Below are positions 1 through 32,446 of a stretch of DNA of 32,446 bases, one piece after another. The DNA is from a virus. The notes under the pieces were generated by a model, which saw only the letters and a program-made list of their open reading frames with translations, searched no databases and had not been told where the DNA came from. Each line of letters starts with the position of its first letter. Positions within the stretch are counted from its first letter, which is position 1. The translations under genes and the position numbers were made by a program. The stretch is from IMG/VR virus record IMGVR_UViG_3300042987_000527, positions 1 to 32,446 of that record; one strand, given 5' to 3'.

Positions 1-40
1 TGGATTCATGGGTAAATCTCCAGTATGGATGGATTGACAG

Positions 41-80
41 GAAAAGAAACAGCGCCCCGCCCTCGCAGGCAGAGCGCTGT
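41..80 (-). terminator. Terminator of the minus-strand gene
   Basis: A 7-bp stem (49-55 with 74-80, ACAGCGC/GCGCTGT) carries an inner GCC/GGC pair (59-61 with 68-70). On the minus strand the T-rich stretch TTCTTTTC (complement of 41-48) follows it. It lies about 30 bases beyond the stop of the minus gene at 112, as expected for a rho-independent terminator. Confidence 0.65.
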
Positions 81-111
81 GGAAAAAACTCGCAGACGAG
101 TTGTCTGCAAG

Positions 112-525
112 TCACAGAGCCGCTTTGAAGCGGCGTTTCTCAGCACCAGTCAATGCTTGGTAAGCCTTGAGCAGTTTCGCCACGGCGTCCGTCTTGTTGC
201 TCGACTTGGGCTTGGCGGGTGTAGCCTCCACATCGGTAAACATCTTGGCAAGAATGCGGTCAACTTGTCGAGAGTAGTTAGTGCCGCGCCCGAATGTCAC
301 ACCGCGTTGCCCCTTGTATGCCTCGGCGTTGCGCGCCTCGGCGATGTAGTAGGTGACAAAGGGTCGAGCAGTCGTGCGATCGGCAATGCCAAGTTTGAGT
401 GCAGTCTGCAAGATAGTCGCAGACAGTCCGTCTGCCAGTTGGATGCTAGGCTTGAAAGCCTCGTAGGTGGTGGCTTTGATGCCGAGGGTTGTGCGCAGTT
501 GCGCAAGTGTCAGTCGTTTAGACAT
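112..525 (-). CDS. Small basic hypothetical protein
   Basis: This 137-residue protein is the only gene read leftwards. I chose the ATG at 525 because GGAG (complement of 533-536) lies 7 bases upstream; an in-frame extension to 555 would run through a terminator hairpin and is rejected. The protein starts MSKRLTLAQL, is rich in Lys, Arg and Ala, and ends in a predicted amphipathic helix (KTDAVAKLLKAYQAL...). No catalytic motif, membrane segment or signal peptide is visible and I do not recognise the family. A terminator follows it, and its leader holds two hairpins, so it is probably an independently controlled single-gene unit, possibly expressed at a different time from the late genes on the other strand. 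A role as a small nucleic-acid-binding or host-takeover protein is only a guess. Confidence 0.7.
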   Translation of the reverse strand: MSKRLTLAQLRTTLGIKATTYEAFKPSIQLADGLSATILQTALKLGIADRTTARPFVTYYIAEARNAEAYKGQRGVTFGRGTNYSRQVDRILAKMFTDVEATPAKPKSSNKTDAVAKLLKAYQALTGAEKRRFKAAL

Positions 526-536
526 GTTGAATCTCC

Positions 537-566
537 AAAAGAAAAAGCCTCGCAAGCAGGCGAGGC
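537..566 (-). terminator. Terminator hairpin inside a 5' leader (attenuator-like)
   Basis: A perfect 7-bp stem GCCTCGC/GCGAGGC (547-553 with 560-566) has a 6-base loop and is followed on the minus strand by TTTTTCTTTT (complement of 546-537). The T-run directly abuts the GGAG ribosome site of the gene starting at 525. It would therefore stop transcription just before the gene unless readthrough is allowed. Confidence 0.65.
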
Positions 567-571
567 GACTG

Positions 572-593
572 ATCGGCTCGTCCCCGAACCGAT
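572..593 (-). promoter_or_regulatory. Leader hairpin upstream of the attenuator
   Basis: On the minus strand ATCGGTTCG and CGAGCCGAT form a 9-bp stem (one T-G wobble) closing a GGGA tetraloop. It sits 5 bases before the terminator hairpin and close to the start expected from the promoter at 600-629. The two hairpins would make up nearly the whole of a short attenuated transcript. Confidence 0.5.
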
Positions 594-599
594 AGATGT

Positions 600-629
600 A
601 TTATGCCACAAACGAGAACCTAGGGTCAC
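600..629 (-). promoter_or_regulatory. Possible sigma70-type promoter, leftward
   Basis: On the minus strand GTGACC (complement of 624-629, 4 of 6 to the -35 consensus) is followed after 18 bases by CATAAT (complement of 600-605, 5 of 6 to the -10 consensus). Transcription would begin near 593 and enter the two-hairpin leader. This is based on pattern only. Confidence 0.4.
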
Positions 630-782
630 AGCGTATTGCGAAACCTGCTACCAAAGACCCCACTACACCCCCACCACCCTGTTTGACTGCGACGACGGCG
701 CCGTGACGTCAACACTGTTTCTCACCCGCTCCCAGCACTTCTGTAATACCTAAATACTCAAACCCACCCCCTACCCAAAATT

Positions 783-811
783 TTGACCCCGCGCAAAAAT
801 TTCTATAAAAA
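783..811 (+). promoter_or_regulatory. Possible late promoter before the terminase genes
   Basis: TTGACC (783-788, 5 of 6) is followed after 15 bases by TATAAA (804-809, 5 of 6), or after 17 bases by TAAAAA (806-811). The site lies in the only strongly AT-rich block upstream of the long plus-strand gene array. The first spacing is short, so the call is tentative; a phage-specific sigma factor or polymerase could use something else. Confidence 0.35.
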
Positions 812-852
812 TTTCAGAGAACCTGTGTCCAACATTAGACACGCCCAGACAG

Positions 853-882
853 AAAAAAGCCCCCAACATTTCTGCTGGGGGC
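853..882 (-). terminator. Leftward terminator upstream of the terminase genes
   Basis: GCCCCC (859-864) pairs with GGGGGC (877-882) around a 12-base loop, and six T residues follow on the minus strand (complement of 853-858). No minus-strand gene ends here, so it probably blocks antisense transcription from the late region from reaching the leftward unit. Confidence 0.6.
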
Positions 883-1002
883 GAGAACAGGGAGGGAACC
901 CTGAGGAGAAGCAAATTGGCAACTGCTTGCCCACTTGCAGATTCGAGTGTACACTTCAACGCCAAGAGCCACAACACCTGTGGAAAAACACAGGATCAAA
1001 CC

Positions 1003-1647
1003 ATGTTGGAGCATTTGGTGCACTTTGAACCGGAGATCACCGACCGGGGGGACTTTGTAAAACTGGACGCCGCGTCCAGTGAGGCGGTTCTGTCTGCGCA
1101 AGTCGAGACGCATGACTGGCTCAAGTCTCTTGGCGCTTTGAGCGACGAAGAAGTGATTGCGGATTTGGAAAAGCGCGAGGCTCGGGAGGCTTTCGGTGCC
1201 CTGACCACCACCGCGCCTGATGCGGACACCAAAGAAAAACTCATACAACTCAAAACCCCGGCGGCCGTGCGCCACTTGGTCGGGATGCTGACCGCCTATG
1301 ACTGGGAATTTGTACAGCAGGCCAAGGAGTTGCGTGGGTACACTGTTGCGCAGTTGGTTGAGGAAACCAAGAGTCCCAACGCCAATATCCGTTTGAAAGC
1401 GTTGATTGCACTGGGCAAGGTGACGGAGGTTGGGCTGTTCACCGAGAAGATCGAAGTCAAGAAGACCGACATGACCGAGGACGAGATCGACCGCAAACTC
1501 AAAGAAAAGTTGGCCAAGTTCATGGACATCGAGGACGCCGAGCCAATCGACGTGGAAGATGTGTCGCAAAAAACCCAAAATAACGCCACGTTAGACGAAC
1601 GTGTCGCTGGTAACGACAATGACGACCAACCCGCCACTGACGCCTGA
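1003..1647 (+). CDS. Terminase small subunit (probable)
   Basis: This 214-residue protein probably recognises the packaging site and recruits the large terminase. The ATG at 1003 is preceded by AGGA at 992-995; a longer in-frame start at 916 has no comparable ribosome site. The sequence is charged and helical. A C-terminal block (VEETKSPNANIRLKALIALG, then KVTEVGLFTEKIEVKK and an acidic helix) resembles a conserved stretch I recall in small terminases of aquatic podovirus-like phages. It overlaps the large subunit by 29 bases, which fits translational coupling. The assignment rests on this resemblance and on position directly before the large terminase. No classical helix-turn-helix is obvious, so the DNA-binding role is inferred. 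Confidence 0.65.
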   Translation: MLEHLVHFEPEITDRGDFVKLDAASSEAVLSAQVETHDWLKSLGALSDEEVIADLEKREAREAFGALTTTAPDADTKEKLIQLKTPAAVRHLVGMLTAYDWEFVQQAKELRGYTVAQLVEETKSPNANIRLKALIALGKVTEVGLFTEKIEVKKTDMTEDEIDRKLKEKLAKFMDIEDAEPIDVEDVSQKTQNNATLDERVAGNDNDDQPATDA

Positions 1648-3154
1648 GCAGGCCCGCGCCTTGTTCATGAACCTCGGCAAGATGACTGCCGAGGAGAAGT
1701 TGGAATACTTGCAGATGCTCGACAACAAAGAAGAGCACGTCAAGAAGAATGCCGCCAGAACCGACATGATCGAGTTTGCCAAGGCGGTGTACCCGGGCTT
1801 CAAGGTGGGGCCGCACCACAGGAAACTGGCCAAACTGTTCACACGCGTGATCAACGGCGACTGCAACCGCTTGATCATCAACATCGCCCCTCGCATGGGT
1901 AAGTCCGAGTTCAGTTCTTACCTGTTCCCCGCTTTCTTTCTAGGTAATTTCCCTGAGAAGAAGATCATTATGGCAACCCACACCGCCGGGTTGTCCGAAG
2001 ATTTTGGCCGCAGAGTGAGGAACTTGATCGATGACGACGACTACAAATCCCTCTTTTCCAACACCAAAGTCGCGGATGACCAGAAAGCGGCAGGCAAATG
2101 GTCAACCAGCGAGGGCGGACAGTACTACGCCGCCGGTGTCGGCGGTGCTCTTGCTGGGCGCGGCGCTGACCTATTCGTTATTGATGACCCGCATTCGGAG
2201 CAAGATGTAAAGGCCAACTCTCGCCTTGCGTTCGACACCGCTTGGAGTTGGTTCCAGACAGGCCCCTTGCAACGTCTGATGCCGGGGGGCAAGATCATCA
2301 TTGTGATGACGCGCTGGGGCAAGTTGGACTTGACCGGGCGATTGCTGGACTACCAGACCAAGAACCCCGACGCCGACCCGTGGGAGGTGGTGGAGTTACC
2401 CGCCATTCTGAACGAGGGCGAAGAGAACGAAAAGTCGCTGTGGCCCGAGCAGTGGCCGCTTGAAGCCTTGAAACAAAAGAAGGCGGCGATCGACCCTCAG
2501 TACTGGAACGCCCAGTACATGCAAAACCCAGTCTCCAACAACGCGGCGATCGTCTCGCGCAACGCTTGGCGCGTCTGGCCCGGGGATGAACCCCCCGCCT
2601 GCGAGTACATCATCCAGTCGTGGGACACGGCCTTCGAGGCCAAGACCACCGCCGACTATAGTGCGTGCACCACATGGGGCGTGTTCTACAACGAGGAAGA
2701 AAACGACAAGGCGCAGGTGATACTCCTCGATGCGTTCAAAGACCGCATGGCGTTCCCAGAACTCAAGGCGGTGGCCTTGAAGCACTACAAAGAGTGGCAA
2801 CCCGATGCGTTCATCGTGGAAAAGAAAGCCGCTGGTGCGCCCCTGATTCAAGAATTGCGCAACATGGGCATCCCGGTTCAGGAAACAAACCCTAGCCGTG
2901 GCAACGACAAGATAGTAAGATTGAACGCGGTGGCGGACCTTTTTGCCTCTGGCATGGTCTGGGCACCTGACACCCGCTGGGCGCGGGAGGTGATCGAGGA
3001 AGTGGCGTCTTTCCCCAACGGCGAGAACGATGACTTCGTGGATACGACATCTCAGGCGCTGATGCGGTTTCGGCAGGGCGGTTTTATTAGGCTTGATTCA
3101 GATGAGCCTGAAGAGCCGAGGTTCTTCCGACGCAAAACTTACGCATACTATTAA
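1619..3154 (+). CDS. terL: Terminase large subunit
   Basis: This is the packaging ATPase and nuclease, 511 residues. The N-terminal ATPase half has a P-loop variant APRMGKSE (residues 90-97), Walker B LFVIDD (185-190) and a coupling-type motif IIIVMTRW (226-233). The C-terminal RNase H-like nuclease shows its acidic positions in QSWDTAF (Asp336), FIVEKKAAG (Glu401) and NDDFVDTTSQAL (Asp472, Asp475). I prefer the ATG at 1619; a GTG at 1601 in the same frame would add six residues but has no better ribosome site. Length is normal for the family. It overlaps the small subunit and is followed after 9 bases by the portal, the usual packaging order. Confidence 0.95.
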   Translation: MTTNPPLTPEQARALFMNLGKMTAEEKLEYLQMLDNKEEHVKKNAARTDMIEFAKAVYPGFKVGPHHRKLAKLFTRVINGDCNRLIINIAPRMGKSEFSSYLFPAFFLGNFPEKKIIMATHTAGLSEDFGRRVRNLIDDDDYKSLFSNTKVADDQKAAGKWSTSEGGQYYAAGVGGALAGRGADLFVIDDPHSEQDVKANSRLAFDTAWSWFQTGPLQRLMPGGKIIIVMTRWGKLDLTGRLLDYQTKNPDADPWEVVELPAILNEGEENEKSLWPEQWPLEALKQKKAAIDPQYWNAQYMQNPVSNNAAIVSRNAWRVWPGDEPPACEYIIQSWDTAFEAKTTADYSACTTWGVFYNEEENDKAQVILLDAFKDRMAFPELKAVALKHYKEWQPDAFIVEKKAAGAPLIQELRNMGIPVQETNPSRGNDKIVRLNAVADLFASGMVWAPDTRWAREVIEEVASFPNGENDDFVDTTSQALMRFRQGGFIRLDSDEPEEPRFFRRKTYAYY

Positions 3155-3163
3155 GGACAGAAA

Positions 3164-5692
3164 ATGGCCACGAACATTGACAAGGGTCTCTACACCGCGC
3201 CCGCAGGCATCGAGAACCTCGCACAAGACGAGGAACCGATCGAGATTGAGATCGTTGACCCCGAACAAGTGAGTATTGAGATAGGCGGCATGGAGTTGAC
3301 CATAACGCCCTCAGAAGACGAAGAGGGGTTCGATCGCAACTTGGCCGAGGACATGGACGAAGGTGAACTGTCAACCCTTGCCGGTGAGTTGGCGCAAGAC
3401 ATCACGACTGACCTTGGCTCTCGTACCGAGTGGGAGAAGGCGTATGTCCAAGGTCTAAAACTGTTGGGCCTCCAGTACGAGGAACGCACTGAGCCGTGGG
3501 ACGGCGCGTGTGGCGTGTTCCACCCCATGATCACAGAAGCCGTTGTTCGCTTCCAGTCAGAGTCCATCACCGAGACCTTCCCCGCACAAGGGCCTGTGAA
3601 GACAAAAATCTTGGGCAAGCAAACGCCTGAGAAAGATGAAGCGGCCAGCCGTGTGCAAGACGACATGAACTACGAGTTGACCGAGGTCATGCGCGAGTTC
3701 CGCCCTGAGCACGAACGCATGCTGTGGAGCCTCCCCGCCACGGGTTCAGCGTTCAAGAAGGTCTACTACGACCCCAACCTTGGGCGCCAAGTCTCCATGT
3801 TCATCCCAGCCGAGGACATCATTCTCCCGTACGGCGCGACCGACCTTGACACCTGCTACCGTGTGACCCACGTCTTGCGCAAAACCAAGAGCGAGATCAT
3901 CAAACTCCAGCAAGCAGGGTTCTACCGCGACATCGAGTTGCCAGACCCCGACAAGTCCAGAACAGACATCCAGCAAGCCAAGGACAAAGAGACGGGGTTC
4001 TCGGCCAACGACGACGATCGTTACACCCTGTACGAGAGCCATGTTGACTTGGTGGTCCGAAGCGACGAATATACGGAGACGGGCGAGGACGGCGAGCCGC
4101 TGGGCATCACCTTGCCGTATGTGATGACGTTGATAAAGGGATCAAACGATGTGCTCGGGCTTCGGCGGAACTGGAAGGAAGACGACACCCTCCACCTCAA
4201 ACGACAGCACTTTGTCCACTACCAGTACATCCCCGGCTTTGGGGCGTATGGCTTCGGACTCTTCCACCTCATCGGAGGCTACGCCAAGAGCGCCACGAGC
4301 ATTATGCGTCAACTGGTGGACGCAGGAACTCTATCTAACCTCCCCGGAGGTCTTAAATCGCGTGGCCTTCGGATTAAGGGTGATGACACGCCGATTGCCC
4401 CGGGAGAATTCCGAGACGTAGACATCGGCTCGGGCGCGTTGCGCGACAACATTTTGCCCCTGCCGTACAAAGAGCCCAGCCAAGTGCTGGCGGGCTTGAT
4501 GAATCAGATCGTCGAGGAAGGCCGCAGGTTTGCCGCCACTGCTGACATGAAGGTCAGTGACATGTCTGCACAGGCCCCGGTGGGCACCACGCTGGCGCTC
4601 TTGGAGCGGCAGTTGAAGGTGATGACGGCTGTCTCCGCTCGTCTGCACTTCTCGTTCAAGCAAGAACTCAAACTCTTGGCTGGGCTGATCCGTGACTACA
4701 CGGACGACGATTACGACTACGAACCGGTTGACGCGCCTCGCAAAGCCAAGAAGTCGGACTACAGCCACGTCGAGATCATCCCCGTGAGCGACCCCAACGC
4801 GGCCACCATGAGCCAGCGTGTGGTCCAGTACCAAGCCGTGATCCAGATGGCCCAGATGGCGCCAGACATCTACGACTTGCCCAAACTGCACAGGGGCATG
4901 CTTGAAGTCTTGGGCATCAAGAATGCCGCCGAGTTGGTGCCTCTGCCCGAGGACCAGAAACCCCGCGACCCGGTGTCGGAGAATGCCTGCGTGCTTAAGG
5001 GCGAGCCGGTCAAAGCGTTCTTCTACCAAGACCACGCCGCACACATCAAGGTGCACATGTCTGCCGTGCAAGACCCCACCGTTGCACAGTTGATCGGACA
5101 AAACCCCAAGGCCCAACAGATCATGGGTGCCATGATGGCGCACATTGCAGAGCATGTGGGCTTACAGTATCGTCGTCAAATTGAAGACCAGTTGGGTATG
5201 CCCCTGCCTCCCGAAGACGAGAAACTACCGCCCGAGATCGAGTTGCAACTATCCAGCATGATGGCACAAGCCGCGCAACAAGTGTTGGCGCAGAACCAAG
5301 CGCAAGCCGCCCAGCAACAGGCCCAGCAACAAGCACAAGACCCGGTCTTGCAGATGCAGATGCAAGACCTTCAGATTAAGGCACAGAAGATGCAGGGCGA
5401 CTTGGCAATCAAGCAACAAGAGTTGCAGTTGAAGGCTCAGGAACTAGCCGCTAAACAAGGCGAAGACCCTCAAATGGCCGCGATGAAGATGCAACAGGAA
5501 TTGCAAGCCAACGCACAGCGGCAACAGCAAGACCTGCAAGCCAACGCCATGCGCCAGCAACAAGATATGGCCGCGCAACGCGCCAAACTGGCCATGTCTA
5601 TGCAAGAGCACGAAATGAAATTGCGCCAGCGCGCACAAGAACATGCCCAGAAGATGGCCATGAAACAATCAAAGGAGAAGCCAACTAAATGA
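3164..5692 (+). CDS. Portal protein
   Basis: This 842-residue protein should form the ring at the capsid vertex through which DNA is packaged and to which terminase docks. After an acidic N-terminus (about residues 1-80) comes a portal core (about 85-600) with conserved-looking stretches such as TEPWDGACGVFHPMI and MLWSLPATGSAFKKVYYDP, seen in large podovirus-type portals. From about residue 690 the sequence is almost pure Gln, Ala, Met and Lys heptads, a predicted long helical barrel or coiled coil like the barrel that extends into the capsid in P22-type portals. AGGA lies before the ATG. Size, position after terL and the C-terminal helical tail support the call. The tail is longer and more Gln-rich than in most portals. 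Confidence 0.88.
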   Translation: MATNIDKGLYTAPAGIENLAQDEEPIEIEIVDPEQVSIEIGGMELTITPSEDEEGFDRNLAEDMDEGELSTLAGELAQDITTDLGSRTEWEKAYVQGLKLLGLQYEERTEPWDGACGVFHPMITEAVVRFQSESITETFPAQGPVKTKILGKQTPEKDEAASRVQDDMNYELTEVMREFRPEHERMLWSLPATGSAFKKVYYDPNLGRQVSMFIPAEDIILPYGATDLDTCYRVTHVLRKTKSEIIKLQQAGFYRDIELPDPDKSRTDIQQAKDKETGFSANDDDRYTLYESHVDLVVRSDEYTETGEDGEPLGITLPYVMTLIKGSNDVLGLRRNWKEDDTLHLKRQHFVHYQYIPGFGAYGFGLFHLIGGYAKSATSIMRQLVDAGTLSNLPGGLKSRGLRIKGDDTPIAPGEFRDVDIGSGALRDNILPLPYKEPSQVLAGLMNQIVEEGRRFAATADMKVSDMSAQAPVGTTLALLERQLKVMTAVSARLHFSFKQELKLLAGLIRDYTDDDYDYEPVDAPRKAKKSDYSHVEIIPVSDPNAATMSQRVVQYQAVIQMAQMAPDIYDLPKLHRGMLEVLGIKNAAELVPLPEDQKPRDPVSENACVLKGEPVKAFFYQDHAAHIKVHMSAVQDPTVAQLIGQNPKAQQIMGAMMAHIAEHVGLQYRRQIEDQLGMPLPPEDEKLPPEIELQLSSMMAQAAQQVLAQNQAQAAQQQAQQQAQDPVLQMQMQDLQIKAQKMQGDLAIKQQELQLKAQELAAKQGEDPQMAAMKMQQELQANAQRQQQDLQANAMRQQQDMAAQRAKLAMSMQEHEMKLRQRAQEHAQKMAMKQSKEKPTK

Positions 5693-5883
5693 TCCAAGAA
5701 TTCGCACGCGTACTGCGCGAGAAGATACGCACCGACATGAACAACTACGCCGATGATCTGGCGGGTGGTCAATGTCGCACATTTGACGAATACCAAAAAC
5801 TCTGCGGTGTCATTCAAGGTCTAGCCATTGCAGAGCGTCACCTCCTCGACCTTGCCGAGAAAGTAGAGAAATCAGATGAGTGA
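5689..5883 (+). CDS. Small hypothetical protein coupled to portal
   Basis: The 64-residue protein starts in an ATGA overlap with the portal stop and itself overlaps the next gene by 8 bases, so it is translated as part of the head operon. AAGGAG lies upstream inside the portal gene. It is helical and charged, with the segment EYQKLCGVIQGLAIAERHLLDL in the middle. I have seen similar short proteins at this position in other phages but know of no tested function. An accessory role in head assembly is inferred from context only. Confidence 0.7.
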   Translation: MIQEFARVLREKIRTDMNNYADDLAGGQCRTFDEYQKLCGVIQGLAIAERHLLDLAEKVEKSDE

Positions 5884-6310
5884 AATTCTTCTGCCCCCGG
5901 GCATTAGCCTGCCACCAACGATCCAGCCCAAAGACGAGCCGGAACAGAACGCAACGCCTGAAGAAAAGGCGACGAGTCTGCCCGACCCGACCGGTTGGAA
6001 ACTGCTCTGTGTTGTCCCCGATGTTTCCGAGAAACTCGATGGCACCGACTTGGACTTGGTCAAACCCACGTCCTTTATGAAACAGGAAGAACACGCGACC
6101 ACCGTGTTGTTCGTTATGAAAGTTGGCCCCGATGCCTACAAAGACCAAGCCAAGTTCCCCAACGGCGCTTGGTGTCAAGAGGGCGACTTTGTCTTGGTGC
6201 GAACGTACTCCGGTACCCGCTTCAAGATTTTTGGCAAGGAGTTCCGTCTGATCAATGACGATCAGGTGGACGCAGTCGTGCAAGACCCGCGTGGCATCAC
6301 ACGCGCTTGA
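5876..6310 (+). CDS. GroES-like co-chaperonin
   Basis: This 144-residue protein has a disordered, Pro-rich N-terminus (about 1-38) and then a domain that lines up with GroES along its whole length. GWKLLCVVPDV matches the first strand, TTVLFVMKVGPDAYKD the central glycine turn, CQEGDFVLVRTYSG the KVGD strand, and INDDQVDAVVQDP the C-terminal DILAIVE strand. GroES-like co-chaperonins cap the GroEL chamber; T4 gp31 does this for the capsid protein. The position just before scaffold and capsid genes supports a role in folding virion proteins with host GroEL. The usual GGIVL mobile-loop motif is absent and a stretch containing LDLVKP takes its place, so contact with GroEL may differ. The assignment is by eye and was not tested by a profile search. 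Confidence 0.75.
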   Translation: MSEILLPPGISLPPTIQPKDEPEQNATPEEKATSLPDPTGWKLLCVVPDVSEKLDGTDLDLVKPTSFMKQEEHATTVLFVMKVGPDAYKDQAKFPNGAWCQEGDFVLVRTYSGTRFKIFGKEFRLINDDQVDAVVQDPRGITRA

Positions 6311-6321
6311 AAGGAGCAACC

Positions 6322-7296
6322 ATGGCAGAGTTTAAATTCCCCGACGAAATTGATGGGGCAGAAGACAGGAACCAAGATCAGGACGTCGAGATCAAGGTGC
6401 AGAGCGAAGGCGACGATCTTGAAATTGAGATCGTTGATGACACCCCGGAAAAAGACCGAGGTCGCAGACCCCTCGATCGTGAGGTCAATGATCCGACCGA
6501 CGAAGAACTGGACACTTATACCGAGGGCGTCAAGAAGCGCCTGAAAGAACTCACTCACGCTCGGCACGATGAGCGCCGCGCCAAAGAGGCCCTTGCCCGG
6601 GAGAAAGCCGAGCAAGAACGCCTGCTGTTGGCCATGCTGGAGGAGAACAAACGGCTCAAACAATACGTGCAGACGGGCACCGAGCAGTACAAGACCATGG
6701 CGAACCAAGCCGCCGAGGCCAAACTGGAGAAAGCCCGCCGTGATTTGAAGGCCGCGCAAGAGGCGTACGACACGGATGCCATCATTTCCGCCCAAGAAGC
6801 GTTGGCTGAAGCCACTTGGGAAGTAAAAAATGCGAAAAATTTTGCACCCCCCTCTTTACAAGAGCGTGAAGAAGAGGTACAAACTCGCTATCAAGAGCCT
6901 CAACAGGCCCGTCCGGACGAAAAAACACTGCGCTGGCAGGCAAGAAACCAGTGGTTCGGGGCTTCGGGGTTCGAAGAAGTCACCAGTTTTGCGCTAGGAC
7001 TGCATCAAAAACTAGTCGCCAACGGGGTTGATCCCCGCTCTGATGAATATTTCGAGCAGATTGACGCTCGCGTGAAGTCTAAGTTCCCTGAAGTTTTTGG
7101 GGGCGAGGACGATAAGCCACGGTCTCAAGGGACTCCGGCTAGAAAACCAGCATCCGTTGTGGCTCCGGCCAGTCGATCGACTGGCAAGAGGAAGGTTGAA
7201 CTGACACCGTCTCAAGCGGCGTTAATAAAAAAGTACAACCTTGATCCGCAAATGTATGTGAAGGAAATTTTGAAACTGGAGGCCCAAAATGGTTGA
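6322..7296 (+). CDS. Capsid scaffolding protein (probable)
   Basis: This 324-residue protein starts at the ATG preceded by AGGAG (6311-6315); a TTG start at 6307 would include the ribosome site itself and is rejected. The N-terminus is very acidic. A long heptad-like helical region (about residues 75-175, rich in Ala, Glu, Lys, Arg and Gln) follows, then a segment ending in FALGLHQKLVANGVDP, and a basic C-terminal helix (about 285-324). An acidic start, a long coiled coil and a basic capsid-binding tail are typical of podovirus scaffolds. The position two genes before the capsid protein also fits. The scaffold would direct procapsid assembly and leave before or during packaging. Confidence 0.75.
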   Translation: MAEFKFPDEIDGAEDRNQDQDVEIKVQSEGDDLEIEIVDDTPEKDRGRRPLDREVNDPTDEELDTYTEGVKKRLKELTHARHDERRAKEALAREKAEQERLLLAMLEENKRLKQYVQTGTEQYKTMANQAAEAKLEKARRDLKAAQEAYDTDAIISAQEALAEATWEVKNAKNFAPPSLQEREEEVQTRYQEPQQARPDEKTLRWQARNQWFGASGFEEVTSFALGLHQKLVANGVDPRSDEYFEQIDARVKSKFPEVFGGEDDKPRSQGTPARKPASVVAPASRSTGKRKVELTPSQAALIKKYNLDPQMYVKEILKLEAQNG

Positions 7297-7747
7297 AACC
7301 CAAGATCGTACCCCCCGTGATTTGAAGTCACGCGAAAAATCCGCTCGTGCAGTCTATGTGCCGCCGAGCAACCTGCCTGATCCGACACCTGAGCCGGGAT
7401 GGGTCTACCACTGGGTAGCCACTCACATTCTGGGACAGGCCGACCCGACCAACGTGTCTCGCAAGATGCGCGAAGGCTGGGAGCCGGTGAAGGCAGAAGA
7501 CCATCCGGAACTGATGCTGTTGGGTAATGACAAGACCGGCAACGTGGAAATCGGCGGCCTCATGCTCTGCAAGATGCCTGTTGAGAAATACCGCGCTCGT
7601 CAAGACTATTACAACAACCAAGCGCAGGGACAGATGGACTCAGTGGACAACCACTTTCTGCGAAACAATGACCCGCGCATGCCGCTGTTCTCGGACAAGA
7701 AATCGTCCACGACGCGCGGCGGGGGCTTTGGTTCAGGTTCAAAGTAA
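7289..7747 (+). CDS. Conserved phage protein, head region
   Basis: The 152-residue protein overlaps the scaffold gene by 8 bases, so the two are coupled. It contains the stretch SRKMREGWEPVKAEDHPEL, which I recognise from hypothetical proteins placed between scaffold and capsid genes in many aquatic phages. The C-terminus is a Gly/Ser/Lys-rich flexible tail ending in GGGFGSGSK. No catalytic motif or membrane segment is visible. Context suggests a head assembly or minor virion role; the exact function is unknown. Confidence 0.75.
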   Translation: MVETQDRTPRDLKSREKSARAVYVPPSNLPDPTPEPGWVYHWVATHILGQADPTNVSRKMREGWEPVKAEDHPELMLLGNDKTGNVEIGGLMLCKMPVEKYRARQDYYNNQAQGQMDSVDNHFLRNNDPRMPLFSDKKSSTTRGGGFGSGSK

Positions 7748-7762
7748 ACAAGGAGGCCATAA

Positions 7763-8389
7763 ATGGCATCAGTAGCATCCCCGTACGGGCTACGGCCCGT
7801 CAACCAGTTGGGTGGCACCCCCTATGCGGGCGCAACCCGTACTTATCTCATCGACCCCGCAGGTACTGCCGCGAACATTTACAACGGCTCGCCCGTGTAT
7901 GTGAATGCCAGCGGATACTTGGCTGTGGCAACCGCCACTGGCGCTGATGCGACCACCAATGGATTCCCCACCGGCACCGCTAATACCGGTATCGTGGGTG
8001 TGTTTGTTGGTTGCTCGTACTACAACGCCCAAGGGCAGTTGATCTTCTCGCAGTACTACCCCACGGGTACGACTGGCGTCATTCAGGCGTCGGTTGTTGA
8101 CGACCCCAACGTGGTGTTTCAGGTCCAGTCCGCTGGCTCTGTTACGCAAGCCGCTGTGGGTGCAAACGTGTTCTTCTCTACTGGCGCTGTGGCGACTGGT
8201 AGCACCTCCACTGGCAACTCCACGGCTTCCATCGTGGCTGGTTCCTCGGCGGTCACTACCACTGCCGCGTTCCGTGTTGTCGGGTTCCCGAACGTGCAAG
8301 GCTTCTCGGTTGTGGGCGACGCTTACACCGACGTCTACGTGAAGATCAACCCCGGCTATCACACCTATACCAACGCTGTTGGTCTGTAA
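7763..8389 (+). CDS. Capsid-associated (decoration-like) protein
   Basis: This 208-residue protein begins MASVASPYGLRPVNQLGG after a strong AGGAGG site. The rest is Ala, Gly, Thr, Ser and Val rich and looks all-beta, with few charged residues, as in capsid decoration or minor capsid proteins. It sits directly before the major capsid gene with only 13 bases between. Proteins with the same opening are common in uncultured aquatic phages next to the capsid gene. The decoration role is inferred from composition and position. Confidence 0.7.
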   Translation: MASVASPYGLRPVNQLGGTPYAGATRTYLIDPAGTAANIYNGSPVYVNASGYLAVATATGADATTNGFPTGTANTGIVGVFVGCSYYNAQGQLIFSQYYPTGTTGVIQASVVDDPNVVFQVQSAGSVTQAAVGANVFFSTGAVATGSTSTGNSTASIVAGSSAVTTTAAFRVVGFPNVQGFSVVGDAYTDVYVKINPGYHTYTNAVGL

Positions 8390-8402
8390 GGAGTAACTCA
8401 AA

Positions 8403-9335
8403 ATGGCTATTTCACGCGCACAACTACTCAAAGAGTTGCTCCCCGGCCTGAACGCTCTGTTTGGCATGGAGTACGCCCGTTACGGCGAAGAGCACAAGGA
8501 AATCTACGAGACCGAGAAATCGGAGCGTAGTTTTGAAGAAGAAACCAAACTGGCTGGCTTCAGCGCCGCGCCTGTCAAGAACGAAGGCTCTGCCATCGCT
8601 TACGACAACGCGCAAGAGGCGTTTACCGCTCGTTACACCCACGAGACCATCGCCTTGGGTTTCTCGATCACCGAAGAGGCGATCGAAGACAACCTGTACG
8701 ACAGCCTGTCTGCTCGTTACACCAAGGCTCTGGCTCGTGCCATGTCGTACACCAAGCAAGTCAAAGCCGCCGCTGTGCTGAACAACGGCTTCAATGGCGC
8801 TTACGCTGGTGGCGACGGTGTGTCGCTGTTTGGTAACAACTCTGGTGGTACCCGTGTGGGCCACCCGCTGGTCTCTGGCGGTGTGAACTACAACAGCCCC
8901 ACCACCGGTGTTGATCTGAACGAAACCGCTTTGGAAAACGCTGTGATCCAGATCGCCGCGTGGACCGATGAACGTGGTCTGCTGATCGCCGCCAAGCCTC
9001 GCAAACTGGTGATTCCTCCCAGCCTGATGTTCGTTGCCAAGCGTCTGCTTGACACTGAACTGCGTGTGCAAACTGCTGACAACGACATCAACGCGTTGAA
9101 GCAGATGGGTGCGATCCCCGAAGGCTACACCGTCAACCACTTCTTGACCGACACCAACGCGTGGTTCCTGACCACCGATGTGCCCAACGGTCTGAAGCAC
9201 TTCGAGCGTATGCCTCTGGCTAACTCGATGGACGGCGACTTCGACACCGGCAACGTCCGCTACAAGGCCCGCGAGCGTTATTCGTTCGGCTGGTCTGATC
9301 CTCTGGGCATCTGGGGTTCTTCCGGATCGTCTTGA
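8403..9335 (+). CDS. Major capsid protein
   Basis: This 310-residue protein forms the icosahedral shell. AAGGAG lies before the ATG. The N-terminal helix is followed by an E-loop-like region and a long stretch (EAIEDNLYDSLSARYTKALA, then YTKQVKAAAVLNNGFN) that I recognise from HK97-fold capsid proteins of aquatic podovirus-like phages. Later strands include KPRKLVIPPSLMFVAKRLL, a typical P-domain segment. Codons are strongly biased (CGT, GGT, AAC), as expected for the most abundant virion protein. It follows the scaffold and decoration genes and is closed by a strong terminator, which would allow its expression to be set apart from the tail genes. Confidence 0.88.
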   Translation: MAISRAQLLKELLPGLNALFGMEYARYGEEHKEIYETEKSERSFEEETKLAGFSAAPVKNEGSAIAYDNAQEAFTARYTHETIALGFSITEEAIEDNLYDSLSARYTKALARAMSYTKQVKAAAVLNNGFNGAYAGGDGVSLFGNNSGGTRVGHPLVSGGVNYNSPTTGVDLNETALENAVIQIAAWTDERGLLIAAKPRKLVIPPSLMFVAKRLLDTELRVQTADNDINALKQMGAIPEGYTVNHFLTDTNAWFLTTDVPNGLKHFERMPLANSMDGDFDTGNVRYKARERYSFGWSDPLGIWGSSGSS

Positions 9336-9342
9336 TAAGATC

Positions 9343-9368
9343 GGGGGGCTTGTGCCCCCCTTTCTTTT
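9343..9368 (+). terminator. Strong terminator after the capsid gene
   Basis: A perfect 7-bp stem GGGGGGC/GCCCCCC (9343-9349 with 9354-9360) has a TTGT loop and is followed by TTTCTTTT. It lies 7 bases after the capsid stop codon and is the only clear plus-strand terminator in the window. Confidence 0.9.
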
Positions 9369-9442
9369 GGGGTAAAGTACCCTAAATTCCGGGGTTCCCG
9401 GTGTTCTGACAGTCCCGGCTGACGACATGCAGACAGAACACC
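9369..9442 (+). promoter_or_regulatory. Cluster of hairpins in the leader of the next gene
   Basis: After the terminator come GGGTA-AAG-TACCC (9370-9382), CCGGG-GTT-CCCGG (9389-9401) and a 9-bp inverted repeat GGTGTTCTG/CAGAACACC (9400-9408 with 9434-9442). None has a T-run. They may stabilise the downstream mRNA, mark an RNA processing site, or control restart of transcription. I see no good promoter hexamers here. Confidence 0.5.
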
Positions 9443-9471
9443 CAAACATTTCTCGCATGTGAGGAAAGAAC

Positions 9472-9873
9472 ATGGCAAACACCACATTCACTGGGCCGGT
9501 TCGGTCGCAAAACGGCTTTCAAGACATCACCATCAACAGCACCACCGGTGCAGTCACCGTCAATTCTTCGTTTGGAACGGACGTTGTTCTTGGCACTCAG
9601 TCCCTCTCTGGTGCTGGCGCAGTTGATGTTACAAACACCTTTACCAACCTGACCACCACTGGCGCGGCTCAAGCCCTGACTTTGGCAAACGGCACCCTTG
9701 GTGAAGTCAAGATTATCACGCACGCTGTTGATGGCGGTTCGGCTGTGCTGACCCCCACGACCAAGATTGGTTTCTCGACCATCACTTTCACTGGTGTTGG
9801 CGAGTCGGCCATGCTGGTTTACACCTCTGCTGGCTGGGCTATCGTTGCTCTCAACGGTGCGGTTGCCGCCTAA
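9472..9873 (+). CDS. Beta-rich structural protein
   Basis: The 133-residue protein starts after GAGG (9461-9464). It is rich in Thr, Gly, Ala, Val and Asn and appears to be entirely beta strands, like capsid decoration or fibre-tip domains. No catalytic residues are evident. It is the first gene after the hairpin-rich leader, just downstream of the major capsid gene. A virion decoration role is plausible but inferred; I do not recognise a named family. Confidence 0.7.
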   Translation: MANTTFTGPVRSQNGFQDITINSTTGAVTVNSSFGTDVVLGTQSLSGAGAVDVTNTFTNLTTTGAAQALTLANGTLGEVKIITHAVDGGSAVLTPTTKIGFSTITFTGVGESAMLVYTSAGWAIVALNGAVAA

Positions 9874-9885
9874 TAGGAGCGCACC

Positions 9886-10185
9886 ATGCAAACTGACGTC
9901 CTTGCGAGTCAGCCGCGAACGACTGACGGTCAGTTGTTAAACCAAGCCGGAGACAACATCGCGCGCTCGCGCGTGAAGGCACTTTTGATTGTGCCAACCG
10001 CCAGTGCGGGTAGTGTTGTGTTCAAAGACGGTGGTGCCAGCGGTTCCACCAAAATGACTGTCAACACGCTGGCTTCGTCCACCAACACCGATTACCTGAT
10101 TCTTCCGGGTGAAGGCGTGTTGTTCTCAACAGACATTTACGTCGATCTCACCAACGTGACCTCAGTGATGGTGTGGTATGGCTAA
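9886..10185 (+). CDS. Small structural protein, unknown
   Basis: The 99-residue protein follows AGGAG and is separated from the previous gene by 12 bases; it overlaps the next gene by 8. A predicted beta-rich domain includes ALLIVPTASAGSVVFKDGG and ends in VTSVMVWYG. Such short beta proteins are found between capsid and connector genes in related phages. It may be a virion or head-completion component, but no function can be shown. Confidence 0.65.
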   Translation: MQTDVLASQPRTTDGQLLNQAGDNIARSRVKALLIVPTASAGSVVFKDGGASGSTKMTVNTLASSTNTDYLILPGEGVLFSTDIYVDLTNVTSVMVWYG

Positions 10186-10501
10186 GACCCCAGCATGGCA
10201 ACGCAAAGAAGGCAAGAACCCAAGTGGCGGCTTGAACGCCAAGGGCCGAGCCTCCTACAACGCGGCCAACCCGGGCAAACCGGGGCTGAAACGGCCCCAA
10301 CCCGAGGGCGGAGCACGCCGCGACTCTTTCTGTGCCCGCATGAAGGGGATGAAAGAAAAGTTGACCTCTGCCAAAACGGCCAACGACCCCAACAGTCGGA
10401 TCAACAAGAGCCTTCGGGCTTGGAACTGCGCTGACGGTGGGTACGTAAAAGCCGCTGACGGCTGTGCCACTAAGGGCAAAACCAAAGGACGGATGGTGTG
10501 A
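10178..10501 (+). CDS. Small basic protein, DUF6321-like
   Basis: The 107-residue protein opens with KTPAWQRKEGKNPSGGLNAK, followed by GRASYNAANPGKPGLK, a pattern I associate with the DUF6321 family of phage proteins of unknown function. It is strongly basic, with several Cys residues. It ends in DGCATKGKTKGRMV, a tail motif that recurs in the proteins at 10690 and 11035. It overlaps the previous gene by 8 bases. It opens a run of small basic proteins in the connector region. DNA contact inside the head or neck is possible but not shown. Confidence 0.7.
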   Translation: MAKTPAWQRKEGKNPSGGLNAKGRASYNAANPGKPGLKRPQPEGGARRDSFCARMKGMKEKLTSAKTANDPNSRINKSLRAWNCADGGYVKAADGCATKGKTKGRMV

Positions 10502-10502
10502 C

Positions 10503-10706
10503 ATGGGTCAACATCAAGATACGGTAAAGCACACGCTTGACATCATGGCCGCTTTTGCGGCTATCTCTTCATTTTTGAACGTGCTTACCCCCATCTTTGG
10601 TCTTATTGGTGCAATCTGGACTCTCATGCGTATTGCTGAGATGGTCTCTGGCAAACCTTTTGCGGAGTTGATCCGTCGAAAGAAGAAAGATGCCGAGCAC
10701 GAGTAA
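10503..10706 (+). CDS. Small membrane protein
   Basis: This 67-residue protein starts one base after the previous stop codon. A longer frame from 10464 is rejected because it overlaps the upstream gene without a ribosome site. Residues 14-44 are hydrophobic with a Pro near the middle, giving one long or two short membrane segments. The tail is highly charged (RRKKKDAEHE). The layout is holin-like, but a better holin candidate lies next to the endolysin, so it could also be a membrane component of DNA entry. The function is unknown. Confidence 0.65.
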   Translation: MGQHQDTVKHTLDIMAAFAAISSFLNVLTPIFGLIGAIWTLMRIAEMVSGKPFAELIRRKKKDAEHE

Positions 10707-11019
10707 GAAACAACACAATTTCATGGCGGCGGTGGCCAACAACCCAGCGTTTGCCAAGAAAGCAGGCGTCCCACAGTCTGTGGGAAAAGAGTTTGTTAAA
10801 GCGGACAAGGAGTCTGGTATGAAAGCGATGAAGAAAATGGCTGGTGGCGGCATGTCCGCTTCTAAAATGGGTGCTGTGAAGACTGCCGCCCCGAGCAAAG
10901 ACGGCGTTGCCGTCAAAGGCAAGACCAAGGGCAAGCAGATCAGCATGGCTGGCTCCAAGCCGCTGGGCATGAAAAAGGGCGGCATGACCAAGAAAATGAA
11001 CTACGGCGGGAAGTGCTGA
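10690..11019 (+). CDS. Small Lys-rich phage protein with SKKQ start
   Basis: The 109-residue protein overlaps the membrane-protein gene by 17 bases. Its start, MPSTSKKQHNFMAAVANNP, then AFAKKAGVPQSVGKEF, is a pattern known from many aquatic phage hypothetical proteins. The second half is a flexible Lys/Gly/Met tail with MAGGGMSASKMG, KDGVAVKGKTKGK, KKGGMTKK and YGGKC. These GG and KGKT boxes recur in neighbouring genes. The charge suggests binding to DNA or to acidic virion surfaces. No function has been established that I know of. Confidence 0.7.
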   Translation: MPSTSKKQHNFMAAVANNPAFAKKAGVPQSVGKEFVKADKESGMKAMKKMAGGGMSASKMGAVKTAAPSKDGVAVKGKTKGKQISMAGSKPLGMKKGGMTKKMNYGGKC

Positions 11020-11034
11020 TTTAAGGAGTTTGTC

Positions 11035-11382
11035 ATGGCTATGAGTGATACACGTAAACGGTTCAATCAAGCCTTTCGTGAAGCGCGTGCGTCTGGCGAC
11101 AAAACGTTCATGTTTGAGGGCAAAAAGTACACTACCGATTTGGCTCCTGCGGCGCCTAAAAAACCCGAGTACGTGAGCGATAAAGAACCGGTCATGGGTG
11201 AGTACAAGCCTCGTCGTGAACCGAAGCCTTTGACGGAAGTCACAAGACCGGGCACCAACACGAACTATGAAAATACGGACGTGTCGGACATGAGCATGAA
11301 AAAAGGCGGTAAGGTTAGTTCTGCATCCAAACGCGCGGACGGTATTGCTCAAAAAGGCAAAACACGCGGGAGAATGGTGTGA
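11035..11382 (+). CDS. Small phage protein with KGKT tail
   Basis: The 115-residue protein follows AAGGAG. Its N-terminal part contains TFMFEGKKYTTDL, a short motif I recognise in connector-region proteins of aquatic phages. A Pro/Lys/Glu-rich linker follows, then MKKGGKV and a C-terminal ADGIAQKGKTRGRMV, the same tail as in the gene at 10178. The GTG start of the next gene overlaps its stop codon. The function is unknown; the shared tail suggests a common partner or processing signal. Confidence 0.7.
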   Translation: MAMSDTRKRFNQAFREARASGDKTFMFEGKKYTTDLAPAAPKKPEYVSDKEPVMGEYKPRREPKPLTEVTRPGTNTNYENTDVSDMSMKKGGKVSSASKRADGIAQKGKTRGRMV

Positions 11383-11663
11383 GACCCAGCCGTGGCATGG
11401 GGGCCATTCTGCCCAGCAAAATGCCGGGCGGGGTCAAAAAAGCCCGCCGTGACGACACCGACTTTACTCAGTACGCCGAGGGCGGAAAGGTAAAGTCTAA
11501 GGTCAATCAGGCTGGTGTCTACACCAAACCGGGGATGCGCAAGTCTCTGTTTGAGTCAATCAAGTCTCGGGCGGTGCAGGGCACTGCGGCAGGGCAATGG
11601 AGCGCCAGAAAAGCGCAGTTGCTGGCCAAGCAATACAAGGCCAAGGGCGGCGGGTATAAATGA
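11379..11663 (+). CDS. Small basic protein, unknown
   Basis: This 94-residue protein probably begins at a GTG that overlaps the previous stop; an ATG at 11397 is the alternative, but the residues before it (RPSRGMGAI) look conserved in related proteins I recall. It has an AEGGKVKSKV box and a C-terminal domain ending GQWSARKAQLLAKQYKAKGG. It is highly basic and probably helical at the end. It overlaps the next gene by 4 bases (ATGA). The function is unknown. Confidence 0.65.
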   Translation: MRPSRGMGAILPSKMPGGVKKARRDDTDFTQYAEGGKVKSKVNQAGVYTKPGMRKSLFESIKSRAVQGTAAGQWSARKAQLLAKQYKAKGGGYK

Positions 11664-11893
11664 AGAACCCTCAGCAATCGCTCAAGGACTGGACGGCACA
11701 GAAGTGGCGCACCAAGTCTGGCAAACCGTCTTCCAAGACGGGTGAGCGGTATCTGCCCGAGGCGGCCATCAAGTCGCTGACCCCTGCTGAGTACGCCGCC
11801 ACAACCAAGGCCAAGCGTGTTGGCAAGAAGGCCGGTAAACAGTTTGTAAAGCAACCCAAAGGGATTGCGCAAAAGACCGCGAGGTTCCGATAA
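11660..11893 (+). CDS. DUF5872-like small basic protein
   Basis: The 77-residue protein shows the pattern NPQQSLKDWTAQKWRTKSGK, then TGERYLPEAAIKSLTPAEYA, which I associate with DUF5872. It is widespread in phages and giant viruses and has no known function. It is strongly basic. It is coupled to both neighbours by stop/start overlaps (ATGA at the start; its last base is the first base of the next ATG). This tight coupling within the small-basic-protein run suggests expression in fixed ratios. Confidence 0.75.
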   Translation: MKNPQQSLKDWTAQKWRTKSGKPSSKTGERYLPEAAIKSLTPAEYAATTKAKRVGKKAGKQFVKQPKGIAQKTARFR

Positions 11894-12168
11894 TGGCAAG
11901 CAAATTTCCTGATTTAAACAAAGACGGCGAAGTCACCCAAGCGGACGTCCTCAAAGGGCGTGGCGTGCTCAAAAAGGGGGGCGCAGTCAAGAGCGATAAA
12001 TGGATTCAGAAGGCGATCAAAAAACCCGGCGCGTTAAGGTCAGCACTTGGCGCGAAAGAAGGGAAACCGATCCCCGCGAAAAAACTTGCCGCCGCCGCCA
12101 AAAAACCCGGGGTTACGGGCCAACGTGCTCGGCTTGCGCAGACGCTCAAGGGCTTCAAAAAGAAGTAA
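11893..12168 (+). CDS. EF-hand-like loop plus basic phage domain
   Basis: This 91-residue protein has an N-terminal DLNKDGEVTQAD (residues 7-18), which fits the 12-position calcium loop with Asp, Asn, Asp, Gly, Val and Asp at positions 1, 3, 5, 6, 8 and 12. The final Asp is as in dockerins. Next come KKGGAVKSDKW and a basic domain with KKPGALRSALGAKEGKPIP and KKPGVTGQRARLAQTLK, a module found alone or in larger phage proteins. Calcium binding is predicted from the loop only; a single loop without a partner may be weak. It is the last of the coupled small basic genes before the first adaptor-like protein. Confidence 0.7.
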   Translation: MASKFPDLNKDGEVTQADVLKGRGVLKKGGAVKSDKWIQKAIKKPGALRSALGAKEGKPIPAKKLAAAAKKPGVTGQRARLAQTLKGFKKK

Positions 12169-12171
12169 ATC

Positions 12172-13116
12172 ATGGCAAACACTTCCGGCACCGCAGGGTT
12201 CAATTTAGACCTCACGGAGATCGTTGAGGAAGCGTTCGAGCGCGTAGGCTCAGAGATGCGCACGGGCTACGATTTGAGGACTGCCCGCCGATCGATGAAC
12301 CTGATGTTCGCGGACTGGGCCAACCGTGGCGTCAACATGTGGACGTTTGAGCAGGGCACGATCAACCTGATCCAAGGTTTGAGCACCTACCCCCTGCCCA
12401 ACGACACCGTGGACTTGCTGGAGCACGTCATCCGCACGCAAGCCAACCAGCAAGCCACGCAGGCAGACCTGACCATCACGCGTATCAGTGTTTCTACCTA
12501 CGCCACGATCCCCAACAAATTGAATCAAGCCCGACCCATTCAGGTTTGGATTCAGCGCCTTGACGGGCAGATTTCCCCCACCGGCTTCACTTATCAGAGC
12601 GCGGATACTGGGGCACAGACTGTGACTTTATCCAGTACTGTAGGTTTGCCCACTACTGGATATTTAAACATCGGCACCGAGACCATCTACTACGGCTGGA
12701 TCGTGGATGGCACCACGGTTGGCGGGGTGTTTCGTGCGCAAAATGGCACCAGTCAGACCACGCCAACCGTCGGTACTGCTGTTTATGTCAACAATATCCC
12801 CCGAATAACGGTGTGGCCGACCCCCAACATCGGCACCACGGCCAGTCCGTACTACCAGTTTGTCTACTGGCGCATGCGTCGGGTCGAGGATGCGGGTGGT
12901 GGCGTGAACGTCATGGACGTGCCCTTCCGTTTCATCCCCTGCATGGTCGCGGGGTTGGCCTATTACATGTCGCTGAAGGTGCCCGGGGCGATGGATCGCC
13001 TGCCGGTGCTCAAACAACAGTACGACGAGGCTTGGGACTTGGCGTCTCAGGAAGACCACGAGAAGGCGGCTGTGCGCTTTGTGCCGCGCCGCCAGTACAT
13101 CGCTGGGAGTTTCTGA
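12172..13116 (+). CDS. Head-tail adaptor-like protein with inserted beta domain
   Basis: The 314-residue protein has an N-terminal helical part (EIVEEAFERVGSEMRTGYDL, then TARRSMNLMFADWANRG) like the adaptors that bind under the portal in podovirus-like phages (P22 gp4 / T7 gp11 type). A conserved YPLPNDTVDLLEHV follows, and the C-terminus is a helix bundle (about 250-300). Between residues 132 and 206 sits a beta-rich insert (TVTLSSTVGLPTTGYLNIG, then TETIYYG) that resembles small virion-surface modules found elsewhere in phages. The next gene begins on its stop codon. The adaptor role is supported by fold-like pattern and position, not by a search. Confidence 0.65.
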   Translation: MANTSGTAGFNLDLTEIVEEAFERVGSEMRTGYDLRTARRSMNLMFADWANRGVNMWTFEQGTINLIQGLSTYPLPNDTVDLLEHVIRTQANQQATQADLTITRISVSTYATIPNKLNQARPIQVWIQRLDGQISPTGFTYQSADTGAQTVTLSSTVGLPTTGYLNIGTETIYYGWIVDGTTVGGVFRAQNGTSQTTPTVGTAVYVNNIPRITVWPTPNIGTTASPYYQFVYWRMRRVEDAGGGVNVMDVPFRFIPCMVAGLAYYMSLKVPGAMDRLPVLKQQYDEAWDLASQEDHEKAAVRFVPRRQYIAGSF

Positions 13117-13544
13117 TGCCCAACCGGTTTGCGTCAGGCAAGTACTCGATCGCCCAGTGCGACCGGTGCAATTTTCGGTTCAAGTTGAAAGAACTGAAGA
13201 CCTACACGCTCAAGACCAAAAACGTCAACATGCTGGTGTGCACCGCCTGTTGGGACCCAGATCATCCGCAACTTCAACTGGGCATGTACCCTGTGGACGA
13301 CCCACAAGGTGTGCGCAATCCTCGGCCTGACATCACGTATTTGCTGGGTGGTACCAGCGGGTTGCAGATTTCAAACACATCGGGGCCCGGCCCCAACCAG
13401 ACGGGTACAGAGACCGGCGGTAGCCGGATTTTTCAATGGGGCTGGAACCCGGTTGGCGGGTCTAGTTTTTTCGATGCCGCACTCACCCCAAACAACTTGG
13501 TGATTACGGTAAATTTGGGTACAGTATCGGTATCAACGACATAA
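13116..13544 (+). CDS. Zinc-ribbon phage protein
   Basis: The 142-residue protein starts at the ATG that shares one base with the previous stop (TGATG); a longer frame from 12813 is a shadow of the adaptor gene. Cys15-x2-Cys18 and Cys42-x2-Cys45 form a probable four-Cys zinc ribbon, followed by WDPDHPQLQLG. The C-terminal half is Gly/Asn/Thr-rich and beta-like. Similar CxxC proteins accompany adaptors in aquatic phages. It could stabilise the neck or bind DNA; the function is unknown. Confidence 0.7.
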   Translation: MPNRFASGKYSIAQCDRCNFRFKLKELKTYTLKTKNVNMLVCTACWDPDHPQLQLGMYPVDDPQGVRNPRPDITYLLGGTSGLQISNTSGPGPNQTGTETGGSRIFQWGWNPVGGSSFFDAALTPNNLVITVNLGTVSVSTT

Positions 13545-13554
13545 GGAGTCGGAC

Positions 13555-13749
13555 ATGGACAAGAAAGACTTGGCACAGGACAAAAAGATGGTTGCGGCGG
13601 CAGTGCACAAGCACGAAAAACGCATGCACCCGGGCAAACCTGTGACGAAACTGCGCGCTGGTGGCAAAACCAACGCCGACATGCTCAAGATGGGCCGCAA
13701 TCTGGCCAAGATTGCCAACCAAAAATCTACTGGCCGTCGTGGAGGTTGA
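13555..13749 (+). CDS. Small basic phage protein
   Basis: The 64-residue protein follows AAGGAG. It contains AQDKKMVAAAVHKHEKRMHP, then RAGGKTNADMLKMGRNLAK, a compact, basic, helical pattern that I recognise from aquatic phage genomes in the same position between adaptor genes. It carries one of the recurring GGK boxes. The role is unknown; a structural or DNA-binding job in the head-neck region is a guess from charge and context. Confidence 0.7.
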   Translation: MDKKDLAQDKKMVAAAVHKHEKRMHPGKPVTKLRAGGKTNADMLKMGRNLAKIANQKSTGRRGG

Positions 13750-13750
13750 C

Positions 13751-13957
13751 ATGGCTACCACCAAATACAAAGACCCCAAGTACCAGCCCATGGAAGAGGC
13801 GGGCAAGGCAAACAACGACAAGTTCATGCGCGATTCGCAGACATCTGTTGCCAACGCTCGTAGCGCCGACTATCCCGGTGTGAAAACCAGCGGCATCAAG
13901 ATTCGTGGCACTGGCGCGGCCACTAAAGGTGTGATGGCTCGAGGCCCAATGGGTTGA
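13751..13957 (+). CDS. Small phage protein with GTGAATKG tail
   Basis: This 68-residue protein starts at the ATG preceded by GGAGG (13741-13745), one base after the previous stop. It ends in TSGIKIRGTGAATKGVMARG, a tail typical of a family of short hypothetical proteins in aquatic phages. It is related in style to the KGKT tails upstream. There is no catalytic motif or membrane segment. It lies directly before the second adaptor-like gene. Confidence 0.7.
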   Translation: MATTKYKDPKYQPMEEAGKANNDKFMRDSQTSVANARSADYPGVKTSGIKIRGTGAATKGVMARGPMG

Positions 13958-13961
13958 TACC

Positions 13962-14687
13962 ATGACCTACACCGAGTTGATTGCGGCCATTCAGTCGTAC
14001 ACGGAAAACCAATTTCCGGATACCTACCTTGCCAGTGGGAGTGCTGTGTCGGCCACGACGCAGTTAAACACTTTCATTCAGCAGGCTGAACAGCGCATCT
14101 ACAACTCGGTGCAGTTTCCGTCTTTGCGCAAGAACGTGACTGGTACGACTACGGCCAACAACAAGTACCTTTCTTGCCCGGGTGACTTCTTGTCAACGTA
14201 TTCCATGGCTGTTATTGACGCTTCTGGCAACTACGAGTACCTATTGAACAAGGATGTGAACTTCATCCGTCAGGCGTACCCTAACCCTACTACGGATACT
14301 GCCACGCCTAAGTATTACGCTATCTTTGGCCCTTCCGTCAACGGCGCTACCGTTACTGACGAGTTGGCTTTTATTCTTGGCCCTACGCCTGATGCCGCTT
14401 ATAGTGTTGAACTGCACTATTACTACTACCCCGAGTCGATCACTGTGGCGGCTGACGGGCATACGTGGTTGGGCGATAACTTTGACTCGGTGTTGTTGTA
14501 CGGCTCGCTGGTTGAAGCCTACACCTTCATGAAAGGTGAGCAAGACATGGTTCAGTTGTACAACGCCAAGTACATGGAAGCCCTCGCACTTGCTAAACGT
14601 CTGGGCGATGGTTTGGAGCGCAGTGATGCGTACCGCAGTGGTCAGGCGCGGGTTGCGCCTTTGCCGCAGAATAACGGGGTGCAGTGA
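13962..14687 (+). CDS. Head-tail adaptor (SU10 / T7 gp11-like)
   Basis: This 241-residue protein has the arrangement of phage adaptors of the SU10 / tail-tubular-A type. An N-terminal helix pair (TELIAAIQSYTENQFPD, then TQLNTFIQQAEQRIYN) is followed by SLRKNVTGTT and a beta domain containing YLSCPGDFLSTYSMAV. A typical YSVELHYYYYPESI strand and C-terminal helices that read YMEALALAKRLGDG come last. It should form a ring between portal and nozzle. Its last base overlaps the next ATG. Together with the 314-residue protein at 12172 it makes two adaptor-like proteins in one neck module. Confidence 0.75.
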   Translation: MTYTELIAAIQSYTENQFPDTYLASGSAVSATTQLNTFIQQAEQRIYNSVQFPSLRKNVTGTTTANNKYLSCPGDFLSTYSMAVIDASGNYEYLLNKDVNFIRQAYPNPTTDTATPKYYAIFGPSVNGATVTDELAFILGPTPDAAYSVELHYYYYPESITVAADGHTWLGDNFDSVLLYGSLVEAYTFMKGEQDMVQLYNAKYMEALALAKRLGDGLERSDAYRSGQARVAPLPQNNGVQ

Positions 14688-15109
14688 TGGCCTTCACAGG
14701 CAACTATTCGTGCAACACCCTGCGCTCTGGTCTGGCTAACGGCACAATCAACTTTGCCTCGGACACGTTCTATTTGGCGTTGTACACCAACACGGCCACA
14801 CTTGACTCGACCACAACGGCCTATACGACCACGGGCGAGGCGTCTGGCGGCAACTATGTTGCTGGTGGGCAGGTTGTGACTGCGTCGATTGCCAGTGAAG
14901 TGACTTCCAGCGGGAGCACAACCTACATCAACTTTTCTGCACCCGCATGGACTGGTGCTATCACTGCCAGAGGGGCTCTGATTTACACGCCCGGTGCAAA
15001 CGGGGCGGTGTGCGTGTTGGACTTTGGCTCCGACAAAACATCAACCACATCTTTCACTGTGCAGATGCCAGCCAACACCAGCACATCGGCACTCATCCGA
15101 CTTGTATAA
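14687..15109 (+). CDS. Tail-appendage-associated beta protein
   Basis: The 140-residue protein starts at the ATG overlapping the previous stop (TGATG). It shows a pattern common in phages near fibre genes: FASDTFYLALYTNTATLD, then GEASGGNYVAGG, TARGALIYTPG and VLDFGSDK. It is nearly all beta by composition. I recognise the family as frequent but know of no tested function. It may be part of the tail tip or a fibre attachment. Confidence 0.72.
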   Translation: MAFTGNYSCNTLRSGLANGTINFASDTFYLALYTNTATLDSTTTAYTTTGEASGGNYVAGGQVVTASIASEVTSSGSTTYINFSAPAWTGAITARGALIYTPGANGAVCVLDFGSDKTSTTSFTVQMPANTSTSALIRLV

Positions 15110-15118
15110 GGAGCCATC

Positions 15119-15688
15119 ATGTCTATCGAAAAAGCAAAAGCAACCGACATCGTCGCCAGCGGTCTGGTTGCCAACACGGGGGCATCTGAAGGTGCTCGCG
15201 CTACTGGTAAATACGTTGTGGAGTGCCACGACAAAGACGGAAACCTGAAGTGGGTTGCCGAGTCCAAGAACCTAGTGGTCAATGTGGGCCTGCAATACAT
15301 GGCGGGTGTGGCGCTGACCAGCACCACGCAAATTACTACTTGGTACGTCGGTTTGTACGGCGCGGCGGCATCGAACACCCCCGCCGCTAGTGATACTTTA
15401 GCCACCCACGCTGGTTGGACTGAGATCACTCCCTACTCGGGCACCCGCCCCGCCGCTACTTTTGCGGCCGCCACCAACGCCAACCCTTCGGTTGTAACAA
15501 ATAGCGCCAGTAAGGCTCAGTTCACCATCAACGCTACGCAGACTGTAGGTGGTGCGTTCTTGTGCTCGGTTTCTTCTGGCACTTCGGGCACTTTGTTCTC
15601 TGCCGCTGATTTTCAGTCTCCCGGCGATCGCTCTGTGGTCTCCGGTGATATTCTCTCTGTGACTTACACCTTCAGCCTGTCGGCTTAA
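15119..15688 (+). CDS. Tail-appendage-associated protein
   Basis: This 189-residue protein follows AAGGAG. A short helical N-terminus leads into a segment with LVVNVGLQYMAGVAL and TTWYVGLYG, a pattern shared by phage proteins beside tail fibres. The C-terminal half (from about residue 100) is Ser/Thr/Ala/Val-rich and ends in SGDILSVTYTFSLS, which is strongly beta. It probably belongs to the tail tip or receptor-binding apparatus. The function is inferred from context. Confidence 0.7.
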   Translation: MSIEKAKATDIVASGLVANTGASEGARATGKYVVECHDKDGNLKWVAESKNLVVNVGLQYMAGVALTSTTQITTWYVGLYGAAASNTPAASDTLATHAGWTEITPYSGTRPAATFAAATNANPSVVTNSASKAQFTINATQTVGGAFLCSVSSGTSGTLFSAADFQSPGDRSVVSGDILSVTYTFSLSA

Positions 15689-15696
15689 AGTGACCA

Positions 15697-16476
15697 ATGG
15701 CAGAAGGCGGCTGGGGTTCCGGCACATGGGGGCAAGCAGGCTGGGGTGACTCAGTCTATGAGCCTACCCTTGCTGAGACAGCGACTGGCGCGGATTTCGT
15801 TGCGGCCAGCCAAACCTTTGTTTCTGCGATTGCTGAGACAGCCACGGGCACGGACTTAATCAGTGCGCTGGCCACGTTTGAGTCTGCGGTTGATGAGACG
15901 GTCTACGGAGTCGATGTTTTTGTTACAGACCAGACTTTTGACACCAACGTACTTGAGACAGCCGCCGGTTCGGACAGCATATCCGCAACCCCTGACTATA
16001 GGGTTTCTGTGGATGAAACGGTCACCGGAGCCGATACCGTGGCGGCAATACAGACTTTTGATGCGCAGATTGCCGAGACAGCCACGATAACGGACCTGAC
16101 ATCAGCCGCTTTTACCTTTTTGGCGGACATCCTTGAGACGGCGACCGCTTCGGATGTGGTGGTGGGCACTATTTCAATGGCGGCGGAAGTGTTGGAATCT
16201 GCGTCCGGAGCGGATGTGGCCAGCGCCAGCGCTGAATTTTTGGCGTCTGTCTCCGAGTCGGCGGCAATCACCGAGCAAGTGCTGACGGCAGTGTTGTTTT
16301 ATGTGGCGGTCTACGAGACAGCGGTTGGCTCTGATACAGTGGCATCTAACTTCTTGTGGAACTTAATTGATGACAGCCAGTCTCCAAACTGGCAGAATGT
16401 GGGCAGTGCCCAAACACCCGGGTGGACGGCAGACAGCACCACGCAAAATCCGGGCTGGCAAACCATTCCGACGTAA
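15697..16476 (+). CDS. 20-residue tandem-repeat virion protein
   Basis: The 259-residue protein starts with a Gly/Trp segment (GGWGSGTWGQAGWG), then carries nine full and one partial 20-residue repeats (residues 27-221). Each opens with ET or ES, often as ETATG, and carries TF and a short hydrophobic pair. A C-terminal segment has three spaced QxPxW-like motifs (SPNWQN, TPGWTA, NPGWQT). Regular acidic repeats of this type are predicted to form an elongated beta rod. It lies between appendage proteins and the giant fibre, so it may be a fibre or an adaptor for it. No enzyme motif is seen. Repeat-driven length change is likely. Confidence 0.72.
   Translation: MAEGGWGSGTWGQAGWGDSVYEPTLAETATGADFVAASQTFVSAIAETATGTDLISALATFESAVDETVYGVDVFVTDQTFDTNVLETAAGSDSISATPDYRVSVDETVTGADTVAAIQTFDAQIAETATITDLTSAAFTFLADILETATASDVVVGTISMAAEVLESASGADVASASAEFLASVSESAAITEQVLTAVLFYVAVYETAVGSDTVASNFLWNLIDDSQSPNWQNVGSAQTPGWTADSTTQNPGWQTIPT
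15775..16359 (+). repeat. 60-bp coding tandem repeat, about 9.7 units
   Basis: The repeat is exact in length (20 codons per unit, no insertions) but not in base sequence. Each unit starts with a GAG or GAA codon of the ET/ES box at 15775, 15835, 15895, 15955 and so on. Bases differ between units, so the array is old or under diversifying change. Confidence 0.8.
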
Positions 16477-16485
16477 GGAAAAAAC

Positions 16486-19400
16486 ATGGCAACTTCTTAC
16501 ACCTCTCTTCTGGGCCTCGCTCTCCCTGTCACGGGCGAACTGCAAGGTACTTGGGGCGACACGGTCAACAACTCCATCACCTCCTTGCTCGATACCGCCG
16601 TTGCAGGCACCACGACCCTGAGCACCGATGGTGATGTGACGCTGACCACCACGACTGGCGCATCCAACCAAGCCCGCCAATCCATTTTGCTGTGTTCTGG
16701 CGCTCGCACGGCGCTTCGCACCATTACGGCCCCGGCCCAGTCCAAGATTTACACCGTCATTAATGCCACCACGGGCGGCTTCTCGGTCAAAGTTGTTGGT
16801 GCTGGCCCGACCACGGGTGTGACCATTGTGGCAGGCGAGTCGGCTCTGATTGCTTGGAACGGCTCGGACTTCATCAAGATCAGCAACACTGGTGGGGCCG
16901 CATCTTTTACCAATGTCACGGTTTCTGGGACTACCACACTGTCTGGCCTGACGGCCTCGACTGCGTTGGCGCTAAATGCCAGCAAAGAAGTGGTGAGCGT
17001 GACAAACACAGGTACAGGCAACAACGTGCTGTCTGCCAGCCCTACACTGACAGGCACGGTAGCAGGTGCATCTCTGCAACTGTCATCCCTGACCTCTGGT
17101 CGTGTGACTTATGCAGGCGCTTCGGGTCTGTTACAAGACTCTGCCAACCTGCTGTACAGCGGAACTGACCTGACTGTTTACGGCATCACCGTAGGCCGTG
17201 GCGCAGGTGCTGATAGCGGAACTACAGTTGTTGGTGCAGGCGCTTTGGCTGGATCAAACACTGGAGCAAATAATACCGCTATTGGCAAGAATGTCCTTGC
17301 CGCTAACACTTCTGGCGCACAAAACAATGCGCTTGGTTATGCCGCCCTGACTGCCAATACAACTGGCGCTGATAACACGGCTATGGGGCATACGGCTCTG
17401 TATTCAAATACTACTGGAGGTCAAAACACGGCATTTGGCCGTGATTCTTTACGCTCCAACACCACCGCATCTAACAACACTGCTGTGGGTTATCAATCTC
17501 TGTACACAAGTGCAACCAGTGTGAGTCATGTTGCGGTTGGCGTTCAGGCGTTGTATTCCAACACAACTGGTGACGAAAACACTGCGGTGGGCCGAGCGGC
17601 CCTTTACTCAAACACGACTGGCGGCCCAAATACAGCATTAGGCCGTGGCGCTCTTTTATCCAACACCACCGCATCCCTCAACACTGCTTTAGGTTATCAA
17701 GCCGCCTACACAAACACCACTGGTGCAGGTATTCTTGCTGTTGGTCATCAAGCCTTGTACTCAAATACAACTGGTGATAATAATACTGCTGTTGGCGGTT
17801 ATCGTACCTTGTATAACAACACAACGGGTAGCGCTAATACCGCAGTTGGTCGCCAAGCCCTTCAAGCGAACACAACTGCCAATGCAAACACGGCTGTAGG
17901 TTTTCAGTCACTTCTCTCTAATACCGCCGCTAGCAACACCGCAGTCGGGTATCAGTCACTGTATTCCAATACGACTGCCACAGGTAATACTGCTATCGGC
18001 TACACCGCTGGATTCAGCAACACAACTGGCGCTAATAACACAGCGACTGGTTCTTCTGCGCTTCTTTCAAATACCACTGGCGCTAGTAATTCCGCTTTTG
18101 GTCAATCCGCAATGTATAGCAACACAACTGGCAATTACAACGTTGCCGTTGGAACTAATGCGCTTAACCTCAACACCACCGCCAATAATCTAACCGCTGT
18201 TGGTTATCAAGCCCTATACAGCAACACAGGTGGCGCTAACACTGCTGTTGGTACGCAAGCGTTGTATGCCAATACCTCGGGTGTTTACAACGTGGCGGTT
18301 GGTGGTGGCGTTGCTGGCTCGGGCACAGGCGCTCTTGGGGCAAACACAACTGGTCAAAGCAACTCCGCACTCGGTTATCAGGCACTTGCCTCCAACACCA
18401 CTGCCTCCAACAATACAGCAGTTGGATATATAGCGTTAACCAACAATACGACAGGAACAGCAAATACTTCTGTTGGTTCAAATTCTTTGCAAAGCAACAC
18501 CACTGGAAGTGGTCTTACAGCCGTTGGATTGCAAGCACTTTATGGAAATACTACTGGTGCCAACAATGCAGCTTTTGGATATGCCGCACTGAATTCCAAC
18601 ACCACCGCATCAAACAATACCGCCTTGGGCAATCAGGCTGGTTACTCCAACCAAACAGGGGCAAACATCACAGCAGTTGGAGATAGGGCGCTATACAGTA
18701 GCACAGGCAATTACAACACCGCTGTTGGTTCTTTGGCTATGTATACCAACACCTCGGGTGCAAATAACACCGCAGTTGGGTTGCAGGCTCTTTATTTAAG
18801 CACTACCGCATCAAATAACACTGCTGTTGGTTACACCGCAGGGTATAACAACACAACTGGCGCAAGTAACGCATTTTTTGGTGGTGAATCTGGCAAGGGT
18901 AATACCACAGGCTCTCAGAACTCTGCATTTGGCTATCAAGCACTTGGCTCCAACACCACAGCCTCTAACAACACTGCTGTTGGTTATCAGTCTCTTTATA
19001 CCCAAGCCACTGGTTCTACTTTAAACAACACTGCGCTTGGTTATCAGTCGGGCTACGGAATTACAACTGGCACAAACAACACCGCTGTTGGTTACACCGC
19101 AGGTAAAGCAATCACCACAGGCAACTACAATGTGTCTGTTGGTCGGTTGTCAATGGATAACTCTGCTGGTGTGACAGGGGATGAAAACACCGCTCTGGGC
19201 AACGGCACGATGCGAGTCTTGACCTCTGGCGCAAACAACACTGCCGTTGGAAGTGGTGCGCTTGGCTCCAACACCACCGCTTCTAACAACACAGCAGTTG
19301 GGTATCAGGCTGCTTACACGAACACAACGGGTAATGTGCTGACTGCGGTTGGCTACAAAGCCCTTTTCGCAAACACCACGGGCGTTGAGAACACTGCTGT

Positions 19401-20457
19401 TGGTCAGGATGCCTTGGGTGCAAATACCACTGGCGCATACAACACAGGTGTCGGTGTTGGCGCAGGTAAATCGACCACCACTGGTAACAACAACACCTCT
19501 TTGGGTTGGCTTGCTCTGCACCTCAACACCACAGCCTCCGACAACACTGCAGTCGGTTATCAGGCAAGTTACACAAATACCACGGGCAATCTATCTGTTG
19601 CGGTAGGTGCGTATGCTCTTTATTCAAATACAACAGGAGCGCAAAACGCCGCCGTTGGTTGGAAAACCCTGTACTTAAATACGACAGGAAATTACAACAA
19701 CGCTTTTGGCTTGCAGGCTTTGTATTCCAATACAACTGGCAGTTCCAACGCTGGTTTTGCTCACTATGCACTTAGTGCCAATACCACGGGCAACTACAAC
19801 ACCGCCGTTGGTATGCAAGCCTTGACCTCCAACACCACCGGCTCAAACCACACAGCAGTTGGTTATCAGGCTCTTTATAACAATACAGGCGGCGCACAAG
19901 GGAGTACCGCTTTAGGTTATACCGCTGGAAGTAACCTTACAAGTGGCACTAATGGTGTATTTATTGGCTCAAACGCACAGCCCAATGCGGCAACAGATAC
20001 AAATGAACTGGTAATTGGAACGCCAAACACCACAGGTAAAGGCTCTAATACTGGATTTATCGTTGCGTACAACGGCTCTACTTATGGCGGTATTTACCAA
20101 GGCAACAACTCAGCCTCTTGGTCTACCACATCTGACCAACGCCTGAAGAAAAACATCGTTGACAACAATGATGGTCTTGTGAAAATCAACGCCATTCGGG
20201 TGCGAAACTTTGAGTATCGTTTGCCCGAGGAAGTAGATGCAGAACTCAAGCCTATTGATGCCGTCAAAAAATCAGGTGTTCAACTGGGCGTGATTGCTCA
20301 AGAACTGCAACAGGTCTTGCCTGACTGCGTGAAGCAAGAATCGACTGGCGTTTTGTCAGTAGACCCTGACAACTTGACTTGGTATCTGGTCAACGCTGTC
20401 AAACAACTTTCTGCCGAGGTCGAAAGCCTCAAAGCCCAACTTAACAAAGGAGCCTGA
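16486..20457 (+). CDS. Giant tail fibre with YadA-like repeats and S74 domain
   Basis: This 1323-residue fibre has three parts. The N-terminus (1-140) begins with SLLGLALPVTGELQGTWGD, a conserved attachment-type domain of aquatic phage fibres. A beta linker follows. Residues about 245-1165 hold about 53 repeats of mostly 17 residues with the consensus NTAVGYQALYSNTTGAN, similar to head repeats of trimeric autotransporter adhesins such as YadA. The C-terminus is a peptidase S74 intramolecular chaperone: Ser1216-Asp-Gln-Arg-Leu-Lys1221 supplies the Ser/Lys pair for self-cleavage just before Ser1216. The chaperone would drive trimer folding of the rod and then release its last 108 residues. It is the likely host-receptor-binding fibre. 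The bases here are more AT-rich than in the capsid genes, which hints at separate ancestry. Confidence 0.92.
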   Translation: MATSYTSLLGLALPVTGELQGTWGDTVNNSITSLLDTAVAGTTTLSTDGDVTLTTTTGASNQARQSILLCSGARTALRTITAPAQSKIYTVINATTGGFSVKVVGAGPTTGVTIVAGESALIAWNGSDFIKISNTGGAASFTNVTVSGTTTLSGLTASTALALNASKEVVSVTNTGTGNNVLSASPTLTGTVAGASLQLSSLTSGRVTYAGASGLLQDSANLLYSGTDLTVYGITVGRGAGADSGTTVVGAGALAGSNTGANNTAIGKNVLAANTSGAQNNALGYAALTANTTGADNTAMGHTALYSNTTGGQNTAFGRDSLRSNTTASNNTAVGYQSLYTSATSVSHVAVGVQALYSNTTGDENTAVGRAALYSNTTGGPNTALGRGALLSNTTASLNTALGYQAAYTNTTGAGILAVGHQALYSNTTGDNNTAVGGYRTLYNNTTGSANTAVGRQALQANTTANANTAVGFQSLLSNTAASNTAVGYQSLYSNTTATGNTAIGYTAGFSNTTGANNTATGSSALLSNTTGASNSAFGQSAMYSNTTGNYNVAVGTNALNLNTTANNLTAVGYQALYSNTGGANTAVGTQALYANTSGVYNVAVGGGVAGSGTGALGANTTGQSNSALGYQALASNTTASNNTAVGYIALTNNTTGTANTSVGSNSLQSNTTGSGLTAVGLQALYGNTTGANNAAFGYAALNSNTTASNNTALGNQAGYSNQTGANITAVGDRALYSSTGNYNTAVGSLAMYTNTSGANNTAVGLQALYLSTTASNNTAVGYTAGYNNTTGASNAFFGGESGKGNTTGSQNSAFGYQALGSNTTASNNTAVGYQSLYTQATGSTLNNTALGYQSGYGITTGTNNTAVGYTAGKAITTGNYNVSVGRLSMDNSAGVTGDENTALGNGTMRVLTSGANNTAVGSGALGSNTTASNNTAVGYQAAYTNTTGNVLTAVGYKALFANTTGVENTAVGQDALGANTTGAYNTGVGVGAGKSTTTGNNNTSLGWLALHLNTTASDNTAVGYQASYTNTTGNLSVAVGAYALYSNTTGAQNAAVGWKTLYLNTTGNYNNAFGLQALYSNTTGSSNAGFAHYALSANTTGNYNTAVGMQALTSNTTGSNHTAVGYQALYNNTGGAQGSTALGYTAGSNLTSGTNGVFIGSNAQPNAATDTNELVIGTPNTTGKGSNTGFIVAYNGSTYGGIYQGNNSASWSTTSDQRLKKNIVDNNDGLVKINAIRVRNFEYRLPEEVDAELKPIDAVKKSGVQLGVIAQELQQVLPDCVKQESTGVLSVDPDNLTWYLVNAVKQLSAEVESLKAQLNKGA
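17218..19990 (+). repeat. 51-bp coding tandem repeat (YadA-head-like), about 53 units
   Basis: Most units are 17 codons; a few are 16, 18, 19 or 24. Units with a TTAS or TTAN turn in place of TTG recur mostly every fourth unit (for example units 5, 9, 13 and 19, 23, 27, 31), giving a super-period near 204 bases. Similar units share DNA sequence, which points to growth by block duplication. Confidence 0.85.
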
Positions 20458-20459
20458 AA

Positions 20460-20690
20460 ATGACTGAAGTCGCAACCCCTGTGGAAACTCCCACCGAAGC
20501 CGAAATAGCGAGGCACTATGCCGCCGCCATGGATAGCGTGGCCTTAATCAATAACGGAAAGCCCGAACAGATGGACGATGCTGAGTGGGCTGATACTGTT
20601 GCTCGAAACAAAGAGCACCTAAAAATTATGCTTGCCAAGACCTTCTGGACTACGGAAGACTTGACCCCTTTGCAACAAGCCGCTCAATAA
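20460..20690 (+). CDS. Small protein after the fibre, possible fibre chaperone
   Basis: The 76-residue acidic, helical protein follows AAGGAG and begins two bases after the fibre stop. Its C-terminal part, ARNKEHLKIMLAKTFWTTED then LTPLQQA, is a pattern I recall in small phage proteins beside fibre genes. Position suggests a fibre-assembly helper or a minor tail component, but no direct evidence is visible. Confidence 0.65.
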   Translation: MTEVATPVETPTEAEIARHYAAAMDSVALINNGKPEQMDDAEWADTVARNKEHLKIMLAKTFWTTEDLTPLQQAAQ

Positions 20691-20700
20691 AGGAGAAACC

Positions 20701-20898
20701 ATGACTGAACAAGACCTGATGAAGACCGAGATCACCCTGAAACTGCCTCTGGGCGCTGTGAATGGCATTCTGCAATCTCTGGGTGCACAGCCCTACGCTC
20801 AAGTGGCCGATCTGATCCAAGCCATTCGTGAGCAGTCCATCCCGCAGGTTCCGGTGCCGAGTCCCGAGCCGATGGTGGAAGACACCCCTGTGCAGTAA
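20701..20898 (+). CDS. Small hypothetical protein
   Basis: The 65-residue protein follows AAAGGAG. A central segment, ITLKLPLGAVNGILQSLGAQ, then PYAQVADLIQAIREQ, resembles short proteins found after fibre genes in related phages. The tail is Pro/Glu-rich and probably disordered. The function is unknown. Confidence 0.65.
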   Translation: MTEQDLMKTEITLKLPLGAVNGILQSLGAQPYAQVADLIQAIREQSIPQVPVPSPEPMVEDTPVQ

Positions 20899-20921
20899 GC
20901 CAAAGGAGACATCGTTGAATC

Positions 20922-21410
20922 ATGGACCCGATTACGATCGCCATGACGGCGTTTGCCACCGTCCAAAAGACGGTGCAGGTCATCAAACAGGCCCAAAAGA
21001 CTGTTAACGATGTCTCCTCTCTTGGCCCCATGTTGGGCCAATATTTTGGGGCAAAACAAGAGACCGTAAAGGCGCTGGAGGAGGCAAAGAAAAAGGGCGG
21101 CTCGTCCTTGGCGCAAGCCATCCAGATCGAGATGGAGTTACTGTCTCAAAAGCAGTTTGAAGATCAGTTGAAGATGATCTTCTTTCAGACGGGTCACGCA
21201 GACATCTGGGAGAACATCCAGAAACGAGTGCAAGAGGGTGAACAGGCGCAACGGGAAGCCCAGCGCCGAGCCAGAGATGCGGCGATCAAGAAGGCCAAAA
21301 AGATGGCTGAGATGGTGAACCTGATCATTGGGATCGTGCTGGTTGTGTTGCTGGTGCCCCCGTTGATCTGGCTGGTGATCCAAGGCATTATGTTTGCAAA
21401 GGACAAATGA
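20922..21410 (+). CDS. Coiled-coil protein with C-terminal membrane segment
   Basis: This 162-residue protein begins MDPITIAMTAFATVQKTVQ, a start I recognise from a family that is very common in aquatic phages. It has a long charged helical body (about 45-130, including EAQRRARDAAIKKAKKMAEM) and one strong hydrophobic helix near the end (about 134-157) followed by AKDK. It should be anchored in a membrane by its tail. It opens the membrane and lysis cassette and overlaps the lipoprotein gene by 4 bases. It could take part in lysis or in genome entry. The function is not established. Confidence 0.72.
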   Translation: MDPITIAMTAFATVQKTVQVIKQAQKTVNDVSSLGPMLGQYFGAKQETVKALEEAKKKGGSSLAQAIQIEMELLSQKQFEDQLKMIFFQTGHADIWENIQKRVQEGEQAQREAQRRARDAAIKKAKKMAEMVNLIIGIVLVVLLVPPLIWLVIQGIMFAKDK

Positions 21411-21592
21411 TGAGGGCGCTGATTCTTGTTGTTCTGCTGGCAGGCTGTGATGCCCCTGAGTATTACCGCTACCCGTGCATGAACCCCAAGAACTGGGAGC
21501 GTGAGGACTGCAAACGCCCCATCTGCGCCATCACCCAAGAGTGCCCAGATCAGTTGCTCAAGCCCGAAGAAATGAAAGGTGACCAGAGATGA
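21407..21592 (+). CDS. Small Cys-rich lipoprotein
   Basis: The 61-residue protein has a short signal peptide (MRALILVVLLAGC) with a lipobox LAGC at residues 11-14, so Cys14 would be lipidated and form the mature N-terminus. Four more Cys (24, 35, 40, 46) could form two disulfides in the periplasm. Asp at mature position 2 is the inner-membrane retention signal in E. coli, which argues against a classical outer-membrane spanin, although the rule varies among bacteria. Two ATG codons lie in tandem (21407 and 21410). It sits in the lysis cassette between two membrane-protein genes and overlaps the next gene by 4 bases. Confidence 0.75.
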   Translation: MMRALILVVLLAGCDAPEYYRYPCMNPKNWEREDCKRPICAITQECPDQLLKPEEMKGDQR

Positions 21593-21879
21593 AGTGGGAT
21601 CATGAGTCAGTCGAGAGCCGCATCAAGTTCATGATTGCGTTTACCTTCTGCACCACCGTGCTGGTCATGGTGGGTCTGTCGATGTTCTCCATCGTCTTTG
21701 TTCCGCAACCCATGAATGGCATCGCCCCAGCAGACAAACAGTTTTTCTACCTTTTGAGTGACATGTCCAAGTACATCTTGGGCAGTCTGGGAACCTTGCT
21801 GGCCATCAAAGGCAAGGACGTTGTGCAAGAGATGATGAACAAAGAACCCCAGAAGGAGGAGCCCAATGACCCCAAATGA
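21589..21879 (+). CDS. Membrane protein in lysis cassette
   Basis: This 96-residue protein has a strong hydrophobic segment (residues 14-38) and a weaker one (about 62-73), then a charged tail KGKDVVQEMMNKEPQKEE. It is coupled to the lipoprotein by a 4-base overlap and to the next gene by a 14-base overlap. It may be an accessory holin, an inner spanin-like partner or a superinfection factor; the sequence does not decide between them. Confidence 0.68.
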   Translation: MKWDHESVESRIKFMIAFTFCTTVLVMVGLSMFSIVFVPQPMNGIAPADKQFFYLLSDMSKYILGSLGTLLAIKGKDVVQEMMNKEPQKEEPNDPK

Positions 21880-22279
21880 AGTTGATTTGATCAAGGCGCA
21901 GGCTGAGGTCAAACTCCGTGAAATGGAGGCTCAGGCTTCTGCCAAAGATGTTGCAGGCAAAGCCATCGGCAAACACGGCTTGTTCTACATCACGCTGATC
22001 GTTGTGATTGGCGTGGTTTCCAGCCTATTCCTTGAGGAACAGAAGATTGCCGCCGTAATGGGGCTTTTAGGCGCTTCTCTGACCGCCCTGATTTCCATGT
22101 TGAACGGGATTGCTGGCGCATCTCCAAAGCAAGAAAAGCCTGAGTTTGAGATCATGCGACAGTTGATCGACAAATTAGACAAACTGGATCGTACTGAACT
22201 GCCCATGCGGGTGGATGTTGAGGGCGATAAGGTCACAGTTCGCAAGGGTGACGATGTGGTCACCGCCAAAAAGGAGTAA
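21866..22279 (+). CDS. Membrane protein with two transmembrane helices
   Basis: The 137-residue protein has an N-terminal charged helix, two membrane segments (about 38-56 and 61-79) joined by a tight LEEQK turn, and a soluble tail ending in VDVEGDKVTVRKGDDVV. The helical-hairpin layout resembles two-TM holins, but the long tail is unusual. It precedes the 3TM-type holin by 2 bases. It may be an antiholin or a second holin; this is inferred from context. Confidence 0.68.
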   Translation: MTPNEVDLIKAQAEVKLREMEAQASAKDVAGKAIGKHGLFYITLIVVIGVVSSLFLEEQKIAAVMGLLGASLTALISMLNGIAGASPKQEKPEFEIMRQLIDKLDKLDRTELPMRVDVEGDKVTVRKGDDVVTAKKE

Positions 22280-22281
22280 CC

Positions 22282-22692
22282 ATGATTCCCATCCCTGCAT
22301 TGCTGGACATTGGAAGCAAGTTGCTCGACAGGTTCATGCCTGACCCAGAAAAGGCGGCTCAAGCCAAAGCCGAACTGGAAAAAATGGCAAGTGAGGGCAG
22401 GCTGGCTGAAATGAACATCAGCCTTGAAGAGTACAAGACCGAGCAGAACAACCTGACGGAGCGTTTAAAGTCCGACATGGCCAGCGACAGTTGGCTGTCC
22501 AAGAACATCCGTCCAATGACCCTGATCTTCATCTTGGGGGCCTATTTTGTGTTTGCCATGATGTCGGCCTTCGGGCAAAACGCCAACGAGCGGTACGTGG
22601 AACTGCTTGGGCAGTGGGGCATGTTGATCATGTCGTTCTACTTTGGTGGGCGCACCCTTGAAAAGATCATGGACATGAAAGGTAAGAAATGA
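22282..22692 (+). CDS. Holin, GTA/3TM superfamily type
   Basis: This 136-residue protein matches the pattern of the 3TM holin superfamily (GTA_holin_3TM): an amphipathic, charged N-terminal half, then DSWLSKNIRPMTLIFILGA, with membrane segments at about 78-98 and 108-123 and the end YFGGRTLEKIMDM. It would accumulate in the inner membrane and open it at the set time so that the endolysin can reach the cell wall. It overlaps the endolysin gene by 4 bases, a typical holin-endolysin pair. Four preceding membrane or lipoprotein genes make this an unusually large cassette. Confidence 0.85.
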   Translation: MIPIPALLDIGSKLLDRFMPDPEKAAQAKAELEKMASEGRLAEMNISLEEYKTEQNNLTERLKSDMASDSWLSKNIRPMTLIFILGAYFVFAMMSAFGQNANERYVELLGQWGMLIMSFYFGGRTLEKIMDMKGKK

Positions 22693-23198
22693 AAGAGAAC
22701 TTTGACGACGCCCTGAAAGCCCTGTTGAAACACGAAGGTGGGTATGTGAACCACCCGTCTGATCCCGGCGGAATGACGAACTTAGGTGTTACAAAACGTG
22801 TTTGGGAGGAGTATGTCGGACATGAAGTCGATGAACAAACCATGCGCGGACTCACGCCTGATGTGGTTGCTCCGCTGTACAAGAAACGCTATTGGGATGC
22901 CGTTAAAGGTGATGATCTGCCTTCCGGCGTGGACTTGTGCGTTTTTGATTGTGCTGTTAATTCTGGCGTTGGACGTGCTTCTAAATTTCTCCAAAGAGCC
23001 GTAGGGGTTGCTGACGATGGAAAGATTGGCCCCGGAACACTTCAGGCCGTCATGGCCGCAGACCCCAAAGAGTTGGTCACCAAATTCTGTGATCAACGGC
23101 AGGCTTTCTTGGAGGCCCTGCCCACTTTTGCAACCTTTGGCAAAGGGTGGAGCCGACGGGTTGCCGAAGTCCGAGAACAAGGCGAAAATCTAGCCTGA
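22689..23198 (+). CDS. Endolysin, GH108-type muramidase
   Basis: The 169-residue protein hydrolyses peptidoglycan glycan strands. The N-terminal GH108 domain shows the hallmark HEGGYVNHPSDPGG with the catalytic Glu16, followed by TNLGVTKRVWEEY. A second part with DLCVFDCAVNSGVGRASKF and GVADDGKIGPGTLQAV is the peptidoglycan-binding segment that usually follows in this family. Length is normal for single-module Gram-negative phage lysozymes. There is no signal peptide, so release should depend on the upstream holin. Confidence 0.93.
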   Translation: MKENFDDALKALLKHEGGYVNHPSDPGGMTNLGVTKRVWEEYVGHEVDEQTMRGLTPDVVAPLYKKRYWDAVKGDDLPSGVDLCVFDCAVNSGVGRASKFLQRAVGVADDGKIGPGTLQAVMAADPKELVTKFCDQRQAFLEALPTFATFGKGWSRRVAEVREQGENLA

Positions 23199-23212
23199 CG
23201 AGGGTCTAAACC

Positions 23213-25243
23213 ATGCCGCTTCAGAAACTCCAATTCCGCCCCGGTGTAAACCGCGAAGGCACCACGCTCGCCAACGAAGGTGGCTGGTTTGAATCCGACA
23301 AGGTGCGGTTTCGCTCGGGCTACCCTGAGAAAATTGGTGGCTGGATACTAGACACGGGAAGCACATACCCCACACCGCCTGCGGTTACTTTTGCCGCAAG
23401 CGGCACGACGACTGGGCTTGCTCCAGCCACGGGGGCTTTTTGGGGTACTTGCCGCACGCTTTATAACTGGTTAACGCTAATTGGGTTTAACTTGCTTGGG
23501 GTTGGCACCAATCTGAAATATTACATTCAGAACTCCACAGGCGGTAACTTTTACGATATTACGCCCGTGCGACTAAGTTCCACAGTGGCGGCAAATGCTT
23601 TCACCACGACATATCCGACCAACACCACAACGGTCACATGTAATGTCACTGCGCACGGCGCACAGCCGGGAGACTTTGTAACCATCTCAGGTGTGGCAGG
23701 TCCAATCAACGGCATTCCTGCGGCAAGTTTGAACAAAGAGTTTCGGGTGGTAGCCACGCCTACTGTTGACACATTTACAGTTACTGTGGACTCTGGTGCA
23801 ACTTCCGCAAGCACTACTGGTGCGGCTACTTTTGCTTTGCAACTAAACGCAGGCGCAGACACCTTTGCGGCGGCGTCGGGCTGGGGTGCAGGTGGCTGGG
23901 GTGGTGTGACGCCCGGATATGCCAGTACCAGTTGGGGACAGTCCACGGGCTACATTCCGTTGCGTCTGTGGAGCCAAAGCGCATTTGGTGAAAACTTGAT
24001 TTTTAACCCTCGCGGTGGCCCTTTGTGTTTCTGGGCCGTGAACACAGCGCCTAATACGTTTGATCGTGGGCAAGTGATTGTGGCTAGCGGCTCGATCACG
24101 CAGAAAAACTACGCTACAGGTTCCGGCACGACAACGGTGTCAGTGGACTCCACCTGCCCGTCGCTGGTCAACTATGTGATGGTGTCTGATGCGTCGCGGT
24201 TCACAATTGCGTTTGGGTGCAACGATCCAACCGGCGTGTACTCAACGCCCACGCTGGACCCCTTGATGGTGCGTTGGTCTGACCAAGAATCGTACAGCAC
24301 ATGGACGCCTGCTATAACAAATCAGGCAGGTTCGTACCGTTTGAGCCAAGGTTCAGAGATTGTCACTGCCATTCAAACTCGCCAAGAAATTTTAATTTGG
24401 ACTGATACGGCACTGTACTCAATGCAGTTTGTGGGCGCGCCTTATGTCTGGACGTTCCAGATCATGGGTTCCAACCTCTCCATCATCGGCCCCAACGCCG
24501 CAGTCACGGTGAACAACATCACGTATTGGATGGGGTCGGATAAGTTCTACATGTACTCAGGTCGTGTAGAGACCCTGCCTTGTTCTTTGCGGCAGTACAT
24601 TTTTGATGACATCAACCTTAGCGAAAGTGCGCAGGTGTTTGGTGGGTCAAACGAGGGCTACAACGAAATTTGGTGGTTCTATTGCTCGACCAACTCAACC
24701 ACCATTGACAAGTATGTAATTTACAACCATTTGGAACGTACTTGGGCGTATGGGACGTTGGCGCGAACCGCTTGGTTGGACAGCCCCTTGCGGGACACTC
24801 CGATGGGTACGACCTATGGGAATGTGGTGGTGTATCACGAGCAAGGCAACGACGACGGCACGACAACGCCCGCAAGTCCTATTTACGCTTACGTTCGTTC
24901 ATCAGATTTTGACATTGGTGAAGGGCATAACTTTGGTCTTGTTTGGCGCATCATCCCTGATGTGACTTTTGATGGCTCAACGGTAAATCAGCCTGTGGTG
25001 AACTTCACGGTCTACCCACGCCAGAACCCCGGCACGAACTACGGCTCGACCGATACGCCGACCGTGACCAGCGCACAGAATTACTCAGCAGTACGCACAT
25101 ACAACGTTCAGCAGTTCACCGAGTACGCCTATGTTCGCATCCGGGGCCGTCAGATGGCTTTCCAGATCAGTTCGGCAGACCTTGGGGTGTCGTGGCAGTT
25201 GGGTTCTCCGCGCTTAGATGTGCGCAAAGATGGGCGTAGGTAA
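23213..25243 (+). CDS. Tail nozzle-like protein (P22 gp10 / T7 gp12 type)
   Basis: The 676-residue protein opens with QFRPGVNREGTTLANEGGWF, then KVRFRSGYPEKIGGW, a start I know from large podovirus tail proteins near internal-virion genes. The body is beta-rich with few charged clusters, consistent with the beta-propeller nozzle that closes the tail. Near residues 136-212 an Ig-like insert (TAHGAQPGDFVTISGVAG) may decorate the surface. C-terminal strands include VRIRGRQMAFQISS. No enzymatic motif is apparent. Placement between lysis genes and ejection proteins is unusual. The nozzle call rests on size, start pattern and context. Confidence 0.65.
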   Translation: MPLQKLQFRPGVNREGTTLANEGGWFESDKVRFRSGYPEKIGGWILDTGSTYPTPPAVTFAASGTTTGLAPATGAFWGTCRTLYNWLTLIGFNLLGVGTNLKYYIQNSTGGNFYDITPVRLSSTVAANAFTTTYPTNTTTVTCNVTAHGAQPGDFVTISGVAGPINGIPAASLNKEFRVVATPTVDTFTVTVDSGATSASTTGAATFALQLNAGADTFAAASGWGAGGWGGVTPGYASTSWGQSTGYIPLRLWSQSAFGENLIFNPRGGPLCFWAVNTAPNTFDRGQVIVASGSITQKNYATGSGTTTVSVDSTCPSLVNYVMVSDASRFTIAFGCNDPTGVYSTPTLDPLMVRWSDQESYSTWTPAITNQAGSYRLSQGSEIVTAIQTRQEILIWTDTALYSMQFVGAPYVWTFQIMGSNLSIIGPNAAVTVNNITYWMGSDKFYMYSGRVETLPCSLRQYIFDDINLSESAQVFGGSNEGYNEIWWFYCSTNSTTIDKYVIYNHLERTWAYGTLARTAWLDSPLRDTPMGTTYGNVVVYHEQGNDDGTTTPASPIYAYVRSSDFDIGEGHNFGLVWRIIPDVTFDGSTVNQPVVNFTVYPRQNPGTNYGSTDTPTVTSAQNYSAVRTYNVQQFTEYAYVRIRGRQMAFQISSADLGVSWQLGSPRLDVRKDGRR

Positions 25244-25251
25244 AAACCCTT

Positions 25252-25932
25252 ATGGCTACATCCAAGTATATTACCAACATCATTCCAACGATTGCGCCGC
25301 GTTTGCCTGCGGCTACTGTGGAGTGGGACCATCGTTTCATGGAGCAGTACAGCAATGTTTTGCGTATTTATTTCAACGGTATCGACACTACTTTTGGTGG
25401 CTTACTTGGCTCTCCAAGTAACGGTTCTGGTCTTCATCCCGGTGGTGCCTATTTAAACTTTCCCTACGCCGCCATCCAGCGCACAACCGACGTATCTTTC
25501 ACGATCAACACCGCCACGCAGATTACGTTTGACACGACTGACTACATCAACGACTGCGTGAACGACGGCACAGACGGCATCGAAGCCAATGTGGCCGGTA
25601 TCTATAATTACCAATTTAGTGTTCAACTGAAGAACACAGACACCCAGATTCACTCGGCTTGGATTTGGCTCCGGATCAACAACGTGGACGTGGCGGGGAC
25701 GGGCAGTAAGTTTGACGTGATTTCCAGCCACGGCGGTATCCCCGGCTTTGTGATTGCCGCCGCCAATTTTTACGTCGAACTGAACCCCGGCGACACGGTT
25801 GAGATGTGGGCCGCAGTCAACAATGTGGCCGTCACTTTTGACGCCACTGGAGCCAGCACATCCCCCTTCGCCATGCCGTCCATCCCGTCGGTAGTGGCTA
25901 CGCTTTCGTTTGTGTCATCCGTCCCGACGTGA
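25252..25932 (+). CDS. Beta-rich structural protein
   Basis: This 226-residue protein has an N-terminal linker (to about residue 65) and a predicted jelly-roll C-terminal domain with YNYQFSVQLKNTDTQIHSAW, then IWLRINN and FYVELNPGDTVEMWAAVNN. This strand pattern is like C1q/TNF-type domains seen in phage tail-tip proteins. The ribosome site is weak. It lies between the nozzle-like protein and the ejection block, so a tail-tip or plug role is plausible. Confidence 0.68.
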   Translation: MATSKYITNIIPTIAPRLPAATVEWDHRFMEQYSNVLRIYFNGIDTTFGGLLGSPSNGSGLHPGGAYLNFPYAAIQRTTDVSFTINTATQITFDTTDYINDCVNDGTDGIEANVAGIYNYQFSVQLKNTDTQIHSAWIWLRINNVDVAGTGSKFDVISSHGGIPGFVIAAANFYVELNPGDTVEMWAAVNNVAVTFDATGASTSPFAMPSIPSVVATLSFVSSVPT

Positions 25933-25944
25933 TAGGATTTAATT

Positions 25945-26313
25945 ATGACTCCGACCGAAATCATTACGCAAAACATTAAGGCAATTGGAAGAAATCCAGC
26001 GCCTGTTTTGCAATGGCTTGCCAAGTTGTTAAAAACCAAAAAAGCCGTTTTGCTTCGGCACGGTGATTCGCTCTTGGTGCTCAATAAAATTGACCAACAA
26101 CAGGCCGAGTTGCACTTGTTCACGATGGACAAGCCGATGGCGTTGATGCAGGCGCTCAAAGATTTTGTAAAGAAAATCAAAGACTCTGATCTAGAGCGTG
26201 TGTACGGCAAAGCCGATAATCAACAAATAATCAAAGCGTTAGGTGCTGTGGGTGTTAATGTCCAAGAGTCGGACAAGCCCAAGTACAACTGGATGGCTTT
26301 GGTGGAGGGCTGA
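25945..26313 (+). CDS. GNAT-fold-like hypothetical protein
   Basis: The 122-residue protein has an order of strands and helices that resembles the C-terminal half of GNAT acetyltransferases. Two strands (VLLRHGDSLLVLN, AELHLFTMD) are followed by a long helix, a short strand (LERVYGKA), a helix (DNQQIIKALGAVG) and two final strands. The acetyl-CoA pyrophosphate loop is absent, so catalysis is unlikely. Similar proteins stand before internal virion proteins in marine podoviruses, as I recall. A structural role in the virion is the more likely reading. Confidence 0.6.
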   Translation: MTPTEIITQNIKAIGRNPAPVLQWLAKLLKTKKAVLLRHGDSLLVLNKIDQQQAELHLFTMDKPMALMQALKDFVKKIKDSDLERVYGKADNQQIIKALGAVGVNVQESDKPKYNWMALVEG

Positions 26314-26315
26314 AC

Positions 26316-27665
26316 ATGGGTGCAGTATCAAGTGTTGCAGACGCCGTTAGCGATATTGGTCAAAGTGTTGTTGACACGGTGTCGGACGTTGGCGCTTCTG
26401 TTGACGATGCCGTCAATGATGTAATTCCCGGCGGTTGGGCGACTGTTGCGTCTGTGGCTGTGCCAACTGCCGCGCCTTACATTGTTGCCGCTAACACCCT
26501 TGATAAAGGTGGAAGCCTAGAGGATGCGTTGACTAACGCCGCTATCAGTTATGGCATCGGTCAAGTTGCTCAAAACATAGGCGCGCCTGAAGCGGGTAGT
26601 CTTGACGCAGGTCCCGGCGCATACGACGTCAGCGAATATTTGGCGCCCGTACCAACAGGTATCGAGGCTTTAACCCCCACCGCAGAACCTTTTGTACAAA
26701 CCGAAGGCGGCTTATACACTTTACCAGAAGAAGTTGCTAAAACCCAATTAGGGTCTGTGGCAGAAACTGGTTTGACCGCTCCCACGGGCTTAGAGTCTAT
26801 TGTTCCACCTGTCGCCCCAGTTACCCCTGCGGCACCGACTACGCCTGAACCTTTTGTGCAGACTGACGGCGGCTTGTACACCCTGCCAGAAGAAGTTGCC
26901 ACTACTCAAGCGGGTACCGTTGCGCAGACAGGTTTAAATACGCCTTCTCCCGGAATTTTTCAGTCTATTGCGGATGCCACAGGGTTACCCCTTGGTTTAG
27001 TATCAACTTTGGGTACAGGTCTTGGTATCACGGCGTTGGGTTCAGTGCTTGCCCCCGATCAACCTTCGCAAGCGGGCGCGTCAGGCACTCCGCAAAGCCC
27101 TGTTGGGGTGGGTCTGAGCCCTGACTACCAGCCGTACCGCTACAAACCGTACGCAATGGGGGGCTTGACCGCGCTGGCCGCCGGTGGTGGTCCCGTTGAG
27201 ATGATGTCAAACGCCAACGCTGTTGGTGCAAACACTGGCTTTCCGATGGCTAACATTGCGAGAGGAGCGTATGCGACACCCTACCAGCAACCTATCTCAC
27301 AGAACGTCTTGTCCGGTTCCCAAGACACCCGAGTCGATCCCTACACAGGACAAGAGCGATTGGCTGGGGGCGGTCTGTCTGATCTTGGTGCTTATTCTGA
27401 TGGCGGTCGCCTTCTTCGTGGTCCCGGCGATGGTGTCTCAGACTCTATTCCAGCCGTAATTGGTGGCAAACAACCGGCGCGTCTGGCCGACGGAGAGTTT
27501 GTAATTCCGGCCCGGATTGTCTCTGAACTTGGCAACGGTTCGACTGAGGCAGGTGCTCGCCAACTTTACGCCATGATGGACCGCATCCAAAAAGCCAGAG
27601 CCAAAACTGTTGGTAAAAACAAAGTGGCTACCAACACCAAAGCAACCAAACATTTGCCCGCATGA
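26316..27665 (+). CDS. Internal virion / ejection-type protein
   Basis: This 449-residue protein starts after GGAGGG. The N-terminus is Val/Asp/Ser-rich and helical. A 30-residue segment beginning EPFVQT is present twice (residues 124-153 and 178-207). The C-terminal domain, GGRLLRGPGDGVSDSIPAVI, then ARLADGEFVIPARIVSELG and AMMDRIQKAR, is shared by large internal proteins of aquatic podovirus-like phages. GG boxes (MGGLTALAAGGGP, LAGGGLSDLG) occur between. It probably rides inside the capsid and is ejected. The next gene overlaps it by 4 bases. Function is inferred from this C-terminal pattern and position. Confidence 0.68.
   Translation: MGAVSSVADAVSDIGQSVVDTVSDVGASVDDAVNDVIPGGWATVASVAVPTAAPYIVAANTLDKGGSLEDALTNAAISYGIGQVAQNIGAPEAGSLDAGPGAYDVSEYLAPVPTGIEALTPTAEPFVQTEGGLYTLPEEVAKTQLGSVAETGLTAPTGLESIVPPVAPVTPAAPTTPEPFVQTDGGLYTLPEEVATTQAGTVAQTGLNTPSPGIFQSIADATGLPLGLVSTLGTGLGITALGSVLAPDQPSQAGASGTPQSPVGVGLSPDYQPYRYKPYAMGGLTALAAGGGPVEMMSNANAVGANTGFPMANIARGAYATPYQQPISQNVLSGSQDTRVDPYTGQERLAGGGLSDLGAYSDGGRLLRGPGDGVSDSIPAVIGGKQPARLADGEFVIPARIVSELGNGSTEAGARQLYAMMDRIQKARAKTVGKNKVATNTKATKHLPA
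26685..26936 (+). repeat. Internal duplication in the ejection protein
   Basis: Two 90-base copies start at 26685 and 26847 (162 bases apart). Both encode EPFVQT[ED]GGLYTLPEEVA followed by similar residues and a [AT]GL end. Confidence 0.8.
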
Positions 27666-28111
27666 GTGACCTGACCAACGCTCAAGAGTCCATGTCGGCA
27701 AACGCGGCAGACATTGCTGTGCTGACCGGACTGCATTGGAAAGAACTTTACGGGTCTTCTGAAGGTTATTCGCCCGACTTTGCATCCATGATCGAGTCGG
27801 AAAAACGCGGGGGCGTGGCGTACTTTACCTTGCGCACTACCGAGGGTAAACTAGCGGGGCACGCGTGTTTTATGGTGTATCGATCGCCGTTTTACGGGAA
27901 ATTGATTGCCATGGACATCTTTTATTACATTCTGCCCGAGTTTAGGGGGTCTTTTGGCATGTGCAAATTGTTGCGTTTTGCCGGTACCACCATGCTCTCG
28001 CAGGGTGTCGATCAGGTTGTGGTGAGCCATCAAGCCAGCAACGACCTCTCAACTCTTCTAAAACGTGCTGGCTTTGCCAAGTCCGGCGAAATGTATTTCT
28101 TCGAGGGTTAA
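27662..28111 (+). CDS. GNAT-like acetyltransferase-fold protein
   Basis: This 149-residue protein follows the GNAT plan: a strand with GVAYFTLRTTEGKLAGHA, then MDIFYYILPEFRGSFGMCKLL (motif A), VDQVVVSHQASNDLSTLLKR, and AGFAKSGEMYFFEG. The loop that normally reads RGxGxG is RGSFGM here, so two glycines are replaced and acetyl-CoA binding may be weak or lost. GNAT-like proteins occur in the internal-virion regions of T7-like phages, where a virion role has been proposed. It overlaps the preceding gene by 4 bases and lies 3 bases before the next, within the ejection block. Confidence 0.75.
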   Translation: MSDLTNAQESMSANAADIAVLTGLHWKELYGSSEGYSPDFASMIESEKRGGVAYFTLRTTEGKLAGHACFMVYRSPFYGKLIAMDIFYYILPEFRGSFGMCKLLRFAGTTMLSQGVDQVVVSHQASNDLSTLLKRAGFAKSGEMYFFEG

Positions 28112-28114
28112 ACC

Positions 28115-29359
28115 ATGGCCTCTCTATGCCCAACTTCAGCCCAACAGACCACGCAGACAACTGCGGGTCTTTCTCCTTGGGCACAGCCCTATGTCGGCTC
28201 CATGCTCGGCGCGGCTCAACAACAAGTGTTCAACATGGACCCCACCACTGGGCAAGCCACGGGTATTGTGCCTTACCAAGCCTACGGCGCCCCTGTTGCG
28301 GGTTCTGATTACCGCGCAGGCATGGGCCCCGGCGAACAAGCCGCCGCGCAAGCCTCCGTTGCCGCCCCCACTGCACTTCAACAACAAGCATACGGTTCTG
28401 CCGCTGGCATGCAGACTCCGGGGCAGTTTGGCACGGCTACTGACATTGGCACCACCGCTGGGCTAGGGTTGTTGGGCACTGCCGGTCAAGCGCAGGGGCT
28501 TCAGAGTTTGGGTATGCAGGCCGTCCAGCAAGGGCAACGCTACGCTCAAGACATTACTGACCCCTACCGCACCGCTCAGTTCATGTCGCCCTACATGCAG
28601 AATGTGGTTGACGTTCAGCAACGCGAAGCCCAACGGCAGTCGGACATTCTTGGCACTCAGGCGGCTGGGCAAGCGGTCAAATCCGGTGCTTTTGGCGGCT
28701 CCCGCTACGGTCTGATGGAGGCCGAGCGCCAGCGCAATCTAGGCACGCAACTGGGGCAAATCCAAGCCATGGGTTTACAGAACGCGTTCCAGAACGCTCA
28801 GGCACAACAGCAAGAGGCCCAGCGGCAAGCCATGACAGGGTATCAGACTGGTATCCAAGGGTACGGCCAAGGCATCACTGGTCAGACCGGTGCGTACGGT
28901 CAAGCCGCGCAAACAGCCGCTGGTCTGGGCACACTGGGTGGGCAACAACTTGGCGCCCAGCAGTCGATCACAAATCTGCAAAACACGTTGGGCCAGCAAC
29001 AGCAAGCCAACCAACAAGCGGTCATCAATCAGGCGATGCAGAACCTCCAATTGCAACGCATGTACCCACAACAACAGTTGCAATATTTGAGCAGTTTGCT
29101 CTCTGGTTTGCCTGTCAGTTCGACGGGACAGGTTTCAACAATCCCCGGCCCCAACATGCTCTCGCAGTTGGCTGGCCTTGGCACCACGGCTGTGGGCGCG
29201 GCTGGGTTGTATAAAGGCATCACGGGTCAGGGAATTGGTACGTTGTTTGGCGGTGCCAAGGGCGGTCTGCCAAAAGATTTTGAACAAAAGCAGATGCCCC
29301 CGCCCAAGAAGAACAAAGCACCGATGGGTTTGCAAGCCTTGGCCCTCTCGAAGATTTAA
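28115..29359 (+). CDS. Gln/Ala-rich internal virion protein
   Basis: The 414-residue protein is rich in Gln, Ala, Gly and Thr. A central motif, MSPYMQNVVDVQQREAQRQ, followed by GAFGGSRYGLMEAERQRN, is widely shared by phage proteins annotated as internal virion or ejection components. The rest of the middle (about 200-320) is a predicted helical bundle. The C-terminus is flexible and basic with GGAKGGLPK. The composition fits a protein that unfolds to pass through the portal and re-forms a conduit in the envelope. The role is inferred. Confidence 0.7.
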   Translation: MASLCPTSAQQTTQTTAGLSPWAQPYVGSMLGAAQQQVFNMDPTTGQATGIVPYQAYGAPVAGSDYRAGMGPGEQAAAQASVAAPTALQQQAYGSAAGMQTPGQFGTATDIGTTAGLGLLGTAGQAQGLQSLGMQAVQQGQRYAQDITDPYRTAQFMSPYMQNVVDVQQREAQRQSDILGTQAAGQAVKSGAFGGSRYGLMEAERQRNLGTQLGQIQAMGLQNAFQNAQAQQQEAQRQAMTGYQTGIQGYGQGITGQTGAYGQAAQTAAGLGTLGGQQLGAQQSITNLQNTLGQQQQANQQAVINQAMQNLQLQRMYPQQQLQYLSSLLSGLPVSSTGQVSTIPGPNMLSQLAGLGTTAVGAAGLYKGITGQGIGTLFGGAKGGLPKDFEQKQMPPPKKNKAPMGLQALALSKI

Positions 29360-29368
29360 GGACGCGCC

Positions 29369-31225
29369 ATGTTGAACGTCAATCAAATCACCAGTTATTT
29401 GGCTAAATTACAGCCTGACGCGGCGTTGCAACGCTATGCCATGATGCACAAGGACGACCCGTACGTTGTCTCTCTGGCCTTGGCCGAGTCTAATCGTCGC
29501 AAACAAACGCGCATGGGTGCACAAATAAATGCGCCCCAACAGCCTAAAGTGGCAGATCAAGCCATTCAAGGTATGGCATCTGTGGACCCCATGGGCAATT
29601 ATGTCGGCACGCCTATGCCGGAAACTGTCGGTATTGGGCAACTCCCTGCCAAAAACATTGCAAAGATGGCTGGTGGCGGGATCGTGGCGTTTGGTGGCGG
29701 CGGTGAGGTGCCTCGGTATAACGGCATGGGCGGCTCTTTTGTTGGGCCTGTGATGACGTTCCAACAGTTCCTAGCCTCTCAAGGCTTGACCGCTTCGGAG
29801 TTTGCCAACGCATCCCCAAGAGATCAACAGATTCTGCGCGATGCTTTCAAGTCAACCGGAATTGGCGCACCTTCTGCGGGCGCGGCTCCGGCACAAGCGG
29901 CGGCACCTTCTGCTTCTCCTACCGGAGTACAGCCCGGTTCTGTTGGCAAATATCTTAGCGGGCTTGGTAGTATTGCCAAAAGCGTGCCGTTGCTTACGCT
30001 TGGCTATGAGTTGTTTGGCACGTCACCTCAAGAACAAAAAGTTTTACGTGCGGCGGACGAAAAACGATTTCGCGAAAAAAATAGCATTCCCGAAAGCACT
30101 GTAGGCACTGCATCGACTGCGGATGTAAACGCAATGACAGCCGCTGGAGAACAAATTGCTGAGCAAGCGGCGGCTGACAAATTTCGCAAAGATGAACAAA
30201 ACAAACAAGAACTTGCCAAACAAACACAACAAAATCAATTGGCTGAACTTCGTAGCCAGTATCAAGCCCTTGTAGGTCCGTCTAGTGGTGCAACTGCACC
30301 TTCTGCCGCTGGTTTGCCCGGGTTAAAGCCGCTTACACCAGAAGAAGCCAAGGCTTCAGCCGCCAAACTGGTAGATGCAACGCCTGTTATAAAACAGTTT
30401 GAAGACTACAAAAAACAAATCAACGCCGACATTGCCAATCGAGAAAAAACGTTCCTCAAAGAACAAGCCGCGTTGCCAAAGTTTGGCGTTAAAGCCGAAG
30501 AGCAACTTAAAAAGCGCGAACAAGAGTTGGCGGACGACAAAAAATCGGCGGGTTGGATGGCTGTGTTAGAGACGGGGCTGGGCATTTTAGCCAGTACTTC
30601 TCCGTTTGCCTTGGCCAATATCGGTGCTGGCGGGCAAAGAGGGCTTGCTAGTTATCGCGATGCCATGAAAGACTTCAAGAAATTGCAGTCTGAGTACGAC
30701 AAAATGCGTTTGGACATTGAGCGGGCGCAAGTTGCTGAAAAACGCGAAGACTTTAAAGCGCGTAATGATTTCTACGCAAGTGCCGATGCCCGCCGTGACA
30801 ACGTAAATAAAATGGGTGTGCAAATTACCAGCGACATTTTCCAAACCAACAGCAAAGTGGCCGGGGAAATCTGGAATGCTGGAATGCGTGAGGCTGGCGA
30901 AACTGCCCGTACTGTGTATCGTGAGCAAGGAGCGGCGGCGCGATCGGCTGACGAAAATCGGAGTCGAGTTGCGCTTGGTTTGATGGGCTTAATGCAAGAA
31001 CCGTCTGAACTTCGGACTTTGCGCGGAATTGCTGGCGACCCCAAACTGGAAGCGCTATACACCCGAGCAAACAGACAAGAAACTGCTTTGTTGCAAGAAT
31101 ACATCAAAAACCCGATAAAACTAAAACTTTTAGAACAGGCGGACCCTGCCGCCGCCGCAATTATTCGTCAAAAAATTCTGGCAAGTGGTGCGCAACCGGT
31201 TCGGGTTGATAACGCTTTGCCGTAA
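29369..31225 (+). CDS. Large internal virion protein (ejection)
   Basis: This 618-residue protein follows AAGGA. The N-terminal part includes a short helical start and a glycine-rich box MAGGGIVAFGGGGEVPRYNG (about residues 100-119), a motif that recurs in internal proteins of aquatic phages. A low-complexity Ala/Pro linker follows, then a long charged coiled coil (about 265-480) and a helical C-terminus. No enzyme motif is visible. It sits between the Gln-rich protein and the giant last gene, so it is probably one of the ejected conduit proteins. Confidence 0.7.
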   Translation: MLNVNQITSYLAKLQPDAALQRYAMMHKDDPYVVSLALAESNRRKQTRMGAQINAPQQPKVADQAIQGMASVDPMGNYVGTPMPETVGIGQLPAKNIAKMAGGGIVAFGGGGEVPRYNGMGGSFVGPVMTFQQFLASQGLTASEFANASPRDQQILRDAFKSTGIGAPSAGAAPAQAAAPSASPTGVQPGSVGKYLSGLGSIAKSVPLLTLGYELFGTSPQEQKVLRAADEKRFREKNSIPESTVGTASTADVNAMTAAGEQIAEQAAADKFRKDEQNKQELAKQTQQNQLAELRSQYQALVGPSSGATAPSAAGLPGLKPLTPEEAKASAAKLVDATPVIKQFEDYKKQINADIANREKTFLKEQAALPKFGVKAEEQLKKREQELADDKKSAGWMAVLETGLGILASTSPFALANIGAGGQRGLASYRDAMKDFKKLQSEYDKMRLDIERAQVAEKREDFKARNDFYASADARRDNVNKMGVQITSDIFQTNSKVAGEIWNAGMREAGETARTVYREQGAAARSADENRSRVALGLMGLMQEPSELRTLRGIAGDPKLEALYTRANRQETALLQEYIKNPIKLKLLEQADPAAAAIIRQKILASGAQPVRVDNALP

Positions 31226-31234
31226 GCGCATAAT
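31206..31234 (+). promoter_or_regulatory. Possible promoter before the last gene
   Basis: TTGATA (31206-31211, 5 of 6) and CATAAT (31229-31234, 5 of 6) are separated by exactly 17 bases. The site straddles the end of the preceding gene and lies 69 bases before the next ATG, the widest gap in the ejection block. Transcription would begin just ahead of an inverted repeat at 31244-31268. Confidence 0.45.
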
Positions 31235-31302
31235 ACGGTCATGCCCCAGACGGTTCGGCCCGCTGGGGTGTGTTGGAATCAGCCGCACAATTTGGAACTG
31301 AC

Positions 31303-32446
31303 ATGCCTCTTGCACTGCCCTTACCCGACGGTCGTTACGTGACAATTCGTGAAGGCGAAACGCCAGAACAAACGTACGCCCGCGCCATGCAGATGTATCC
31401 AGAAGCCTTTGAGCGCAAAGAAGCGCGCAAAGCGCCAACGGTTGCTGGGCAAGTAGGCGAATTTTTTAAAGGTGTTCTCCCCGGCGGTATCGGGGCGTTG
31501 GAGTCAGCGGCAGTCGGTGCATCAGCGCTTCTTCCGGAAGAAATGGAGAAGAGTGCTCGTGAAGGCATTGCCGGGCTTGCCAAAGCCGCCAAAGAACCGT
31601 TTGCCGCCAGCGCTGGGTACGAAGACACAGTTGGCCGTAAGTTTGGCGAAGCCGCTGGTTCCATTCTTCCTTTCTTTTTGACACGAGGCAGAGGCACTGC
31701 CGCTGGCCTTGGCGCTGGTATGGGCGCAGGCGAAGCCCGAGTTCGTGCTGAACAAGAAGGCGCTACAGGTGAACAACGTTCGTTGGCCACGAGTCTTGGC
31801 TCCGTGGTGGGTATCTCTGAGATGTTTGCGCCTATGCGCATACTGGGCCGTATTGACGAGCCAATTAAACAGGGCATTGCCGCCAGCCTCAAACGCATCG
31901 CCATTGCCGGTGGTGAAGAAGCCGCACAAGAAGCCGCCGCCCAAGCCGCCCAGAACCTGATTGCCAAGGGCATCTACAAACCCGAACAGTCGATCATTGA
32001 ACAAGTGGGCGAGTCTGCCGCGTACGGGGGCGCTGTTGGTGCGTTGGCGCAGGGTCTGCTGGACATGGCGCTGGGTCGTCGGGCTAAAAAATCCGGTGTA
32101 CAAAGTGAAGTTGATGTCGCCCGTGCCGAGGAAGAAGCCGCCCGTGCGGCCGAGGAAGCCCGCAAAGCCGAGCCCGGCTATGCCCGCCAGTTTGTTGAGG
32201 ATTATGAAACCCGCAAAGCGCAGTTCAAAGCCAATCTAAAAGAACTTAAACGTCCGGGCAACGACGCGTCGCCGGACGAGTGGGACATATACAAAACGCG
32301 CAAAGAAGCGCAAGACGCCCTCAAAGAAGGTTTGGCCAAAGACGCCAAAGAATACCTCAAACTGCGTCCGTTGGTGCAGGCTGAACTGGCTCAAGCCGCT
32401 GAAGAAGCGCGCAAAGCCAAACTGACTCCGTTTGAGTATGCGTTTG
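31303..32446 (+). CDS. Large polyvalent/ejection protein, 5' part only
   Basis: The open frame continues past the right edge; 381 residues are visible. ATG 31303 follows GGAA. The start, LPLPDGRYVTIREGETPEQT, then YARAMQMYPEAF, is a pattern I recall from giant phage proteins. Hydrophobic, Gly-rich stretches (about 45-65 and 120-145) come next. Around residues 203-262 an EEAAQEAAAQAAQNLI, then IEQVGESAAYGGAVGAL block resembles the helical linker modules of large polyvalent proteins that enter the host with phage DNA. A charged coiled coil begins near residue 270. Enzyme domains, if any, lie beyond the window. Confidence 0.7.
   Translation, partial: MPLALPLPDGRYVTIREGETPEQTYARAMQMYPEAFERKEARKAPTVAGQVGEFFKGVLPGGIGALESAAVGASALLPEEMEKSAREGIAGLAKAAKEPFAASAGYEDTVGRKFGEAAGSILPFFLTRGRGTAAGLGAGMGAGEARVRAEQEGATGEQRSLATSLGSVVGISEMFAPMRILGRIDEPIKQGIAASLKRIAIAGGEEAAQEAAAQAAQNLIAKGIYKPEQSIIEQVGESAAYGGAVGALAQGLLDMALGRRAKKSGVQSEVDVARAEEEAARAAEEARKAEPGYARQFVEDYETRKAQFKANLKELKRPGNDASPDEWDIYKTRKEAQDALKEGLAKDAKEYLKLRPLVQAELAQAAEEARKAKLTPFEYAF

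Follow-up and report, generated by a model that had tools for sequence, protein, structure and literature searches.

A conserved hairpin at the predicted transcription start of an early operon in uncultured tailed phages, a possible signal for processive antitermination

In a 32,446-bp piece of an uncultured tailed phage (the window), a short leader on the minus strand places a hairpin, HP1, at the expected start of transcription, and this hairpin alone persists in nearly all related leaders, at a fixed position relative to the -10 element. Stops of terminator shape precede the first gene (gene 1) in some of these phages and the second (gene 2) in most, and it is thus probable that the phage has a means by which host RNA polymerase can ignore them. 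We consider it possible, at a little under even confidence, that this leader opens the first early operon at its 5' end and that HP1 is a processive antitermination signal in the manner of put or nut, the terminators serving as gates. The fuller proposal, in which HP1 would be a minimal (~22 nt) processive antitermination RNA at the transcription start of a large uncultured aquatic phage family, with a small, modular and fast-evolving protein as its partner, is more doubtful. We infer from the sequences each of three things, namely that T1, X and Y (below) act as terminators, that the polymerase gets past them, and that HP1 is responsible.

Direct reading of the minus strand confirmed what the initial annotation had described, i.e., a two-hairpin leader whose terminator touches the ribosome site of the gene at 525. 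Promoter P2 (610-600) has an extended -10, TGTGG-CATAAT, with CATAAT at 605-600 and TG before it, and reaches 9/12 matches if GTGACC (629-624) is taken as its -35. Of the promoter-like pair claimed earlier, the extended -10 is kept in the relatives, as TGnTATAATAG, whereas no consistent -35 was seen in their listed leaders. HP1 runs from A593 to T572 (9 bp, one of them G.U, with loop GGGA at 584-581) and begins at the +1 expected for P2. It is followed by T1 (566-537), which consists of GCCTCGC-CTGCTT-GCGAGGC (566-547; a 7-bp GC stem with a loop of 6) and then TTTTTCTTTT (546-537); the T-run abuts the SD of gene 1, GGAG (536-533), which is conserved in A1. The terminator shape of T1 is genuine in the window and in the nearest relatives, in agreement with its earlier description as a terminator directly before a gene. 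Gene 1 occupies 525-112 (ATG at 525-523), and two more terminator-like hairpins lie on the same strand beyond it: hairpin X (112-88; ACTTGCAGACAACTCGTCTGCGAGT and a T-run) at the gene 1 stop, and hairpin Y (80-49; ACAGCGCT..GGCGCTGT and TTCTTTTCC) at a distance of 40 bases from gene 2, with TGTCAA (39-34) after it. Gene 2 starts within the last nine bases (9-1; ATG at 9-7, SD at 21-18) and extends past the window end.

Upstream of this region, and on the same strand as the leader, lies another terminator (882-859; GCCCCCAGCAGAAATGTTGGGGGC and TTTTTT), where transcripts arriving from upstream would be stopped; its equivalents are present in the related genomes G001-G005 and G008. T1, X, Y and this upstream terminator all fall inside 0.85 kb. 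A candidate sigma70-like promoter, P1 (831-802, minus strand; TGGACA-18-TATAGA), reads TTGACA-18-TATAAA in many relatives, and has at least 9/12 matches in 79 of the 91 distinct ones. The -35 of P1 is within an inverted repeat, TGTCNAA..TTNGACA, of which the half-site TGTCNAAC occurs again after hairpin Y. Between terS and the leader, also on the minus strand, is the conserved block TATTACA..AGTGTT..GGTGGGGGTGTAGTGGGGTC (748-656). This non-coding block of ~90 bases (TATTACA..AGTGTT..GGTGGGGGTRTRGTGGGGTC) adjoins the terminase genes, is highly conserved in more than 100 contigs, and may be a site for packaging or an origin.

The gene 1 reading frame, used as a query, retrieved one contig at 78% identity, and a wide gene 1 alignment was too variable to serve as a query. 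A query with the DNA block upstream of the promoter involved no selection for the leader itself; it retrieved 115 viral contigs, which, together with the earlier matches, provided 84 distinct sequences downstream of the block and 76 distinct leaders, most of them found by way of this block. A search with the gene 1 family yielded 54 loci. Close relatives of gene 1 that were found independently had the same leader upstream in every case with a correctly placed gene start, and in one locus with a misplaced gene start (L147) the leader was recovered by a covariance model. A few leaders with a misplaced -10 were excluded from the later counts, and it is to be noted that all counted relatives share descent, so that the counts do not represent independent events. 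The hairpin pattern matches L005 and L007 were unrelated.

The gene order of the near-complete relatives did not support the suggestion that the leader controls a single leftward gene in a late region. In these genomes, the early/replication arm, which diverges from the terminase, begins with gene 1. In one of them, G001 (58.7 kb), the leader opens a strand with small early genes, followed by genes for DNA polymerase A, an exonuclease, a helicase and a primase-like protein, and this early strand is divergent from the terminase and structural genes.

The promoter and HP1 are shared by some 76 distinct leaders. In 51 of 72 distinct leaders, a helix with 7 or more net pairs began 5-8 nt past the -10, compared to 5.7% of random places in gene 1; since it begins where transcription should start, HP1 is taken to be the 5'-terminal hairpin of the P2 transcript. 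Folding of the window leader gave a z of -3.3, with 2 of 200 shuffles equally good. The covariation analysis that the initial annotation had proposed bore out both stems. In 18 aligned leaders with both of them, 95.4% of the cells pair, six pairs are changed on both sides, and the covariation score is 0.275, against 0.164 for shuffled alignments (0 of 500 as high as the real one) and at most 0.078 for slid structures. HP1 also covaries in a wider set of 46 distinct rows of promoter plus HP1, although this alignment was fitted to the covariance model and is hence biased towards it. A MAFFT alignment of 35 HP1 variants misaligned the 3' strands and was left out of the counting. The covariance model of promoter plus HP1 found a single copy in the window, one strong copy in each of seven of nine long records, and a weak match in an eighth.

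In the gap between gene 1 and gene 2, terminators called by shape under a strict definition were found in the sense orientation in 46 of 67 genomes (at least two in 18 of them) and in the antisense orientation in one; shuffled sequences had fewer than 0.01 per sequence. The fold of hairpin Y, with its T-rich tail, is kept in ~70 of 74 distinct gaps despite quite different stems; the tail ends in TGTCnAA, of which the TGTCnA portion was the search anchor. T1, X and Y all have a GC-rich stem and a T-run, conserved with a strand bias, which is the shape of intrinsic terminators. Within gene 1 and the gap, no P2-like promoter was found (median best score 2.3, antisense 2.8, real promoter 15.3), these scores being for the P2 type only, so that promoters of other types inside gene 1 are possible. 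Because X and Y lie in the gap with no P2-like promoter between, gene 2 is behind up to three predicted terminators, and its expression would require readthrough. This reinforces the earlier idea of readthrough into gene 1, since gene 2 also stands behind terminators.

Several internal terminators, no P2-type promoter between them, and a conserved element at the operon start together make up the layout of an antitermination operon, and intrinsic terminators within an operon are, according to PMC8955417, a good sign that processive antitermination is at work. HP1, being universal at the transcript start, is the prime candidate for the signal. In the mechanism that we propose, a host-type RNA polymerase would start at the P2 extended -10 and make HP1 as its first RNA; HP1, either alone or with a protein (the small basic product of gene 1 or a host factor), would then mark the elongation complex, which would pass T1 before gene 1 and then X and Y before gene 2. 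Polymerases from other starts would be stopped by T1, X, Y and the 882-859 terminator. Several observations count against this mechanism. First of all, T1 is absent in many relatives, and no strict X or Y terminator was scored in one third. Secondly, at ~22 nt HP1 is small for an antiterminator made of RNA alone, and a boxA is lacking. Thirdly, transcripts from P1 would hold HP1 inside a longer RNA. Lastly, the sense terminators of G001 cluster within ~2.5 kb of the leader, and long-range antitermination is therefore not needed for the whole early arm.

The main rival, to which we assign roughly one chance in four, is that HP1 does no more than protect the mRNA against decay from its 5' end, and that T1, X and Y are imperfect terminators. 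It is well known that 5'-terminal stem-loops such as that of ompA protect mRNA from decay, and an almost tail-less 5' hairpin is the known geometry of such stabilisers; HP1, which begins at the expected +1 and leaves hardly any single-stranded tail, conforms to it. The coming and going of terminators among the relatives is also what tuning by leaky termination would predict. Nonetheless, the 5'-side GGGRA of HP1 is largely kept whether it falls in the stem or in the loop, i.e., beyond what pairing requires, which speaks against a simple stabiliser. Moreover, a series of two or three good terminators would nearly silence gene 2 and its followers, yet these genes keep their ribosome sites and intact frames. 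Leaky termination predicts a falling gradient, with much short leader RNA, some gene 1 and little gene 2.

The second hairpin is far less constant than HP1, and this bears on an alternative that we consider improbable, namely a true attenuator, in which a trans-acting signal (gene 1 or another phage protein, or a host factor on HP1) would open or close T1. By eye, the leaders were assigned to three classes: class A, which includes the window, has a GC stem and a T-run before the SD; class B has a palindrome without a T-run; and class C has no second hairpin. In L042 and L057 both T1 and a palindrome are present. Strict terminators were found in the leaders of 19 of 67 genomes in the sense orientation and in none in the antisense. 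The arrangement of hairpin, terminator and SD, covarying in the class A relatives, is indeed that of an attenuator. However, HP1 and T1 fold side by side, which leaves no switch by alternative pairing; the probability of T1 in the P2 transcript was 0.95-1.00 in the 24 leaders with T1 correctly located (it was mislocated in a 25th, L074), and no mutually exclusive antiterminator helix was found in P2 transcripts. Rfam offered no riboswitch or leader match, as nothing in the window reached the gathering score and the only matches at E up to 5 were far below the cut-off. In addition, HP1 and gene 1 are retained in the relatives of classes B and C, which have no T1, and the ligand-type attenuator offered in the initial annotation was accordingly not supported. 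We also considered, and rejected, that T1 might pair with the G-rich upstream block in P1 transcripts; such pairing is not conserved, the T1 probability ranging from 0 to 1 across the relatives.

Somewhat more remote is the view that HP1, T1, X and Y act chiefly at the DNA level, as inverted repeats bound by repressors, and that their RNA folds are incidental. In its favour, X and the class B leader palindrome share genome-specific sequence that recurs in the early region; the class B palindrome is mostly identical to the one just past gene 1 in the same genome (e.g., GGGGTAGAAACCTACCCC in L026 and GAGACAACCTGTCTC in L066). Conversely, the G.U pairs and unequal loops of HP1 and Y, and stem sequences that vary across genomes, are typical of RNA, and the T-run of T1 is oriented. 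As a separate observation, the genome-specific palindrome, GCAGACA..TGTCTGC in the window (435-419 and 108-92) and other sequences in other phages, is repeated in the early region, partly coincides with terminator stems, and is seen also in L135 (G001, 21.8-25.2 kb); such repeated palindromes are possible operators or stoperators. The least likely alternative is that a stable small RNA of ~55 nt (HP1 plus T1) with a target of its own is the main product and the downstream gene secondary, for although the two hairpins would give a small and stable transcript closed by a good terminator, such an RNA cannot arise in relatives that lack T1, and only the stems and GGGRA are kept, with no conserved single-stranded seed seen.

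Returning to antitermination, the HP1 leader may work like put or nut without belonging to either. The putL element of HK022 sits just downstream of its promoter (PMC9378689). The likeness to put consists of a cis RNA structure just past an early phage promoter, with terminators further on in the early operon; in contrast, put is ~70 nt long, with two defined stem-loops, both in contact with the polymerase, and a triplex, which together bind the beta' zinc domain, whereas here only the ~22-nt hairpin is common to the relatives, the second stem being a terminator, a palindrome or absent. With lambda N/nutL, the region shares the order of promoter, hairpin, small basic first gene, terminator and next genes. 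Unlike lambda, gene 1 has no arginine-rich start, the window has an extra terminator before gene 1, and no sequence relation was found; of the boxA and boxB that define nut, no boxA was seen on reading the listed leaders, and none can precede HP1 in the P2 transcript, since HP1 begins at its expected +1. The conAn system of pLS20 (ConAn1 protein and conAn2 RNA) also combines an RNA at the operon start and a small protein with internal terminators and protection against stray transcription, but it is known from Gram-positive plasmids, and the likeness drawn here is one of layout. The leader stem-loops of ompA and T7 gene 10 resemble HP1 in lying at or beside the mRNA 5' end; to our knowledge, these stabilising stem-loops have not been described within a system with operon-internal terminators. 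Known processive antitermination RNAs are few. If the proposal is true, an RNA this short, placed at +1 and available in dozens of natural variants with covariation, would be a simple test bed for the way in which RNA, alone or with a small protein, changes the RNA polymerase, and would open a way into early gene control in aquatic phages for which no close isolate exists.

The product of gene 1 could be the partner of HP1. It is a protein of 137 amino acids with a pI of 10.3, and belongs to a modular family of small proteins; the 79 distinct gene 1 proteins form one BLAST-connected family and are mostly basic (pI 7.7-10.5, most above 9). The family evolves fast, and its N- and C-terminal modules are exchanged. 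Two near-identical leaders, L003 and L008, are followed by different N-terminal types of gene 1, which argues against a strict partnership with HP1. Comparison of this small, basic and highly variable protein with Pfam, PHROG, PDB and BFVD produced no convincing match, and gene 1 was not found in bacterial genomes, either in prophages or in hosts. Its structure model was of moderate confidence (pLDDT 81, pTM 0.62), and a fold search with the model returned no significant match.

A search for close isolates among 50,697 phage records, by megablast, blastn and tblastn, yielded nothing related to the region or to gene 1. The relatives by TerL, namely HTVC027P, HTVC023P, DSL-LC04 and MinM2 (44-54% identity), are without the promoter and HP1 element. 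The covariance model found no credible match in five named relatives, a weak match in 023Pt_psg01 lying inside a gene. A transcriptome paper on HTVC027P, which itself has no such element, held no leader information. A GroES-like co-chaperonin gene was noted in the head gene cluster of the window (5876-6310), and a GroES-like co-chaperonin is annotated as well in the related isolates DSL-LC04, MinM2 and HTVC023P.
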